A DNA stretch of 64,000 nt from Actinomadura sp. NBRC 104412 (lineage in GTDB: Bacteria; Actinomycetota; Actinomycetes; Streptosporangiales; Streptosporangiaceae). The stretch lies in NCBI RefSeq assembly GCF_030269515.1, contig NZ_BSTM01000013.1:62001-126000 (forward strand), given 5' to 3'. Below, piece after piece: positions 1 to 64,000 of the stretch. Numbering within the stretch: position 1 is the first letter of the stretch; each line of letters opens with the position of its first letter. Both the position numbers and the translations under genes were made by a program. The notes below the pieces were generated by a model. That model saw nothing but the letters and a program-made list of their open reading frames with translations. It had not been told where the DNA came from and did not search any database.

Positions 1-33
1 CGAACTCCGGGTGGGTCCCGAGGAGGCAGTCAG

Positions 34-1110
34 ATGCTGAACACGACACAAGGCACCACCCCCAAAACGGCGTCCAGAAGAACATCAATCCTCACTCTGA
101 TCATCGCGGTCGTCATGCTCTTCGGACCGGCGCCCGGCGCTCTCGCCGGGCTCGCCGCCGAGCCCACGCCGCCCACGCAGCCCGCGTCCGGCCCGGGAGG
201 TGCGGACTACCAGTGGTCGGCGTCCACCGTTCGCCGCATCACCTTCACCGACCGCACCAAGGACTACTGGGTCTTCGGCCCCTCGGGCTGGCAGGGAAGC
301 GGACCCGCGCCTTCGACCGCGCCCCTGGTCGCCCTCCTGCACGGGTGGCTCGGCGACGACCCTCAGTGGTACGAAGACTGGATCGCGCACCTCGTACGCA
401 AGGGGAACGTGGTCATCTTCCCGCGCTTCCAGACGAGCGCGCTGACACCACCGCGGGAATTCACGTCCAACGCCATCTACTCCATCAAGCACGCGCTGGC
501 GCCGTCCAGCCCGGCGTTCCCCGCCGGGTCCGTGCTGCCCGACACCACGCTCGGGATGACGCTCATCGCCCACTCCTACGGCGGGCCGGTCAGCGCCAAC
601 ATCGCCGCCCGCTGGTCGGCGGAGTCGCTTCCGCAGCCCAAGGCGATCCTGTTCGCCGAGCCTCACAACGGGACCATCGATTCGTCCCTGGCCGGCATCC
701 CCGCCACGACCAAGATCGGCTGCCTGGTCGGTGACGTGGACACGATCGTCGGCCGCACCGGCTGCGACGCGCTCTGGGACCTGACCGGCCACGTTCCCGT
801 GACCAACCGCAACTACCTGTGGATGTTCAACGACACGCACGGGACCCCGGATCTCATCGCCGATCACCGCGTGCCGACCAGCAACAGGGACGGTGCCGTG
901 GTCGACGCGCTGGACTGGTACGGCATCTGGAAACTCGGGGACGCGCTGCGCAACTGCGGCTTCTTCGGCACCGACTGCGACTACGCGCTCGGGAACACGG
1001 CGCGGCAGACCTCGCTCGGCGCGTGGAGCGATGGGGTGCCGGTCCGTCCGCTGTCCGTCTCGACCACCAAGCCGCCCTGCCCGCCGGGCAGCGGCACGAA
1101 GGGCTGCTGA
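34..1110 (+). CDS. Secreted alpha/beta-hydrolase fold protein
   Basis: 358 aa. Residues 18-42 form a hydrophobic stretch ending in small residues, so the protein is probably exported by a Sec-type signal. The mature part has an alpha/beta-hydrolase core: an HGW oxyanion-hole segment at residues 103-105 and a nucleophile elbow AHSYGG with Ser181. Asp235 or Asp237 and His278 are candidates for the rest of the triad. An AGGAGG ribosome site about 10 bases upstream supports this ATG. The next secreted protein gene starts 1 base after the stop, so the two are probably cotranscribed. The fold is clear; the substrate (ester, lipid or peptide) cannot be told from sequence. Confidence 0.75.
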   Translation: MLNTTQGTTPKTASRRTSILTLIIAVVMLFGPAPGALAGLAAEPTPPTQPASGPGGADYQWSASTVRRITFTDRTKDYWVFGPSGWQGSGPAPSTAPLVALLHGWLGDDPQWYEDWIAHLVRKGNVVIFPRFQTSALTPPREFTSNAIYSIKHALAPSSPAFPAGSVLPDTTLGMTLIAHSYGGPVSANIAARWSAESLPQPKAILFAEPHNGTIDSSLAGIPATTKIGCLVGDVDTIVGRTGCDALWDLTGHVPVTNRNYLWMFNDTHGTPDLIADHRVPTSNRDGAVVDALDWYGIWKLGDALRNCGFFGTDCDYALGNTARQTSLGAWSDGVPVRPLSVSTTKPPCPPGSGTKGC

Positions 1111-1111
1111 C

Positions 1112-2407
1112 ATGCCGGGAAAACTCGTCAAGGCAACGGCCCTGGCGTTCCTGGTGCTGGCCTCACTGGGGGCGTCCTCGCTCCACGCCGCCCCTCGCGC
1201 CCTGGACCGGCTCCCGTCGGTCTACGGGCCAGGCTGGTCCGCCGCCCACGCCGACGCCAAGAACACCGACTATTCACCGGTAACGGGCGCGAGAGACCTG
1301 ACCCAGGCATGGCAGCGCAGCTTCCCAGGCAGCATCTATCTGGGCGCGACCAACGACGCCTCCGGGCGGGTGTACGTGACCACGAACGGCCTGGGATGCC
1401 ACCTGCACGCGCTCGACGTGACGACCGGGAGAACGGTGTGGTGCTCCAGCGAGGTCGATCGCCAGGCCGTCGCCTCCTCCGCCCTTCTCGACCGGGACGG
1501 ACATCTCTATCTCGCCGACGGCGAGGCCATGCACTCGTTCGACGCCGACGGGAGCGTCCGATGGGAGACCCCCATCGTCGGAACGCCGCTCTCGGCACAG
1601 TTCACACCCGCCGGCAACCTCATCTTCATCACTCACATCGGGCGGATCTACGTACTGAACCGCGCGACCGGCCAGCCCATCCTCCCGCCCATGGAACTCA
1701 TCCCGGGCGCGCCTGTGACCGACGACACAGGGGCATGCATGCGCGGCACCGAAGAATGCCCGTCCTCCAACACCCTCGCGGTCGACCTCGACACCGGCCG
1801 CATCTTCTTCACCTTCTGGGACAAGGGCGCGCCGAGCGCCGACATCCGGGCCATGCAACTGGACGAGGGAACCAGCCCTTCGATCCGTCCACTGTGGAAG
1901 AACGAGTCGTTGCCCGGAGGAAGCGCGACCAGTCCAGACCTGTCGGCGGACGGATCCCGCGTCTATGTCGGCGACAACGAAGGCGGAATCCACGCCCTGG
2001 ACGCCGCGACCGGTGAGACGATCTGGAGCCACGCCACCGGCTATGCGGCCGGCGGCAGCCCGTCCCTCTCCCCCGAGGGCCTCATCATGCCGTCGGGCGG
2101 CGGAGACGGCGGACTGATGGCGATCAAGGACATGGGCGACAGGGCCCAGCGGGTCTGGACGAAGGACGCCCTGGTGAACCGCGGCATCCCCACGCAGGCC
2201 GCCGGTGGCGTCGCCTACGCGGCGGTCTCGACGACGCTGGGCAACGACCTCGTCGTGGTCGACACCGCCACCGGCGCCGAACTCGACCGGGAACCGATGC
2301 CGGGCCTGACCATCTTCACCGTCGGGACGACCGTCGCCCCCGACGGAACCGTCCTCGTGCCGACCATCACCGGAGACCTGTTCGCGTTCCGCCCAGCGCA
2401 AGGCTGA
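1112..2407 (+). CDS. Secreted PQQ-type beta-propeller repeat protein
   Basis: 431 aa, starting at the ATG directly after the preceding stop. A signal peptide (basic start, then about 17 hydrophobic residues and an Ala-rich cleavage region) is followed by repeated blades of the type ALDxxTGxxxW, for example ALDVTTGRTVWC and ALDAATGETIWSHATG. These are typical of PQQ-binding-like/YncE-type propellers. It is too short for a quinoprotein dehydrogenase and shows no haem site, so it is more likely a structural or ligand-binding extracellular propeller acting with the upstream hydrolase. A strong hairpin follows the stop. The exact function is not recognised. Confidence 0.75.
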   Translation: MPGKLVKATALAFLVLASLGASSLHAAPRALDRLPSVYGPGWSAAHADAKNTDYSPVTGARDLTQAWQRSFPGSIYLGATNDASGRVYVTTNGLGCHLHALDVTTGRTVWCSSEVDRQAVASSALLDRDGHLYLADGEAMHSFDADGSVRWETPIVGTPLSAQFTPAGNLIFITHIGRIYVLNRATGQPILPPMELIPGAPVTDDTGACMRGTEECPSSNTLAVDLDTGRIFFTFWDKGAPSADIRAMQLDEGTSPSIRPLWKNESLPGGSATSPDLSADGSRVYVGDNEGGIHALDAATGETIWSHATGYAAGGSPSLSPEGLIMPSGGGDGGLMAIKDMGDRAQRVWTKDALVNRGIPTQAAGGVAYAAVSTTLGNDLVVVDTATGAELDREPMPGLTIFTVGTTVAPDGTVLVPTITGDLFAFRPAQG

Positions 2408-2416
2408 TCCCCCTGT

Positions 2417-2454
2417 GCCCGATGCCGAGCGGCGTTGTCCGCTCGGCATCGGGC
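2417..2454 (+). terminator. Strong hairpin terminator
   Basis: A perfect 16-bp inverted repeat (2417-2432 against 2439-2454) with a 6-base loop starts 10 bases after the stop of the propeller gene. There is no long T-run, as is usual in actinomycetes. Confidence 0.85.
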
Positions 2455-3144
2455 ATTCCGGCTTACGGCGACGCGCTCGGCGGCCGCGAACCCCGCGGCA
2501 TGGCGAACCCGGCGAGCAGCCCGCAAGTGTGAGGTGCGACCAGCAGCGCGGCATCGTCCGCACGGGGTCGACGTGGTCGCGTCCCCAGTGAATGCCCTGA
2601 ACACTGCCGTACGACCTTTCCGTGACACCGGCGGTGGTCAGGACGACCCGGCCGCCAGGGAACTCGGCCGGTGGACGTTGTCGTCCGGCACGGTGGTGTT
2701 GAGTCGCTCGGAGTCGTCCAGGCACTCGGCGAACGCGGTACACAGCTCGCGAAGGCCGCTGCGGAATCGGCTACCGCGACTTCGCGGCCAGTTGTGCGAA
2801 CCAGGTGTCGGGCGCGCGGACGGCTCTGCATCCGTCCAGACAGGCCCAGGTGGCGGTGAGCGGCGCATCGCCGCATGCAGGTCGGTCGGGAATCCCGCAC
2901 TGTCCCGGAATGCTGGAAGAAGCCGCCTTGACGACGCAGCGAGCCGAGCTCGTCTGGCCGGTGTCAAACAGCGCTGCCTTCTTCCAGCCGGGGTACCTGG
3001 TTCGCATTCGCCCATCCCCTTATCTGCCGACTGAGCCACGCCCACACCTCCTGCCAAGTCCCCCTTGACCAGCGCGGCGAACGGCAGCGCGGCCGACCGC
3101 GTGGTGCGTTTTCGTCGCGAATCTCCAGGACCTTGATGGCGCGC
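2455..3144. other. 690-base stretch without a recognisable gene
   Basis: Open frames exist on both strands but none has convincing codon bias, a ribosome site or family similarity. A minus-strand frame near 2771-3007 encodes a Cys/Trp-containing segment (WACLDGCRAV) faintly like actinobacterial integrase or transposase remnants. I cannot support a call. Composition looks somewhat less GC-rich than the flanks, consistent with decayed mobile DNA. Confidence 0.4.
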
Positions 3145-3729
3145 TCAGGAGACGATTCCGGCCAGCAGCGTGTCGAGTCCGTCTTTGATGCGTTCGAGGC
3201 TCATCGTGCGGCGCTGGTGAACGAACAGCTCGGCGGCCAACGGTGCCAGCAGGGCGTCGGCCAGGTAGTGCGCGTCCAGACCGGGGCGCAGCTCGGCGAT
3301 CAGCATCGCCAGATGCTGGTGGTAGGCGGCGTAGGCGCCGCTTTCCACGCGGGCCATCGGTGTGGCGGACTCCGCAGTCAGCAGCAGCTCCGCCTGGTCC
3401 TCGGTGCGATCGACCAAGGCGTGCAGGAAGGCGCGCACCCGCACCGCCGGGGGCGCGCCGGGCCCCAGGGGCGCGGGCCCGCGCAAGAACGCGTCCTGGA
3501 AGCGGCGTTCCTGCTCGTCGACGAGCGCGTAGACCAGGCCGGAGAGGTCGGTGAACCGACGGTAGACCGTGCCGACCCCCACCCCGGCGGCGGCCGCCAC
3601 CGCGTCCATCGACAGGGCGCCGGCGCCCCGCTCGGCCACGATCGCCATGGCGGCCGAGAGGATCCGCCGCCGGTTGCGGGCCGCGTCCGCTCGCTCGGAG
3701 GACCGGCGCCGACCGGGCTGGTCGAGCAT
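3145..3729 (-). CDS. TetR-family transcriptional repressor
   Basis: 194 aa. The N-terminal helix-turn-helix (about residues 20-65) has the family pattern NRRRILSAAMAIVAERG followed by AAAGVGVGTVYRRF. The C-terminal ligand-binding half is alanine- and leucine-rich, of usual family length. It is transcribed away from an SDR gene; the 94 bases between the two starts hold a long palindrome and related imperfect copies. It therefore probably represses both itself and the SDR/exporter pair. The ligand is unknown. Confidence 0.9.
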   Translation of the reverse strand: MLDQPGRRRSSERADAARNRRRILSAAMAIVAERGAGALSMDAVAAAAGVGVGTVYRRFTDLSGLVYALVDEQERRFQDAFLRGPAPLGPGAPPAVRVRAFLHALVDRTEDQAELLLTAESATPMARVESGAYAAYHQHLAMLIAELRPGLDAHYLADALLAPLAAELFVHQRRTMSLERIKDGLDTLLAGIVS

Positions 3730-3783
3730 CCCCCCACCCTATCGGAGAACTTTCCAGTTGAAATCCGGAGAATCCTCCGCTTA

Positions 3784-3811
3784 CTCTATCCGGAGAATTC
3801 TCCGGATAGAG
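3784..3811. promoter_or_regulatory. 28-bp perfect palindrome, TetR operator candidate
   Basis: A perfect inverted repeat centred on GAATTC, with half-site CTATCCGGAGAATT, sits 12 bases before the SDR start. Degenerate copies of the half-site (ATCGGAGAAC at 3741, ATCCGGAGAAT at 3763) lie nearer the tetR start. This arrangement suits a repressor controlling both divergent genes. Confidence 0.75.
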
Positions 3812-3823
3812 GGGTTCGGGCAC

Positions 3824-4573
3824 ATGGCGAACGAGGACGACCTCACAGGCAGGGCGGCGCTGGTCACCGGCGGCAGTCGCGGCATCGGCGCGGCGGTCGC
3901 CCGGGCCCTGGCCGAGCGCGGCGCCGATGTCGCGATCACCTACGTCAACGCGGCGAACCGCGCGAAGGCGGTCGTCGCCGATATCGAGGCTCGTGGACAC
4001 CGCGCCGCCGCCATCCGTACCGACGTGGCCGACGCGCACGCCGTCGCGGCCGCCGTGGACCACGCCCGCGACGCCCTCGGCCGCCTGGACATCCTGGTCA
4101 ACAACGCGGGCGTCTTCCCCAACGGGCCGCTGGAGGAGGTACACCTCGACGAGACCGACAGCGCGCTCGCCGTCCATGTGCGCGCGGCCTTCGTCGCCGC
4201 GCAGGCCGCCGCCCGCCACATGGACGACGGTGGCCGCATCATCAGCATCGGAAGCTGCTTCGCGGAGCGGGTCCCCTACCCCGGCGTCACCCTCTACGCC
4301 ATGACGAAGGCCGCACTCACCGGGCTCACCAAGGGGCTGGCGCGCGACCTCGGACCACGGGGCATCACCGCCAACGTCGTGCACCCCGGCTCCACCGACA
4401 CCGACATGAACCCCGCCGACGGCCCCGGCGCCGATGCCGAGCGCGAACTGATCGCCCTCGGCCGCTACGCCGAGGCCGAGGAGATCGCCGCGACCATCGC
4501 CCACCTCGCCGGGCCCGCCGGCGCGTACATCACCGGTACCGCGATCGCCGTGGACGGCGGCTTCGCCGCATGA
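3824..4573 (+). CDS. SDR-family NAD(P)-dependent oxidoreductase
   Basis: 249 aa, a classical short-chain dehydrogenase. It has a TGGSRGIG cofactor motif near residues 15-22, NNAG, a catalytic YAMTK (Tyr-x-x-x-Lys) and the terminal TGTAIAVDGGF typical of the FabG-like group. The ATG lies just after the large palindrome. The gene overlaps the possible upstream start of the downstream exporter by an ATGA, so the two are translated together. The divergent TetR gene probably controls it. The substrate is unknown; FabG-like members reduce or oxidise keto/hydroxy groups. Confidence 0.88.
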   Translation: MANEDDLTGRAALVTGGSRGIGAAVARALAERGADVAITYVNAANRAKAVVADIEARGHRAAAIRTDVADAHAVAAAVDHARDALGRLDILVNNAGVFPNGPLEEVHLDETDSALAVHVRAAFVAAQAAARHMDDGGRIISIGSCFAERVPYPGVTLYAMTKAALTGLTKGLARDLGPRGITANVVHPGSTDTDMNPADGPGADAERELIALGRYAEAEEIAATIAHLAGPAGAYITGTAIAVDGGFAA

Positions 4574-4602
4574 CAAGCCCTACGAGGACGGGAAGACCAC
4601 AG

Positions 4603-4920
4603 ATGGCCTGGCTCATGCTGATCGGTGCGGGACTGCTGGAGATCGTGTGGGCGATAGCGCTCAAACAGAGCGCCGGGTTCACCCGGCCTTGGCCCACCGC
4701 GCTGGGCGTCACGACCGCCGCCGCCAGCTTCGTCATGCTGACAGCGGCCCTCAAGAGCCTGCCCGTCGGCACCGCGTACGCCGTGTGGGTCGGCGTCGGC
4801 ACCCTCGGTGTGGCCGTCACCGGCATCGCCGTCCTGCACGAAAGCCACTCCCCCGCGCGGCTGACGTTCCTCGCGTTGATCCTCACCGGAGTCATCGGCC
4901 TCAAGGCGATCGGCGAATGA
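4603..4920 (+). CDS. SMR-family exporter, guanidinium exporter (Gdx/SugE) type
   Basis: 105 aa with four predicted membrane helices, the standard size for small multidrug resistance proteins. The Gdx/SugE subgroup is indicated by GLLEIVWAIALKQS (membrane Glu of helix 1), LPVGTAYAVWVGVG and the final GVIGLKAIGE. Known Gdx proteins export guanidinium in exchange for protons. I chose the ATG before AWLMLIG, which gives family length and has a GGAAG site. An ATG at 4570, overlapping the SDR stop, is possible and would add 11 residues. No ykkC guanidine riboswitch was recognised upstream; the likely control is the TetR operator at 3784. Confidence 0.85.
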   Translation: MAWLMLIGAGLLEIVWAIALKQSAGFTRPWPTALGVTTAAASFVMLTAALKSLPVGTAYAVWVGVGTLGVAVTGIAVLHESHSPARLTFLALILTGVIGLKAIGE

Positions 4921-4924
4921 GGGC

Positions 4925-5364
4925 CGGCACCAAGACACCGCGCTCCGGCACGATCCGCGCCGGGCGCACGGAGCCGGGCGTGAGAACGGTTGGCGTCCTT
5001 TGCGGCTCTGGCTTGCCCTTGCCCCTGTAGGGCGTGAGCAGTGGCGCCCGCGCCGTGGTAGCCGCAGCTTGACAGCTAACCGCATGGGATGTCTTGTCGG
5101 CCAGTACCAGCAGCCCGGCAGCCTCCAGCACGCGCAGGACTCCCCAGATGCGGGCCGCCGTCAGGTCGTACGTGCTGCCGGGCAGCGCGGCGAGCTCTGC
5201 GCACGTCTGGCCCTTGCGCAGGTGGATAGCACCATCGGCGCTAGTGTGCCGGACGTGAGTGCCCGGCCTTTGCCGCCGATTCCCGCACGGTGCCGGCGGG
5301 CCACGCCCGCCGTGTAGTCCAGGGTCCGGCGCGGCAACGGCAGCGAAGAACGATAGAAAAGCAC
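4925..5364 (-). pseudogene. Decayed IS5-family transposase
   Basis: Three pieces of one transposase can be read in different frames on the minus strand. From 5364: LPLPRRTLDYTAGVARRHR, the N-terminus. After a frame change: HLRKGQTCAELA, the helix-turn-helix part. A large internal section, including catalytic acidic residues, is missing. Then come GSTYDLTAARIWGVLRVL and LTPYRGKGKPEPQ, and in a third frame DANRSHARLRAPG. These match the order of actinobacterial IS5/IS1647-like transposases. No terminal inverted repeats were recognised. It is an inactive relic behind the exporter gene. Confidence 0.7.
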
Positions 5365-5496
5365 GTGAAGCCTCTGGTGGGGCCAAGGTTGCTGTGATCA
5401 GCGGCCTCCGGCCGTAGGTGAAGAAGACTCACCAGGTGTTGCGGACGTTCGTGACGCTGGGAGCGATCGACGCGTCGGGCGTGTTGATCGCGAGCA

Positions 5497-6054
5497 TCAG
5501 GCCGCCAACCCTCGTAGCGCGAGGTCAACCTGATGCTCGATCGTGCCAGGCGCCGGTTCGGGGATGAGTTGCACGATCCGGATGAGGCCGAGGAGCTGGT
5601 AGGCGATGTCCTCCGCGGTGACGTCCGGGGCAAGGGTGCGGTCGTTGGCGGATCGCTCGATGGCTTCGCGGCCAACGGTTGTCAGATGGGCAAGGCATCG
5701 CTCGAGATCCGCGTCGGAGGGGGATCCGCCCGCGAGTAGGTCGATCATGGCCTTGTTGGCGGTGAGTTGAGCCAGTGTCCTGGTGAAGAGTTCCCGCAGT
5801 CCGTCGATCGCCGACGCCCGATCAGGGAGGCGCGTGACGGCGAGCTCGGCGAGGTCGGACCCGGCGATGGCCTGCACGAGGTCTTCCCTGGTGGGGAAGT
5901 GCCGGTAGAGCGTGCCGATGCCGACTCCCGCCGCCGCCGCGACCGCACGCATGTCGACGGAAAGGCCGTGGTGCCGGAACGCGTCTTCTGCGGCCTTCAG
6001 GATCCGTTCCTTGTTCGCCACCGCGTCGCGTCGCTGCTTCCGGCCTTCCGCCAT
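5497..6054 (-). CDS. TetR/AcrR-family transcriptional regulator
   Basis: 185 aa. The DNA-binding domain (about residues 14-60) reads KERILKAAEDAFRHHG then AAAGVGIGTLYRHFPTREDL, a textbook TetR N-terminus. The C-terminal domain (RELFTRTLAQL, IAYQLLGLIRIVQ) is of the SbtR-like type. The gene is divergent from an SDR-like gene, and two inverted repeats with GGAAC/GTTCC arms lie between the starts. It probably represses itself and that gene. Confidence 0.9.
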   Translation of the reverse strand: MAEGRKQRRDAVANKERILKAAEDAFRHHGLSVDMRAVAAAAGVGIGTLYRHFPTREDLVQAIAGSDLAELAVTRLPDRASAIDGLRELFTRTLAQLTANKAMIDLLAGGSPSDADLERCLAHLTTVGREAIERSANDRTLAPDVTAEDIAYQLLGLIRIVQLIPEPAPGTIEHQVDLALRGLAA

Positions 6055-6072
6055 GTCCTCAGCATAACAATA

Positions 6073-6088
6073 CGGAACATGCGTTCCG
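6073..6088. promoter_or_regulatory. TetR operator candidate, copy 1
   Basis: CGGAACATGCGTTCCG: arms CGGAAC and GTTCCG around a 4-base spacer, 18 bases from the tetR start. The same arms recur at 6105. Confidence 0.6.
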
Positions 6089-6104
6089 CATCGGCGCTAC
6101 ACTG

Positions 6105-6126
6105 TTCCGGAACTAGCGTTCCGGAA
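6105..6126. promoter_or_regulatory. TetR operator candidate, copy 2
   Basis: Perfect 9-bp arms TTCCGGAAC and GTTCCGGAA around the spacer TAGC, ending 15 bases before the GTG start of the SDR-like gene. It is a longer version of the site at 6073, fitting one dimeric regulator with two sites. Confidence 0.68.
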
Positions 6127-6141
6127 AGATGGGGGGGCGTC

Positions 6142-6963
6142 GTGAGGACGATCGTGGTCACGGGAGGCACGGACGGGATGGGCGCCGCCCTGGCGCGCCA
6201 CTACCTCGCGGCAGGGGATCGCGTGGTGGTGATCGGGCGTAGCCGCGCCAAGTTCGAGGCGCTGGTCGCGGCCTCGGCGCATCGGTCCCCTTCGGCGCCA
6301 TCCAGGGGCGAGTTCATCGCGGCCGACCTCTCCCTCGTTGAGGACGGTCGCCGCGTGGTCAGCCTGCTGAAGGAGACCCACGAACGCATCGACGCGCTGG
6401 TGCTCGCGGCGTCGTTCATCCGGCAGCGCCGGCAGAGCACCCCCGAAGGGCACGAGGCGTCCTGGTCGCTGTTCTTCCTCAGCAAGTACCTGTTCGTCAC
6501 GCGACTTGCCGACCTTCTGCGCGTCGGCGACAGGCCGGTCATCGTGAACACCGCTGTCCCGGGCGCCCGCCCGGGTGCCATCGCGTTCGACGATCTGGAG
6601 ATGGTCCACGGGTTCACCTTCAAACGGTCGAACGCTCAGCAGCGTCGAGCGAACGAACTGCTCGGAATCCTCGCCACCGACCAGAACCCGGATCTCAGCT
6701 ACGTCACCTGGGGACCCGCCCGCCTGGTCCGCTCCAGCCTCGCCGGCGACCTGGGGCCGGGCATGAAGATCGCTGCCGCCGTTCTGGGGCCGTTGCTGGG
6801 CCAACGTCCCGACGATGCGATCCAGCCGATCATCGACATCATCGACACGCCCACCCCGGGTCGAGCCGCCTACCGCGGTGCCAGGAAACGCCCGCTCACC
6901 GTCGGTGCCCAGGACGATAAGGACGCTGCACGCCTCGCCTTTGCCGTCGAGGAGATCCTCTGA
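6142..6963 (+). CDS. Atypical SDR-like NAD(P)-binding protein
   Basis: 273 aa from a GTG preceded by a G-rich ribosome site. The N-terminus is a Rossmann motif, TIVVTGGTDGMGAALARHY. The NNAG position reads LAAS, and no clear Tyr-x-x-x-Lys pair is present where expected (SNAQQRRANELL). The protein resembles SDRs of the retinol-dehydrogenase/oxidoreductase type but may not be a classical dehydrogenase. It follows the operator at 6105 and is divergent from a TetR gene, so it is probably its main target. The role is unknown. Confidence 0.75.
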   Translation: MRTIVVTGGTDGMGAALARHYLAAGDRVVVIGRSRAKFEALVAASAHRSPSAPSRGEFIAADLSLVEDGRRVVSLLKETHERIDALVLAASFIRQRRQSTPEGHEASWSLFFLSKYLFVTRLADLLRVGDRPVIVNTAVPGARPGAIAFDDLEMVHGFTFKRSNAQQRRANELLGILATDQNPDLSYVTWGPARLVRSSLAGDLGPGMKIAAAVLGPLLGQRPDDAIQPIIDIIDTPTPGRAAYRGARKRPLTVGAQDDKDAARLAFAVEEIL

Positions 6964-7139
6964 CGCCGCACCGTGTCGAGGCACCTCGCGAGGCTCGGAC
7001 TTGGTCAACGGCGGTGCATCGACCCCAGCGGCGGGCGCGAAGCGCGGCCACGTCTACCTGCACTCCATGGCTGACGGGTTCTCCCGGCTCGCCTACACCG
7101 AACCCCCTGGCCGATGAGAAGGGCGCCACCGGGGATGGA

Positions 7140-7982
7140 TCACTCGGCGGGGAGGCGACGCTCGGTAATGAACCTGGAGTGGGGAGGGCGGCGGATGCGC
7201 GCACGGGCCTGAGGGGAGGCGGCGTCGATGACGCGGTCCTTCAGGTTCAGGCAGACGCGCTGATGGGTCGCGGAAAGGTGCGAGCCGGCGAGCCGGGCGA
7301 CCGCCTCACCGTCTCCGGCGGCGATCAGCTCGATGATCCGGCGATGGGTGACGATCACGTCGTTGCGCTCGTCCGCCGCCGGGTAGCTGCCGCTCGGAGC
7401 GGCCGTCTGGGCCCACTGCTCCTCCTGCACCGACCACAGGGAGGTCAGGCTGCCGATCACCAGGCGCAGGGTGGCGTTCTCGTGGAAGGACACGATCTCG
7501 TCGTGGAAGGCCCGGGCGATACGGGTGAACTCGACGTCGTCGGTGAGGTGCTCCTCACTGATCGCGACCAGTTCCTCCAGCCGCGGGATGACGACCTCGG
7601 CACGGTCGGGGCGGGCGGCGCACGCCTTGGCGGCGAGGGGTTCGAGCTCCGCCAGCGCGTTCGCCAGATCCGTGACGTTCACCCGGAGTGCCTGGAGGGT
7701 CAGCCCCAGCGCGTACCCGGCGGTGCCCTCGTCGGGGGCGTGCACGATCGCGCCACCGACATTGCCGCGGCGGATGGTGATCAGGCCCTCGGTCTCCAGA
7801 ATGCGCAGGCCCTCGCGAACCGACGGGTAGCTCACACCGAACTCGGCGACCAACTCGTCCTGTTTTGGGAGCTCGGAGCCATTGACGAGGTCGGCGGTAA
7901 GGATCCGGTGCCGTAGCGCCGCCGCGACCTCTTCCGCGATGCGCGTCTGGCCGAGACGGCCCCCGCCGGGTGGCAAAACCAT
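7140..7982 (-). CDS. GntR-family regulator with FCD ligand domain (FadR subfamily)
   Basis: 280 aa. The N-terminal winged helix (about residues 10-75) includes VAAALRHRILTADLVNGSELP and YPSVREGLRILETEGLITIRRG. The C-terminal FCD helical domain has the metal-site signature residues in FHDEIVSFHENATL and HRRIIELIAAGD. The ATG is only 7 bases from a TAGGAT -10-like box, suggesting leaderless translation. It lies at the downstream end of the minus-strand catabolic operon and is the best candidate for its specific regulator, sensing a carboxylic or acyl-CoA intermediate. Confidence 0.88.
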   Translation of the reverse strand: MVLPPGGGRLGQTRIAEEVAAALRHRILTADLVNGSELPKQDELVAEFGVSYPSVREGLRILETEGLITIRRGNVGGAIVHAPDEGTAGYALGLTLQALRVNVTDLANALAELEPLAAKACAARPDRAEVVIPRLEELVAISEEHLTDDVEFTRIARAFHDEIVSFHENATLRLVIGSLTSLWSVQEEQWAQTAAPSGSYPAADERNDVIVTHRRIIELIAAGDGEAVARLAGSHLSATHQRVCLNLKDRVIDAASPQARARIRRPPHSRFITERRLPAE

Positions 7983-7994
7983 ACTTACAATCCT
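7980..7994 (-). promoter_or_regulatory. Recurrent AT-rich motif, copy A (before gntR)
   Basis: AGGATTGTAAGTATG on the minus strand, overlapping the -10/start of the GntR gene. It shares A..ATT...A with four other promoter regions of the 7-26 kb island (15128, 18574, 24014, 25715). It may be an operator of the GntR protein, or partly a shared -10 element. Confidence 0.4.
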
Positions 7995-8007
7995 AGCAGG
8001 GAAAGAG

Positions 8008-9138
8008 TCATGGCTCGGCGGAGAAGAGGTTCGCGGAGACACGAGCGCGATGCCATTTCGCGCCGCCGCACAGGTGTTCGTTGAGCTTGGCGCGTTTGAG
8101 GAACAGATGCAGGTCGTGTTCCCAGGTGTAGCCGATACCGCCGTGCAGTTGCACCGCCGTTCCGGCGCTTCGGGCGGCCACCTCGCACACATGTGACTTG
8201 GCCATCGAGGCGGCCTCCGACGTCGCGGGGGAGGCGGGGCCGCGGTCCACTCGGCACGCCGCGTCGCGCACGAGTTCCCGGGCGGTGTGGACGTCGACCA
8301 GCATGTCGGCCGCCTGATGCTTGACGGCCTGGAAGGAGCCGATCGGGCGGCCGAACTGGACGCGCCGACCGGCGTAGTCGACCGTCATGTCCAGGACGCG
8401 GCGCGCGATTCCCAGGGAGTCCGCGGCGACGGCGGTCGCGGCCCGGTTCACCAAGGCGGCGACGAGACGCTCAGCCGCCGCGCCCCGCGCCAGTACGTTC
8501 GTCTCGTCCACCCGGACCCTGGTGAGCCGGACGGCGTCGACGCAGCGCGTCCCGTCCACCATCTCCAGCGGCTCCACGCTCACCCCGGCATCGGTGCGGG
8601 CCACGACGGCGACGATCCGCTCCCCCGCCGCGGTCCGGGCGGCGACCACGAACAGGTCGCCGCACCGGGCGTCCAGGACGTGACCGCACGCCCCGTCGAG
8701 GACCATGCCGCCCACCTCGCGGGCAGTGATCGCGTCGCCGTCACCGGCGCCGAACGCGCCGGGGAGCAGCGCCGTTCCGCGCAGCGTGCCGGCGGCGAGC
8801 CCGGGGAGCCAGCGCTCCCGCGGTCCGGGCGAATCGGTCAGCAGCAGCGCGCCCACGCACAGGACCGCCGAGGAGACGAGCGGGAGCGAGGCCGCACGGG
8901 CGCCGGTCTCCTCCAGCAGCGTCATCACCGCGGCGAAGCCGGCACCGGCGCCGCCGTACGGCTCGGGGACCTCCAGGCCGAACCAGCCCAGCTCGGCGGC
9001 CTCGCGGACCAGCCGCGGATCCGGCTCCCCTCCCGCCTCGACGACGGCGCGCACCCGTTCGGAGGACGCCTCGACCGTCAGGAACCGCGCGGCCACCTCG
9101 CGAAGGGCCTCGATCTCCTGCTGGTCGGCGCCGTTCAT
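8008..9138 (-). CDS. Acyl-CoA dehydrogenase, short-type subunit
   Basis: 376 aa acyl-CoA dehydrogenase: N-terminal helical domain (GLEVPEPYGGAGAGFAAVMTLLEETG), reduced middle beta domain, and a C-terminal FAD domain with GRPIGSFQAVKHQAADM and QLHGGIGYTWEHDLHLFLKRAK. The last motif is characteristic of FadE27/28-like subunits in actinobacterial side-chain degradation. Its start overlaps the stop of the next dehydrogenase by ATGA, as expected for an alpha2beta2 enzyme. It would oxidise an acyl-CoA to the 2,3-enoyl-CoA using FAD. Confidence 0.88.
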   Translation of the reverse strand: MNGADQQEIEALREVAARFLTVEASSERVRAVVEAGGEPDPRLVREAAELGWFGLEVPEPYGGAGAGFAAVMTLLEETGARAASLPLVSSAVLCVGALLLTDSPGPRERWLPGLAAGTLRGTALLPGAFGAGDGDAITAREVGGMVLDGACGHVLDARCGDLFVVAARTAAGERIVAVVARTDAGVSVEPLEMVDGTRCVDAVRLTRVRVDETNVLARGAAAERLVAALVNRAATAVAADSLGIARRVLDMTVDYAGRRVQFGRPIGSFQAVKHQAADMLVDVHTARELVRDAACRVDRGPASPATSEAASMAKSHVCEVAARSAGTAVQLHGGIGYTWEHDLHLFLKRAKLNEHLCGGAKWHRARVSANLFSAEP

Positions 9139-10379
9139 GCCAACCCCGGTTCGCGGGGCAGGCCGAGGGCCCGCTCACCGATGATCGACCGCTGGATCTC
9201 GCTGGTGCCGCCCGGGATGGTCCACTCCCACGAGCCGATGAAGTCCAGCAACCAGGCGCCCGACTCCCAGCCCGCGCTCATCGGCCGGCGGGCCGCGCGC
9301 TGCCCGGCCGGCCCGGCGATCTCGACGCCGTAGCCGGTGACGCGCTGCAGCAGTTCGCTGTAGTAGAGCTTGATGACGGACGCCAGGGCGCCCGCGGCGG
9401 GCACATCGGACTCGGCCTCGGCCACGGCCCTCGCGACCAGCAGGCGCAGCGCGCGCACCTGCGTCGCAAGCCGGGCGAGGTGGTCGCGCACGGCGGAGTC
9501 GTCGGCCATCGGGGAGCCGTCCGGCCCGGTGGTGCGGCGGGCGAGGTCGACAAGCCGGCCGAATCCGACCGCCAGGCGTTCGGCGAGTTCCACCATGGTC
9601 GCCCCGCGCTCGGTGTTCAGCGTCCGCTGGGCCACCCGCCAGCCGTCGTTCTCCGGCCCGATGAGGTTGGCGGCCGGGATCTCGACATCGGTCAGGAAGA
9701 TCTCGCAGAAGTGCTCCTCGCCGCCCGCCTGCCGGATGGGCCGCACGGTGAGTCCCGGGCTGCGCATGTCCATCAGGAAGTAGGAGATGCCGCGCCGCTT
9801 CGGGGCGTCCGGGTCGGTGCGCGCAAGGAGCAGGCACCAGTCCGCGTACATCGCCAGGCTGGCCCACACCTTCTGGCCGTTGACGACGTAGACGTCACCG
9901 CGCCGCTCGGCCCGCGTCCGCAACGAGGCCAGGTCCGAACCGGCCTCCGGCTCGCTGAAGCCCTGACACCAGACCTCGCCGTCGAGGATCGCCGGGAGGT
10001 GGCGCTCGCGCTGCTCCGCCGTGCCCGCGTCGAGGAGGGTGGCCGCCGCGTGGTGCAGCGACACGAAGTGCAGCACCAGCCGGGGCGCCTCGGCCCGGGC
10101 CAGTTCCTCGAAGATCACCGCCTGTTCGGCAAGGGAGAAGCCCCCGCCGTAGTCGGCCGGCCAGTGCGGCACGGCGAGCCCACCGGCGCGCAGCGTGCCC
10201 AGCCATTCCCTCTGGAACCGGACGAACTCCTCGTGGCTCGCGCCGGTCTGCCGCTCCTGCCAGCCCGCCGGAACGTTGGCGGCGCACCAGTCGCGGACGG
10301 CGGCCCGCAGCGCCGCCAGATCCGGCTCGCCGGTGTCCGTCCTCACCGGACGCACCGGCGCCGCGGTACGGCTGCTCAC
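9135..10379 (-). CDS. Acyl-CoA dehydrogenase, long-type subunit
   Basis: 414 aa from a GTG with a strong GGAGGAG ribosome site. It has all three acyl-CoA dehydrogenase domains: VWCQGFSEPEAGSDLASLRT (FAD/substrate loop), GQKVWASLAMYADWCLLLART, and C-terminal PGGTSEIQRSIIGERALGLPRE. The position of the classical catalytic Glu (xEGT in MCAD) is Gly here, so the base is elsewhere or in the partner. Translational coupling to the 376-aa subunit suggests a FadE26/27-like heterotetramer. Confidence 0.9.
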   Translation of the reverse strand: MSSRTAAPVRPVRTDTGEPDLAALRAAVRDWCAANVPAGWQERQTGASHEEFVRFQREWLGTLRAGGLAVPHWPADYGGGFSLAEQAVIFEELARAEAPRLVLHFVSLHHAAATLLDAGTAEQRERHLPAILDGEVWCQGFSEPEAGSDLASLRTRAERRGDVYVVNGQKVWASLAMYADWCLLLARTDPDAPKRRGISYFLMDMRSPGLTVRPIRQAGGEEHFCEIFLTDVEIPAANLIGPENDGWRVAQRTLNTERGATMVELAERLAVGFGRLVDLARRTTGPDGSPMADDSAVRDHLARLATQVRALRLLVARAVAEAESDVPAAGALASVIKLYYSELLQRVTGYGVEIAGPAGQRAARRPMSAGWESGAWLLDFIGSWEWTIPGGTSEIQRSIIGERALGLPREPGLA

Positions 10380-10404
10380 GCGCTCTCCTCCTTCATCGGC
10401 TGCC

Positions 10405-11445
10405 TCACCGGCCGGCACGCCCTGACCGCGGGGACGTCTCCTTGCGCAGGCTTGGGACCGTGGACGGGAACAGCCCGTCGAACCCGTCGGCCAGCACCAG
10501 ATCGGTGAACCAGCGCTCGGTATCGGGCCGGTTGAGCGGCAGCCGGCGCAACGGCTGGCTGTGCCGGGAGATCCACGATATGGCCACCTCATCGCAGAAG
10601 CCGGTCGCCCCATGGAACTGGTGGCCGGCCCGCAGCACCACCTCGGCGGCCCGCAGCCCGGCCACCCGGGCGGCGGCGACATCGGCCAGCAGGCCCGCGC
10701 GGCGGCGGTCGGCCGACCAGAGCGCGTAGAGAGCCTGCTGCTCGAACATCTGCATGGCGGTCACGGCGTCGGCCAGCCGGTGCTGCACCGCCTGGTTCTC
10801 GATGATCGGGGCGCCGAACTGGACGCGCTCGCGGGCGTGGGTCACCGTCAGCTCCAGTGCGCTCTCCAGCATGCCCAGCAGCGTGAAGATCTGCAGGTGC
10901 AGCGCCAGCGCGAGCGTGACCGGCGAGCCGGGAACGGGCTCTCCGGGGATGAGGTCGGCGACGAAGGGGCCGAGGCGGCCGCCGCGCCGTGGCCCGGAGG
11001 CCGCGTCCGCCCGGGCGGGTGCCAGGCTGCCCGACGTCCCGGCCAGCCACCAGTCGAGCGGCAGGTCGCCCATGTTGACCCGGAAGCGACCGCCGCGGCC
11101 CGCCCGGCGGTCGTCGACCACCGCGAGCGCGGCGCCGGCGGTGCCGTGCGCGGCCACCATGTTGCCCGCCACACGCTCGGCCAGCGGGTACGGCAGCGCG
11201 AACGCCCCGGCCGAGCGGCAGGCCGCCGCGGCCGCTTGCAGTTCTTGCTCCCCCGCGTCGGGGACGAGTTCGAGGAGCCCGAGCGAGTCCAACAGCGGCT
11301 CGATCTCGCGAGTCCGCACCTCCGGCTCGGACTCCGCGCGCATCACCAGGTCGAACCCGCCGGCGTCTCGCAGGGCCCGGCGGACGACCGCGTCCAGCTC
11401 GCGGGCCTCCTCGTCGAAGTCGGGCATGAAACGCTGGTCAGCCAT
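10405..11445 (-). CDS. Acyl-CoA dehydrogenase, short divergent subunit
   Basis: 346 aa and the most divergent of the four dehydrogenases. Weak N-terminal and middle domains are followed by a recognisable C-terminal helical region (HARERVQFGAPIIENQAVQHRLAD, HQFHGATGFCDEVAISWISRH). The length matches the small subunits of heteromeric acyl-CoA dehydrogenases. The start overlaps the end of the 394-aa dehydrogenase by 8 bases, so the two are a likely complex acting on a bulky acyl-CoA. Confidence 0.85.
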   Translation of the reverse strand: MADQRFMPDFDEEARELDAVVRRALRDAGGFDLVMRAESEPEVRTREIEPLLDSLGLLELVPDAGEQELQAAAAACRSAGAFALPYPLAERVAGNMVAAHGTAGAALAVVDDRRAGRGGRFRVNMGDLPLDWWLAGTSGSLAPARADAASGPRRGGRLGPFVADLIPGEPVPGSPVTLALALHLQIFTLLGMLESALELTVTHARERVQFGAPIIENQAVQHRLADAVTAMQMFEQQALYALWSADRRRAGLLADVAAARVAGLRAAEVVLRAGHQFHGATGFCDEVAISWISRHSQPLRRLPLNRPDTERWFTDLVLADGFDGLFPSTVPSLRKETSPRSGRAGR

Positions 11446-12622
11446 GTCGGACGAGGGTCCTTCCGATCAGGTTCCGCTGCATCTCGAGCGTCCCGGAGGC
11501 GATGGTCGCGGCCTGCGCGTAGCGCCAGTGGTCCTCGACGGCGGCGGCGAAGCGCGCCAGGCGATGCTCCGGATCGGCCGGGTCGGCGGCGGCGGCCGGA
11601 TCGGCCGGTCCGAGCGCGGCCGAACCCAGCAGGTCCATGAGGACCTCGGCGACGCTCTGGTCGAGCAGCGTCGCGGCGACCCGGTAGGCGGCGACGACGG
11701 CGGGGTCGGTGTGACCTTCCGCCTGGGCCTGGAGCACCTTGTACGCGAGAAGCCGCACCCCCCGCGTCTCCAGCAGCGCGGTCGCCCAGCGGGTGACCTG
11801 GCTCTCCGGAAGGTCGTCCCATACGTCCGCGAGGGCCTGGGGGGCCAGTTGGAGCAGCCGATCGCAGCGGGCGTAACGGGAGATCCCGACGCGCTCGTAA
11901 GCGAGGACGTCCCGGACCACCGCCCAGCCCTCGCCCACCTCCCCGAGGACGCCCGAGTCGTCGACGGCGACGTCGTCGAAGAAGACCTCGTTGAGGTGGT
12001 GCGGTCCGAGCATGCTCCGGATCGGGCGGACCGTGATGCCCGGCGAGTCGACGGGCAACAGGAACACCGTGATGCCGCGCCTCCGGTGACCGCCGGTGCG
12101 GGCCAGCAGGAAGCACCACTGGGCGATGCCCGCGTAGGACGTCCAGCACTTCTGACCGTTGATCCGCCAGCCGCCGCCGTCCGCCCTGGTCGCCGTGGTT
12201 CGCAGGGCGGGGAGGTCGGATCCGGCGTCCGGCTCGCTGAAGCCCTGGCACCAGATGACCTCGCCGGCGGCGATGGGCGGCAGGAACCGCGCGCGCTGCT
12301 CCGGGGTGCCGTGCTTCATGATCGCCGGACCGACCCAGTTGACGCCCATGTACTGGGCTCCGCGCGGCTCGTGGTGCGCCCACATCTCCTCGCGCATGAC
12401 GGTCTGTTCCCAGATCGAGCCGCCGCGCCCGCCGTACTCCTCCGGCCAGGCCATCGTCAGCAGGCCATCGCGGGCCAGTACACGGCAGAACGCCTGCGCC
12501 ACTTCCAGGTCGCGGGGGTCGTCGGTGAAGGCGCCGAGGAAGTCCGCGGGCACATGCTCCGCGATCAGTTCGCGCAGCCGGGCGCGCAGCGCGTCGGACT
12601 CGGCTCCGAACTCGAATTCCAT
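11438..12622 (-). CDS. Acyl-CoA dehydrogenase, long-type subunit
   Basis: 394 aa. Family landmarks are WPEEYGGRGGSIWEQTVMREEM, IWCQGFSEPDAGSDLPALRTTATR, GQKCWTSYAGIAQWCFLLART and IASGTLEMQRNLIGRTLVRHG. As in the 414-aa enzyme, the classical Glu position before GT is not Glu (Ser). It overlaps the 346-aa subunit gene by 8 bases, forming the second heteromeric pair of the operon. It starts 9 bases below the monooxygenase stop. Probable reaction: FAD-dependent alpha,beta-dehydrogenation of an acyl-CoA. Confidence 0.9.
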   Translation of the reverse strand: MEFEFGAESDALRARLRELIAEHVPADFLGAFTDDPRDLEVAQAFCRVLARDGLLTMAWPEEYGGRGGSIWEQTVMREEMWAHHEPRGAQYMGVNWVGPAIMKHGTPEQRARFLPPIAAGEVIWCQGFSEPDAGSDLPALRTTATRADGGGWRINGQKCWTSYAGIAQWCFLLARTGGHRRRGITVFLLPVDSPGITVRPIRSMLGPHHLNEVFFDDVAVDDSGVLGEVGEGWAVVRDVLAYERVGISRYARCDRLLQLAPQALADVWDDLPESQVTRWATALLETRGVRLLAYKVLQAQAEGHTDPAVVAAYRVAATLLDQSVAEVLMDLLGSAALGPADPAAAADPADPEHRLARFAAAVEDHWRYAQAATIASGTLEMQRNLIGRTLVRHG

Positions 12623-12630
12623 CCGCGTCC

Positions 12631-14226
12631 TCACCGCAGATCGAAGCCGCGGAAACCGGCCTCGGCGACCGCGTGGCACCGGCGGACGTACTGGTGGAAT
12701 CCACCCCCGTAGGGGATGAAGATCCGCGAACCGTCGTCCTTGTTCACATGGACCATGTAGTTGTCGACCTGCCTCCTGATCAGCGGCCGGGCGACCTCGG
12801 CGGCGTGCGCGGTCCATTCGTCCTGCGCCTGCCGCGTCGGCTCGATCCGATCGGCTCCGCGCTCCCGTGCGTGATCGATCAGGTCGCCCACGAAGTCGAG
12901 GTGCTGCACGTTGTGCACGTTCATGTTCGCCAGGACCGACGGGCTGCCCGGCCCGGTGATCAGGAAGAGGTTGGGGAAGCCCGCCGTCATGAGGCCCAGA
13001 TAGGTCTGCGGGCCGCGCCGCCACCGGTCGCTGACCAGTTCGCCGGCGGCGTTGCGGATGTCCGCCCCGTCCAGCGCGCCGGTGAACGCCTCGAATCCGA
13101 TGGCGAACACGATGACGTCGAGGTCGTAGGAGGTGTCCCTGGTCTCGATGCCGCCGGGGGTGATCCGGCGGATGGGGTCGGACCTGATGTCCGCCAGCGT
13201 CACGTTGTCCTGATTGAAGATCTCGTAGTAGCCCGTGTCGACGCAGAGCCGCCGGGTCCCGATCGGGTAGGCGTTGGGCACCAGCCGTTCGGCCACCACC
13301 GGATCCTTGACGACCTCGCGCACCTTGTCGCGGACATAGTCGCCCACGATCCGGTTGGCCTCCAGGTCCGTTCCCTGGTCGGAGAACAGCGTCAGCATCG
13401 GCTGGCCGCCGAACGCCCAGCGCTCGTCGAGCAGCTCGCGGCGCCGCTTGGGGGAGAAGTCGGCCGCCCGGCCGACGTAACCCGGAGTGAGGTTGCCGGC
13501 GGGCGCGGCGGCCACCTTCCTGCGCACCGCGGCCAGGTCGCGGGACAGCTCGGCGTGCAGCACGGGGTCGGCGGGCCGGTTGTGCGCCGGCACCGAGTAG
13601 TTGGGGGTCCGCTGGAACACCACGAGGCGCTCGGCCTCCGCGGCGATCGCCGTGGACGCCTGGACGCCCGACGATCCCGTCCCGATGACCCCGACCTTCT
13701 TCCCCCTCAGGTCGACACCGTCCTGTGGCCAGTGGGAGGTCAGCACCCACCGGCCGCGGAAGGTGCCGAGCCCTGGGAACCGCGGCTCACGGGCCTTGGA
13801 CAGCTGGCCGGTCGTGCAGACCAGGAACCGCCCGGTGACGACGTCGCCCGCGTCGGTCTCCACGACCCACCGCCGCGCGTCCTCGTTCCAGCGCGCGCCG
13901 ACCACCGAGGTGCGGAACCGGAAGTGCCGCCGGACGTCGAACCGGTCGGCGACGTGCTTCAGGTACCGCAGGAGTTCCGGCTGCGCGGCATACCGCTCAC
14001 TCCACCGCCACTCGCGGTACAGGTCGTCGTCGAAGAGGTAACAGTAGTAGTGACTTTCCAGGTCAACGCGAGCGCCGGGGTAGGCGTTGTGGTACCACAC
14101 TCCCCCCACCTCGGGAGCGCTCTCGATGCCGAGCACCGACAGTCCTTGGCGCGTCAGCCGGTGGACGGCGTAGATGCCGCCCATCCCGGCCCCGATGACG
14201 ATCACATCCCGATCCGGCCGACTCAT
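12631..14226 (-). CDS. Baeyer-Villiger-type flavin monooxygenase
   Basis: 531 aa, the usual length for type I Baeyer-Villiger monooxygenases. Two Rossmann motifs are clear: GAGMGG (residues 12-17, FAD) and GTGSSG (182-187, NADPH). Asp55 in YPGARVDLES and Arg325/326 in GTRRLCVDTGYYE match active-site regions of phenylacetone and cyclohexanone monooxygenases. The fingerprint FxGxxxHxxxWP is F156-RGRWVL162-TSH-W166-P167, so the conserved His is Leu. The enzyme should insert oxygen into a ketone to give an ester or lactone. Its place at the head of the dehydrogenase genes suggests an early step. Confidence 0.87.
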   Translation of the reverse strand: MSRPDRDVIVIGAGMGGIYAVHRLTRQGLSVLGIESAPEVGGVWYHNAYPGARVDLESHYYCYLFDDDLYREWRWSERYAAQPELLRYLKHVADRFDVRRHFRFRTSVVGARWNEDARRWVVETDAGDVVTGRFLVCTTGQLSKAREPRFPGLGTFRGRWVLTSHWPQDGVDLRGKKVGVIGTGSSGVQASTAIAAEAERLVVFQRTPNYSVPAHNRPADPVLHAELSRDLAAVRRKVAAAPAGNLTPGYVGRAADFSPKRRRELLDERWAFGGQPMLTLFSDQGTDLEANRIVGDYVRDKVREVVKDPVVAERLVPNAYPIGTRRLCVDTGYYEIFNQDNVTLADIRSDPIRRITPGGIETRDTSYDLDVIVFAIGFEAFTGALDGADIRNAAGELVSDRWRRGPQTYLGLMTAGFPNLFLITGPGSPSVLANMNVHNVQHLDFVGDLIDHARERGADRIEPTRQAQDEWTAHAAEVARPLIRRQVDNYMVHVNKDDGSRIFIPYGGGFHQYVRRCHAVAEAGFRGFDLR

Positions 14227-14335
14227 GCCGGCACCTCGCCGATCAACGCCTCACTCATCTTCTCGCCTCGCCATGTCGATGTGCGGAACCTGTTGGAGCC
14301 TGTCGGGGCCTGTTGGGCCGGTCGGAGCATGCGTG

Positions 14336-15109
14336 TCAGGGGCGGGCCGTCTGGCCACCGTCGATCAGGTACGGGGCACCCGTGATGTAGCCGGCCTCCG
14401 GGCTCAGCAGGAAGGCGATCAGCGCGGCGATCTCCTCGGGACGCGCGTACCGGCCAAGCGGCTTGCTCGCCAGGAACGCCTCCCGGGCGCGCGCCGCGTC
14501 GCCGCCCGCCGCGCGCTCCGCGTCGAGCATCATCGGGGTCTCCACGCCCGAGGGGCAGACGCAGTTGACCCGGACGCCGAAGGGCGCGCCCTCGACGGCG
14601 GTCGCCTTCGTCAGGCCGATCACCGCGTGTTTGGCCGCGCTGTAGGGCGCCCGGCCGGGATAGCCGGCCGTGCCCGCGGTCGAGGCGAGGTTGACGATGG
14701 CCCCGCCGACCCGCTTGAGGTGGGGGAAGACGGCCTTGGTGCCCAGCCAGACCGCCTTGAGATTGACGGCGACCACCCGGTCGAACTCGTCCTCCGGGTA
14801 TTCCTCGACAGGGGCGCTGGGGCCGTTGATGCCGGCGTTGTTGACCAGGCCGTCGATCCGGCCCCAGTCCTCGGCGACCTTGGCGACGCAGGTGTTCAGC
14901 GCCGCGGTGTCGGTGACATCGAGCTCGTAAGGGCGGGCCCGCTCCCCGGCGGCGTCGATCCGGGCGGCGACGTCGGAGACCGGCGAGCCCGGCAGATCGA
15001 GGAGCGCCACCCGGGCGCCCTCGGAAGCCAGCCGCACCGCGACCGATTCGCCGATCCCCTGCGCGGCCCCGGTCACCAGGACGACCCGGTCGGCGAACCT
15101 CTCAGGCAT
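14336..15109 (-). CDS. SDR-family oxidoreductase, first gene of the BVMO operon
   Basis: 257 aa classical SDR: TGAAQGIG near residue 14, LVNNAGINGP, ASTAGTAGYPGRAPYSAAK (Ser-Tyr-Lys) and a terminal TGAPYLIDGG. A GGAGGAAGG ribosome site precedes the ATG. It is the promoter-proximal gene of the minus-strand operon ahead of the monooxygenase and probably oxidises a secondary alcohol to the ketone that the monooxygenase uses. The substrate is inferred only from neighbours. Confidence 0.88.
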   Translation of the reverse strand: MPERFADRVVLVTGAAQGIGESVAVRLASEGARVALLDLPGSPVSDVAARIDAAGERARPYELDVTDTAALNTCVAKVAEDWGRIDGLVNNAGINGPSAPVEEYPEDEFDRVVAVNLKAVWLGTKAVFPHLKRVGGAIVNLASTAGTAGYPGRAPYSAAKHAVIGLTKATAVEGAPFGVRVNCVCPSGVETPMMLDAERAAGGDAARAREAFLASKPLGRYARPEEIAALIAFLLSPEAGYITGAPYLIDGGQTARP

Positions 15110-15127
15110 TGCCTTCCTCCACCAGGT

Positions 15128-15141
15128 AAAGTAGTAATACT
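15128..15141 (-). promoter_or_regulatory. Recurrent AT-rich motif, copy B
   Basis: AGTATTACTACTTT on the minus strand within the AT-rich promoter region of the SDR/BVMO/dehydrogenase operon. It contains the small palindrome AGTAATACT. It aligns with the motifs at 7980, 18574, 24014 and 25715. Confidence 0.4.
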
Positions 15142-15179
15142 TGCTATCTTATCAAGAATTAGAAGGGACGAATAGGGGC

Positions 15180-15199
15180 GGCTCGGTCATGGCCGAGCC
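15180..15199 (-). terminator. Hairpin after the acyl-CoA ligase gene
   Basis: 7-bp arms GGCTCGG/CCGAGCC with a 6-base loop, 20 bases beyond the ligase stop on the minus strand. It is a modest but plausible terminator separating the ligase operon from the BVMO operon promoter. Confidence 0.5.
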
Positions 15200-15218
15200 C
15201 ATGCCGCCTTGTGGTGCG

Positions 15219-16901
15219 TCAGCGTCTCGGGATCCGGGCCACCAGTTCCTGCTTGCGGATCTTTCCGAACGCCGTGGTCGGCAGCTCGTCGAGCGCGAAC
15301 CACGCCACCGGCACCTTCTGACGGGCCAGACCGCGCGCCCGGACGAACTCCACGAGCTCCTCGGCACCGGGCGGTTCGGAGTCGGCGCGGACCACGTAGA
15401 ACGCGACCGGGACCTCGCCGTACCGCTCATCGGGGCCGGGAACGACCGCCACGTGCAGGACGCCGGGATGCGCGAGCACGGCCTCCTCGATCTCGCGCGT
15501 CGAGAACTTCTCCCCGCCCCGGTTGACGATGTCCTTGACCCGGCCGGTGATCACAACGTTCCCGTCCTCGTCGACGCGGCCGACATCGCCGGTCACGAAC
15601 CAGCCCTCGGCCGGATCGAGCGCGGCGGCGTTGTCGTCCTCGTTCACGTAGCCGAGCATCCGCTCGGGCCCGCGGACGCGGATCAGCCCGTCCCTGCCCG
15701 GCCCCAGTGGCACGCCCGACGCGTCCACGACGCTCACCTCCGAACCCGGGCCGACGGGGCCGTCGGTATCGCGGCGGACGGCGATCGGCGTCGTGGCGTT
15801 GGCGATCGTCGTGCTCATGTGCTCGGTCGAGCCATAACAGCGCCAGGCGTGCAGCCCGATCCGCTCGGCCCGGTCGATCAGTCCAGGATCGGTCGCCGCG
15901 CCGCCGACCGAGTACCCCCGCAGCGATGACCGGGTCATCCCGGCGGCCTCGTAGGCGGCGAGGATCTCCTGCAGGAAGATCGGGGTGCCGGAGGAGATCG
16001 TGCATCCCTCCTCCTCGATGAGGCGCACCGCCCGCCCGGCGTCCCAGACGTCCTGCAGGACGACGGGAGCCCCGGCGGTGACGGGCATGGTGAACCCGAC
16101 GATCAGGCCGGTCAGGTGCGCGAACGGCGCCGGCATGAAGCTGACGTCGCGCCAGGAGACGCCCCAGGTCTCCCGCATCTGGCGGGTCTCGGCGAGCAGT
16201 CCCACCGAGTCGACGACCACGCCCTTGGCACGTGCGGTCGTCCCGGAGGTGTAGGCCACCACGCACGGATCCTCCGCCGTGACCACCGCCGGCACGCGGA
16301 CGTCGGGCGCCGGGCGCTCCAGGAGCGGGCCCAGCTCGGTCCAGCCCGAAGCGGTGCCGCGCACCGCCAGCCGCAGCCGTGGCTGTGGCGTCCCGAGGCC
16401 GTCCAGGACGGTGTCGAGCAACGCGGTGTGCGGGTGCCCGCGGAACCGGACGGGGGTGACCACCGCCGCCGGGCGCAGCTCGGAGAGGATCTGCCGGAGC
16501 TCGTGCTCCCTGTAGATCATGACGATCGGGTTGTTGACGGCGCCCACCTGCCAGGTGGCCAGCGCCACCACGGCGGCCTCCCACCAGTTGGGAATCTGCC
16601 AGGCCACCACGTCGCCGGGTCCGATCCCGGCGTCCCGGAAGGCCGCCGCGAGCGCGTTGGCGCGCCGCCGGAGCCCACGATTGGTCACCCTGACAGCACC
16701 GTCGACGATCGCGGTCCGGTCGGGGAACTGGTCGAGGCGCGCGATCAGCCGCTCGCCGACCACCGAGTCGTCGATGAGACCCGCCCGCCGCCACGCCGTC
16801 CGCAACCGCTCGGGCTGCCGGTACTTGTCGAACCTGCCGCGCGCCAGCACGCCGCTCCCGCCCGCGCCGGACCCGCCGCCGCTGATCCCGCCGCCGGTCA
16901 T
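15219..16901 (-). CDS. AMP-dependent acyl-CoA synthetase/ligase
   Basis: 560 aa ANL-superfamily ligase. Motifs in order: YTSGTTARAKG (phosphate loop), PAPFAHLTGLIVGF, YGSTEHMSTT (A5), WFVTGDVGRVDEDG (A7), GRVKDIVNRGGEKFSTREIE (hinge, A8) and the C-terminal catalytic Lys region PTTAFGKIRKQEL. It would convert a carboxylate to its CoA thioester through an acyl-adenylate. Its ATG overlaps the stop of the crotonase-type gene (ATGA). Closest in type to cyclohexanecarboxylate/acyl-CoA ligases, but the acid is unknown. Confidence 0.9.
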   Translation of the reverse strand: MTGGGISGGGSGAGGSGVLARGRFDKYRQPERLRTAWRRAGLIDDSVVGERLIARLDQFPDRTAIVDGAVRVTNRGLRRRANALAAAFRDAGIGPGDVVAWQIPNWWEAAVVALATWQVGAVNNPIVMIYREHELRQILSELRPAAVVTPVRFRGHPHTALLDTVLDGLGTPQPRLRLAVRGTASGWTELGPLLERPAPDVRVPAVVTAEDPCVVAYTSGTTARAKGVVVDSVGLLAETRQMRETWGVSWRDVSFMPAPFAHLTGLIVGFTMPVTAGAPVVLQDVWDAGRAVRLIEEEGCTISSGTPIFLQEILAAYEAAGMTRSSLRGYSVGGAATDPGLIDRAERIGLHAWRCYGSTEHMSTTIANATTPIAVRRDTDGPVGPGSEVSVVDASGVPLGPGRDGLIRVRGPERMLGYVNEDDNAAALDPAEGWFVTGDVGRVDEDGNVVITGRVKDIVNRGGEKFSTREIEEAVLAHPGVLHVAVVPGPDERYGEVPVAFYVVRADSEPPGAEELVEFVRARGLARQKVPVAWFALDELPTTAFGKIRKQELVARIPRR

Positions 16902-17725
16902 GAGGCCGAGCTCCAGACGGGGGAACGGCCTTCGAGGAAGGCCGCAGGCCCCTCGGTCGCGTCGGGATGCGCCCAGTGCGCGCGGATCGAGTCCCAGCCG
17001 CGGTCCATGACGGCGCGCAGGAGCGTCTCCTCGAGGTCCACCAGCGCCTTCCTGCTGCGCCTGACCGCGGCGGGCGAGTTGGCGGCGATCGCCCGGGCCA
17101 GCTCCAGCGCCCGGTCGAGCAGCGTCCCGTCGGGAACGACCTCGGAGACCAGGCCCGCCTCCTGCGCCGCCGCGGCGTCCAGCCGCTCGGACCGGCCGAG
17201 CAGCGCCATCCGCGTGATGACGTCGAAGCGCGCCCGCAGCGCGAGCATCACCGGCTCCAGTGCGGTGACCTGGCCCATCGTCACGTGCGGGTCGAGGAAC
17301 GAGGCGCTCTCCCCCGCGATCACGATGTCCCCCTCGGCGACGAAGTGCAGTCCCCCGCCGGCGCACACCCCGTTCACCGCGACGACGACCGGGACCTCGA
17401 CCCGATGCCGCGGCAGGAACGCCAGCTCCTCCTTCGAGGTCGCCCCGTACCGCGTGCGCGTCGATTCCAGCATCGAGGCGTCGGCACCGGCGCAGAAGCC
17501 CTTCCCGGCGCCCGTCACGACGACGCAACGCACGCCCGGCGTTCCGGCCACCGTGTCCCACAGCGCGCTCAGCTCGCGCATCATCCGCGCGTCGAAGGCG
17601 TTCAGCCGGTCCGGCCGGTTCAAGGTGACCACCAGGATCCGGCCGTCGTCCTCCCACCGCGTGATCAGCGTCGCCGGCGATGCGGGGTCCGGTACGCCGG
17701 CGAGCGGGGTCTCCTCGCTTGCCAC
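16898..17725 (-). CDS. Enoyl-CoA hydratase/isomerase-family (crotonase fold) protein
   Basis: 275 aa from a GTG with a GGAGAAG site. Crotonase landmarks: LNRPDRLNAFDARM, GAGKGFCAGAD (oxyanion hole) and NGVCAGGGLHF. Both positions that carry the catalytic Glu pair in classical hydratases are His here (His127 in GGGLH, His147 in LDPHVTMG, 20 residues apart). It may not be a simple hydratase; hydrolase, isomerase or C-C cleaving activity on a CoA ester is possible. It is coupled to the downstream ligase. Confidence 0.86.
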   Translation of the reverse strand: MASEETPLAGVPDPASPATLITRWEDDGRILVVTLNRPDRLNAFDARMMRELSALWDTVAGTPGVRCVVVTGAGKGFCAGADASMLESTRTRYGATSKEELAFLPRHRVEVPVVVAVNGVCAGGGLHFVAEGDIVIAGESASFLDPHVTMGQVTALEPVMLALRARFDVITRMALLGRSERLDAAAAQEAGLVSEVVPDGTLLDRALELARAIAANSPAAVRRSRKALVDLEETLLRAVMDRGWDSIRAHWAHPDATEGPAAFLEGRSPVWSSAS

Positions 17726-17786
17726 GGTCTCTCTTCTCCTCGGCGTTCGACAATGGGCCGGCCGTGCCGGCGGGCCCGGATCGGGC

Positions 17787-18569
17787 TCAGACGATGACCA
17801 TCCCGCCGCTGACCGACAGCGTCTGGCCGGTGACGTAGCCCGCGCCGGGGCCGCAGAAGTAGGCGATGGCCGACGCCACGTCGGCCGGGGTGCCGAGCCT
17901 GCGCATCGGGATGCCGCGCCGCAGCTTGTCCAGCATTCCGGGGGCCTGCCGCATGGAGTCGGCCAACAGCGGGGTGTCCACGATCCCGGGCGACACCGCG
18001 TTGACGGTGATCTCGTCCCGGGCGAGCTCGCGCGCGAGCGACCGGGTGAGCGCGAGCACGCCGCCTTTGGCCGCGGTGTAGGCGGCCCCGTTCGACATGC
18101 CGGTCCGCGCCGAGTCCGAGGCGACGTTGACGATGCGGCCGTCGCCCCACTCCCGCAGGACCGGCACGACCTCCCGGGTGACCTTGATGGTCCCGCTGAG
18201 GTTGATGGCCAGCAACGTGTCGACGAGGTCGTCGTCGTGATCCTCCAGCGGGACGTTGAGCGTCCAGCCCGCGTTGTTGACCAGCCCGCCGAGGCCGCCG
18301 AGCCGCGCGGCGGCCTCGGCGACGGCCGCACGGATCGTGGCGGCGTCGGTGACGTCCAGGAGGAACGCGTGGGCCGCGCCACCGGCGTCGCGGATCGCGG
18401 CCGCGGCCTTCTCGGCGCCGTCCCCGTCCCGGTCGGTGACGGCGACCGGGTGCCCGCGGGCGGCCAGCACCTCGGCCGCGCACCGCCCGATGCCGCTCGC
18501 CGCCCCGGTCACCAGAATCGGACGCGGACGCTCTTCGCTCTCCTCCCCGATCACGATCCCAGTTAACAT
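17787..18569 (-). CDS. SDR-family oxidoreductase (FabG-like)
   Basis: 260 aa: TGAASGIGRCAAEVLAARG cofactor motif, LVNNAGWTLN, ASDSARTGMSNGAAYTAAKGG (Ser-Tyr-Lys) and TGQTLSVSGGMVIV at the end. The ATG has no Shine-Dalgarno sequence but is preceded by an AT-rich -10-like TACTTTTAA, so leaderless translation is likely. It is the first gene of the operon with the crotonase and ligase and is divergent from another SDR. A likely role is hydroxyacyl-CoA or alcohol oxidation. Confidence 0.87.
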   Translation of the reverse strand: MLTGIVIGEESEERPRPILVTGAASGIGRCAAEVLAARGHPVAVTDRDGDGAEKAAAAIRDAGGAAHAFLLDVTDAATIRAAVAEAAARLGGLGGLVNNAGWTLNVPLEDHDDDLVDTLLAINLSGTIKVTREVVPVLREWGDGRIVNVASDSARTGMSNGAAYTAAKGGVLALTRSLARELARDEITVNAVSPGIVDTPLLADSMRQAPGMLDKLRRGIPMRRLGTPADVASAIAYFCGPGAGYVTGQTLSVSGGMVIV

Positions 18570-18573
18570 TAAA

Positions 18574-18588
18574 AGTATTGAAAGGACA
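18574..18588 (+). promoter_or_regulatory. Recurrent AT-rich motif, copy C (divergent SDR promoters)
   Basis: AGTATTGAAAGGACA, 5 bases upstream of the minus-strand SDR start and 71 bases before the plus-strand SDR start. It is placed to control both directions. Confidence 0.4.
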
Positions 18589-18658
18589 AGAAGGGATCGT
18601 GTTAAGGTTCGGCGCGGCCGCCGGTGCGGGACCGGCGCCGGGGAGCGAGGTCGGTCGG

Positions 18659-19363
18659 ATGGACACCGAGAGGCTTGCGATCGTCGTGGGGGCGTCATCC
18701 GGGATCGGCGCGGAGACGGGCCGGATCCTGGCCGAGCGGTACGAGGTCCTTCTCGTGGCCCGCCGCGCGGACAGGCTGCGCGCGCTCGCGGACGAGATCG
18801 GCGGGTCGTTCCTCGCCGCCGACGTCACCGTCGCGGAGGACGTGCGACGGCTCGGCGAGCACGTGCGCGAGCGCGGTCTGCGCCCGGCACTCGTCGTGTA
18901 CTCGGCCGGGGTGATGAAGCCGTCCCCCGTGCACCGCACCGAGGTCGAGGACTGGGACCGCATCCTGTCGGTGAACCTGCGCGGCGCGTTCCTCACGGCT
19001 CGCGCGCTGGTCCCCGCCCTGGAGCCCGGCGCCCGCATCGTCTTCGTGTCGTCGGTCGCGGCCGACAAGGGACAGCCGGGCCTGTCCTCGTACGCGGCCT
19101 CCAAGGCGGGGCTGGAGCGGTTCGCCGAATCGCTCGCCGCCGAACTGGAGCCCAAGGGCGTAGCCGTGCACGTCGTCGCCCCCGGCCCGACGGCGACCCC
19201 ACTGCTCGACCTGCCGGACACCTCCCCGTTCCAGCTCGAGGCGCGCCGGGTGGCCGAGGTCGTCGACTGGCTGAGCCGGCTCCCCACCGACGTCGTGATC
19301 AAGAAGATCACCCTGAGGGCCCCGATCAAGGGGCCCTTCGCCCGCAGGCGTCACGACAGGTAG
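18659..19363 (+). CDS. SDR-family oxidoreductase
   Basis: 234 aa. The Rossmann motif is VVGASSGIGAETGRIL. The usual NNAG is YSAG, and the catalytic motif is SSYAASKAG. The ATG at 18659, with a GAGCGAGG site, gives a standard SDR N-terminus; the frame stays open further upstream but without family match. It is the only plus-strand gene of the island. Its 3' end overlaps the end of livF by 13 bases tail to tail. Function beyond NAD(P)-dependent oxidoreduction is not known. Confidence 0.83.
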   Translation: MDTERLAIVVGASSGIGAETGRILAERYEVLLVARRADRLRALADEIGGSFLAADVTVAEDVRRLGEHVRERGLRPALVVYSAGVMKPSPVHRTEVEDWDRILSVNLRGAFLTARALVPALEPGARIVFVSSVAADKGQPGLSSYAASKAGLERFAESLAAELEPKGVAVHVVAPGPTATPLLDLPDTSPFQLEARRVAEVVDWLSRLPTDVVIKKITLRAPIKGPFARRRHDR

Positions 19364-20061
19364 GCGTCCTGCAGGTTGCGGTCCAGGCCGGGGTCGGCGG
19401 GGGTGCCGGAGCCGACCAGCCGGCCGCGCTGCAGGATATGGACCCGGGAGCAGACCGCCTTGGCGACCTCCAGACGCTGCTCGACCAGGAGCACGGCCGT
19501 TCCCTCCTGCGTGATCCGCATGATGATCTCCTCGACCCGGTTCACGAGGGCGGGCGCCAGACCGTTGGTCGGCTCGTCCATCAGCAGGACCCGGGGACCG
19601 CCGACCAGCGCGCGGCCGATGGCCAGCATCTGCTGCTGCCCACCGCTGAGAGCCCCGGCGGCCTTGCCGAGGTGCGGCACCAGCTCCGGGAGCAGCGCCA
19701 GCACACCGTCAACGGTGTACGTCGAGGTCCGGCCCCGTACCGCGGTCGCGCCGAGAGCGAGGTTGTCCCGCACCGACAGGCCCGGGAACACTCGCCGCCC
19801 CTCCAGCACATGCCCGAGGCCCATCCGGGCCCGCGCCGCCGCGTCCTTCCCCGTGACGTCGGTCCCGTTCAGCAGGACGTGGCCGCCGCGGACGGGTTCC
19901 AGCCCGCCGGCCGCCCGCAGCAGCGAGGTCTTGCCCGCCCCGTTGGCGCCCAGCACCCCCACACAGGTGGCCTCCGGCACGTCGAGGGACACCCCGTGCA
20001 CGGCGGTGATGCCGCCATACGAGACGACGAGCCCCGACAGGCTCAGCGCGTCGCCGGTCAT
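19351..20061 (-). CDS. livF: Branched-chain-type ABC transporter ATPase (LivF-like)
   Basis: 236 aa, full-length ABC ATPase: Walker A GANGAGKTS, Q-loop region, signature LSGGQQQMLAIGRAL, Walker B VLLMDEP and the LivF-type NGLAPALV and VLLVEQ. Its start overlaps the stop of the fused permease-ATPase gene (ATGA). Together with that gene, livH and the binding lipoprotein it completes a HAAT-family importer. The adjacent CoA-dependent genes suggest import of the island's substrate rather than amino acids. Confidence 0.92.
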   Translation of the reverse strand: MTGDALSLSGLVVSYGGITAVHGVSLDVPEATCVGVLGANGAGKTSLLRAAGGLEPVRGGHVLLNGTDVTGKDAAARARMGLGHVLEGRRVFPGLSVRDNLALGATAVRGRTSTYTVDGVLALLPELVPHLGKAAGALSGGQQQMLAIGRALVGGPRVLLMDEPTNGLAPALVNRVEEIIMRITQEGTAVLLVEQRLEVAKAVCSRVHILQRGRLVGSGTPADPGLDRNLQDAYLS

Positions 20062-21875
20062 TTCTCTCCCAGGTAGGCGGTGCGGACGGCGTCGGCGGTC
20101 GCGAGCTCGCCGGGCGGTCCCTTCCAGAGCACGGTGCCGAGGTCGAGCACGATGACCTCGTCGACCAGCCGCCGGATGAAGTCGAGGTGGTGCTCGACCA
20201 CGATGACCGCGCACCCCGCGGCGGCCAGCGCGCGGATGCACTCGGCGAGCTTGTCGATCTCGGCCGAGGCCAGGCCGGCGGCCGGCTCGTCGAGCAGGAG
20301 GACGCGAGGGCCCGCGTGGACGGCCACGGCGATCTCCAGGAACCGCAACTGCCCATGGCTCAGGCGGCCGCCCTCACCGCGCATCGCGGCGGCGTCGCCG
20401 GGATCGATCCCACCCGCTCGGAGCAGCTCGGCCGCCATCGCCGCGCCCGTCCCGGCGGGCACGCCGGCGCGCCGGTGCAACGCGAAGTGCTCGCCGACGC
20501 CCAGTCCCGGGAACGTCTTGGGGATCTGGAACGTCCTGCCCACCCCGTGCCGCGCGATCTCGTGCGGCCGCCGTCCGACCAGGTTCTCCCCGTCGAGCGT
20601 GATCGTGCCCGCGGTCGGGGCGTACAACCCGGACAGGACGTTGAGCAGCGTCGTCTTCCCGGAGCCGTTGGGCCCGACGAGCCCGAGCACCTGCCCCGGG
20701 CGCACCTCCAGGTCGACGCCGTCCAACGCGCGGACCCCGCCGAAGGACTTCGCCACGCCACGGGCCACCAGCACCGGCGCCTGACCGTCCGGCTCGGGTT
20801 TCCCGGCGTCCGGCTCGCCCGTCCCCGCGGCCCGGCCCGCGAACGGGTTCGGGACGGCGGCGCTCGTGCCGCTCAGCAGCCCGCGCGGGCGCAGCAGCAT
20901 GAGCGCGATCAGCAGCGCGCCGTAGAGATACGCGTTGAGCCCGGGGAACGCCGTCAGCTCCAGCGGGACCAGGGTCAGGACAAGGGCTCCGAGGAGCGGC
21001 CCGTACACCGATCCGGCACCGCCGAGGATCACCATCACCAGCAGCATGATGGACAGCTGCGAGTTCAGCGCGTTGGGGGTCAGGTAGAGGGACAGATAGG
21101 CGAACAGCCCGCCGGCCAGGGAGCCGAAGGCCGAGCCCAGCGCGAACCCGAGGACCCGCGTGCGGTACGGAGACACGCCGAGGGCGATCGCGCCGGGCTC
21201 GCCGTCGCGGACGGCGAGGGACGCGCGGCCGAACCGCGAGTGCCGGATGCGGTGGTGTGCCACGTAGGCCAGGTAGGCGCAGGCCAGGATGATCGCGGGC
21301 AGCAGCAACTCGGAGTCCGTCTGCTCGCCGCCCGGCACCACGATCGGCACGATGCCGGACACGCCCGCCGTGCCACCGGTGAGCGAATCCAGTTCGAGGA
21401 TCAGGTCCGTCGTCACCAGGGTCAGCCCGAGTGACACCATGGCCAGCCCGATGGTCCCCAGCCGCCCGGCCGGCGCGCCGATGCCGAGCCCCACGACGAA
21501 CCCCGCGGCCAGGGCGGCGGGCAGCGTCCACCAGATGACCCAGCCGAGCTCGGACGTCAGGATCCCGGCCACGTAGGCGCCGACCGCGAACGCGGCGCCC
21601 TGCCCCAGCGAAAGGGCGCCGCCGAAGCCCGCGGGGATGTTGAGGCCCAGCGCGGCGATCACGTACACGGCGAGCAGCAGGGTCACGTAACTGTCGTAGG
21701 TGCCGCCGCCCCAGAAGGAGACGAGGGCGAACGCGATCAGCACGGCGATGAGGCCGTTGATCCAGGGATTCGCCAGCGGTCCGCGGATCGGTGCCGGCAG
21801 CGCCGCCACCGCCGCCGTCACACGGGCGCCGATGCCGGCCTGCGCTGCCCGCAGGCCGCGAAGAGCACCGCTCAT
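20058..21875 (-). CDS. Fused ABC permease-ATPase (LivM-LivG)
   Basis: 605 aa. Residues 1 to about 330 are a LivM-type permease with about nine hydrophobic helices (FGGALSLGQGAAFAVGAYVAG; the LivM loop GEPGAIALGVSPYRTR). After a linker rich in Gly/Pro/Asp, residues from about 355 form a LivG-type ATPase: Walker A GPNGSGKTT, GRTFQIPKTFPGL, signature LSHGQLRFLEIA, Walker B VLLLDEPAAGL and VEHHLDF. The start overlaps the livH stop by ATGA. Fusing inner-membrane and nucleotide-binding halves in one chain is known in this family but is not the usual layout. Confidence 0.92.
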   Translation of the reverse strand: MSGALRGLRAAQAGIGARVTAAVAALPAPIRGPLANPWINGLIAVLIAFALVSFWGGGTYDSYVTLLLAVYVIAALGLNIPAGFGGALSLGQGAAFAVGAYVAGILTSELGWVIWWTLPAALAAGFVVGLGIGAPAGRLGTIGLAMVSLGLTLVTTDLILELDSLTGGTAGVSGIVPIVVPGGEQTDSELLLPAIILACAYLAYVAHHRIRHSRFGRASLAVRDGEPGAIALGVSPYRTRVLGFALGSAFGSLAGGLFAYLSLYLTPNALNSQLSIMLLVMVILGGAGSVYGPLLGALVLTLVPLELTAFPGLNAYLYGALLIALMLLRPRGLLSGTSAAVPNPFAGRAAGTGEPDAGKPEPDGQAPVLVARGVAKSFGGVRALDGVDLEVRPGQVLGLVGPNGSGKTTLLNVLSGLYAPTAGTITLDGENLVGRRPHEIARHGVGRTFQIPKTFPGLGVGEHFALHRRAGVPAGTGAAMAAELLRAGGIDPGDAAAMRGEGGRLSHGQLRFLEIAVAVHAGPRVLLLDEPAAGLASAEIDKLAECIRALAAAGCAVIVVEHHLDFIRRLVDEVIVLDLGTVLWKGPPGELATADAVRTAYLGEK

Positions 21876-22753
21876 ACCGTCCGCGCTCCCATCGCACCGA
21901 ACACGCCGAACGGCCGCACCAGATAGACCAGCAGGAGGACCGCGAACATCACCAGGTTGATGAGCAGGCTTCCTACGAAGGCGTCCGCGATCTGCACGAC
22001 CAGCCCCACGACCAGGCCGCCGAGCAGCGCGCCCCGCAGGTCGCCCAGCCCGCCGAGCGCGGCGGCCACGAACCCGTTGAACAGATAGGCCAGTCCCAGG
22101 CCGGGGCTCACCAGCTCGGTCGGGGCGATGACCAGCCCGGACACCAGGGCCACGACTCCGGCCAGGACGGCGGCGAGCTGGGACATCCGGGCGGGCGAGA
22201 TCCCGATCGCCGCCGCTCCGTCCACGTCCTCGGAGACGGCGCGCAGCATCCGCCCGACCCGGGTGCGCGTGTAGAGCAGACCCAGCAGCAGCGCGAGCAC
22301 GACGGGGGCCGCGATCAACACCAGTTCGGCGGGCGAGATCCGGATCGGCCCGAGGCTGATCTTTTCGGTGCCGGCGCCGTAGGGGTAGGCCACCGACTGG
22401 CCGCCGAACGGCTCGGCCAGAAGCTGGGCGAGGATGACGCTCGCCCCCAGCGTGGACAGGATCCACGGAAGGCCGTTGTGCACGCGCAGGAACGGGCGGA
22501 TGGCCAGCCGTTCCTCGACCAGCGAGGCGCCGATCACCGCGGCCGCCGCCAGCGGCATGGCGATGGGCAGCGGCAGATGCCAGAGCCGGGTGGCGGCCAG
22601 CACCACGATCGGGCCGGCGATGATGAGCTCGCCGTGTGCGAAGTTCAGCACACCCGTCGTGCGTTGCAGCACCGCGAACCCGAGGGCGACGAGGGCGTAG
22701 ATCGCCCCTACCGCCACCCCGGGGACGACGATCTCGTTGAGCAGCCCGTTCAC
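21872..22753 (-). CDS. livH: Branched-chain-type ABC transporter permease (LivH-like)
   Basis: 293 aa, about eight membrane helices, with the LivH signatures AIYALVALGFAVLQRTTGVLNFAHGEL near the start and LGGLGDLRGALLGGLVVGL near the end. Standard family length. It lies between the binding-lipoprotein gene and the fused permease-ATPase, with a 4-base overlap downstream. It forms the membrane channel with the LivM half of the fusion. Confidence 0.93.
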   Translation of the reverse strand: MNGLLNEIVVPGVAVGAIYALVALGFAVLQRTTGVLNFAHGELIIAGPIVVLAATRLWHLPLPIAMPLAAAAVIGASLVEERLAIRPFLRVHNGLPWILSTLGASVILAQLLAEPFGGQSVAYPYGAGTEKISLGPIRISPAELVLIAAPVVLALLLGLLYTRTRVGRMLRAVSEDVDGAAAIGISPARMSQLAAVLAGVVALVSGLVIAPTELVSPGLGLAYLFNGFVAAALGGLGDLRGALLGGLVVGLVVQIADAFVGSLLINLVMFAVLLLVYLVRPFGVFGAMGARTV

Positions 22754-22787
22754 CGCTCACCGGCCTTACCGAGTCGAGGGGCGGGCA

Positions 22788-23993
22788 TCAGCCGACCGCC
22801 GCCTGCCGGCAGGTTCCCGCGTCGCAGGGGAACGACGGCTGGAACAGCCCTAGCTGGTCGGGCGAGAGCCCGAGGCGCTTGTCGGGCCCGTAGACGTAGT
22901 TGCCCTGCGCGCCGGCGAAGCGCTGCCCGGACATGAGGACCTTCTTGATCTCAGCGGGGTCGGTGCTGCCGGCCTTGTCGGCCGCGGTGCGGACGAGGGT
23001 CACGGCGTCGAAGCCGTAGGCGCCGACCTGGTCGAGCGCCGAGAAGGTCTGCTTCCCGCGCTTGGCCTTGTATCCCTGGACGAACTCCCCGGCCGCCCCG
23101 CTGGGGGCCTGCCCGTCGCCGTCGGCCAGGAACGTCTTGGGCAGCGGGCCGCCCACCGACTTGGCCAGCACCTCCTTGGGCGCCGCCGCGATCACCGCAG
23201 GGTCGCCCATGGCCTTGGGCCCGACGAGCACACCTTTGTAGCCCGACTCGCCCACGCTCTTCATGGTCTGGACGAGCCCGGCGCCGTAGGTCCAGGCGAT
23301 CAGCGCGTTCGCTCCCTGGCTCCTGAGGCCGTTCAGCTGGCGGGTGACGGAGGTGGCGCCCGTCGGGAAGTCGGAGTTGACGAGGCGGATGTTCGGGTAG
23401 CTGCGCGACACCAGCGACTTGGTGATCTCGACCTGCGCCTTCCCGTAGGCGGACGCCTCGTTGAGCTGCCCCACGATCCCACCGGTCGCGTGCTTGGACG
23501 CGTAGTCGACCAGCGGCTGGACCGCCGGGTCGCCGTCGTTGTCGCCGACGCTGAAGCCCCACTTGTAGGTCTTGCTCTCACCGAGCTTCGCGAGGATCGG
23601 CCCGGTGCCGGGGCCAAGGCCGAGGATCTTCGACTGGTTCAGGACGTCCTGGACGGCGGGCATCGATTCGGTCGTGAAGTAGATGGCTTGCACGCCCTTC
23701 TGCGCGAGTTCGCGGGTGGCCGCGACCGCCTTGGTCGCGTCGCCGCCGGTGTCGCGGACGATGAGCTCCACCTTGGGGCCGCCCTGGCCGCCCGCCTGGT
23801 TCGCCTTGTCGACGGCCACCTCCGCCCCGGCGCGGGCGGCGATGCCGCTGGACGAGAGCGGTCCGGTGAGGGCCCCGACGAAGCCGAAAACGATCTTGTC
23901 TTCACCGCTGCCGGACCCGCCGCCACCGCACGCCGAGACGGCCGGCACGAGCAGGGCGGCACAGGCCGCGAGCACGCCCATGGAACGCCACAT
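22788..23993 (-). CDS. ABC transporter substrate-binding lipoprotein (LivK/HAAT type)
   Basis: 401 aa. A lipoprotein signal peptide ends in the lipobox VSAC (Cys22), followed by a Gly/Ser linker. The mature part is a type I periplasmic-binding fold: IVFGFVGALTGPLSSSGIAARAGAEVAVDKANQAGG and later GYKGVLVGPKAMGDP, typical of the LivK family. It has a GGGAGG ribosome site and is the first gene of the transporter operon, behind an AT-rich promoter with motif copy D. The ligand is not predictable; HAAT proteins outside amino-acid uptake bind aromatic acids, amides or urea. Confidence 0.9.
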   Translation of the reverse strand: MWRSMGVLAACAALLVPAVSACGGGGSGSGEDKIVFGFVGALTGPLSSSGIAARAGAEVAVDKANQAGGQGGPKVELIVRDTGGDATKAVAATRELAQKGVQAIYFTTESMPAVQDVLNQSKILGLGPGTGPILAKLGESKTYKWGFSVGDNDGDPAVQPLVDYASKHATGGIVGQLNEASAYGKAQVEITKSLVSRSYPNIRLVNSDFPTGATSVTRQLNGLRSQGANALIAWTYGAGLVQTMKSVGESGYKGVLVGPKAMGDPAVIAAAPKEVLAKSVGGPLPKTFLADGDGQAPSGAAGEFVQGYKAKRGKQTFSALDQVGAYGFDAVTLVRTAADKAGSTDPAEIKKVLMSGQRFAGAQGNYVYGPDKRLGLSPDQLGLFQPSFPCDAGTCRQAAVG

Positions 23994-24013
23994 GAATCCT
24001 CCCCAGGCTTATT

Positions 24014-24028
24014 AATATTACAAGGATT
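24014..24028 (+). promoter_or_regulatory. Recurrent AT-rich motif, copy D (transporter promoter)
   Basis: AATATTACAAGGATT, immediately followed by GAAC so that AGGATTGAA is a second, overlapping match. It lies in the promoter region of the binding-lipoprotein gene. Confidence 0.4.
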
Positions 24029-24050
24029 GAACTCTCGGCGTTCTCCGATG

Positions 24051-25700
24051 TCAACGGGTATGGAGAGGAATGACCGGCAGGATGAGGCACGAGGGGTGGG
24101 ACGGTCCGTGATGCAGGCGCTGCTCGGCGACCGGCGTGCCTGGTGGCCTGGCCAGATCGAAGCGCGGGAAGCAGCTCGCCGCCACGTCCAGCCTGATCCG
24201 GTGGCCCGGCCCGAAGGCGTAGGCGGTGGACGACATCCGCACCTCGATCTCACGGACCTCCTCCGTCAGGTCGACCCGGAGGATGCCGTCGCACACCGAC
24301 ATGGCCCGCCCGCCGGGCTCGACGTCGACCAGCCGTGCCACGAAGTCCGCCGGACCGGCGTCTCCCGAGACGAACAGCCGCGCCGACACCGGCCCGATCG
24401 CCTCCAGCGGCTCCTCCAGGGGCCCGGACGTGAAGGACAGGACATCCGGCCTCGCCTCGACCTTCCGCTGGTCACGCGGGCCCGAGTTGGCGGAGATGAA
24501 CAGGCCCGGCAGGTAGGTGGCGCCACCGGTGGCCGGCACGGGATCCGCCGGGTCGTGCCGGATCGTCGTGACCCCGTCCCGGCCCGCCTCCCGGCCCGCC
24601 TCCCGGTCCGCGGTGAGCCGTCCGCCCTCCGGGCCCGCGCCGAGCCGGAACGGCGTGTACACCGCGCGGGCGGGCGGCCACTCCTGCTCGTCGCGCCATT
24701 CGTCGGCGCCCATGACGAAGATCCGCACCGGCGGGCCCGTGACCTCCCCGCCGTCCAGCACCTCCTTGAACCACCGCAACTGGAGGCCGCCGAGGTCGAT
24801 CGCCGCCGCGCTCGACCGGGGCCCGAACCACCGTTCGGGGAACCAGCCGGAGTGCGCGCCGTGCGCCCACGGGCCGACCACCAGCCGCGAGGACGGCGAA
24901 CGGCTCGCGACCGCATGCCCTTCGAGCGTCCCGTCGAGGAAGATGTCGTGCCAGCCCCCGATGCTCAGCACCGGGACCTCGCCCGTATAGACCTCTTCCG
25001 GTCCGAGCACCCCGGCCGGCAGCTCGCCGCCCAGCCAGTCACCGGCGTACGGCGCCACGTCGCGCAACCGCTCCGCGAGATCGGCCGGCCCGCTTGCATA
25101 CGGCCCGCCCGCGCTCGCCGTCAGCTCCGCGAGCAGGGCGCGCGCCGCCGCCACGTCCTCGCCACGCGCGGCCCGGCGGGCCAGCTCGGAGGGGATCAGC
25201 GACTCGGCGATCCACAGCGCGACGAACCCTAGCTGCAAAGCCCCACCCGCTCTCGCCCAGCCGTCGCGTACGTCCGCCGAGGTGGTGGCGGGTGCGATCG
25301 CCTTGAGCCCCGCAGGCCGCGACGCGGCCGCGTACCACTGCGTCGTGCCCGTATACGAGCCGCCGACCATCACCACACGCCCGTCGCACCAGGGTTGCCG
25401 CGCAAGCCAGTCGATCGTGTCCGCGCCGTCGGCCCGCTCGGCGACGAACGGCTCGAAGTCGCCCTCGCTGGCGAATCGGCCGCGGGTGTCCTGCACGGCG
25501 ACGGCGAAGCCCGCCTCGACGGCGCGGCGCACGTCCAGCCAGTTGTTCACGATTCCCGTCGAGGACTTCCCGTACGGGTTCCGCTGAACGATCACCGGGA
25601 CCGGACGGCTCCCGCGAAGTCGGTACACATCGGTGGCGAGCCGGACACCGTCCCGCATCGGGACCATGACATCCAGGTTCACCAGTATGTCGCTGCTCAC
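24051..25700 (-). CDS. CocE/NonD-family alpha/beta hydrolase (esterase/amidase)
   Basis: 549 aa. The N-terminal X-Pro dipeptidyl-peptidase S15-like domain starts MRDGVRLATDVYRL, with the nucleophile elbow GGSYTG (Ser115). Candidate Asp and His lie in GWHDIFLDGTLEG and VVGPWAHGAHSG. A C-terminal jelly-roll domain (FTSGPLEEPLEAIGPVSARLFVSGDAG; HRIRLDVAASCFPRFD) is as in cocaine esterase. I chose the GTG at 25700, 9-10 bases after a TATAAC -10-like box, as a leaderless start; a TTG six bases upstream is also possible. It may cleave the ester produced by the monooxygenase, which would fit its place beside the transporter. Confidence 0.87.
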   Translation of the reverse strand: MSSDILVNLDVMVPMRDGVRLATDVYRLRGSRPVPVIVQRNPYGKSSTGIVNNWLDVRRAVEAGFAVAVQDTRGRFASEGDFEPFVAERADGADTIDWLARQPWCDGRVVMVGGSYTGTTQWYAAASRPAGLKAIAPATTSADVRDGWARAGGALQLGFVALWIAESLIPSELARRAARGEDVAAARALLAELTASAGGPYASGPADLAERLRDVAPYAGDWLGGELPAGVLGPEEVYTGEVPVLSIGGWHDIFLDGTLEGHAVASRSPSSRLVVGPWAHGAHSGWFPERWFGPRSSAAAIDLGGLQLRWFKEVLDGGEVTGPPVRIFVMGADEWRDEQEWPPARAVYTPFRLGAGPEGGRLTADREAGREAGRDGVTTIRHDPADPVPATGGATYLPGLFISANSGPRDQRKVEARPDVLSFTSGPLEEPLEAIGPVSARLFVSGDAGPADFVARLVDVEPGGRAMSVCDGILRVDLTEEVREIEVRMSSTAYAFGPGHRIRLDVAASCFPRFDLARPPGTPVAEQRLHHGPSHPSCLILPVIPLHTR

Positions 25701-25714
25701 CCACAAGGTTATAA

Positions 25715-25729
25715 AGGATTACAAGTTTG
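25715..25729 (+). promoter_or_regulatory. Recurrent AT-rich motif, copy E (CocE promoter)
   Basis: AGGATTACAAGTTTG, overlapping the -10/-35 area of the CocE-family gene. It matches copy A at 12 of 15 positions. Confidence 0.42.
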
Positions 25730-25790
25730 ACGACAACCGTCCTATCAGCGGAATCAGTCCATCGCCCGGGACTGGACAGCACCGCCGCCT

Positions 25791-25811
25791 CATCGGGGCT
25801 TGTCCCCGATG
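25791..25811 (-). terminator. Hairpin after the nitroreductase gene
   Basis: Perfect 8-bp stem CATCGGGG/CCCCGATG with a 5-base loop, 18 bases beyond the minus-strand nitroreductase stop. Confidence 0.6.
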
Positions 25812-25828
25812 GCGCGGCGCGAAGGCGC

Positions 25829-26803
25829 CTAGCCTTCGGCGCTGAGGACGTCGGTGACGGGTCGCCGCGAGCTAGGCGGGCTGTGCTCCGTGTGGCCTAG
25901 TCGCAACACCATCTGCGGATGCCCGCACCCCAGGTCCCGCCGCACCGCCGTCCGTAGGTAGGGCAATTCCAAGGGCTGGGTGTGGAAGGCCGCGCTGACC
26001 TGGACCGTTGCCGCGTGCAGCAGCACATGCTGGAGGGCCTGTCCGGCCAGCAGCCAGTCCGTCCTTCTGTCTTCTCGGGTGGTGAGCACCGCCACCGTTC
26101 CCACGGCGCGCGGATCGACCGGTCGATCAGCGTCCCGGTGACCGGCGGGGAGTTGGAATCCCCACGGCGACCCGGCGGCATGGTCGCGGCCCGGAGCCGC
26201 CCACGCATCCAGTTCACCGGAGAAACGCGCATCAAGGCGCTGGATCGCCTGCGCCACGTGGACGTGCACCTCCAGCAACGCCCGCTGCCGGTCATCGTGG
26301 ACGATGCGCAGTCCGGCGCCTTCATGCCGGGCGATGCCCGCCAGCACGGTCGGCAGCGTAGGCGGGAGCGCGGTCGTCGAGAAGGGCCCGCGGTGGGTGT
26401 GGCGGTGCCGCATCGCCCGATACAGCAGTTCCTCGTAGGGCCGCGGTGCCGTTCTCGTCCCCCAGGTGATTCTGGCGAGCAGATCCGGGCGGGCCGGATC
26501 GGGGAGGAGCCGTACACGCGGAGTGAAGCCCAGGTGCCGGACGGCCAGCCTCGCGTTGAACAGCGCCGCGCCACAGCTGATCACCATTTCGCGACCCGCC
26601 GCATCGGCGACCGGCAGCCTTCGCGACGGATCGGCCCACAACTCCAGGCCGCGGGGTCGGTCGACGAACCGCCACGGTTGCGTGTTGTGCACGGACGGCG
26701 CCAGGATCGCCGCGCGGACGACGAAGCAGGCCGCCTGGCCGGGCCGTACGCGTCTGGAAACCGCATCTCCACGCCCGGCCGCGGGATGTATGGCGCTGAC
26801 CAT
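25829..26803 (-). CDS. Acg-like nitroreductase-family protein (DosR-regulon type)
   Basis: 324 aa. Features of the actinobacterial Acg group (M. tuberculosis Rv2032 type): AAILAPSVHNTQPWRF near the N-terminus, LELWADPSRRLPVADAAGREMVISCGAALFNARLAVRHLG, the RHRHTHRGPF block and a C-terminal HPQMVLRLGH. Such proteins bind FMN but often lack ordinary nitroreductase turnover and are induced by hypoxia. The ATG has a GGAGG site. A DosR-like box lies about 90-105 bases upstream, and the gene is divergent from a CBS-domain gene. Confidence 0.85.
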   Translation of the reverse strand: MVSAIHPAAGRGDAVSRRVRPGQAACFVVRAAILAPSVHNTQPWRFVDRPRGLELWADPSRRLPVADAAGREMVISCGAALFNARLAVRHLGFTPRVRLLPDPARPDLLARITWGTRTAPRPYEELLYRAMRHRHTHRGPFSTTALPPTLPTVLAGIARHEGAGLRIVHDDRQRALLEVHVHVAQAIQRLDARFSGELDAWAAPGRDHAAGSPWGFQLPAGHRDADRPVDPRAVGTVAVLTTREDRRTDWLLAGQALQHVLLHAATVQVSAAFHTQPLELPYLRTAVRRDLGCGHPQMVLRLGHTEHSPPSSRRPVTDVLSAEG

Positions 26804-26888
26804 GGGGATGACCTCCAACCGTGAGCTGTCCGATGCGCCCAGCGTGCCGGTCGGAGTGTCCGGCGGCACCGTCCCAAAGCCCCTCCGA

Positions 26889-26908
26889 CCAGGGACCTTC
26901 GTCCCGGG
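26889..26908 (-). promoter_or_regulatory. DosR/DevR-like box 1
   Basis: Core GGGACCTTCGTCCC at 26892-26905, a close match to the DosR consensus GGGACTTNNGTCCC. It is about 90 bases upstream of the Acg-like gene. Confidence 0.72.
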
Positions 26909-27020
26909 GGCTCCCGTGTGCGAGTCAGGCCGGCGAACCCGCCCAGCCCCCAGCTCGGTGGGTGGGGCTCGGTGGGTGGTCCTCGGCCAGAGCATCACCA
27001 GGCCAGCAGGGTCGTGGTCA

Positions 27021-27034
27021 GGGGCGAAGGTCCC
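27021..27034 (+). promoter_or_regulatory. DosR/DevR-like box 2
   Basis: GGGGCGAAGGTCCC (reverse GGGACCTTCGCCCC), one base off the core of box 1. It lies in the divergent region between the Acg-like and CBS-domain genes. Confidence 0.6.
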
Positions 27035-27117
27035 GGAAGTCGTCCCTTAGGACCGTTTCAGCCGGGATGCTCTGGACGCCGGACGAAGGGGACGACTGAC
27101 CTTGGCCTGGTGGCCAG

Positions 27118-27131
27118 GGGACCTTCGGCCC
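27118..27131 (+). promoter_or_regulatory. DosR/DevR-like box 3
   Basis: GGGACCTTCGGCCC, 54 bases upstream of the CBS-domain start, a usual activator distance. The same half-site GGGACCTTCG occurs in boxes 1 and 2. Confidence 0.65.
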
Positions 27132-27185
27132 TCTGCGCCACTCGTCCCGCTTCCTAACGTCGGGGTCGGACAACCGGAGGACACC

Positions 27186-27905
27186 ATGCAACGCCGAACA
27201 GTCGCGGACGTGATGACCAAGGACGTCGTCACCGTCGCCGAGGACACCCCGTTCATGGAGATCGTCGAACTCCTCGCCGAGCACTCCATCAAGGCCGTAC
27301 CGGTCATCGACCCAGACCGCCGCGTCATCGGCATCGTCAGCGACGCCGATCTGCTCCGTAAGGAGGAGTACAAGGACCCTGCCGCCAACGAGCACCCGCT
27401 GCTGGAAAGCCGGCGCCGCCGCAAGGCCCGTACGAAGGCGTCCGCCACCCACGCCGCCGGCCTCATGACCACACCGGTGGTCACGGTGACCGCCGGCACG
27501 CCCGTGGCGAAGGCCGCGAGGACCCTGGCCCGGTACGGTGTCAAGCAGGCCCCCGTCATCGACGAGGACGGGCACCTGGCCGGGATCGTCACCCGGACCG
27601 ACCTGCTCCACCTGTTCCTGCGCTCCGACGACGACATCCGGGACGAGATCGTCCGCGAGGTGCTCGTCCACGCCATGTGGCAGGACCCCTCCCGCGTCCA
27701 TGTCCAGGTGCGGGACGGCGTCGTGCACCTGTCCGGGAACGTGGAGACCAGAAGCCTCATCCCCATCTGCGTGCGCCTCACCGCATCGGTCGAAGGGGTG
27801 GTCGACGTCGTGAACGACCTGTCCTACGACTTCGACGACACGCGCCCCGCGCCCTACGGCCCTTTTGATCAGGAGGCTCGAATTGCCCGGCATCGCTCCG
27901 GATGA
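27186..27905 (+). CDS. CBS-domain pair plus BON domain protein
   Basis: 239 aa. CBS domain 1 (about residues 5-60: VADVMTKDVVTVAEDTPFMEIVELLAEHSIKAVPVID), CBS domain 2 (about 92-148: AGLMTTPVVTVTAGTPVAKAARTLARYGVKQAPVID) and a C-terminal BON domain (about 155-222: VHVQVRDGVVHLSGNVETRS). CBS pairs usually sense adenine nucleotides; BON domains bind membranes or lipids. A GGAGG site supports the ATG. DosR-like boxes 2 and 3 lie upstream, and CBS proteins of this kind belong to hypoxia regulons in mycobacteria. The partner protein is unknown. Confidence 0.9.
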   Translation: MQRRTVADVMTKDVVTVAEDTPFMEIVELLAEHSIKAVPVIDPDRRVIGIVSDADLLRKEEYKDPAANEHPLLESRRRRKARTKASATHAAGLMTTPVVTVTAGTPVAKAARTLARYGVKQAPVIDEDGHLAGIVTRTDLLHLFLRSDDDIRDEIVREVLVHAMWQDPSRVHVQVRDGVVHLSGNVETRSLIPICVRLTASVEGVVDVVNDLSYDFDDTRPAPYGPFDQEARIARHRSG

Positions 27906-28263
27906 GCTCGACATCCACTTCACCACGACCAAGGATGTGGGCGAGGAGGACGTGCGCCTGGCTCGTGAGGCCGTCGCCTGGGCGCTGGCCCATGTCGCGC
28001 GTCCCGTCCTGTACGCCAAGGCCACGCTCAGCGTCCTCAAGGACCCCGCCGTGCCGTACCCCAACCTGGTCTCGCTGCGGGTCGACCTCAACGGCGTGCC
28101 GATCAACGCCCATGCCGCCGCGGCCTCGATGCCCCAGGCCATCGCCCAGTCCGGCAGGCGCCTGCGCGCCCGGGTCGAGCACATGGCCACGTACTGGGAG
28201 GCGCAGCGCAAGAAGGCCCGCACAACCAAGCGCGGAACGACCTCACGGAGGGACGTGCGATGA
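27883..28263 (+). CDS. HPF/RaiA-like ribosome-associated protein
   Basis: 126 aa. The pattern IHFTTTKDVGEEDVRLAREAVAWAL, a strand pair ending VSLRVDLNGVPINAHAAAASM, and the helix PQAIAQSGRRLRARVEHM resembles the beta-alpha-beta-beta-beta-alpha fold of short HPF/RaiA ribosome hibernation factors. The C-terminus is basic. The TTG at 27883 is preferred because AGGAGG lies 6 bases before it; a TTG at 27865 lacks such a site. The gene overlaps the CBS-BON gene by 23 bases and is therefore cotranscribed under the DosR-like boxes. The family call is by pattern, not certain. Confidence 0.65.
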   Translation: MPGIAPDELDIHFTTTKDVGEEDVRLAREAVAWALAHVARPVLYAKATLSVLKDPAVPYPNLVSLRVDLNGVPINAHAAAASMPQAIAQSGRRLRARVEHMATYWEAQRKKARTTKRGTTSRRDVR

Positions 28264-28313
28264 ACGTGCGCCGTCCTCCCATACCTCGCGGCTCCGCCAC
28301 CAAAACTAGGCGT

Positions 28314-28850
28314 TCACCTGTTTCGTTGACGGCCGTGCGTGAGCCGTTGGGCCAGGGTGTGCGTCGCGGTCAGGGCAGCGGCGGTCAGGGCCACGCCCCA
28401 CACGATGTCGCGCGTCCGCGTCGAACGCAGGACTCCGGCCCGCCGCAGCTCGTTCCGCGCCCACAGGGTGAAGGGGACGACCACCATCGCGGAGGTCGCC
28501 GCACCGGGGGTGTAGCCGCGGACAGCACCGGACAACGCCAGGTGGCCCGCGCCGTGCAGCCCGAACGCGAGAAGCGCCGTCTGGTAGGCGGCCGAGCGTC
28601 CGCCGGTGCGATGCCCGTGGGCCGCCGACGCCGCGATCAGCACACCCATCCCGGTGACGGCGACGCGGAACTCGTGCTCGTCGATGGATTCCAGGCGCCG
28701 CCACACCCGGTCGGGGACGCCCGGGAAGCGTTCGCGCAGTTTGGGAACGTGGGCACGGAGCCAGCGCGGCACCATGACCACCTCCTCGGCGTCATGCAGT
28801 GCCCACGCGCCCAGCAACCCCAGCGTGACGCGGGCGTCGGCATCGTCCAT
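28314..28850 (-). CDS. HXXEE-domain membrane protein
   Basis: 178 aa with about five hydrophobic segments. The HXXEE motif is HDAEE in LLGAWALHDAEEVVMVPRW; a second conserved His lies in DEHEFRVAVTGMGVL, and further polar residues in FGLHGAGHL. The metal-like HxxEE arrangement defines this family of unknown function. The frame is open further up, but the ATG at 28850 begins the conserved region and avoids overlap with the divergent AlkB gene. Confidence 0.75.
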   Translation of the reverse strand: MDDADARVTLGLLGAWALHDAEEVVMVPRWLRAHVPKLRERFPGVPDRVWRRLESIDEHEFRVAVTGMGVLIAASAAHGHRTGGRSAAYQTALLAFGLHGAGHLALSGAVRGYTPGAATSAMVVVPFTLWARNELRRAGVLRSTRTRDIVWGVALTAAALTATHTLAQRLTHGRQRNR

Positions 28851-28950
28851 GCCCGGAATCCTGCCAGCACGATCGCTCTCGTCCGCGAGGTGATCGAGAT
28901 GCGAGCCGACTCCGCACCGGGATCGGCCGTTGTCGGCTAGATTCTCGATC

Positions 28951-29496
28951 ATGGTTCCGGGTCTCGTGTGTCTCGACCGCTGGCTGGACGAGGACGAGCA
29001 GCGGCGGCTCGTGGCGGAGATCGACGCCGCGCCCTGGTCATCGCAACTGAAGCGGCGTGTCCAGCACTACGGCCACCGCTACGACTACGGCAATCGCAGC
29101 GTGGGCGGCGCTCCGGCCCCGCCGCTGCCCGCGTGGGCGGTGGCGCTGGCCCGGCGGTTGCACGAGGACGGCCACTTCGACCGGCCACCCGATCAGGTGA
29201 TCGTGAACGAGTACCTTCCCGGTCAAGGGATCAGCGCGCACGTCGACCGCGTCCCCAGCTTCGGACCGGTCGTCGCCTCGGTCAGCCTGCTGTCGGCCTG
29301 CGTCATGGAGTTCACCCACCCGGAGGACGGCACGCGCGTGCCGGTGAGTCTCGACGTCGGCAGCCTGTGCGTGATGACCGGCCCGGCGCGCTTCACCTGG
29401 CGGCACTCCATCCCGGCGCGCAAGACCGACCCTGGACCGAACGGACGGGTGCCCCGCGGCCGGCGAGTGTCCGTGACCCTGCGCACGACCCTCTGA
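28951..29496 (+). CDS. AlkB-family 2-oxoglutarate/Fe(II) dioxygenase
   Basis: 181 aa. The double-stranded beta-helix signature is complete: NEYLPGQGISAHVDRV supplies the His-x-Asp iron ligands, WRHSIPARK the distal His, and RRVSVTLRTTL the 2-oxoglutarate-binding Arg. A PRGRR loop precedes it. Enzymes of this type repair alkylated bases or modify tRNA. It is a single gene, convergent with the allophanate hydrolase gene. Confidence 0.88.
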   Translation: MVPGLVCLDRWLDEDEQRRLVAEIDAAPWSSQLKRRVQHYGHRYDYGNRSVGGAPAPPLPAWAVALARRLHEDGHFDRPPDQVIVNEYLPGQGISAHVDRVPSFGPVVASVSLLSACVMEFTHPEDGTRVPVSLDVGSLCVMTGPARFTWRHSIPARKTDPGPNGRVPRGRRVSVTLRTTL

Positions 29497-29512
29497 GCGG
29501 CCGGAGCACGGC

Positions 29513-31252
29513 CTAGGCGCGGGTGGCGAGCCAGGCTTTCCACGACCCGTGGACGGTGATGTCCCGGCCTGAGGCGATCGCGTCGGCGGTGGCGCCGAAG
29601 CCGACCACGCGGCGGCCGTCCGAGAGTTCGACCTGGCCCAGCGTCATGGGTGCGGGGAGGGCGGCCAGGAAGCGGCCCAGCGCGCCCGGGGTGAGCTGCC
29701 AGACCTCCCCCGCGATGGACCTTCCGCCCGTGGGGACGCGGCTCATCCCGGGTTTGGGGGGTGTCGTGTCCAGCGCAGCGAGGCGGTACGCCGGGGCGGT
29801 CGTGGCCTCCCCCGCCCAGCGGGCGCCCAGGGCCCGTAGTTCCCCTTCCAGGGGCTGGCCGCGCAGATGCGCGCCGACGACGAACAGGTCCACGGCCCCG
29901 GTGATCGCGGCGGGCCACGGCAGCGACGGGGCGTCCATGGACGGGGTGAGGTCGGCGCCCGGGAACGTCTCCGCGGGAGGGTCCGCCGGGACCATGACGC
30001 GCGAGGCGAGGTCGAGGGCGACGGCGTCGTGGAACGTGCGGGCGACGACGGTGACGCCGAACTGGGCGGCACCGGCCTCTCCCTCGTCGACCGTCCCGGA
30101 CGGGACGGCGACGGCGCACAGGTCGAGCAGGTTGCAGAAGTTGGTGTAGGTGCCGACGCGGGCGTTCGTGCCGAGCGGGTCGGCGGCGACCTCGGCCACA
30201 GACGGGTGGAAGGGCGCGGTCGGCACGAGGAGGGCGTCGAAGCCCTCCAGCAGCGCCATGCACTCCCGGTGCAGGTCCTTCAGGCGGGCCTGGTCGCGGG
30301 AGAGCGCCGAGCCCGTGACCAGGCCCGCCCTGTGGATGATCCCCGCGACCGTCGGGTCGAGGCCGGCGTCGGCGTCGTCGAGGCGGGCGTCGACGAAGTC
30401 GCCGACGGCGGCGTGCCGTTCTGCGACGAGGGCGCCGTCGTACAGCAGGCGCGCGGTCTCCAGGAAGCGGGCGAAGGGGATCGGTTCGACCGTGCAGCCA
30501 TCGGCCCGGAGCCGGTCGGCCGCCGCGGTGAACGCCTCGGCCCAGCCCGGGGCCATGGCGGGCAGTTCATCCGGGATGGCGACGCGGGCCGCGTACGGGG
30601 CGGCGAGCGGGGCGTCGGCGGGCCAGGCCCGTGTCCCGGGCCCGCCCGCCATCACCGACATGGCCAGGGAGGCGGTGCCCAGATCGCGGGCGAAGATCGT
30701 CAGCGTGTCGTAGGAGCGGCACGCCGGGACGACCCCGTCCGTGGAGACGATGCCGAGGGTGGGCTTGATCCCCACGATGCCGTTGAACGCGGCCGGGACG
30801 CGCCCGGAGCCGGCGGTGTCGGTGCCGATCGCGATGTCGGCCTCGCCCGTGGCGACGGCCACGGCGGACCCGGACGACGACCCGCCGGACACATGCGTGG
30901 CGCGGTGGGCGGAACGCACGCGTCCGTAGGGGCTGCGCTGCCCGACGAGGCCGGTGGCGAACTGGTCGAGGTTGGTGGCGCCGACCAGTGCGGCACCGGC
31001 GGCGCGCAGCCGCGCCACGGCGGGCGCGTCCTCCGCGGCCGGTCCCCGGGCGAACCCGGGGCAGGCTGCGGTCGTCAGGACGCCTCGGACGTCCACGTTG
31101 TTCTTGACGGCCAGCCGCAGCCCGGCCAGCGGACCGGCGGCCGCGCCGGCCGTGATCTCCGCTTCCGGCAGGCGCCAGATCCACGCCTCGGGACGCGGTG
31201 ACGCCGCGTCCTCGGCGAGCCGCCGCGCGCCGGTCGTGGTCTCGATGGTCAT
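29513..31252 (-). CDS. atzF: Allophanate hydrolase
   Basis: 579 aa. The N-terminal amidase-signature domain has Lys50 (AVKNNVD), the Ser-rich GGSSSG at 123-128 and the nucleophile Ser149 in DTAGSGR. The C-terminal third (from about residue 455, FVVGAHLRGQPLEGELRALGA) is the AtzF/DurA-specific domain. It hydrolyses allophanate to ammonia and CO2. The ATG overlaps the stop of the carboxylase gene (ATGA). It is the last enzyme of the guanidine/urea route encoded here. Confidence 0.94.
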   Translation of the reverse strand: MTIETTTGARRLAEDAASPRPEAWIWRLPEAEITAGAAAGPLAGLRLAVKNNVDVRGVLTTAACPGFARGPAAEDAPAVARLRAAGAALVGATNLDQFATGLVGQRSPYGRVRSAHRATHVSGGSSSGSAVAVATGEADIAIGTDTAGSGRVPAAFNGIVGIKPTLGIVSTDGVVPACRSYDTLTIFARDLGTASLAMSVMAGGPGTRAWPADAPLAAPYAARVAIPDELPAMAPGWAEAFTAAADRLRADGCTVEPIPFARFLETARLLYDGALVAERHAAVGDFVDARLDDADAGLDPTVAGIIHRAGLVTGSALSRDQARLKDLHRECMALLEGFDALLVPTAPFHPSVAEVAADPLGTNARVGTYTNFCNLLDLCAVAVPSGTVDEGEAGAAQFGVTVVARTFHDAVALDLASRVMVPADPPAETFPGADLTPSMDAPSLPWPAAITGAVDLFVVGAHLRGQPLEGELRALGARWAGEATTAPAYRLAALDTTPPKPGMSRVPTGGRSIAGEVWQLTPGALGRFLAALPAPMTLGQVELSDGRRVVGFGATADAIASGRDITVHGSWKAWLATRA

Positions 31253-34200
31253 TCCGCCCCTTCCGCGTGCGGCGCCAGCACCACGAGCGCCTCGCCGGGG
31301 GCGACCTGGTCGCCCGTGCCCGCGAGGATCGCGTCGACGACGCCCGCGCGGGGAGCGGTGATGGGTGCCTCCATCTTCATGGCCTCCAGGGTGACCAGGG
31401 TCTGCCCGGCCTCGACGATGTCGCCGGGCGCGACGTCGACCTTCCACACGTTGGCGACGAACGGCGCGTCCACGCGGGTGCCGCCCTCGGGGACGTGGAC
31501 GGTCGCCGGCGCGGGCACGGTGGCCGCCTCCGCGGCCGCCGCGCGCTCGAACTCGCCCGCCGCCTCCCACGCGTCGCGTTCGGCGCCGAACGCGGCGGCC
31601 TGGGCGGCGCGGAACGCGGCGATGGACTCGGCGTTCTCCTCCAGGAACCGCTCGTGCTCGGCAAGGGAGAAAGTCCCCTCGGCGGCCTCCAGCCCGCGGC
31701 GCCCGGCGGCCACGTCGGCGCGGATGTCGAGGAGTTCCTCGGCGGAGACGGGATACCAGGAGATCCGGTCGAAGAACCTGAGCAGCCACGGGTCCCGGTC
31801 GTCGTCGGGGTGCCTGCGCCAGACCTGGTGGGTGCGCCCGACGAACTGGTAGCCGCCGGGGCCCTCCATGCCGTAGACGCACAGGTAGGCGCCGCCGATG
31901 CCGACGGAGTTCTCCGCCGTCCAGGTGCGGGCCGGGTTGTACTTGGTCGTCACGAGGCGGTGGCGGGGGTCCAGCGGGGTCGCGACGGGCGCGCCCAGGT
32001 AGACGTCGCCGAGGCCGAGCACGAGGTAGGTGGCCTCGAAGACGGTCGCGTAGACGTCGTCGACGGAGTCCAGGCCGTTGATCCGGCGGATGAACTCGAT
32101 GTTCCAGGGGCACCAGGGCGCGTCGTCGCGCACGCCGGCCATGTACCGTTCGATGGCCTCGCGGGTGGCGGGGTCGTCCCAGCTCAGCGGCATGCGGACG
32201 GTGCGCGAGGGCACGGTGAGCTCGGAGACCGGCGGCAGGGACCGCTCGATCTCCTCCAGCAGCCCGAGCAGCGCGGGCACGGGCAGCACGGACGGGTCCA
32301 CGTGCACCTGGAGGGAGCGGATGCCCGGCGTGATGTCCAGGACGCCGCGTTCGGCGCGTTCCTCCAGCGCGGTGTGGAGGGCGTGCACGCGGGCGCGCAG
32401 GCGCAGGTCGAGGACCATCTCGCCGTACTCCACCAGGACCGAGTCGTCGCCCTGGCGCCGGTAGGTCACCGGCGTCTCGCCGTCGCCGAGGCGGCGCAGC
32501 ACGCCGTCGTCGCCGTCGCCGCCCGGGACGAACGAGGGCGGCGAGGGCAGATCGAGGCCGCGGGGCGCGGGCGCGTCCGCCAGCCGGACGGGCACGAACC
32601 GCACGGTGTCGCCGGGACGCAGTTGCCCCAGCTTCCAGCGGTCGGCGGAGACGACGGTGAGCGGGCACACGAACCCGCCGAGGCTGGGCCCGTCCGGGCC
32701 GAGCAGGATGGGGGTGTCGCCGGTGAAGTCCAGGGCGCCCACTGAGTAGGGGGTGTCGTGGATGTTGGAGGGGTGCAGGCCGGCCTCTCCGCCGTCCGGG
32801 CGGGCCCAGGCCGGCTTGGGCCCCATCAGGCGCACGCCCGTGCGCGCGGAGTTGAAGTGGACCTCGTAGTCGGTGGCGTAGAGCCGGTCGATGTCCGCGC
32901 GGGTGAAGAACTCGGGGGCCGCGTGCGGGCCCTCGGTGACGATCAGTTGCCAGTGCGTGCCGAACCGGGGACGGCGGGACGCCGGGACGGGCGCGGCCTC
33001 CGCGCCTTCGGCGTCCCCGCATGTCCGGAGGACGTCCCCGGGACGCAGGGCGCGACCGCCGTGACCGCCGAACCCGCCCAGGGTGAACGTCGCCGCCGAC
33101 CCCAGATAGGCGGGGACGTCCAGGCCGCCGCCCGCGAACGCGATGTAGCTGCGCAGCCCGGCCTCGGGCGCGCCCACGTCCAGCGTGGCGCCTGCGGGGA
33201 CGCGCACCGGCTCCCACATCGGCACCGGAGCCCCGTCGACGGTGACCCGGGACGGGGCACCGGCCACGCACACGGTGGTGTCGTGGGTGAAGATGAGTTC
33301 GGGGCCGCCCGCGGTGCACTCCAGGCCGGCGGCGTTCTCGTCGTTGCCGAGCGCGAGGTTGGCCAGGCGCAGCGAGCGGTCGTCCATGGCGCCCGACGGC
33401 GGCACGCCGACCTGCCAGTGGCCCAAACGGCCGTCGGCGTCCTGCACGGTGGTCATGAGGCCCGCGCGCCCCACGGTGATGCGGGGCTCGGGGTCTCCCA
33501 GGCCGGTCAGGGTGGACGTGGTGTGCTCGGCGGCCCGGAACTCCGGCAGGCGCACGGCGGCGCGCAGCATCCCGAGGTTGACCTCGATGCCGTCCAGGCG
33601 GGTCGCGGCGAGCGCGCCGCCGAGGCGGTCCAGCGCGTCGGCGCGGTCGGCGCCCGTGGCGATGACCTTGGCGAGCAGGGGGTCGTAGGCGGTGGTGACG
33701 TCGGTGCCCGTCGTGACCCACGCGTCGACGCGGACACCGTCCCCCTCGGGCAGGTCCACGCGGGTGAGCGGGCCCGCGGACGGGCGGAAGCCGTTGGCCG
33801 GGTCCTCGGCGTAGACGCGCGCCTCGACGGCGTGGCCGCGCACGGGCACGGCGCCCGTCCGCTCGTACGGGGCGAGGAAGGCGGCGTCGCCACCGGCCAG
33901 GCGCAGCATCCACTCGACGAGGTCGACACCGGTGACCTGTTCGGTCGCGGGGTGCTCGACCTGGAGGCGGGCGTTGACCTCCAGGAAGGACGCCTCCCGC
34001 CGCACGGGGTCGTAGACGAACTCGACGGTCCCCGCCGACCGGTAGCCGATCCCGGCGGCCAGGGCCCGGGACGAGTCGTGCAGCCGCCGCCTCACCTCGG
34101 CGGGCAGCGCCGGGGCCGGCGCCTCCTCGACGACCTTCTGGTTGCGGCGCTGAAGGGAGCAGTCGCGGTCGCCGAGGGTCACGACGCCGCCCGCCCCGTC

Positions 34201-34869
34201 CCCGAAGATCTGGACCTCGACGTGGCGGGCGTCGGCGACGTACCGCTCGGCGAACACCCCGCCGGACCCGAAGGAGCGCTCGGCCAGGGACGTGACGCGG
34301 GCGTAGGCCGCGCGCAGCTCGGCGGCGTCCCGGCACACGCTCATGCCGATGCCGCCGCCCCCGCCCGTGGCCTTGACCATCACCGGGTACCCGATGCGCT
34401 CGACCTCGGCCACCGCGTGCTCGGCGTCCCGGAGCAGGCCGGTGCCGGAAAAGACCGGCACGCCCGCGGCCACCGCCGCCGCCCGCGCCGTGTGCTTGTC
34501 GCCGAAGGTACGCAACTGCGCGGGGGTCGGGCCGACGAACACCATTCCGGCGCCTTCGACCGCCTCGGCGAAGTCGGCGTCCTCGGACAGGAAGCCGCAT
34601 CCGGGGTGGACGGCGTCGGCGCCGGTCTCCTTGGCGGCGCGCAGCACGGCCTCGGCGTTCAGGTACGACCGCGCGGGCGCGGTGGGGCCGAGCAGGACGG
34701 CCTCGTCCGCGGCCAGGACGTGCGCGGCGCCCCGGTCGGCCTCGGAGAACACGGCGACGGTGCGCAGGCCGAGAGATCTGGCGGACCGGATCACGCGGCA
34801 GGCGATCTCGCCCCGGTTGGCGACCAGGACCGTGGAGACGCCGAGCCCCCCGTGTGGCCGGTCAGCCAC
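31249..34869 (-). CDS. uca: Biotin-dependent urea/guanidine carboxylase
   Basis: 1206 aa from a GTG. Order of domains: biotin carboxylase (residues 12-450; [40 protein letters not shown]), KipA/KipI-like carboxyltransferase part (about 480-1050; [46 protein letters not shown]), and a C-terminal biotinyl domain with EAMKM. Annotated as urea carboxylase in most genomes. When next to two DUF1989 genes, homologues have been shown to carboxylate guanidine instead. The 8-base overlap upstream and ATGA overlap downstream make one operon. Confidence 0.93.
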   Translation of the reverse strand: [1206 protein letters not shown]

Positions 34870-35551
34870 GGTGCACCACCATCTCCACGCGGGACGGGTC
34901 GAAGCCGTTGCACGGGTTGTTGATCTGCGGGCAGTTCGACACCACCGCCAGCGTGTCCTTCTCCGCGCGCAGCGACAGGGCCAGGCCGGGCGCGGAGATG
35001 CCGTCGACGATGCCGAGCGCGCCGTCCGGGTCGACCGGGACGTTCATGAACCAGTTGATGTTGGAGACCTGGTCGCGCTTGCCCATCCCGTACTTGGACA
35101 GCTCGTTGATGAAGTTGTCGGCGCAGGCGTGCTGGGCGTAGGTGTGGTGGCCGTAGCGCAGCGTGTTGGACTCCCGGGAGCAGGCGCCCCCGAGGGTGTC
35201 GTGGCGGCCCACGCCGTCGGCGGCGATGACCAGCAGGGCCTCGCCCTCGTTGTCGCGCAGGACCGAGCCGGTGGTCAGGAACACCGAGTCCTGCTCCTGA
35301 AGCGTGACCTGGGCGCTGTACGCGCGCGAGTGGTCGTGGGCGTCGTAGGCGAGGAAGTCGACGGCCTGGTTGCCGTCCAGGTCCACGATGGTCAGGACCT
35401 CCCCCGCCGTCAGGACGCGGGACCAGGGGGCGCGGGGGGCCACGGTCTCGCGGTGCACGATCTCGCCGAACCGCTCCACGGCCGCGGTGATGGACGCCTC
35501 GGCGGCGGCCGGGTCGCCCGGGGTCTTCGTGCCGAGATGGGTGACGCTCAT
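34862..35551 (-). CDS. DUF1989 protein, carboxyguanidine deiminase subunit type (urea carboxylase-associated)
   Basis: 229 aa, DUF1989. Landmarks are GEVLTIVDLDGNQAVDFLAYDAHDHSRAYSA, GRHDTLGGACSRESN and NPCNGFDPSRVEMVV. It is paired with a second DUF1989 gene by ATGA overlap and sits directly before the carboxylase. Pairs like this were formerly called urea carboxylase-associated proteins 1 and 2, and have been shown to form carboxyguanidine deiminase (CgdAB), turning carboxyguanidine into allophanate and ammonia. Which subunit this is was not determined. Confidence 0.88.
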   Translation of the reverse strand: MSVTHLGTKTPGDPAAAEASITAAVERFGEIVHRETVAPRAPWSRVLTAGEVLTIVDLDGNQAVDFLAYDAHDHSRAYSAQVTLQEQDSVFLTTGSVLRDNEGEALLVIAADGVGRHDTLGGACSRESNTLRYGHHTYAQHACADNFINELSKYGMGKRDQVSNINWFMNVPVDPDGALGIVDGISAPGLALSLRAEKDTLAVVSNCPQINNPCNGFDPSRVEMVVHRG

Positions 35552-36381
35552 CGGGTGCTCCGTCCTGCGCGGTGGTCGGCGGTGTTCTCGAAGGCGCGGC
35601 GGCCCTCGGGGGTGGCCGTCCACTCCGGGTCCTCGGGGGTGGTGACGCGGTCGCGCCAGGCCAGCACCTCCAGCGCGCCGCAGGTGTACCGCTCGCGCGG
35701 GTCGAGAGGGTGGGCGGCGTTGGCGACGAGCACGACGACGGGCAGCTCGGTGCGCAGCGTGACCCGCGCGCCCGCGCCCGCCGACCCCTGCCAGACGGGA
35801 CGCCCGTCGTCGATGCGCACGCCCTGGAAGAACGAGATCGCCGGGGGCACGTCGCGCCGCTCCAGGCCGTTCTTGAGGGCCCCGTTGACCAGGAGCTCGC
35901 GTCCGGCGGGGCTGGGGCCGTGCACGGAGCCGTCCCCGTAGCGCCGCTCGTTGCGGGCCTTGGTGGACGCGCCGTAGATCGTGTCGTGGTGACCGGAGGT
36001 GTCCTCGACGATCGTCGCGAGCACCCGTGCCTGGTCGCTGAGCAGCAGGTAGCCCGCGTGCGGGTACACCTGCCACTGGATCTTGGCGGTGTCGGCGATG
36101 TTCAGCCGCTCCCACGGCATGTCCGCGTGGTACAGCACGACCTGCGCGCAGGCGTCACCGGTGACGTCGGTCAGGCGCACCCGCATGCCGGGAGCCAGCA
36201 CGCGATGGGCGTAGCCGCCGCCGGGCAGGCGGTCGCTCCAGACGACGTCCTCCGGTGCGACACCGTCCGGGACGTCGGTCTGCGCCGAGGCCGGGACGGT
36301 CGGCGCAGTGTAGACGACGGTCCCCTCCTGGGCACGGGCGTGTTCCCTGGCCCCTGCCGTCGTGGCGGTCGCTGCGGGCAC
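35548..36381 (-). CDS. DUF1989 protein, second carboxyguanidine deiminase subunit type
   Basis: 277 aa from a GTG with AGGAGG 6 bases upstream. DUF1989 features: PGMRVRLTDVTGDACAQVVLYHADMPWERLN, SGHHDTIYGAS and a C-terminal YTCGALEVLAWRD. First gene of the four-gene minus-strand operon (two DUF1989 proteins, carboxylase, allophanate hydrolase). An inverted repeat lies 18 bases upstream, and a divergent TetR gene follows. Expected to act with the 229-aa protein. Confidence 0.88.
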   Translation of the reverse strand: MPAATATTAGAREHARAQEGTVVYTAPTVPASAQTDVPDGVAPEDVVWSDRLPGGGYAHRVLAPGMRVRLTDVTGDACAQVVLYHADMPWERLNIADTAKIQWQVYPHAGYLLLSDQARVLATIVEDTSGHHDTIYGASTKARNERRYGDGSVHGPSPAGRELLVNGALKNGLERRDVPPAISFFQGVRIDDGRPVWQGSAGAGARVTLRTELPVVVLVANAAHPLDPRERYTCGALEVLAWRDRVTTPEDPEWTATPEGRRAFENTADHRAGRSTR

Positions 36382-36398
36382 GGCTTACCTCCTCCGAA

Positions 36399-36418
36399 TT
36401 TCTGTCGATCAACAGAAA
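36399..36418. promoter_or_regulatory. TetR operator candidate of the guanidine/urea operon
   Basis: Perfect 7-bp arms TTTCTGT and ACAGAAA separated by 6 bases, 18 bases before the first DUF1989 gene. A related site with identical spacing lies before the symporter gene at 38653. Confidence 0.7.
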
Positions 36419-36496
36419 GTGAAACGGGCGCGGTGACGCGCCAGATCTCAGACGTGTGAACGGCATGTAAATCGGTGGTCCTGCTACGTTCCGTAC

Positions 36497-37102
36497 ATGG
36501 CAGGACGCGGACGACCCCGGACCAAGGGCCCCTCTCTCTCGGGCAGCACGGAGCAGGACATCCTGGACGCGGGGGCCGACCTCTTCTGCACGGCGGGGTT
36601 CGGCTCGGTGAGCACCTACCGGCTGGCCAAGGCGGCGGGCATCTCCCAGGCGACGCTGTACCACTACTTCGCCAACAAGCACGAGGTGCTGCTCGCCCTG
36701 CTCCTGCAGACGGTCCGGCCGTCGATCGTCATGGCGGAGCGGATCGCCGGCGAGAACGGCCTGCCGGCCCGCGAGCGGCTGCGCCGGCTGTGCGCCTACG
36801 ACGCCGACCTCCTGGCGACCAGCCCCCGCAACCTCGGCGCGCTCTACCTGCTGCCCGAGGTCGCCGACGAGGCCCTGTCCCCCTTCCGCGCCGAGCGCGA
36901 CCGCCTGGTCGGCGCCTACCGCGCCCTGGTCGGGCAGTGCCTGCCGGACGCCCCGGAGCCCGAGCACGAGGCCGTCGCCGACCTCGTGTTCGGGCTCGTC
37001 GAGAGCGTGATCCTGTGCCGCCAGCGCGCGGGCGGCGCCCCGATGCCCGCCGGCACCGGGGACCGCATCGCCGAGGCCGCGCTGCGGATCGTCGGCCGCT
37101 GA
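36497..37102 (+). CDS. TetR-family regulator of the guanidine/urea genes
   Basis: 201 aa. DNA-binding domain at about residues 20-65: EQDILDAGADLFCTAGFGSVSTYRLAKAAGISQATLYHYFANKHEVL. The C-terminal half has LCAYDADLLATSPRNLGALYLLPEV. It lies between the DUF1989/carboxylase operon (divergent) and the symporter gene (convergent), both of which carry a TTTCTGT-type site upstream. It is very likely their local repressor. The inducer could be guanidine, urea or a later intermediate. Confidence 0.9.
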   Translation: MAGRGRPRTKGPSLSGSTEQDILDAGADLFCTAGFGSVSTYRLAKAAGISQATLYHYFANKHEVLLALLLQTVRPSIVMAERIAGENGLPARERLRRLCAYDADLLATSPRNLGALYLLPEVADEALSPFRAERDRLVGAYRALVGQCLPDAPEPEHEAVADLVFGLVESVILCRQRAGGAPMPAGTGDRIAEAALRIVGR

Positions 37103-37110
37103 GCGGCCGG

Positions 37111-38631
37111 TCACACCCCGGCGACGGGCACGCCGCCCGGAGCCTCCGGCTCGGGCACGTCCACCACCCGGTGGTCGAAGGACCGCAGGTCGCGCTCCTC
37201 CTCGTCGCGCGGGCGGCCGGCCAGCGAGGCCAGGACGAACGCGCCGACGCCGACCACCCCGGCGAGCAGCGTGGCCCATCCGTCGAACCCCTCCCCCACC
37301 AGGCCGTTCTCGATGTGGAAGAGGTCGTTCGGCACGCCGTAGAGGGTCGGGGTCAGCGCGAGGAACACCAGCCGGACGACCAGCCCCACGCCCATGCCCA
37401 CCAGCGCGCCCGTCGTCGTCGACCGCCGCCAGAACAGCCCGAGCAGGAACGGGCCGATCAGGCAGGCCAGCATGAGGTCGAACGCGAGCGTCAGCAGGAT
37501 GCCGGTCTGCGAGACCCGTACGGCCAGGAGCGTGGCGCACACCGCGACGGGCAGCATCGCGATGCGCACCCACCGCAGCAGCGGGTCCTTGCGGCCCGGC
37601 TCGACGCCGCGCTTGAGACCGGCGATGTTGCGGACCGTCACCGCCGAGGTGGCCAGCACGGCACCCGACCCGGTGGAGAAGGACGCGGCCACGACCCCGG
37701 ACAGCACGAGCACGGCGAGCAGCATCGGCGCCCCGCCGTCGAGCAACTGGTAGACGACGGGCCCGTCGGCGGGCTTCAGCCCGAGCTCGGCGGCGCCGGT
37801 CAGCGCGATCAGCGACCACACCACGCCGATGAGCGCGGTGAAACCGGCGCCGACGAAACAGGCGCGGCGCGCCGCCTCGGGACTGCGGGCTCCGAAGATG
37901 CGCTGCATGAAATCGATGGCGACCAGGTCCCCGATGCCGAGCGAGACCAGCGTCGCCCAGTTGATGGCGGCGCCCTGCGCCGGATCGGTGAGCTGCCCAA
38001 GGTCGAAGGGCCCGGCCCCGTCCGGGACGCTGATCCCGTGGTCGGCGACCACCCAGCCGAACAGCGCGAGGGTGGCGCCGATGGTGATGGCGGCCTGGAT
38101 GACGGCGGTGTAGACGTCCGAGAACAGCCCGCCGCCGACGGTGTAGGCCAGGATGAGCGCGACGGCGACGACGACGCCCAGCTCGTACGGGACCCCGGCG
38201 AACCTCTCCATCAGGAACCCGAGGGCGACCAGGTTCCCGGCCAGCAGCACGGTGAACGCCACGACCATGAGCACGCTCGCGCCGACCTCGACGCGGCGCG
38301 TGTAGCGGCGCGCGAAGAAGTCCGCGAGGGTCATCAGCCCCATCCGGTTCATCGGCTTGGCCAGGAAGAGCCCGGCCAGCAGCAGGCAGATGGCCAGCCC
38401 CAGCGCCAGCGAGGCGCCCGCCCAGAACCCCAGGTCGGCCGACAGGTCGGTGTTCCCGATGGTGGCGTTGGAGTCGACGGCGGCGGTGGCCAGCGCGACC
38501 GACACCAGCGGCACCCCCAGTTGCCGCCCGGCGACGAGATAGTTGGTGGAATCGCCGTCGACGAAGCGGGCCACCGCGATGCCGACCACGAGCACGAGCA
38601 GAACCGTCAGGCCCACCCCGGCGATGATCAT
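37111..38631 (-). CDS. Sodium:solute symporter (SSS family)
   Basis: 506 aa with about 13 membrane helices. SSS hallmarks: DSTNYLVAGRQLGVP near the N-terminus, YTVGGGLFSDVYTAVIQAAI, LVAIDFMQRIFGARSPEAARRACFVGA and VLSGVVAASFSTGSGAVLATSAVTVRNI. Similar to transporters for urea, acetate or small cations. The operator-like site 22 bases upstream links it to the TetR and the guanidine/urea operon, so uptake of the nitrogen source is the likely job. Confidence 0.87.
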   Translation of the reverse strand: MIIAGVGLTVLLVLVVGIAVARFVDGDSTNYLVAGRQLGVPLVSVALATAAVDSNATIGNTDLSADLGFWAGASLALGLAICLLLAGLFLAKPMNRMGLMTLADFFARRYTRRVEVGASVLMVVAFTVLLAGNLVALGFLMERFAGVPYELGVVVAVALILAYTVGGGLFSDVYTAVIQAAITIGATLALFGWVVADHGISVPDGAGPFDLGQLTDPAQGAAINWATLVSLGIGDLVAIDFMQRIFGARSPEAARRACFVGAGFTALIGVVWSLIALTGAAELGLKPADGPVVYQLLDGGAPMLLAVLVLSGVVAASFSTGSGAVLATSAVTVRNIAGLKRGVEPGRKDPLLRWVRIAMLPVAVCATLLAVRVSQTGILLTLAFDLMLACLIGPFLLGLFWRRSTTTGALVGMGVGLVVRLVFLALTPTLYGVPNDLFHIENGLVGEGFDGWATLLAGVVGVGAFVLASLAGRPRDEEERDLRSFDHRVVDVPEPEAPGGVPVAGV

Positions 38632-38652
38632 TCGTCCTCCTGGACGCTCGAA

Positions 38653-38672
38653 TTTCTGTCAAGCGACCGATA
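38653..38672. promoter_or_regulatory. Second TetR operator candidate (symporter promoter)
   Basis: TTTCTGT at 38653-38659, then 6 bases, then ACCGATA, 5 of 7 matches to the ACAGAAA arm at 36412. It has the same spacing and nearly the same distance to the start codon as the first site. Confidence 0.55.
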
Positions 38673-38818
38673 GTCGCGTCCAGTTAGCCCGCCTGCTGTT
38701 ACGCCGAAGGCGGCCCCATGCAACGGCCAGGTAAACCAGTCCTCACAGCCCCCCGCGCGCCGAGTGCGGGCCGGCGGCCGCCGCGGCAGGCATCAGTGGA
38801 TCGGCCCCAGAAACACCA

Positions 38819-38849
38819 CCGGCCCGCAGCTTGCCGAGCTGCGGGCCGG
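38819..38849. terminator. Hairpin terminator
   Basis: Perfect 13-bp stem (38819-38831 and 38837-38849) with a 5-base loop. It lies 35 bases beyond the stop of the minus-strand gene at 38884 and insulates it from the symporter promoter. Confidence 0.75.
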
Positions 38850-38883
38850 GGCACGGTGAAGGATCGAGCGGACCGTCACGCTT

Positions 38884-39396
38884 CTAGTCGCGGAGTTCGA
38901 ACACCCAGTCTCCGGGGATTCCGCCGATATGCCAGTCCTCGGACGTCAGGCGATCCCGGATCTCCAGATCCACCATCTCGTTCCTGTCGCCATAGCGTGA
39001 CGCGCAGACGACGGTGTAGAGGCCCACACGTCGCTTCTCGAAGGAGGTGCGGTCGCATTGCGTGGCGGTCACGGTCCTCGCGTATTCGTTGAGCGCGTCC
39101 TCCGAGAGCCCGAACCTGACCTTGTGCGGCACCCCTCCCATCAGAAGAGCGATTGTGCCCACCAGCAGTACCGGAGCCGCAGAGACCCTCACCAGGAAAG
39201 CAGTGTCGTCAAGCGGCGACCGCAGGCACGCCAGGACCAGCCGCACGATGATGGCGGGCACAGCGACCACCAGGACGAGGAAGGCTGCGAACTCGTAGTT
39301 GAAGCCGAGTCCGACCGTCCACTCCGACCAGAGCAAATAGACACAGGCCAACCCCACCGAACCGATGAACACCCATCCTGGCGCTTTACCGAGCAT
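38884..39396 (-). CDS. Hypothetical membrane protein
   Basis: 170 aa. Three hydrophobic helices fill the first 90 residues (WVFIGSVGLACVYLLW; FAAFLVLVVAVPAIIVRLVLACL; VSAAPVLLVGTIALLMG). A soluble tail of about 75 residues ends in DWHIGGIPGDWVFELRD and carries two Cys (CDRTSF, VCASRYGD). No family recognised. The ATG at 39396 starts just before helix 1; an upstream start at 39465 is possible. Terminator follows. Codon use is a little less GC-rich than that of its neighbours. Confidence 0.6.
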   Translation of the reverse strand: MLGKAPGWVFIGSVGLACVYLLWSEWTVGLGFNYEFAAFLVLVVAVPAIIVRLVLACLRSPLDDTAFLVRVSAAPVLLVGTIALLMGGVPHKVRFGLSEDALNEYARTVTATQCDRTSFEKRRVGLYTVVCASRYGDRNEMVDLEIRDRLTSEDWHIGGIPGDWVFELRD

Positions 39397-39499
39397 GGCC
39401 AATGAGAAGCATGGATCAGGCCGCCGGTCAACTTGGTCTCGAGTGGACGGCGAGCAGGCCGGCATGCCTGATCGGGCGGAATCCGCGTTCTCTGCCCGA

Positions 39500-40297
39500 T
39501 CACCGGGTCGGCTTCACCGTGCCGTCACGAGATGGGAAGTTCGGCGCGCGGCGTTGGGTGAAGGCGGCGATGCCTTCGCGGGCGTCCGGTGAGGTGAACG
39601 CCTTCTGGCCGTAGAGGGCCTCGCTGTGAAACGCCTGATCCTGCGGGAGGTCACCGAGCCTGAGCACGGCCTCCTTGATGATCCCCAAGGCGGTGCCGCT
39701 GCGAGCCACGAGCCGATGGGCGCGGCCGAGCGCGGACTCCAGCAAGGCCGGAGCGGGCACCACCTCGTTGAGCAGTCCGTATCGGAGTGCCTGCGCCGCG
39801 GAGATCCGATCCCCCTGGAGCATCAGCTCCATCGCCCACACGTAGGGGATCTGCCGTGTCAGCCTGGTGAGGGTACCCCCTGCGGGCACGACGCCGACGC
39901 CGCTCTCGGGAAGGCCGAACTCGGCGGTGTCGGCCGCGATCCGGATGTCCGTGGACAGCATGATCTCGAAGCCGCCGCCGAGGCAGAGACCGTTGATCGC
40001 GGCGATCACGGGTTTGAACAGCGTGGTGTGCTTCTGGTGCGCGGCATCCCATTCGGAGATGTCGAACCGCCCTTGTGCCAGGGCGGGGATCGACTCGGTG
40101 AGGTCGGCCCCCACGCAGAAGGCGCGGTCGCCGCTGCCGGTGAGGATCGCGACGGCGAGCGAGTCGTCGTCGCGGACCTCGGCGAAGGCCGCTCCCAGTT
40201 CCTCGTACATCGCGAGCGTCAGCGCGTTGAGCTTGTCGGGCCGGTCGAAACGGATGATGCCGACCGGCCCGTCGCGGTCGAGGGTGATGCCGCCCAT
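39500..40297 (-). CDS. Enoyl-CoA hydratase/isomerase family protein
   Basis: 265 aa crotonase. RPDKLNALTLAMYEEL, GDRAFCVGADL (oxyanion hole), then both catalytic glutamates are present: Glu111 in GGGFE and Glu131 in LPESGVG, 20 residues apart as in true hydratases. Start and the CoA-transferase stop share one base (TGATG), so the pair is translationally coupled. Given the HMG-CoA genes of the same cluster, a methylglutaconyl-CoA or related hydratase is one possibility, but substrate cannot be read from sequence. Confidence 0.9.
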   Translation of the reverse strand: MGGITLDRDGPVGIIRFDRPDKLNALTLAMYEELGAAFAEVRDDDSLAVAILTGSGDRAFCVGADLTESIPALAQGRFDISEWDAAHQKHTTLFKPVIAAINGLCLGGGFEIMLSTDIRIAADTAEFGLPESGVGVVPAGGTLTRLTRQIPYVWAMELMLQGDRISAAQALRYGLLNEVVPAPALLESALGRAHRLVARSGTALGIIKEAVLRLGDLPQDQAFHSEALYGQKAFTSPDAREGIAAFTQRRAPNFPSRDGTVKPTR

Positions 40298-41556
40298 CAG
40301 ATGACCTTCTTCTCGCGCAACTCGGCGATGCGGTGCTCGTCGAGATCGGCCAGAGCCCGCAGAACGGTGTCGGAATGCTCGCCGACCTTCGGTGCCAGGC
40401 CGCGTGGCTCAGTGGGCGTGCCGTCGAGCTTGATGGGCGAGCCGAACATGCGCAGTCGGCCGAAGTCGGGATAGTCGACATCGACGACCATGTCACGCGC
40501 GGCGATCTGCGGGTCCTCGACGACCTCGCCGATGTCCTTGATCGCGCTCAGCGGTACGGCGTCGCCGACGATCTCCTCCAGCTCGGCCTTCGTCTTGTCC
40601 TCGAACCACTTGTGCAGCAGCGGCCGGATCCGCCGCTCGTAGACCTCGGGATCGAACCGCTTGGCCATGGTGTCGATCTCGGGATCGTCGGCGAGCTCGG
40701 GCTGTCCGAACAGGTGGCAGGACAGACGCCAGAACTTGTCGGTGTAACCGCCGAAGAACACGAACCCGTCCCGGCACGGATAGAGCTCGTAGGGCTTGAC
40801 GAAAGGGTGCTCGTTGCCCAGCGGACCGGGGACCTTGCCCTCGACGGCGTGGGACACCACGGCGTTCTCGGTGAGGCTGAGCACCGAGTCCTGCTGGGAC
40901 ACGTCGACCATCTGCCCCTCCCCGGTCTTCTCCGCGTGCCGAAGCGCGGCCAGGGTACCGATGACCGCGTACAGCGTGGCCGACAGATCACCGATGATGG
41001 TGCCGACGCGCACGGGAGGCCGGTCGGGGAACCCGTTGATCGACCACAGCCCTCCCGCGGCCTGCGCGCTGTTGTCGTACGCGGGCCGGCGGCTGTAGGG
41101 GCCGAACTGCCCGTAGCCGGAGATCGCCGTGTACACCAGCCGCGGGTTCTGCGCGCGCAGCGTCTCATAGCCGACGCCCAGCTTGTCCATCGTGCCGGGC
41201 CGGAAGTTCTCGACCACGACATCCGCGCGCCGTACCAGTTTCTTCAGCAGCTCCTTGCCGTCCGGCTGGGACAGGTCGAGGGTCAGACCGAACTTGTTGC
41301 GGTTGAACTGGGCGAAGAACCCGCTGAACTCCTCGCCGGAAGCGGCCTTGAGCTTCGGCGGGAAGTCCCGGGCGTAGTCCGGGTCCCTGGGATTCTCGAT
41401 CTTGATCACGGTCGCGCCGAGGTCGGCCAGCAGCATCGAGCAGAAGGGGCCGGCGACGACCCGGGTGATGTCCAGGACCACGATGCCGCGCAGCGCGCCC
41501 CGGGACGGCCCGCCGGGAAGCATGTCCGCGATCGCGCCGTAGTCGTTGATGGTCAT
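40297..41556 (-). CDS. CaiB/BaiF family CoA-transferase (type III)
   Basis: 419 aa. Family features: GIVVLDITRVVAGPFCSMLLADLGATVIKIENP at the N-terminus, RNKFGLTLDLSQPDGKELLKKLV, and Asp161 in RRPAYDNSAQAAGGL at the likely catalytic Asp position. Transfers CoA between two carboxylates without ATP. It lies between the HyuB-type subunit and the crotonase, so it probably activates the acid made by the carboxylase/hydantoinase-type complex, or feeds CoA to a dicarboxylate. Confidence 0.92.
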   Translation of the reverse strand: MTINDYGAIADMLPGGPSRGALRGIVVLDITRVVAGPFCSMLLADLGATVIKIENPRDPDYARDFPPKLKAASGEEFSGFFAQFNRNKFGLTLDLSQPDGKELLKKLVRRADVVVENFRPGTMDKLGVGYETLRAQNPRLVYTAISGYGQFGPYSRRPAYDNSAQAAGGLWSINGFPDRPPVRVGTIIGDLSATLYAVIGTLAALRHAEKTGEGQMVDVSQQDSVLSLTENAVVSHAVEGKVPGPLGNEHPFVKPYELYPCRDGFVFFGGYTDKFWRLSCHLFGQPELADDPEIDTMAKRFDPEVYERRIRPLLHKWFEDKTKAELEEIVGDAVPLSAIKDIGEVVEDPQIAARDMVVDVDYPDFGRLRMFGSPIKLDGTPTEPRGLAPKVGEHSDTVLRALADLDEHRIAELREKKVI

Positions 41557-41584
41557 GTTCGCCTCTGATCTCCAGATCGGCCGG

Positions 41585-43735
41585 TCAGCCCGCCGCCGCG
41601 TCGACCCTGACGCGGGCCTCCAACAGGGTGCCGCACTCGGGGCTGTAGTACTCGTCGATCAGAACGCGCTGCCCGTTGGCGCGCGGACGGATGCGGACTC
41701 CGTACGCGGCCAGCCTGTCGGCCGCCACGTTGGTGACCTTCCGCGCGGCCTGGTGCCAATCCTCGCCTGTGCCCAGGCGGGCACCGCTGGCGGGGACGAA
41801 CCAGCCCTCCGCGTCACGGCGCGGCGCGGAGGCCCCGGCCGGCGAGGCCGGCAGGACCCGCCGAGCGGGGCTCTCGCCGAGCCGCTCCCGGCGGAGCCCG
41901 GCGCGGGCCCGCTCCGTGGCGGTCTCGTCGACGACGCCATCGGCGAGGATCACACCGTAGATCCTCCGCGCGGCCTCGGCGGTCACGTAGCCGTCGCGAA
42001 CGTCGGCCGCGACGAGCTGCGGGTCGCGCAGCAGCGGGTCGCCGTAGCCGCCTCCGCCCGCGATCCACTGCACGAACACGTCCCCGGCGCGGACCGTGAC
42101 GGACTGCTGGTTGATCGCCAGCAGTTCCTTCTCCTCGGCGCTCAACGTGTCCTGGGAGGGGACCCGGCCGTCACCGAGGAGCCGCGCGACATCGGTCCGG
42201 CGCCAGATCTCGTGCCCGCTGCCGCCACCGGGGAGACCTCCGCCGAAGCCGTCGGCGACCACCTGGGCGCTCGGGGCGAACACCGTCTGCGTGACCTCCC
42301 GCGCCCCGTGCAGGGTCCAGGCGAAACGCAGGCCGAGGCCACCGCGGTGGGCGCCGTGGCCCGCGCTGTCGATGTTGAGCTGCTTCCACAGGTAGAGCAC
42401 CGGGTAGAGCATCTCGTTCATCTCGACGTCGGGCAGCATGTTGTTGACCTGCGTCATCATCCCCGCGCAGTCGAGCCCGTCGCCATCGGGCTGGGCACCG
42501 GCGCCTATCCCTCCGCCGTCCATGTTGAACAGCACGAAGTACTCGCCGCCGTCGGTGGTGCCCGCGGAGATCCCACCGGTCCACGAGTCGCCCCAGACCC
42601 CTTGCGTGCGGTTGCGGACGGTGTCGTCGTCGCTCCGGTGGCACGCGTCGTTCATGAGCTTGGTGACCAGCCGGCTCACACGGGCACCGGTGGTGAGGTG
42701 CCCGTTGCTGATCGGCGCCGGGGGCCGGGGGTTCACGATCGAGCCGGGTTCGGCGATGATGTCGAACGCGGTCATGACACCCTCGTTGAACGGGACGTCC
42801 CAGGCGAGGATCGGCACGATGGCCGTGGCGACGCTGCCGACCAGGGCTCCGTAGCTACAGTTGACGAAGCCGCCGGTCTGCTCGCTGGAGCCGGTGAAGT
42901 CGAAGGTGATCTGGTCGCCGCTCTTGGTCATGGTGCAGGCGATGCGGTACAGCTCGTCGACGTGTCCGTTGTGTTCGGTCCACTCCTCGGCGCTGTAGGT
43001 GCCGTCGGGGATCGCGCGGATCCGTTCGCGCACGACCTGCTCGGCCAGCTCGAAGGAGAGCCGGGTGTAGTCGCGGAACCGTTCGAGCCCGAACTCCTCG
43101 ATGGTGCCGAGCAGCCGCCGGATGCCGGTGTTGTTGCTCGCGACCAGGCTGCGCACGTCGTTCCAGTACAGCGTGGGCACACGGACGTTGTTGAGCAGGA
43201 TCCGGCGCACCCACTCGACGGGTTCGCCCCGCTCGAAGACCTTCACACCGGGCGGCAGCCGCAGCGCCTCGGCGTAGCAGTCATGGGCGCCGGGCGCGAA
43301 GCCGCCGGGGGTCATCCCGCCGACGTCGACCAGATGCGCCTGCGACTGCGCCCAGCCGATCAGCTCGTCACCGTGGAAGATCGGGGAGATCACGTTGGTG
43401 TCCGGCGGGTGGCTCGCGCCGGCCGTGTGCGGGTCGTTGCAGATGAACGCGTCACCTGGCGCGAGCGGCTCGCCCTCGATGGCCTCCACCAGGTTCCGCA
43501 CGGCGACGCTGCCGGATCCGATGTGGAACTGGACGTAGTCGGAGTAGGCGTAGATATGGCCGGTGGGGTCGAACAGGGCGGTGTTGAAGTCGCCCGCCTC
43601 GGTGATGACCGGGGACCCCGACGAGCGGATCATCGCGATGCCCATCTCCTCCACGATGGAGTCCAGGCGCATCCGGATCACCTCCAGGGTGACCGGGTCG
43701 AATCCCTCGGGCAGCTTGGGCTGGGTGCTGGTCAT
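41585..43735 (-). CDS. HyuB-type subunit with extra C-terminal domain (hydantoinase/acetone carboxylase family)
   Basis: 716 aa, longer than plain HyuB proteins (roughly 520-600). The HyuB domain covers residues 10 to about 570 (DPVTLEVIRMRLDSIVEEMG, DPHTAGASHPPDTNVISP, GGGGYGDPLLRDP). The extra C-terminal part ends in IDEYYSPECGTLLEARV, reminiscent of the small gamma-type subunits of acetone/acetophenone carboxylases. A GGAG site supports the ATG. It works with the adjacent HyuA-type subunit. Hydantoinase, oxoprolinase and ketone carboxylase are all in this superfamily; the fused tail favours a carboxylase. Confidence 0.87.
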   Translation of the reverse strand: MTSTQPKLPEGFDPVTLEVIRMRLDSIVEEMGIAMIRSSGSPVITEAGDFNTALFDPTGHIYAYSDYVQFHIGSGSVAVRNLVEAIEGEPLAPGDAFICNDPHTAGASHPPDTNVISPIFHGDELIGWAQSQAHLVDVGGMTPGGFAPGAHDCYAEALRLPPGVKVFERGEPVEWVRRILLNNVRVPTLYWNDVRSLVASNNTGIRRLLGTIEEFGLERFRDYTRLSFELAEQVVRERIRAIPDGTYSAEEWTEHNGHVDELYRIACTMTKSGDQITFDFTGSSEQTGGFVNCSYGALVGSVATAIVPILAWDVPFNEGVMTAFDIIAEPGSIVNPRPPAPISNGHLTTGARVSRLVTKLMNDACHRSDDDTVRNRTQGVWGDSWTGGISAGTTDGGEYFVLFNMDGGGIGAGAQPDGDGLDCAGMMTQVNNMLPDVEMNEMLYPVLYLWKQLNIDSAGHGAHRGGLGLRFAWTLHGAREVTQTVFAPSAQVVADGFGGGLPGGGSGHEIWRRTDVARLLGDGRVPSQDTLSAEEKELLAINQQSVTVRAGDVFVQWIAGGGGYGDPLLRDPQLVAADVRDGYVTAEAARRIYGVILADGVVDETATERARAGLRRERLGESPARRVLPASPAGASAPRRDAEGWFVPASGARLGTGEDWHQAARKVTNVAADRLAAYGVRIRPRANGQRVLIDEYYSPECGTLLEARVRVDAAAG

Positions 43736-43761
43736 TGTGGTCGTCTCCTTCGGCGGACGGG

Positions 43762-45819
43762 TCAGCGGTCGGCGAGGCTCAGCAGGAAGTCGCCGCCCTC
43801 GGTGAGCTCGACGGTGGCGCCGCTGGGCACGTAGACCGTGGTGTCGGGCTCCTCCAGCAGGCAGGGACCGTCGGCGCGGCCGAGCGCGCCGAACCCCCGG
43901 TGCACGTCGATCTCGGCGTGCTCCCCGGTGAGCGGCTCGAGCACGGCGCGGCGGGTGAGCTCGTGCCGCTCCTCGTCGTCGCCCACGACCTGCTTCACCG
44001 CCTGCACGTCGCTGCGGCCGATGGCCCGGACCCGCGTGTTGACGAGCAGGATGTCGGCCTCCGTCCACGCGGTGCCGGTACCGAACTCCTCCTCGTAGTC
44101 GGCGACGAACCGGTCGCGCAGCGCCTCCTTGTCCGCCTCGCCGAAGGTGCCCACGGGAAGGCGGGTGGTGACCTCGAAGATCTGGCCGACGAACTTCATG
44201 TCCGCCTCGCGCTGGAGCTCCCGGCGGTCCTCCGGGATCCCCTCGGTCTCGAACCATGCCCGCGCGCGTTCCTCGAGGGCCGCGAACTCCTTCTCCAGCG
44301 CCGCGGCCGGCTGGTCCATCGTCCACGGGCTCGTCTGGACGGCGGAGAAGACCGAGTCGGCGTGCATCAGGCCATAGGCGGAGAAGACCGCGGCATTGCG
44401 CGGGATCACGACCTCCCGGACCCCGGCCTCGGCGGCGATGGCCGCCGCGAACAGGCCGCACGCGCCACCGAAGCCGACGAGGGTGAACTCGCGCGGATCG
44501 TGCCCGCGGTTCACGGTGATCTTGCGCAGCGCGTTGGACATCTGTGACGTCGCCAGCCGGTACACGCCTTCGGCGGCGGCGTCCTCGGAGATCCCCAGGG
44601 GCTCGGCCACGTGCTTGCGCAGCGCCGCCCGCGCCTTCTCCTCGTACAGAGGGACGGTGCCGCCGAGGTAGTAGTCCGGGTTGATCAAGCCGAGGACGAG
44701 CGCGGCATCGGTGACCGCCGGCCGGGTGCCGCCCTTGCCGTAGCAGGCGGGGCCGGGTGTCGAGCCCGCGCTCTGCGGGCCGACGCGCAGCAGGTTCCGC
44801 CCGTCCACCCAGGCCAGGCTGCCGCCTCCCGCTCCGATGGTCTCGATGTCCACGGCGGTGAGGCTCGTGGGCAGGCCGCCTATTTCGGCCCGGGGCAGCA
44901 ACCGGAACTCCTCGTCCAGGATCGCCGCGGCATCGAGGCTCGTGCCTCCCATGTCCGCGGTGAGCACCCGGCGGCGCCCCAGGCGCTTGCCCAGCAGCCG
45001 CGCGCCGGTGACGCCGCCGACCGGGCCGGAGTTGAACATCGAGATCGGGGCCTTGCCGGTCTCCTCCACCGACAGGAATCCGCCGTGCACCTGCATGATC
45101 TGTACCCGGGCGCGGAGCCCCCTGCTCCGGAGGTCCTCGGCCAGGTGCTCGAAGTGCTTGGCCACGATCGGCTTCACGGCGGCGTCCAGCGCGGTGGTGA
45201 CCATGCGCTCGTACTCGCGGTAGACCGGTGTGAGGCGGCTGGACAGCGTGTACGGGATGTCGGGGTGGTGAGTGTCCAGGTAATCGCCGATCGCCTGTTC
45301 ATGCGCGGCGTTGCGGAACGACCACAGCAGGCAGACCGCGATCGCTTCCGCGCCGGCGGCCAGCACCGCGTCCACCGCGGTGGCGATCGCGTCCTCGGTG
45401 AGCGGGACCAGGACCGTGCCGTGGGCATCGACCCGCTCGGCGACCTCGACGATGCGGCGGCGCTCCACGATGTCCGGCGGCGCCGACATCCTGTGCGGGT
45501 CGCGTTCGTCCGTGCGGGCCGAGCGGGCGATGCGCAAGGTGTCGCGGAACCCCTGCGTGGTCAGCAGCCCCACCGCGGCGTACTTCTGCTCGTCCACCGC
45601 GTTGGTGACGATGGTGTTGCCCAGCACGAAGCGGTCGACCGCGGCGAAGAACTCCTCCTCGGCCATGCCCACACGCTCCCGCAGGACGTCCAGGGCGCCG
45701 AGGATCCCGGTGGTCACGTCCTTGGTCGAGAACGCCTTGCCTCGGATCATGCGCCCGTCGATGATCGCCACGGCGTCGGTGAAGGTGCCACCGACGTCGA
45801 TGCCAACATGAAGCGCCAT
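43762..45819 (-). CDS. HyuA-type ATP-dependent subunit (hydantoinase/acetone carboxylase family)
   Basis: 685 aa. N-terminal ASKHA-like nucleotide fold: HVGIDVGGTFTDAVAI and LGNTIVTNAVDEQK; middle FNSGPVGGVTGARLLGKR and TADMGGTSLDAA; then IGAGGGSLAWVDGRNLLRVGPQSAGSTPGPACYG. These are the standard HyuA landmarks, and the length is normal. It would phosphorylate substrate and/or bicarbonate for its HyuB partner. It is the first gene of the minus-strand operon, divergent from a CdaR/PucR-type regulator with 204 bases between the starts. Confidence 0.92.
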   Translation of the reverse strand: MALHVGIDVGGTFTDAVAIIDGRMIRGKAFSTKDVTTGILGALDVLRERVGMAEEEFFAAVDRFVLGNTIVTNAVDEQKYAAVGLLTTQGFRDTLRIARSARTDERDPHRMSAPPDIVERRRIVEVAERVDAHGTVLVPLTEDAIATAVDAVLAAGAEAIAVCLLWSFRNAAHEQAIGDYLDTHHPDIPYTLSSRLTPVYREYERMVTTALDAAVKPIVAKHFEHLAEDLRSRGLRARVQIMQVHGGFLSVEETGKAPISMFNSGPVGGVTGARLLGKRLGRRRVLTADMGGTSLDAAAILDEEFRLLPRAEIGGLPTSLTAVDIETIGAGGGSLAWVDGRNLLRVGPQSAGSTPGPACYGKGGTRPAVTDAALVLGLINPDYYLGGTVPLYEEKARAALRKHVAEPLGISEDAAAEGVYRLATSQMSNALRKITVNRGHDPREFTLVGFGGACGLFAAAIAAEAGVREVVIPRNAAVFSAYGLMHADSVFSAVQTSPWTMDQPAAALEKEFAALEERARAWFETEGIPEDRRELQREADMKFVGQIFEVTTRLPVGTFGEADKEALRDRFVADYEEEFGTGTAWTEADILLVNTRVRAIGRSDVQAVKQVVGDDEERHELTRRAVLEPLTGEHAEIDVHRGFGALGRADGPCLLEEPDTTVYVPSGATVELTEGGDFLLSLADR

Positions 45820-46023
45820 GCTCGCCGTCCCCTCGGATGGGTTGGTACTGATCGTGCCGGGCTGACGGGTGGTAGGTCCGCACCAACGGTCGGTTTCGAT
45901 TCGTCGGAGATTCCGCCATCCCCGCCGTGGACGCTACGGCCGCCAACCGATTCAGACTATGTATCATTCGTCTACTATCTCGGAAAAGTTCCTGTTCGAT
46001 CGGTACAGCAAGGCAGGGGCGGC

Positions 46024-47859
46024 ATGGCGAGCACCATCCCGGTCGAGACCGTCATCGACCTGCTCCAAGCCGCGTCGACCGACCAGGAGATCGACGTGGA
46101 CGGCCTCCTGTCGACGGTGGCCCTGCCCGAGCAGGACGCCGCCAAGATCGCCTACGAGCTTCGGCGCCTGCGCGCGACCTCGGACCGCTGGCGCCGCCGC
46201 GGGCGGGAGCTGTCGGCCCTCTTCTCCTCGGCACGCGAGCTCGCACAACTCCGTGACGTGGACGAACTACTGGGCCGACTCGTCGAACGGGCACACGACC
46301 TGGTGGGCACCGACGTCACCTACCTCTCCGAGTTCGACGCGGACAGCAAGGAGCTCCGGGTGCGGACCACCCTCGGCTCGATCTCCCCGTCCCTCCTGGG
46401 GCTGCGGGTGCCTCCCGGCATCGGTCTGGCCAGCCAGGTGGTCGAGGGCCGCCGGCCGTGCTGGACGTCCAGGTACGCCACGATGACGCAGGTGCCACAT
46501 GACTCCGGCATCGACGCCGCCGTCCGGGCGGAGGGTCTGGTGTCGCTGCTCGGCGTCCCGCTGCTGGCCGACGATGAAGTGCTCGGCGTGCTGTTCGCCG
46601 CCAACCGCTTCGAGCACGCCTTCTCCCCTGAGGAGATCTCCCTGCTGTCGGCCTTCGCCGACCACGCCGCGGTCGTGCTCCAGACCGCCCGCCTGCTCGC
46701 CCGGGCACGGGACTCGGCCGATGAGGCACGCCGCGCCTACGGAGAGCTCACCCGCCATGTCGAGGCCGTCGAACGTGCCAGTGAGGTCCACAACGACCTC
46801 ACGAACCTGATCCTCCAGGGCGGCGACGCACCCGATGTGGCGACGGCGCTCGGACGGGCGTTGCGATGTCACGTCAGGCTGCTCGACACCGACAATCCCG
46901 ACGAACCCTTCCGTGAGGCCGTGGAGCGAAGCCGCCGGAGCGGACGTTGCGTCCCCGTTGGCGGCGGGTCCTTCGTGGTGGCGGTCGTCGCCGGGTCGAC
47001 CCCTCTCGGAGCCCTGCTGCTGGAGCAGGGCGAGGTCGCGTTCGGCCCCGTCGAGCTGCGGACCGCCGAACGCGCCGCACAGATCACCGCGCTGCTCAAC
47101 CTCAAGCAAGAGGCCATGATCGAGGCAGAGAAGCGCGTCCGCGGCGACCTGCTCGCCGACCTGCTGTCCGACTCCCCCGGACGCCGGGCCGACATCGCCG
47201 CCCGGGCCCGCGCACAGGGCATCCGGCTCGGTGAACTGCGATCCGTCGTCGTGGTCTGCGTGCCGTCCGAACTCCGCCGTGACGCCCTCCTTGCCCTGCG
47301 TCAGATCGGCGGCCTGGCCGGCGGGCACGCCGAGCATGTCGTGGCCCTCACGCCCGATCCCGATCCGCGCACCGCGAGCACGCACGTCCACCAAGCGGTG
47401 AGCCGCAGGGTCCAGGTGCCGGTCCTGGCGGTCGGCGCCGGCGTCACCGACGCCGCCGGGGATCTGCGTGCGCAGGTGGACGCGGCCGCGGCGTGTCTCC
47501 GGATCCTGCCGTCGCTCGGACTGGACGACGCCGCCGTCACCACCGACGAATACCTTCCCTACACGGCCCTGTTCGGCCCCGGGGAAGCGCGGGTGGACGC
47601 CTACGTGCGGCGCGTCATCGGGCCCGTTCTGGACTGGGACGCCGAGCACTCGGCCAAGCTGCTGCCCACGCTGGCCGCCTACCTCGGCAACCGGATGAGC
47701 ACGGTCAGCACCGCGCGTGCTCTCCACCTGCACAAGAACACGGTGCTGCAACGCATGGAACGAGTGACCCAGCTCCTTGGCGAGGATTGGCAGGAACCGG
47801 ACCCTCTCTTCCGGATCACCGTCGCGGTCCGCCTCGCCTCCCTGACCGATCGCCCATAG
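46024..47859 (+). CDS. GAF and PucR/CdaR-type helix-turn-helix regulator
   Basis: 611 aa. A GAF domain spans about residues 80-225 (LGRLVERAHDLVGTDVTYLSEFD; GLVSLLGVPLLADDEVLGVLFAANR). A second sensor-like stretch follows, then a GGDEF-related CdaR middle region. The C-terminal PucR helix-turn-helix at about 550-600 reads LAAYLGNRMSTVSTARALHLHKNTVLQRMERVTQLLG. Divergent from the HyuA operon and upstream of the HMG-CoA genes, it is the likely activator of both. GAF ligand unknown. Confidence 0.9.
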   Translation: MASTIPVETVIDLLQAASTDQEIDVDGLLSTVALPEQDAAKIAYELRRLRATSDRWRRRGRELSALFSSARELAQLRDVDELLGRLVERAHDLVGTDVTYLSEFDADSKELRVRTTLGSISPSLLGLRVPPGIGLASQVVEGRRPCWTSRYATMTQVPHDSGIDAAVRAEGLVSLLGVPLLADDEVLGVLFAANRFEHAFSPEEISLLSAFADHAAVVLQTARLLARARDSADEARRAYGELTRHVEAVERASEVHNDLTNLILQGGDAPDVATALGRALRCHVRLLDTDNPDEPFREAVERSRRSGRCVPVGGGSFVVAVVAGSTPLGALLLEQGEVAFGPVELRTAERAAQITALLNLKQEAMIEAEKRVRGDLLADLLSDSPGRRADIAARARAQGIRLGELRSVVVVCVPSELRRDALLALRQIGGLAGGHAEHVVALTPDPDPRTASTHVHQAVSRRVQVPVLAVGAGVTDAAGDLRAQVDAAAACLRILPSLGLDDAAVTTDEYLPYTALFGPGEARVDAYVRRVIGPVLDWDAEHSAKLLPTLAAYLGNRMSTVSTARALHLHKNTVLQRMERVTQLLGEDWQEPDPLFRITVAVRLASLTDRP

Positions 47860-47958
47860 AAAACCCGGCAAGCATGGACGTTCGGTCCGTTCCCGGTCGA
47901 TCTTGCGCGAACTAACGTCCTTCCCGTACTGCAACCACACGTAGGCGGGAATACCGAC

Positions 47959-49233
47959 ATGCCGCGCACCAGCCGTATCCAACGTCTCCGGGACCTCTCC
48001 ATCGAGGACCGGCGCAAGTCCGTCGCCGACGCCGCCGGCCTCGACCTCGCGGCGATCGCCGCCTTCGACCCCGCGCACGGCCTCACCACCGCGCTGGCCG
48101 ACCACATGATCGAGAATGTGACCGGGATCCTCGGAGTCCCGATCGGGGTCGCGACGAACTTCGTCGTCAACGGCTCGGACGTGCTCGTGCCGATGGCGAC
48201 CGAAGAGGCGTCGGTCGTGGCCGCGGCGAGCAACGCCGCCAAGGTCGCGCGCGTCCATGGCGGGTTCACCACGTCCTCGACCGCGCCCATCATGCAGGCA
48301 CAGATCCAGATCGTGGGTGTCGCCGATCCCGAAGCGGGACGGGTACGGCTCCTGGAGGCCCGCGAGGAGCTGATCGCGCTCGCCAACGCCCAGGACCCGA
48401 AGCTCGTCGAGTTCGGCGGCGGCGTCCGCGACATCGCGGTGCGCCTGGTCCCTTCGCGTGCCGGCACCTATGTCGTCGCGCACCTGCGGGTCGACGTCCG
48501 CGACGCGATGGGCGCGAACGCGGTCAACACGATGGCCGAGGCCGTCGCCGCCCGGGCGGCCGAGATCGCGGGCGGGAGAAGCCTGCTGCGGATCCTCACC
48601 AACAAGGCGGACCTGCGGCTCTCCCGGGCACGCGCGGTGTTCGACGCCGCCACGCTCGGCGGCCCCGACGTGGTCGACGACATCATCCACGCCGCCGCGC
48701 TCGCCGAGGCCGACCCCTACCGCGCCGCGACGCACAACAAGGGCATCATGAACGGCATCACCGCGGTCGTGCTCGCCACCGGCAACGACACCCGCGCCGT
48801 CGAGGCCGGCGCCCACTCCCACGCCGTCTCCCCCGCCGGGCGCTACACCTCGTTGTCCCGGTTCGAGAAGGACGCCGACGGCAACATCGCCGCGGTCCTG
48901 GAACTGCCCATGCCCGTCGGTCTCGTCGGCGGCGCCACCAAGATCCATCCCGCCGCCCAGGCGTCGATCGCCCTGCTCGGCGTCCGCACCGCCACCGAGC
49001 TCGCGGAGATCATCACCGCCGTCGGCCTCGCGCAGAACTTCGCCGCCGTCCGGGCCCTGGCCACCGAGGGGATCCAGCGCGGCCACATGTCCCTGCACGC
49101 CCGCAACATCGCCTCGACGGTCGGGGCGACACCGGAGGAGGTGCCGGCCCTCGTCGCCCGGCTCGTCGCGGACAGGAAGGTCCGCGCCGACCACGCCGAG
49201 AAGGTCCTGGCCGAACTACGGGCCGGACGATGA
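47959..49233 (+). CDS. mvaA: Class II (degradative-type) HMG-CoA reductase
   Basis: 424 aa. Signatures of HMG-CoA reductase: ENVTGILGVPIGVATNFVVNG, DVRDAMGANAVNTMAE, HNKGIMNGITAV and GHMSLHARNIA (catalytic His). The length and lack of a membrane domain indicate class II, the Pseudomonas mevalonii type. Such enzymes can oxidise mevalonate to HMG-CoA with NAD. Overlap (ATGA) with the HMG-CoA lyase gene and absence of mevalonate kinase genes here favour catabolism over isoprenoid synthesis. Confidence 0.93.
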   Translation: MPRTSRIQRLRDLSIEDRRKSVADAAGLDLAAIAAFDPAHGLTTALADHMIENVTGILGVPIGVATNFVVNGSDVLVPMATEEASVVAAASNAAKVARVHGGFTTSSTAPIMQAQIQIVGVADPEAGRVRLLEAREELIALANAQDPKLVEFGGGVRDIAVRLVPSRAGTYVVAHLRVDVRDAMGANAVNTMAEAVAARAAEIAGGRSLLRILTNKADLRLSRARAVFDAATLGGPDVVDDIIHAAALAEADPYRAATHNKGIMNGITAVVLATGNDTRAVEAGAHSHAVSPAGRYTSLSRFEKDADGNIAAVLELPMPVGLVGGATKIHPAAQASIALLGVRTATELAEIITAVGLAQNFAAVRALATEGIQRGHMSLHARNIASTVGATPEEVPALVARLVADRKVRADHAEKVLAELRAGR

Positions 49234-50231
49234 ACGGGTACGGGACCCAGCGGCTGCCGGGCCTCCCCGGATCCGTCACGATCTGCGAAGTGGGTCCCCG
49301 TGACGGCCTCCAGAACGAGCCCGCGCCGGTGGACACCGGCGTGAAGGTCGAGTTCATCGAGCGCCTCGCGGACGCCGGCCACACCCTCGTCGAGGCGACG
49401 AGCATGGTCCACCCCGCGTGGGTGCCCCAGCTCGCCGACGCCGAGGAGGTGCTCCGCCGCCTCGACCGCCGCCCGGGTGTCCGGTACCCCGTTCTCGTGC
49501 CCAACCTGCGAGGTCTTCGACGAGCCCTCGACCTGGGCGTCACCGACATAGCCGTGTTCGCGTCGGCCACCGAGAGCTTCGCGAAAGCCAACCTCAACCG
49601 CACAGTGGCCGAATCACTCGAAATGTTCGCTCCCGTCATCGCCAAGGCCCGCGAAGCCGGGATGCGGGTACGCGGCTACCTTTCCATGTGCTGGGGCGAC
49701 CCATGGGAAGGGCCGGTCTCCGCGGACCAGGTCGTCACCGTCGCGACGGCACTGACCTCCCTTGGCTGCACCGAACTCAGCCTCGGCGACACCATCGGCG
49801 TGGCCACCCCGGGACGGGTCAGCGCCCTGCTCAAAGCACTCGCCGCCTCCGGGATCCCGGTCGACCGGATCGCCGTGCACTTCCACGACACCTATGGTCA
49901 GGGACTCGCCAACACGCTCGTCGCGCTCCAGCACGGGGTGACCACCGTGGACACCTCGGCAGGCGGCCTCGGCGGCTGCCCCTACGCCGAAAGCGCCACC
50001 GGCAACCTCGCCACCGAAGACCTCCTCTGGCAGCTCGAAGGTCTCGGTATCCGCACCGGCATCGACCTCGCGAAGATGGTCGACACCAGCGCCTGGCTCG
50101 CCGAACGGCTGGGCCGCCCCAGCCCCTCCTTGGTCGTCCGCGCGCTACAGAACGGCGGCGGCGGACGCCGCCCGGGACCGTCCAGCCAACGCCCGCTCGG
50201 CAGCGCGAGATCGGCCGGCGGCAGCAGGTAG
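49230..50231 (+). CDS. Hydroxymethylglutaryl-CoA lyase
   Basis: 333 aa TIM-barrel HMGL-like protein: EVGPRDGLQNE (metal Asp and catalytic Arg), ATSMVHPAWVPQLAD, HFHDTYGQGLANTL (metal His pair) and the signature GGLGGCPYA with the catalytic Cys. Cleaves HMG-CoA to acetoacetate and acetyl-CoA. Translationally coupled to the reductase, so mevalonate could be converted to acetoacetate by this two-gene unit. The last 30 residues are low-complexity and vary in the family. Confidence 0.94.
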   Translation: MNGYGTQRLPGLPGSVTICEVGPRDGLQNEPAPVDTGVKVEFIERLADAGHTLVEATSMVHPAWVPQLADAEEVLRRLDRRPGVRYPVLVPNLRGLRRALDLGVTDIAVFASATESFAKANLNRTVAESLEMFAPVIAKAREAGMRVRGYLSMCWGDPWEGPVSADQVVTVATALTSLGCTELSLGDTIGVATPGRVSALLKALAASGIPVDRIAVHFHDTYGQGLANTLVALQHGVTTVDTSAGGLGGCPYAESATGNLATEDLLWQLEGLGIRTGIDLAKMVDTSAWLAERLGRPSPSLVVRALQNGGGGRRPGPSSQRPLGSARSAGGSR

Positions 50232-50280
50232 ACCGGCATCACCTCTCCGGCCGCTGGACTACATCAACCAGTTCTCATAA

Positions 50281-50315
50281 ATCAACCAGATTTGATGCAT
50301 CAATCGGGCTTGATG
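50281..50315. promoter_or_regulatory. Tandem ArsR operator candidates
   Basis: Two inverted repeats of the form ATCAA-N6-TTGAT: 50281-50296, and 50298-50315 with 6-bp arms CATCAA/TTGATG. They lie 14-48 bases before the ArsR-ArsC start, in an otherwise AT-rich promoter. ArsR proteins commonly bind such ATCAA/TTGAT repeats. Confidence 0.7.
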
Positions 50316-50328
50316 TATCGTGCGGGGC

Positions 50329-51108
50329 ATGTCGCTCCCCGGTCAAGCCGCCCAACCACCGCTGCTCGGCCTGGTCGCCCACACGCTGCGATGGCGGCTG
50401 CTGAGCGAGCTGGCGCGCAGCGATCTGCGCGTACGGGAACTGGTCGCCCTGGTCGGCCAGCCGCAGAACCTGGTCTCCTACCACCTGCGGCTGCTGCGCT
50501 CGGGCGGGCTGGTCACCGCGCGGCGCAGCAGCTTCGACGGCCGCGACAGCTACTACCACCTGGACCTGGAGCGCCTCGGGCAAGGGCTGGCCGCGGTCGG
50601 TGCCGCCCTGCACCCCGCGCTCTCCTCGCCGCCCGCCCCACCGCTGACCGCGTCCACCGGCACCGCGACGGACACCGTGCCCACGGTGCTGCCCACGGTG
50701 CTGTTCACCTGCACCGGCAACAGCGCCCGCTCACCGATCGCCGAGTCCCTGCTGCGTCACCACACCGGCGGGCGCGTCGCCGTCACCAGCGCCGGCAGCC
50801 ATCCCCGGCCGCGGCTGCACCCCGGCGCGGTGACGGTGCTGCGCGAGCGGTACGGCATCGACATCGCCGACCGGCGGCCACGCCACCTGGACACCCTCAC
50901 CGGCCGCCGCTTCGACTACGTGATCAGCCTGTGCGACAAGGTCCGCGAAGTGTGCCCCGACTTCGGCGACCACTCCCGGAAGGTGCACTGGAGCCTTCCC
51001 GACCCGGCCGCGGCCGAAGGCGCCGACCCCTCGGTCTTCGCCCGGACGGCCGCCGAGATCGACCTCCGCGTCCGCCATCTGCTGCCCCAACTCGCCCTTC
51101 CGGCATGA
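50329..51108 (+). CDS. ArsR-type repressor fused to thioredoxin-coupled arsenate reductase
   Basis: 259 aa. Residues 1-95 are an ArsR winged helix (LVAHTLRWRLLSELARSDLRVRELVALVG; LVSYHLRLLRSGGLVTARR). The linker is Pro/Thr-rich (about 97-120). Residues 122-259 are a low-molecular-weight phosphatase/ArsC domain: P-loop C128-TGNSA-R134, Cys202 and Cys209 spaced as in thioredoxin-coupled ArsC, and the DP loop LPDP with Asp225. It would sense and reduce arsenate. I chose the ATG at 50329 over a GTG at 50320. No classical vicinal-Cys metal site (ELCVCDL) is present in the ArsR part. Confidence 0.87.
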   Translation: MSLPGQAAQPPLLGLVAHTLRWRLLSELARSDLRVRELVALVGQPQNLVSYHLRLLRSGGLVTARRSSFDGRDSYYHLDLERLGQGLAAVGAALHPALSSPPAPPLTASTGTATDTVPTVLPTVLFTCTGNSARSPIAESLLRHHTGGRVAVTSAGSHPRPRLHPGAVTVLRERYGIDIADRRPRHLDTLTGRRFDYVISLCDKVREVCPDFGDHSRKVHWSLPDPAAAEGADPSVFARTAAEIDLRVRHLLPQLALPA

Positions 51109-51119
51109 AAGGCCCGGCC

Positions 51120-51506
51120 ATGACCGCGACCGACCGGTTCGCCAGCGTCCGCTACCTCGTCGACGACGTGCAGGCCGCCGTCGACTTCTACACCGCCCAC
51201 CTGGGCTTCACCCTCGGTTTCAGCGCCGCGCCGGCGTTCGCCGAGGTGCTCCGCGGTCCGCTGCGGCTGCTGCTGTCGGGCCCGGCCAGTTCCGGCGCCC
51301 GCGCCACGCCCGAACCGGCCGTCCCGGGCCGCAACCGCATCCACCTCGTCTGCGACGACCTCGACACCGAGATCGACCGGCTCCGCCGCGCCGGGTTGAC
51401 CTTCCACGGCGACCTGGTATCCGGGCCCGGCGGCCGCCAGATCCTGCTCACCGACCCCGCCGGCAACCTCGTCGAACTGTTCGAGCCCGCGGACCGGCCG
51501 GGCTGA
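51120..51506 (+). CDS. Glyoxalase/VOC-superfamily protein
   Basis: 128 aa, two beta-alpha-beta-beta-beta modules: FASVRYLVDDVQAAVDFYTAHLGFTLGF and RIHLVCDDLDTEIDRLRRAGLTF, ending ILLTDPAGNLVELFEP (metal Glu position). Coupled to the ArsR-ArsC gene; an ATG at 51105 overlaps its stop, but the ATG at 51120 follows a GAAAGG site and starts the fold. VOC members next to ars genes include ArsI C-As lyases, but the Cys pair of ArsI is not seen, so the substrate stays open. Confidence 0.8.
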   Translation: MTATDRFASVRYLVDDVQAAVDFYTAHLGFTLGFSAAPAFAEVLRGPLRLLLSGPASSGARATPEPAVPGRNRIHLVCDDLDTEIDRLRRAGLTFHGDLVSGPGGRQILLTDPAGNLVELFEPADRPG

Positions 51507-51515
51507 GCGGGCGGC

Positions 51516-51677
51516 TCAGCCGATCCGCTCGAAGACGGCGGCGAGGCCCTGGCCTCCGCCGATGCACATGGTCTCCAGCCCGTAGCGCGCCTCCCTGCGG
51601 TCCATCTCGCGCAGCAGCGTCGCCAGAATCCGCGCGCCGGTCGCGCCGACGGGGTGGCCGAGGGAGATGCCGGACCC
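51516..51677 (-). pseudogene. Thiolase C-terminal fragment
   Basis: Only the last 53 residues of an acetyl-CoA acetyltransferase remain: [19 protein letters not shown] (catalytic His loop) and [15 protein letters not shown] (catalytic Cys loop), with a normal stop. The upstream 340 or so residues are absent: the homology breaks at about 51677, where an unrelated truncated gene begins on the other strand. No start codon or promoter is available, so it is not functional. Confidence 0.75.
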
Positions 51678-51924
51678 GGCCGGTGACCCCCGGCACGCCG
51701 ACCTGGTGATGGCGGGGCTGAGCGCCGCACGGGCCGCGGGGCGGCCGTGCGGTACCGCGGTAGGAGGCGCGACCGCCGCCGCCGAGGCGATCGCGCAGGG
51801 TTTCGGCTTCGTGGTGGCCGGCAACGACACCACCCTCCTGGCCAAGGCGGCGACGGCCCTCGTCCAGGAGGTCCGGAAGGTGCCCGTGGCGTCCGGGCCG
51901 GACGAAGGGCGGCGAAACGGCTGA
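51667..51924 (+). pseudogene. HpcH/HpaI aldolase C-terminal fragment
   Basis: 85 codons. The part from about 51682 ([58 protein letters not shown]) matches the C-terminal end of HpcH/HpaI-type aldolases, whose N-terminal 170 or so residues with the metal site are missing. It overlaps the thiolase fragment by a few bases tail to head of homology, marking a deletion or rearrangement point. A short ATG-started peptide is possible but would lack the active site. Confidence 0.65.
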
Positions 51925-51974
51925 CACACGTCCCCGACGGCCCGCGGCCGGCGCCGGTGATCGCGTTCCTCGGC

Positions 51975-52799
51975 TCATCGGGCAGAGGCGACGCGCTCCA
52001 GGCCGGGCCGGCGAGAAGGGCCGCGCCGGGCGGGACGCCAGGTGGCGACGAGGGCGGCGGCGAGCAGGAGTTCGGCGATGTCGCCGCCGTAGTACATGAT
52101 CTCGGCGCCGCCGCGGACCTGGGCGATGGGCGCGTGCACGTCGATGAGAAACCCGCCGTACATGAGCTGCGCGACGGCGGCGTGCACGGCGATGGCCGCG
52201 CCGAGGACGAACAGCCGCGCCTTGACGCCGGGTCGCGATGGCGCGGGATCGGGTCCGGCGATGACCCATGCGAACAGGCATCCCGACAGCACGAAGTGCG
52301 CGTGCAGCAGCCAGTGCAGGGCGGGCCGGGTGGCCGTGGCGTTGTACAGCGGGGTGCAGTACAGCACGACCAGGCTGCCGGTGCCGAGCGTCAGCGCGGT
52401 GAGCGGGTGGGCCAGCACGCCCATCGGCTTGCTGCGCAGCACACCGGTCAGGTCCCGCGCCCGCTGCGCCGGCTGTGCGCGCAGCAGCACGGTGATCGGG
52501 GCGCCCAGTACCAGGGCCAGTGGCGCGTACATCCCCAGCAGCAGGTGCTGGAGCATGTGGCCACGGAAGTCCTCGTGCGCGAACGGCGCGATCGGCGGCA
52601 GCAACGCCACCGCCACCAGAGCGCATCCCGTCAGGAAGAACGCCGTGCGCCACCGGTCCCGGGTCGGCCGGTGGGCCCGGCCGGTCCCGCGGTGCGCCAT
52701 CAGCAGGTAGGCGAGCGCAAGACCAGCCACACCGGCCACGGCCAGTACGGTGTCCCATCCGACGTCGCTGTGGGCGGGCATCGGGTGATCGTGCATCAT
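51975..52799 (-). CDS. CtaG/caa3-type cytochrome c oxidase assembly factor
   Basis: 274 aa with seven or so membrane helices. CtaG-family features: FAHEDFRGHMLQHLLLGMYAPLALVLGAPITVLLR, LHWLLHAHFVLSGCLFAWVIAGPDP and AEIMYYGGDIAELLLAAALV, with several conserved His. Such proteins assist copper insertion or assembly of aa3/caa3 oxidases. The start overlaps the DUF2243 stop (ATGA). The pair is divergent from the nitrate reductase operon, linking aerobic oxidase assembly and anaerobic respiration at one control region. Confidence 0.87.
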   Translation of the reverse strand: MMHDHPMPAHSDVGWDTVLAVAGVAGLALAYLLMAHRGTGRAHRPTRDRWRTAFFLTGCALVAVALLPPIAPFAHEDFRGHMLQHLLLGMYAPLALVLGAPITVLLRAQPAQRARDLTGVLRSKPMGVLAHPLTALTLGTGSLVVLYCTPLYNATATRPALHWLLHAHFVLSGCLFAWVIAGPDPAPSRPGVKARLFVLGAAIAVHAAVAQLMYGGFLIDVHAPIAQVRGGAEIMYYGGDIAELLLAAALVATWRPARRGPSRRPGLERVASAR

Positions 52800-53356
52800 G
52801 CGGATCGTGGCCGGGTGGCGGCGTCATCGCCCTCGGGGTCGAACGGGGTACCGGTGCGCCGCAGCAGCCATCCGGCGGCCACCAGCACCGCGCCCAGCAC
52901 CAGGAAACCGGTGTCCCACCAGATCTGATGCGGGCCGCCGTGCACGTGGTGGATGCCCAGGATCTGGTGGTCGAGGAGACCTTCGACAAGGTTGAACAGT
53001 CCCCAGCCGGTCAGCATCCACCCCCACAGCACCGGGGAGGTCCACACCCGGCCCCGGCGGCGGGTGATCCGCGAGTACAGGACCGCCAGCCCGGTCAGCA
53101 CCGCAAGCCAGCACACCACGTGGAACGCCCCGTCCCACACCGTGTTCATCTCCAGCCCGGAGACGGTGCGGGGGTTGTAGTACTTCACGCCGATGTTGTC
53201 GGTGTCGGTGCTGGTGAGCAGGTGATGCCACTGCAGGAGCTGATGCAGCAGGATCCCGTCGACGAAACCGCCGACTCCGACCCCCAGCACGATCCCCGGC
53301 AGCCGCAGGCTCACCGGCCTGGCCCGTGCGCCGGCCCGGTCGGTGGCGACGGCCAT
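52796..53356 (-). CDS. DUF2243 membrane protein
   Basis: 186 aa with four or five helices. DUF2243 landmarks: GIVLGVGVGGFVDGILLHQLLQWHHLLT and GWGLFNLVEGLLDHQILGIHHV, with many His residues on the membrane face. AGGAGGG precedes the ATG. Usually found next to CtaG-type genes, as here. The function is unknown; involvement in copper handling or oxidase assembly is inferred from the neighbour. The DosR-like box at 53439 lies 83 bases upstream. Confidence 0.85.
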   Translation of the reverse strand: MAVATDRAGARARPVSLRLPGIVLGVGVGGFVDGILLHQLLQWHHLLTSTDTDNIGVKYYNPRTVSGLEMNTVWDGAFHVVCWLAVLTGLAVLYSRITRRRGRVWTSPVLWGWMLTGWGLFNLVEGLLDHQILGIHHVHGGPHQIWWDTGFLVLGAVLVAAGWLLRRTGTPFDPEGDDAATRPRSA

Positions 53357-53438
53357 GGACCCTCCTCTCCGGGCGCATGTGCATGGGGCGCTACCCGGCA
53401 TCACGCGGGGTAATCGCCCTCACCGCCCGGGGCCGCAA

Positions 53439-53452
53439 GGGACTTTGGTCCC
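53439..53452 (+). promoter_or_regulatory. DosR/DevR-like box 4 (nar/ctaG divergent promoter)
   Basis: GGGACTTTGGTCCC, a complete match to the DosR core consensus and the best of the four in the window. It sits between the DUF2243/ctaG pair and narK-narG, 149 bases before the narK start. Confidence 0.8.
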
Positions 53453-53600
53453 GGGTTCTTCGGGCCGATCTCCCCTCAACGAGGGCCGGATGGCCGCCGA
53501 CGCCGGGTGCCGTGGGCGGCCATGCTGGGATCGCTCGGCGCGGTTCGCCGCTTCGAGGTCGGGAAGAACGGAGAGACGACCCGGTGAGGGGCGCGGCGCG

Positions 53601-56600
53601 ATGGCGGGTGAGTTGGGCGGGACGCGGCGAGCGCCCGGCGGACGCCCTGCGGTGATGCTCGCCATGGCCACGCTGGGGTTCGCGTTGAACTTCTGGGCGT
53701 GGGCCCTGCTGAGCCCGCTGGCGCCCCGGCTGAAGGAGTCGCTGGGGTTGTCGGCGTTCCAGCAGGCGCTGCTGGTGGCCGTTCCGGTGCTGGTCGGGTC
53801 GCTGGGCCGGATCCCGGCGGGGGCGCTGACCGACCGGTTCGGCGGCCGGGTGATGTTCCCGCTGGTCTCGGCCGCGACGATCGTCCCCGTGCTGTACCTG
53901 GGGTGGGCCGGGCACTCGTCGCTGGCGGCGCTGCTGGTGGGCGGGTTCTTTCTGGGGATCGGCGGCACGGCCTTCGCCGTCGGGGTGCCGTTCGTCAACG
54001 GGTGGTTCCCGCCCGAGCGGCGCGGCCTGGCGATCGGGGTGTTCGGCGCAGGCATGGGCGGCACCGCCATCAGCGCCCTGACCACGGTGCGGCTGGTGGA
54101 CGCCGCGGGGATGGGCACGCCGTTCCTGGTGACCGCGGCGCTGCTGGCGGTGTACGCGGTGGCGGCGCTGGTGGTGCTGCGGGAGGCGCCCGGCCGCACG
54201 GTCCCGCCCGAGCCGCTGGGACGGAGGCCGGCCGCGCCGGCGCGGATGGCGGTCACCTGGCACGCGTCGGCGCTGTACGCGGTGACCTTCGGCGGTTATG
54301 TGGCGTTCTCGGTGTACCTGCCGACCTATCTCAAGACCGCTTACGGGCTGACGCAGGCGGACGCCGCCAACCGGATGGCCGGGTTCGTGGTCCTGGCGGT
54401 GCTGGCGCGCCCGGCCGGCGGCTGGTTGTCGGACCGGCTCGGGCCGGTGCGGGTGCTGGCCGCCACGCTGGGCGTGGTCACCGTGGGGGCCGCGGCGCAG
54501 TCCTTCACCCCCGGCCTGATGCCGCTGGGGACGGTCGCGTTCCTGGCGATGGCGGCGGCCCTGGGCGCGGGCAGCGGCGCGACGTTCGCGCTGGTGGCAC
54601 GGCTGGTCCCGGCGTCCAAGGTCGGCGGGGTGACCGGTGTGGTGGGCGCCGCCGGTGGTCTGGGCGGCTTCGTGCCGCCGCTGGTGATGGGCTCCATCTA
54701 CGGCGCCTACGGCTCGTACGCGATCGGGTTGGTCCTGCTCGCCGTGGTGGCGGCGGCCACCGCGGTGTTCACCGTCTCGGTGGTACGGCAGGCCGCGAAG
54801 GCACGGGAGGAATCAGAGGGTATGGCGGGTGACGGCCGGGGACGTGAGCGGGCGGGCCGCGTGGGCATGGACGGCCCGGTGACCGAGGCGCTGGTGGGGA
54901 CGCGCCGGTTCTTCACGCGCGCGGAGGTGTCGGCCGACCGGCGGACGCTGCACAGGAACGGCGGCCGGCAGGCGGACGCGTTCTACCGGGACCGGTGGTC
55001 GCACGACAAGGTGGTGCGGTCCACGCACGGGGTGAACTGCACCGGCTCGTGCTCGTGGAAGGTGTACGTCAAGGACGGGATCATCACCTGGGAGGCGCAG
55101 CAGACCGACTATCCCTCGGTCGGCCCGGACCGCCCGGAGTACGAGCCGCGCGGGTGCCCTCGCGGGGCGGCGTTCTCCTGGTACACCTACTCGCCCACCC
55201 GCGTCCGGTACCCGTACGTGCGCGGCGTCCTGCTGGAGCTGTACCGGGAGGCGCGGGCGCGGACGGGCGACCCGGTGGCGGCCTGGGCGGAGATCGTGTC
55301 CGATCCGGAGCGGTCGCGCCGGTACAAGTCGGCCAGGGGACGCGGCGGGCTGGTGCGGGCGTCGTGGGACGAGGCCACCGAGATGATCGCCGCCGCGCAC
55401 GTCCACACGGTGAAGGAGTTCGGGCCCGACCGGGTGGCGGGGTTCTCCCCGATCCCGGCGATGTCGATGGTGTCGCACGCCTCGGGCGCCCGGTTCGTGT
55501 CGCTGCTGGGCGGGACGATGCTGTCGTTCTACGACTGGTACGCCGACCTGCCGGTGGCGTCCCCGCAGGTGTTCGGCGACCAGACCGACGTGCCCGAGTC
55601 CGGGGACTGGTGGGACGCCGGCTACCTGATCATGTGGGGGTCGAACCTGCCGGTGACCCGTACCCCGGACGCGCACTGGATGGCCGAGGCGCGCTACCGC
55701 GGCCAGAAGGTGGTGGCGGTCTCCCCCGACTACGCCGACAACGTCAAGTTCGCCGACGAGTGGCTGCCCGCGCGGCCGGGCACCGACGGGGCGCTGGCGA
55801 TGGCGATGGGCCATGTGGTGCTGAAGGAGTTCTTCGTCGACCGGCGGGTGCCCTACTTCACCGACTACGTCAAGCGCTACACCGACCTGCCGTTCCTGGT
55901 CAGGCTGGAGCCGGCGGATGACGGCGCGTGGGTACCGGGCAAGTTCCTGACCGCCGCCGACCTGCCCGGCGCCGAGGCGCGGTCGGAGCACGCCGCGTTC
56001 AAGACCGTGCTGCTGGACGCGGCCACCGGCCGCCCGCTGGTGCCGAACGGGTCGCTGGGGTTCCGGTACGGGGAGCAGGGCGCCGGCCGCTGGAACCTCG
56101 ATCTCGGCGGCGCCGATCCGCTGCTGTCGGCGGAGGGCGGGGACGAGCCCGCGGTCACGGTGGAGCTGCCGCGCTTCGACGCGCCGGGCGGATCGGCCGG
56201 GGTCATGCGCCGCGGCGTGCCGGTGCGGCGGGTCGCCGGGCATCTGGTCACGACCGTGTACGACCTGCTGCTCGCCCAGTACGGGGTGCGGCGCGAGGGC
56301 CTGCCCGGCACCTGGCCGTCGGGGTACGACGACGCCGCCGAGCCGTGCACCCCGGCCTGGCAGGAGCCGATCACCGGGGTGGCGGCGCAGGCCGCGGTCC
56401 GGATCGGACGGGAGTTCGCCGCCAACGCCGAGCAGACCCGCGGCCGCTCGATGATCGTCATGGGCGCGGGCACCAACCACTGGTTCCATTCCGACACCAT
56501 CTACCGGGCGTTCCTGGCGCTGACGACGCTGACCGGCTGCCAGGGCGTGAACGGCGGCGGCTGGGCGCACTACGTGGGCCAGGAGAAATGCCGCCCGTTC

Positions 56601-58538
56601 ACCGGATGGGCGCAGCTCGCGTTCGGGCTGGACTGGTCCCGGCCGCCCCGGCAGATGATCCAGACCGCGTACTGGTACCTGCACACCGACCAGTTCCGCT
56701 ACGACCCGTTCGGCGCCGACACGTTCTCGGCGGTGCCGGGCGGCCGGCTCTCCGGCAGGACCACCGCCGACCTCATCGCGCAGGCCGCCCGGCTGGGCTG
56801 GATGCCCTCGTACCCGACCTTCGACCGCAACCCGCTCGACCTGGCCGACGAGGCCGACGCCGCCGGGAAGGCGCCCGGAGAGTACGTGGTGGAGGAGCTG
56901 AAGGCGGGACGGCTGCGATTCGCCTGCCAGGACCCGGACGCCCCGGAGAACGTCCCCAGGATCCTGACCGTGTGGCGGGCCAACCTGCTCGGCTCGTCCG
57001 CCAAGGGCAACGAGTACTTCCTCAAGCACCTGCTCGGCGCCGACTCGCAATCGCGCGCCGCCGAGGCGCCCCCCGGCAAGCGGCCCAAGGACGTCGTCTG
57101 GCGCGAGGACGCCCCAACGGGGAAGCTCGATCTGCTGCTCTCCCTCGACTTCCGGATGACCAGCACGACGCTCTACTCCGACATCGTGCTGCCCGCGGCG
57201 ACCTGGTACGAGAAGCACGACCTGAACACCACGGACATGCACCCGTTCGTCCACTCGTTCAACCCGGCGATCCCCCCGCCGTGGCAGACGCGCACGGACT
57301 GGGACGCCTTCCAGGCCATCGCCGCCGCGTTCAGCCGCCTGGCCCGCGAGCACCTGGGCGTGCGCAAGGACCTCGTGGCCGCCCCGCTGACGCACGACAC
57401 CCCGGACGAACTGGCCACCCCGCACGGCCGCGTGACCGACTGGGCGGCCGGTGAGTGCGAGCCGGTGCCGGGCCGCACCATGCCGAAGCTGGTCGTGGTG
57501 GAACGCGACTACCCCGCGCTGGCGGCGAAGATGGGCGCGCTCGGCCCGCTGGCCGACACCCTCGGCGCCACCACCAAGGCGGTGACCTTCGAGCTGGACC
57601 GCGAGGTGGACTACCTGCGGCGCAAGAACGGGGTGATCCGGGGCGGCCCGGCCGACGGGCGCCCGTCGCTGCTGCGGGACGTGCACGCCTGCGAGGCGAT
57701 CCTGGCGCTGTCGGGCACCACCAACGGGCACCTGGCCGTCCAGGGGTTCCGCGCCCTGGAGCGGCGCACCGGCACCCGGCTGGCCGATCTGGCGGCGGAG
57801 CACGAGGGCGAGCGGATCACCTTCGCCGACACCCAGGCGCGGCCCACCCCCGTCATCACCTCACCGGAGTGGTCGGGCTCGGAGACCGGCGGCCGCCGCT
57901 ACTCCCCGTTCACCATCAACGTCGAACGGCTCAAGCCCTGGCACACCCTCACCGGCCGCCAGCACTTCTACCTCGACCACGACTGGATCGCCGAGCTGGG
58001 CGAGCGGCTGCCGGTCTACCGTCCACCGCTGGACATGCACGGGCTGTTCGGCGAGCCGGAGATCGGCGAGCGGGGCGAGCTGGGCGTGACGGTGCGGTAC
58101 CTGACGCCGCACAACAAGTGGTCCATCCACTCCGAGTACCAGGACAACCTGTTCATGCTGTCGCTGTCGCGCGGCGGCCCCACCGTCTGGATCAGCGACA
58201 AGGACGCCGCCAGGATCGGCGTGGCCGACAACGACTGGATCGAGGCGGTCAACCGCAACGGCGTGGTGGTGGCCCGCGCGATCGTCTCGCACCGCATGCC
58301 CGAGGGCACCGTCTACATGCACCACGCGCAGGACCGGCTCATCGACGTGCCCCGTACCGAGACCGGCGGCCGCCGCGGCGGGATCCACAACTCGCTGACC
58401 CGGCTGCTGATCAAGCCGAGTCACCTGATCGGCGGGTACGCGCAACTGTCGTTCGCGTTCAACTACCTCGGGCCGACCGGCAACCAGCGCGACGAGGTCA
58501 CCGTCATCCGCCGCCGCTCCCAGGAGGTGACGTACTAG
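53601..58538 (+). CDS. narG: NarK-NarG fusion: nitrate/nitrite transporter joined to respiratory nitrate reductase alpha subunit
   Basis: 1645 codons without a stop. Residues 1 to about 400 are an MFS nitrate/nitrite transporter with 12 helices and the NarK signatures GIGGTAFAVGVPFVNGWFPPERRG and GGVTGVVGAAGGLGGFVPP. From residue 408 onward it is a full NarG: AEVSADRRTLHRNGGRQADAFYRDRWSHDKVVRSTHG, FS0 ligands in HGVNCTGSCSW and RGCPRG, molybdopterin-binding region MWGSNLPVTRTPDAHWM, and the terminal GNQRDEVTVIRRRSQEV. NarK C-termini and NarG are both cytoplasmic, so a fused protein is topologically possible. An internal ATG with a GGAGG site at 54822 could also give separate NarG (1238 aa). 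GAGGGG precedes the ATG at 53601. Confidence 0.88.
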   Translation: MAGELGGTRRAPGGRPAVMLAMATLGFALNFWAWALLSPLAPRLKESLGLSAFQQALLVAVPVLVGSLGRIPAGALTDRFGGRVMFPLVSAATIVPVLYLGWAGHSSLAALLVGGFFLGIGGTAFAVGVPFVNGWFPPERRGLAIGVFGAGMGGTAISALTTVRLVDAAGMGTPFLVTAALLAVYAVAALVVLREAPGRTVPPEPLGRRPAAPARMAVTWHASALYAVTFGGYVAFSVYLPTYLKTAYGLTQADAANRMAGFVVLAVLARPAGGWLSDRLGPVRVLAATLGVVTVGAAAQSFTPGLMPLGTVAFLAMAAALGAGSGATFALVARLVPASKVGGVTGVVGAAGGLGGFVPPLVMGSIYGAYGSYAIGLVLLAVVAAATAVFTVSVVRQAAKAREESEGMAGDGRGRERAGRVGMDGPVTEALVGTRRFFTRAEVSADRRTLHRNGGRQADAFYRDRWSHDKVVRSTHGVNCTGSCSWKVYVKDGIITWEAQQTDYPSVGPDRPEYEPRGCPRGAAFSWYTYSPTRVRYPYVRGVLLELYREARARTGDPVAAWAEIVSDPERSRRYKSARGRGGLVRASWDEATEMIAAAHVHTVKEFGPDRVAGFSPIPAMSMVSHASGARFVSLLGGTMLSFYDWYADLPVASPQVFGDQTDVPESGDWWDAGYLIMWGSNLPVTRTPDAHWMAEARYRGQKVVAVSPDYADNVKFADEWLPARPGTDGALAMAMGHVVLKEFFVDRRVPYFTDYVKRYTDLPFLVRLEPADDGAWVPGKFLTAADLPGAEARSEHAAFKTVLLDAATGRPLVPNGSLGFRYGEQGAGRWNLDLGGADPLLSAEGGDEPAVTVELPRFDAPGGSAGVMRRGVPVRRVAGHLVTTVYDLLLAQYGVRREGLPGTWPSGYDDAAEPCTPAWQEPITGVAAQAAVRIGREFAANAEQTRGRSMIVMGAGTNHWFHSDTIYRAFLALTTLTGCQGVNGGGWAHYVGQEKCRPFTGWAQLAFGLDWSRPPRQMIQTAYWYLHTDQFRYDPFGADTFSAVPGGRLSGRTTADLIAQAARLGWMPSYPTFDRNPLDLADEADAAGKAPGEYVVEELKAGRLRFACQDPDAPENVPRILTVWRANLLGSSAKGNEYFLKHLLGADSQSRAAEAPPGKRPKDVVWREDAPTGKLDLLLSLDFRMTSTTLYSDIVLPAATWYEKHDLNTTDMHPFVHSFNPAIPPPWQTRTDWDAFQAIAAAFSRLAREHLGVRKDLVAAPLTHDTPDELATPHGRVTDWAAGECEPVPGRTMPKLVVVERDYPALAAKMGALGPLADTLGATTKAVTFELDREVDYLRRKNGVIRGGPADGRPSLLRDVHACEAILALSGTTNGHLAVQGFRALERRTGTRLADLAAEHEGERITFADTQARPTPVITSPEWSGSETGGRRYSPFTINVERLKPWHTLTGRQHFYLDHDWIAELGERLPVYRPPLDMHGLFGEPEIGERGELGVTVRYLTPHNKWSIHSEYQDNLFMLSLSRGGPTVWISDKDAARIGVADNDWIEAVNRNGVVVARAIVSHRMPEGTVYMHHAQDRLIDVPRTETGGRRGGIHNSLTRLLIKPSHLIGGYAQLSFAFNYLGPTGNQRDEVTVIRRRSQEVTY
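54807..54824 (+). promoter_or_regulatory. Internal ribosome site and ATG for narG
   Basis: GGAGG at about 54807-54811 and GAGGG at 54816-54820 precede an in-frame ATG at 54822, where NarG homology starts about 30 residues later. It may allow NarG to be made alone as well as in the NarK fusion. Confidence 0.5.
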
Positions 58539-58540
58539 CG

Positions 58541-60211
58541 ATGCGCGTCATGGGCCAGATGGCGATGGTGATGAACCTCGACAAGTGCATCGGCTGCCAC
58601 ACCTGCTCGGTCACCTGCAAGCAGGCGTGGACCAACCGCTCCGGTGTCGAGTACGTGTGGTTCAACAACGTCGAGACCCGTCCGGGCGAGGGCTACCCGC
58701 GCCGGTACGAGGACCAGGAGCGGTGGCGCGGCGGCTGGACGCTCAACCGGCGCGGACGTCTGGCGCTCAAGGGCGGCGGGCGGCTCCGCAAGCTGCTGAC
58801 CATCTTCGCCAACCCCAAGCTCCCCGCCCTGGACGACTACTACGAGCCCTGGACGTACGACTACGAGACGCTGACCAGCGCGCCGTTGCAGGAGCACACC
58901 CCCGTCGCCCGGCCCCGCTCGCTGGTCTCCGGCCGGAACATGAAGATCACCTGGTCGGCCAACTGGGACGACGACCTGGGCGGCTCGCCCGGCCTGGGCG
59001 ACCGCGACGTCCTGCTCGGGCGGGTCTCCGAGAAGGTCAGGCTGGACTTCGAGAACACCTTCATGTTCTACCTGCCGCGGATCTGCGAGCACTGCCTGAA
59101 CCCCTCGTGCGCGGCGTCCTGCCCGTCCGGCGCGATCTACAAGCGCACCGAGGACGGCATCGTGCTGGTCGACCAGGACCGCTGCCGCGGCTGGCGGATG
59201 TGCGTGTCCGGCTGCCCGTACAAGAAGGTGTACTTCAACCACCGCACCGGCAAGGCCGAGAAGTGCACCTTCTGCTTCCCGCGTGTCGAGGTCGGCATCC
59301 CGACCGTCTGCTCGGAGACCTGCGTGGGCCGCCTGCGCTACATCGGCCTGATGCTCTACGACGCGGACAAGGTGCTGGAGGCCGCGTCCACCCCCGACGA
59401 CACGGGCCTGTACGAGGCGCAGCGGCGGGTGTTCCTCGACCCCCACGACCCGGAGGTCATCGCCGAGGCGCGGCGCGCCGGGATCCCCGGGGACTGGATC
59501 GAGGCCGCCCAGCGGTCCCCCGTCCACGCGCTGATCAACACCTATGAGGTCGCGCTGCCGCTGCACCCGGAGTACCGGACGATGCCGATGGTCTGGTACA
59601 TCCCGCCGCTGTCGCCGGTCGTGGACGTGGTGCGCGACACCGGTCACGACGCCGAGGACCCCGGCAACCTGTTCGCCGCGATCGAGGCGCTGCGCATCCC
59701 CGTGGACTACCTCGCCCAGTTGTTCACGGCGGGCGATCCGGCGCCCGTGGACGCGGTGCTGCGGCGGCTGGCCGCGATGCGCTCGTACATGCGCGACATC
59801 AACCTCGGCCGCGAGCCCGACGAGACCATCCCTGAGCGCGTCGGCATGAGCGGGGAGCGGATGTACGACATGTACCGGCTGCTGGCGCTGGCCAAGTACG
59901 ACGAGCGCTACGTCATCCCGCCCGCGCACGCCGAGCAGGCCCACGGCCTGGAAGAACTTGCCACCGAGTGCGCCCTGGACTACGAGGGCGGCCCCGGCAT
60001 GGGCGGGTCCGGGCCGTTCGGCGAGGCGTCCGGCGGCGCCCCGCCGATCGCGATGGAGAACTTCCACATGCTTCGGCAGCGCCAGACCGCCGGCCATCCC
60101 GCCTCACCCACAGGCGGGCGTACCCGGGTCAACCTCCTGAACTGGGACGGCAGGGGTCACCCCGCGGGCCTGTTCCCACCGCGTCATGACGAGACGGAGC
60201 CCGAGCCATGA
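58541..60211 (+). CDS. narH: Respiratory nitrate reductase beta subunit
   Basis: 556 aa iron-sulfur protein. Cysteine groups in order: CIGCHTCSVTCKQAW, CEHCLNPSCAASCPSGAIYK, CRGWRMCVSGCPYKKVYFN (Trp in place of one Cys, the 3Fe-4S site) and CTFCFPRVEVGIPTVCSETC, as in NarH. Transfers electrons from NarI haems to NarG. AGGAGG of the narG end serves as its ribosome site; the ATG is two bases after the narG stop, and it overlaps narJ by ATGA. The C-terminal 60 residues are Gly/Pro-rich and longer than in enteric NarH. Confidence 0.96.
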   Translation: MRVMGQMAMVMNLDKCIGCHTCSVTCKQAWTNRSGVEYVWFNNVETRPGEGYPRRYEDQERWRGGWTLNRRGRLALKGGGRLRKLLTIFANPKLPALDDYYEPWTYDYETLTSAPLQEHTPVARPRSLVSGRNMKITWSANWDDDLGGSPGLGDRDVLLGRVSEKVRLDFENTFMFYLPRICEHCLNPSCAASCPSGAIYKRTEDGIVLVDQDRCRGWRMCVSGCPYKKVYFNHRTGKAEKCTFCFPRVEVGIPTVCSETCVGRLRYIGLMLYDADKVLEAASTPDDTGLYEAQRRVFLDPHDPEVIAEARRAGIPGDWIEAAQRSPVHALINTYEVALPLHPEYRTMPMVWYIPPLSPVVDVVRDTGHDAEDPGNLFAAIEALRIPVDYLAQLFTAGDPAPVDAVLRRLAAMRSYMRDINLGREPDETIPERVGMSGERMYDMYRLLALAKYDERYVIPPAHAEQAHGLEELATECALDYEGGPGMGGSGPFGEASGGAPPIAMENFHMLRQRQTAGHPASPTGGRTRVNLLNWDGRGHPAGLFPPRHDETEPEP

Positions 60212-60885
60212 ATCGCGCCGCCTTCGACGACACCGCTCTCACCACCGCGTGGCAGGCGGCGTCCCTCATGCTCGGCTACCCCGACACGGAACTGCTGGCC
60301 CGCAGACCTCTGCTGCGCCGGGCCGTCGCCACGCTGCCGCCCGCGGCCGGTGTGCCGCTCAGCCGTTTCCTCGACCATCTGGACGGCACGCCGCCCCAGG
60401 AACTGGCCGCCGACTACGTCGCCACCTTCGACCACCGCAAACGCGGCTGCCTCTACCTCACCTATTACGCCTACGGCGACACCCGCAAGCGAGGCATGGC
60501 GCTGCTGCGGTTCAAGCATGCCTACCGCTCGTCCGGCCTCGTCCTAAACGACGGCGAACTGCCCGACCACCTGGCCGTCGTCCTGGAGTTCGCCGCCACC
60601 GGCGACCTCCGCGAGGGGCGGCGGCTCCTGCTCGAACACCGCGCCGGGCTGGAGCTGCTGCGCCTGGATCTGAACGACACGGGGTCCCCATGGGCCCACG
60701 TCCTGGACGCGGTGTCGGCGACCCTGCCGCCGCTGAGCGGGCGCGACCGCGACGCTCTCACCCGTCTGATCGCCGAAGGCCCGCCCGAGGAGGAGGTCGG
60801 TCTCGCCCCCTACGGCGATCCGGAAGGCGATCCGGACGAGGGCAGGGTCTTCCTTCCCACGCCACACCTCGGAGGCTTCCCGTGA
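60208..60885 (+). CDS. narJ: Nitrate reductase molybdenum cofactor assembly chaperone
   Basis: 225 aa, NarJ/TorD-type helical chaperone: WQAASLMLGYPDTELL near the start, DYVATFDHRKRGCLYLTYYAYGDTRKRGMALLRFKHAYR and LPDHLAVVLEFAATGD, all typical of actinobacterial NarJ. Binds apo-NarG and helps molybdenum cofactor and FS0 insertion; not in the final complex. The ATG overlaps the narH stop, and its stop overlaps the narI GTG, with GGAGG just before. Confidence 0.94.
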   Translation: MNRAAFDDTALTTAWQAASLMLGYPDTELLARRPLLRRAVATLPPAAGVPLSRFLDHLDGTPPQELAADYVATFDHRKRGCLYLTYYAYGDTRKRGMALLRFKHAYRSSGLVLNDGELPDHLAVVLEFAATGDLREGRRLLLEHRAGLELLRLDLNDTGSPWAHVLDAVSATLPPLSGRDRDALTRLIAEGPPEEEVGLAPYGDPEGDPDEGRVFLPTPHLGGFP

Positions 60886-61643
60886 TCGGCAGCGCGCCGG
60901 CGGAGGGCGGCCAGGCGGGCCCCGCGGACGTCCTGCTGTGGGTCGCGCTGCCCTACGTCACTCTTGCGATCTTCGTCCTCGGGCATGTGTGGCGTTACCG
61001 CTACGACAAGTTCGGCTGGACGACCCGCTCGTCCCAGCTCTACGAGAACCGGCTGCTGCGCGCCGGCAGCCCGCTGTTCCACTTCGGCATCCTGGTCGTC
61101 CTGCTCGGCCACGTCGGCGGGCTGGTCATCCCCGACACCTGGACGGAGGCCGCCGGCATCGGCGAGCACGCCTACCACGTGACCGCCGTGACGCTCGGCA
61201 CCATCGCCGGCTTCTGCACCCTCGCGGGACTGGGCATCCTGATCTACCGCCGCCGCACCGTGGGGCCGGTCTTCTCCGCCACCACCCGCAACGACAAGCT
61301 GATGTACGCCGTCCTCACGCTGGTGATCGTGCTGGGCCTGGCCGCCACGGTCGCGGCCAACCTCGCCGGCGGCGGCTACGACTACCGCCACACCGTCTCC
61401 CCCTGGTTCAGGTCGATCTTCTACCTGCGTCCCGACCCGGACCTCATGACGGGCGTCCCGATCCTGTTCCGGCTGCACGCGCTCAGCGCGCTGCTGCTGT
61501 TCTGCATCTGGCCGTTCACCCGGCTGGTGCACATGCTCACCGCGCCGGTCGGCTATCTGACCCGCCCCTACATCGTCTACCGGAGCCGGGACGCACGGCT
61601 GGGGGCACGCGCACCCGTCCGCGGCTGGGAACGCACCCCCTAG
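60882..61643 (+). CDS. narI: Respiratory nitrate reductase gamma subunit (cytochrome b)
   Basis: 253 aa from a GTG overlapping the narJ stop (GTGA). Five membrane helices; haem-ligand His residues lie in FHFGILVVLLGHVGGLVI and in FRLHALSALLLFCIWPFTRLVHMLTAP. Oxidises menaquinol and passes electrons to NarH. The conserved tail TRPYIVYRSRD is present. It is the last gene of the operon and converges with a lipoprotein gene; no clear terminator hairpin was found in the 29-base gap. Confidence 0.95.
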   Translation: MIGSAPAEGGQAGPADVLLWVALPYVTLAIFVLGHVWRYRYDKFGWTTRSSQLYENRLLRAGSPLFHFGILVVLLGHVGGLVIPDTWTEAAGIGEHAYHVTAVTLGTIAGFCTLAGLGILIYRRRTVGPVFSATTRNDKLMYAVLTLVIVLGLAATVAANLAGGGYDYRHTVSPWFRSIFYLRPDPDLMTGVPILFRLHALSALLLFCIWPFTRLVHMLTAPVGYLTRPYIVYRSRDARLGARAPVRGWERTP

Positions 61644-61672
61644 GTCTGTGACAGAGGCTGCGTAGTCACGGG

Positions 61673-62485
61673 TCAATGCGCCGGGACGCTGATCTGCTGC
61701 GGCTTGCCGTGCTCATGCAGCGTGAGCTTCGCCTTGAAGGTCACGAGCACCCCCCGGGTCATGTCCTTGTTTCCCACAGGGAATTCGCTCTCGACCTCCA
61801 GGAGCCGGGGGCGGTCCTGATCGTCCACGAAGAGCCTGAGCTGGATCACCGCATCGCGCGGGTAGACCTTGCGTGCGATGTCGCGGAGATCCGGGACGTC
61901 TTCGAGGCAATCGTCCACCGTGCAGGAGATCCAGTATCTGCGCGTCTTCATACCCGCCGTTGTGGTCGGGGACGGCGGTCCGGCCAGGGTGCCCTTGCTC
62001 CGGAACATCGCCGCGACCATGGTCGTTCGCAGCATCGCCCCGGTGGCGGCAGGGTCGAGCCCGCGATCCCCCACCACCGCCGCCGGCGCGGGGAGGGTTC
62101 GCCATTTGGACGATTGCAGAGTGTTACGGACGTACGTGCGGTCTCCCACGACGATCACGCGGACGGCCCCGTTGCGGACGAGGTCCTCGTTGTACTCCCG
62201 TTCGATCGTGGTGGTGACCGACCGCAGGTCCAGGTCGGTGGCGGGGTGACCCGGATCGGAGCGCTGGACGCCCCGCATCTCCGCGTTCATCTTGATCGGC
62301 GGGAAACCCATGCCGTTGACGAACACCTTGACCTCGACATCGGCCCGGTGCGGCTGTTCCAAACCGCTGATGGCCCTTTTCAGGTGCTGGTAGTCATCCT
62401 GCCGAGGATCCTTCGCGTTCTGCCCGCAGCCGGTCAGGACCAGCGCCACGACTCCCGCTACGGCGCACGCGGCACGCCAATTCAT
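61673..62485 (-). CDS. Putative lipoprotein
   Basis: 270 aa. The signal peptide ends in the lipobox LTGC (Cys about residue 20), followed by a Gln/Asp-rich linker. The mature domain alternates strands (VEVKVFVNGMGFPPIKMNAEMR; DLRSVTTTIEREYNED; VIVVGDRTYVRNTLQSSKWRTLP) in a pattern like LppX/LprG-type half-barrels found in actinobacteria. It is therefore possibly a lipid or hydrophobic-ligand carrier. The ATG at 62485 has a GGGAGA site; one at 62500 does not. Family assignment is tentative. Confidence 0.7.
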   Translation of the reverse strand: MNWRAACAVAGVVALVLTGCGQNAKDPRQDDYQHLKRAISGLEQPHRADVEVKVFVNGMGFPPIKMNAEMRGVQRSDPGHPATDLDLRSVTTTIEREYNEDLVRNGAVRVIVVGDRTYVRNTLQSSKWRTLPAPAAVVGDRGLDPAATGAMLRTTMVAAMFRSKGTLAGPPSPTTTAGMKTRRYWISCTVDDCLEDVPDLRDIARKVYPRDAVIQLRLFVDDQDRPRLLEVESEFPVGNKDMTRGVLVTFKAKLTLHEHGKPQQISVPAH

Positions 62486-62521
62486 CGCGTTCTCCCTCAT
62501 GGTTGCTTTTGAGCGCGCCGC

Positions 62522-63850
62522 TCACCGGTAGCGGATGATGACCGGGGTGCCGGTGACCTGCACGGACTGGCCCGGCTGTACGGGCTGCGGCGATGCGCCG
62601 ATGCGCTCGGCCTCGTAGGTGGTCGGTCCGGTGGGATAGCTGACCGACCCTTGCCCGGTCCAGCGGATGACGGCGTACTCACCGGTCTGATAGGCGAAAC
62701 CGCACTGCCACATGTCGGGAGGCAGCCCGTAGGCGGTGCCGTGGCCGCAATACCGGATGGACGCGCCCTTCATCCAGCCGACGAGCTGCGTCACCGCGTG
62801 CCCGGCGATCGTCGGTTCCCGTCCCGCGTCCTGGAGCTTGAGTCCGAGGCCGTCCTCGCCCCAGCCGTAGTAGTAGGACCTGCCGAGCCGGTTGTAGAGG
62901 CCCATGAGGAAATAGCGGGTCACCCAGTCCGCGGCCTGGCGGTCGGTGCCGGGGAACGGATCGGCCTCGGGCTCCTCGGTGGTCTCGGTGTCCCAGATCG
63001 GCTTGGTGACGCCCCGGCCGGCCAGCACCGAACGTGCCGTGGCGACCATGTCCTCGGCGCGCTCCGGCCAGACGATCGCGTGATCGGTGCCGTCCGTGTA
63101 GAGGTGGACGGCGACCCGGTCGGCGTAGGTGTAACCGCCGAGTTCGGCGAACCGGCGCATCCAATCCCGCACCTCCGTCCGGTGCAGCATGGTCGCGCTC
63201 GGGCTGACGACCAGTGCGGACGGGTCCACCGACTTGATGATCTGGTAGGCCCGGCGCGCCATGTCCCGCATCTGCTCCACGGTGCCGCCGTAGTAGCCGG
63301 GGTGCGTGGCCTCGTTCCACAGTTCGTACGCCTCGATGCGGCCCTTGTAACGGGTCACGACGCGGTGGACGTAGTCGTCCCAATCGCTCAAATCTTCAGG
63401 CGGTTCGATGGTGCAGGGCTCGCTGTACTTGCAGGGGTCGCCCTGCGGGTTGGCCCACAGCGGGGTCTGACCCATCGTGTAGAGGACCGGCAGCCCCTTG
63501 GACCGCGCCCCGTCCACCAGGGCGTCGAGTGTCGACCAGTTGTACACGTCCTGCTGCGGTTCGATGGTCGACCAGCGCGTCGCGTCGTCCCAGAGCCGGA
63601 CCGCGCCGACATCGATGGTCGGCATGCTCCCGTCGCCGACCCCCACGATGTCGACGCCGAAGCCGACCTTGCCGACGGGAACCGGCGGATCCGCCGACCA
63701 GCCGCCCGACGACCGCGATGCCGCGCCCGCCGCGCGAGCCGTATGAGCGGCACCGGCCGACGCGCCGCCGCCCGGATCCGGCGCGGCGATCGCGGTGAAC
63801 GCGGCCAGAGCCGCGACCGTTGCGATGACGCCGATGACGTTCCGGAGCAT
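62522..63850 (-). CDS. Secreted clan-A glycoside hydrolase (GH39/GH5-like)
   Basis: 442 aa. N-terminal signal peptide, then an Ala/Gly-rich linker to about residue 60. The TIM-barrel catalytic domain has the acid/base Glu180 in AYELWNEATHPGYYGG and the probable nucleophile Glu289 in KPIWDTETTEEP. AVRLWDDATRWSTIEPQQDVYNW is the typical barrel start of GH39-like enzymes. The last 90 residues form a beta-rich domain. Polysaccharide or glycoside substrate unknown. The next gene downstream, the lipoprotein gene, starts 37 bases after the stop. Confidence 0.83.
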   Translation of the reverse strand: MLRNVIGVIATVAALAAFTAIAAPDPGGGASAGAAHTARAAGAASRSSGGWSADPPVPVGKVGFGVDIVGVGDGSMPTIDVGAVRLWDDATRWSTIEPQQDVYNWSTLDALVDGARSKGLPVLYTMGQTPLWANPQGDPCKYSEPCTIEPPEDLSDWDDYVHRVVTRYKGRIEAYELWNEATHPGYYGGTVEQMRDMARRAYQIIKSVDPSALVVSPSATMLHRTEVRDWMRRFAELGGYTYADRVAVHLYTDGTDHAIVWPERAEDMVATARSVLAGRGVTKPIWDTETTEEPEADPFPGTDRQAADWVTRYFLMGLYNRLGRSYYYGWGEDGLGLKLQDAGREPTIAGHAVTQLVGWMKGASIRYCGHGTAYGLPPDMWQCGFAYQTGEYAVIRWTGQGSVSYPTGPTTYEAERIGASPQPVQPGQSVQVTGTPVIIRYR

Positions 63851-64000
63851 GGCGACGTCCCCCGTTCGTTCCTTCGTGATGCCGCTGGTGACTCGTGCGC
63901 CGAGCACGGGATCCATGCCACCCGTTCACGGATCCGCACCAATGGGTAGCGCGCCGCGCCTATCCGATCGCTATCAGGCGCCTGTCCCCGCTGTTCAGGA

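Follow-up and report, generated by a model that had tools for sequence, protein, structure and literature searches.

A predicted guanidine-assimilation operon of Actinomadura and its putative repressor AmtR

Introduction

Which nitrogen compound is broken down by an actinobacterial operon whose enzyme families carry urea-based names, and what controls that operon, are the questions raised by a locus of Actinomadura sp. NBRC 104412. Operons of this type were described in 2013 as 'urea carboxylase' operons under the control of AmtR, and the AmtR effector was not found (PMC4222082). The gene set of the AmtR-controlled operon was tabulated for ten actinobacteria, the enzyme functions were called highly speculative, and the word 'guanidine' is absent from the main text of that report (PMC4222082). 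A 2025 review lists guanidine-binding transcription factors as still to be found (PMC12186494). In the literature collection searched, no relevant paper was found that brings AmtR and guanidine together. AmtR control of the operon type is therefore already known, under its urea name (PMC4222082), and the new elements here are a survey of co-occurrence in which AmtR was found only with carboxylases of the guanidine (Asp) type, a guanidine-III riboswitch at an exporter gene of the same genome, and acidic residues conserved in the AmtR effector domain. The analysis was centred on a 64-kb stretch of DNA (the window; G+C 71.5%).

Results

Organization of the locus

The six genes of the locus were found at the coordinates and with the identities given in a preliminary description of the same DNA. 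Four genes on the minus strand are transcribed in the order UAAP1, UAAP2, carboxylase and allophanate hydrolase, with overlaps of 4-8 bp between successive genes, and all four products passed the curated NCBIfam cut-offs. The first gene (35548..36381, GTG start) encodes the DUF1989 protein UAAP1 (P0001; TIGR03425, 267 bits against a cut-off of 206) and overlaps by 4 bp the gene of a second DUF1989 protein, UAAP2 (34862..35551; P0002; TIGR03424, 308 bits against 285). These are followed by a biotin-dependent carboxylase (31249..34869; P0003; TIGR02712, 1697.5 bits against 1303.85) with a biotinylation motif, AMKM, at 1163, and by an allophanate hydrolase of the AtzF type with amidase and AH_C domains (29513..31252; P0004; TIGR02713, 600 bits against 511). 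A TetR-family gene (36497..37102, plus strand; P0005, TetR_N domain) is divergent to the operon, and a sodium:solute symporter gene (37111..38631, minus strand; P0006, SSF domain PF00474) converges on it. The coordinates and family scores bear out the claimed order of DUF1989, DUF1989, biotin carboxylase and allophanate hydrolase, and the TetR gene and sodium symporter that had been placed at the operon are both present.

The DUF1989 proteins encoded side by side next to the carboxylase gene, both above their NCBIfam cut-offs, fit the subunits of a carboxyguanidine deiminase (CgdA/CgdB) and are predicted to form one. The six genes include no dealkylating or ureohydrolase gene and make up a minimal guanidine set.

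Substrate specificity of the carboxylase

Guanidine and urea carboxylases are told apart by Asp or Asn, respectively, at Kluyveromyces lactis position 1330, and Asp is required at position 1584 (PMC11410670, PMC12186494); the substrate rule has few tested enzymes behind it. The carboxylase was aligned to the K. lactis enzyme with numbering from 5i8i. Asp714 stands at the N1330 position (YSVGALDFTGD against YSLGAINFTGD), and Asp955, in the motif LGLGDV, is the equivalent of D1584. Because Asp714 occupies the place of the Asn of urea carboxylase, the protein is very probably a guanidine carboxylase by the published residue rule. A separate urease is encoded in the same genome. The preliminary description had favoured guanidine over urea as substrate and had suggested an active-site alignment with characterised carboxylases; the two Asp residues came from the alignment to the K. 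lactis enzyme, and the Asp at the specificity position, together with the two DUF1989 genes, supports the guanidine assignment.

Identification of the regulator

The best PDB match of the TetR protein in a sequence search was Mycobacterium smegmatis AmtR (5e57, 4.2e-36), followed by Corynebacterium glutamicum AmtR (1e-29 to 1e-27); the first TetR protein other than AmtR came at 3e-12. An AlphaFold2 model (pLDDT 95) was compared with the PDB using Foldseek, and the top 14 matches were all AmtR. NCBIfam gave weak matches only and no specific family; a new or unclassified TetR protein was considered and rejected, as the PDB sequence search had identified AmtR. By sequence and predicted structure the regulator is AmtR. 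Direct binding of M. smegmatis AmtR at msmeg_2184-2189 and derepression in an amtR mutant have been reported (PMC4222082), and by analogy the Actinomadura protein would bind DNA and repress.

Operator sites

A predicted AmtR operator, TTTCTGTCGATCAACAGAAA (36399..36418), lies between amtR and the UAAP1 gene, 17 bp before the start codon of the latter. A second, TTTCTGTCAAGCGACCGATA (38653..38672), lies 21 bp before the start codon of the symporter gene. The operon site is a perfect palindrome (TTTCTGT-CGATCA-ACAGAAA), and the symporter site (TTTCTGT-CAAGCG-ACCGATA) has two mismatches to the palindrome. Shuffled windows contained 0 palindromic sites of this kind. The three copies of TTTCTGT in the window are all at this locus. 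Across the whole 7.85-Mb genome the two operators were the only sites at two mismatches or fewer; a reversed control pattern also gave 2 genome sites, so chance alone would yield about two, but would not be expected to put both at the operon and symporter promoters. In the structural paper of Petridis et al. (2016), the AmtR motif is reportedly CTGTC-N4-GACAG, and no PII interaction is said to occur. Compared with a motif of that type, the sites read CTGTC-GATC-AACAG and CTGTC-AAGC-GACCG, one mismatch each. Both also fit the published AmtR consensus TAtCTGTCa-n2-cGACAGATAT (PMC8864220) and are predicted AmtR boxes.

Both sites are conserved in Actinomadura meyerae. In a relative whose AmtR is 45% identical (G040), boxes stand before the operon and before an APC amino-acid permease that is related to TIGR03428, scores below the model cut-off and is not homologous to the SSF symporter. 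As the box is kept before non-homologous transporters, both transporters are argued to be AmtR targets with one job. The loci of 80 relatives and the window, together 1.57 Mb, contained 44 exact copies of the box TCTGTC-N4-GACAGA and 49 single-mismatch copies, and the reversed control gave 0 of either kind. This conservation supports the earlier proposal that the TTTCTGT-N6 sites join operon and symporter in one regulon. A chance repeat was rejected on the grounds of genome-wide uniqueness and conservation in relatives.

No match to a consensus promoter was found when the intergenic region was scanned. GlnR-like motifs were seen upstream of the operon's AmtR box (TTTACATGCCGTTCAC, AC-n9-AC, 36456..36471, minus strand; conserved in A. 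meyerae) and upstream of the symporter's box (TTTACCTGGCCGTTGC, 38720..38735, minus strand). The pattern TTTACnnGnC..GTTnCa lies on the upstream side of each box in the two Actinomadura genomes, and its resemblance to GlnR sites is no more than suggestive, the GlnR consensus being loose.

Boxes were also recorded at other genes of the relatives. An exact box (L069:10673) precedes a metallo-beta-lactamase-fold gene (10700-11533) adjoining amtR, and at L067 and L070 a box precedes a gene of 260-270 aa, the L067 protein having no Pfam match. Two mycobacterial amtR genes that do not lie at the operon (L098:9930, L101:9917) share a divergent promoter with a long ORF, at L098 an oligopeptide ABC transporter ATPase by Pfam, and carry two AmtR-type boxes (one exact, one with two mismatches). 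A one-mismatch box (L232:1950) upstream of a gene (2041-2625) for the BioY transporter of biotin, the carboxylase cofactor, may be chance.

Co-occurrence of AmtR and carboxylase type

Within the genus Actinomadura the carboxylase was found in 4 of 65 genomes, and AmtR in the same 4; the operon is thus accessory. From the GTDB species collection 207 AmtR relatives were found and 80 were kept. A readable carboxylase was present at 47 of these 80 loci, all with Asp and none with Asn. A class-wide survey was made of 395 genomes plus the genus. Asp-type loci carried the DUF1989 pair in 39/39 cases and AmtR within the locus in 36/39, with AmtR elsewhere in the genome in the remaining three. Asn-type loci carried the pair in 0/11 and AmtR in 0/11. 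For AmtR at Asp versus Asn loci the Fisher test gave about 1e-8, a value that overstates independence as the genomes are related. Two genomes (G095 and G426) hold both types, with AmtR at the Asp-type copy only. A search of thirty genomes whose amtR is not near a carboxylase gene located a carboxylase elsewhere in 22, and 22/22 were Asp. AmtR accompanied Asp-type (guanidine) operons exclusively, and never Asn-type, in the class survey.

Transporters at 84 Asp-type loci were SSF in 16, APC in 44, both in 0 and neither in 24; the SSF symporter occupies the slot held by the APC permease (TIGR03428) in most relatives.

In Mycobacterium/Gordonia-type genomes (L083, L084, L086, L091, L202, L215-L223, L225, L226 and others) the Asp-type carboxylase consists of the carboxyltransferase part only (about 670 aa, covering TIGR02712 positions 445-1120); having neither a biotin carboxylase nor a biotin carrier domain, it would depend on a partner acting in trans. 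In an Acidipropionibacterium MAG the carboxylase (L105:4854-8433) is broken up over several reading frames, by decay or assembly error.

Riboswitches and the exporter

No Rfam riboswitch was detected in the 64-kb window, nor in 36050-39000 at relaxed thresholds, and a hidden riboswitch at the operon was rejected on the latter result. The genome has no guanidine-I riboswitch. A guanidine-III riboswitch (L183:8446-8512, contig C12 near 190,445, minus strand; 53 bits against an Rfam cut-off of 36) lies directly upstream of an SMR exporter gene on the same contig (L183:8102-8425, minus strand), whose best NCBIfam match, SugE (Gdx type), scored 109 of 126 bits and so below cut-off. The same arrangement was found in three congeners with the operon (L184, L185, L186). 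The riboswitch would then serve export in these bacteria, and the AmtR repressor assimilation. The preliminary description had seen in a TetR-controlled, riboswitch-free version a different regulatory solution. The absence of a riboswitch at the operon stands, but the TetR protein is AmtR, such control had already been published (PMC4222082), and the genome has a guanidine-III riboswitch elsewhere.

Two carboxylase loci were found with a guanidine-I riboswitch, in genomes without AmtR; at the operon, a riboswitch and AmtR seem to take each other's place, two cases being few. Carboxyltransferase-only homologues downstream of guanidine-I (L196 in G079, L197 in G149) have Met at the specificity position (IMLSGG and IMLAGD), neither Asp nor Asn. 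In Corynebacterium variabile, with a single AmtR in the genome, an SMR-type exporter gene (L108:16067-16384, minus strand) lies just past the AmtR-linked guanidine operon.

Conserved residues of the AmtR effector domain

Effector domains were compared for 110 AmtR proteins, 77 from beside Asp-type operons and 33 others. Asp102 and Glu169 were present in 110/110 and Glu121 in 108/110, and all three are also present in M. smegmatis AmtR. The C. glutamicum protein has Glu at 102, Ile at 121 and Met at 169, so that two of the three acids are replaced. Acidic residues conserved in this way would be suited to hold a guanidinium cation in a putative pocket. A rooted FastTree tree places C. glutamicum AmtR within the guanidine-operon AmtRs, where, on a long branch, it is the sister of the AmtR encoded at the C. 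variabile operon (support 0.82), and from this position the global regulator would be the derived form.

Discussion

The locus is read, with good confidence, as a guanidine-assimilation regulon repressed by AmtR. Guanidine would probably be imported by the SSF symporter, a candidate importer, and carboxylated by the predicted biotin-dependent guanidine carboxylase. The two DUF1989 subunits would deiminate the carboxylated product to allophanate, and allophanate hydrolase would cleave it, with three ammonium released overall. The divergently encoded AmtR would bind TTTCTGT-N6-ACAGAAA just upstream of the first gene of the operon, as well as the weaker symporter site, and so repress both. Activation by GlnR under nitrogen limitation is likely, the GlnR-like motifs pointing weakly to it. 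The operon very probably lets this soil actinobacterium draw nitrogen from guanidine.

It is highly improbable that the operon breaks down urea, as a urea carboxylase and allophanate hydrolase pair with accessory DUF1989 proteins. The database names of TIGR02712, TIGR03424 and TIGR03425 would have it so, and the AmtR literature calls it a urea operon; the specificity residue, however, is Asp and not Asn, genuine Asn-type loci of the same class have neither DUF1989 nor AmtR, the genome has its urease, and binding of M. smegmatis AmtR to DNA was unaffected by urea, as by amino acids, at 0.5-5 mM (PMC4222082). The urea-carboxylase reading was rejected for the Asp residue and the contrast with Asn-type loci. 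Action on a substituted guanidine (e.g. methylguanidine or a breakdown product of a biguanide) and not on guanidine itself is very unlikely. Such a substrate is brought to mind by the addition of demethylating enzymes to guanidine carboxylase operons elsewhere (PMC12508155), and the SSF symporter is a candidate, not an established, guanidine importer; against it, the gene set of the locus is the minimal one for guanidine.

What AmtR senses is a closer matter. The operon may well serve guanidine while AmtR acts without small-molecule sensing, as a constitutive brake that GlnR overrides when the cells are starved of nitrogen, or that is lifted by an antisense RNA or, as in C. glutamicum, by PII, and this is a quite possible state of affairs, if short of probable. 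Nitrogen control in M. smegmatis persists in an amtR deletion and is lost without GlnR, which binds the same promoter as AmtR (PMC4222082), an antisense RNA to amtR has been reported (PMC4617892), and GlnR-like motifs lie upstream of both boxes. The lack of effect of urea and amino acids on AmtR agrees with such a brake, but guanidine and the pathway intermediates are not among the effectors reported as tested. Retention of amtR beside the operon in most Asp-type loci also speaks against it, as do three acidic residues that are invariant or nearly so and of which two are replaced in the PII-gated C. glutamicum AmtR. Co-occurrence with Asp-type operons, a riboswitch on the exporter and the conserved acidic residues make AmtR a strong candidate for the missing guanidine-sensing transcription factor. 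That guanidinium or a pathway-derived compound is its inducer has, in our estimate, almost an even chance. We put forward tentatively, as somewhat less than evenly probable, that AmtR of GlnR-type actinobacteria is the first guanidine-sensing transcription factor, binding guanidinium through Asp102, Glu121 and Glu169, that guanidine is sensed twice in these bacteria, for export by the riboswitch and for assimilation by AmtR, and that C. glutamicum AmtR evolved from it by loss of the pocket and gain of PII control.

The regulator is a known one and the locus belongs to the AmtR operon family; what the finding adds is a new reading of that family, as guanidine operons, which joins the AmtR and guanidine literatures and makes the missing effector of AmtR directly testable. 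Outside Corynebacterium the effector was not found in 2013, when urea and amino acids were tried, the operon being regarded as one for urea breakdown. If the operon serves guanidine, both the AmtR effector gap and the guanidine transcription factor gap could be addressed by one gel-shift on a protein already purified and crystallised.

Comparison with known systems

The AmtR operon of M. smegmatis (msmeg_2184-2189, with AmtR msmeg_4300), Streptomyces avermitilis, Rhodococcus jostii, Nocardia farcinica and others (PMC4222082) has the same regulator family and operator and the same gene set of two unknown frames, 'urea carboxylase', amidase and permease. It differs in that its permease is of the APC type, where Actinomadura has an SSF symporter, in that amtR is adjacent and divergent in Actinomadura, and in that it was read as serving urea where guanidine is read here. 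C. glutamicum AmtR (PDB 5dxz, 5dy0, 5mqq; PMC8864220) is a homologous repressor with a similar box (CTAT-N6-ATAG), but governs a global nitrogen regulon, is released by the PII protein GlnK and has no equivalents of Glu121 and Glu169. Asn-type pairs of urea carboxylase and allophanate hydrolase of the same class (L187-L195, L224, L227) are homologous to the Actinomadura enzymes and differ by their Asn and by having neither DUF1989 nor AmtR. The riboswitch-run guanidine carboxylase operons (guanidine-I/II) of Raoultella and Klebsiella (PMC12186494) have the same pathway of carboxylase, carboxyguanidine deiminase and allophanate hydrolase; compared with these, the Actinomadura operon is without a riboswitch and an ABC importer, has a protein repressor instead, and its genome carries guanidine-III at the exporter.
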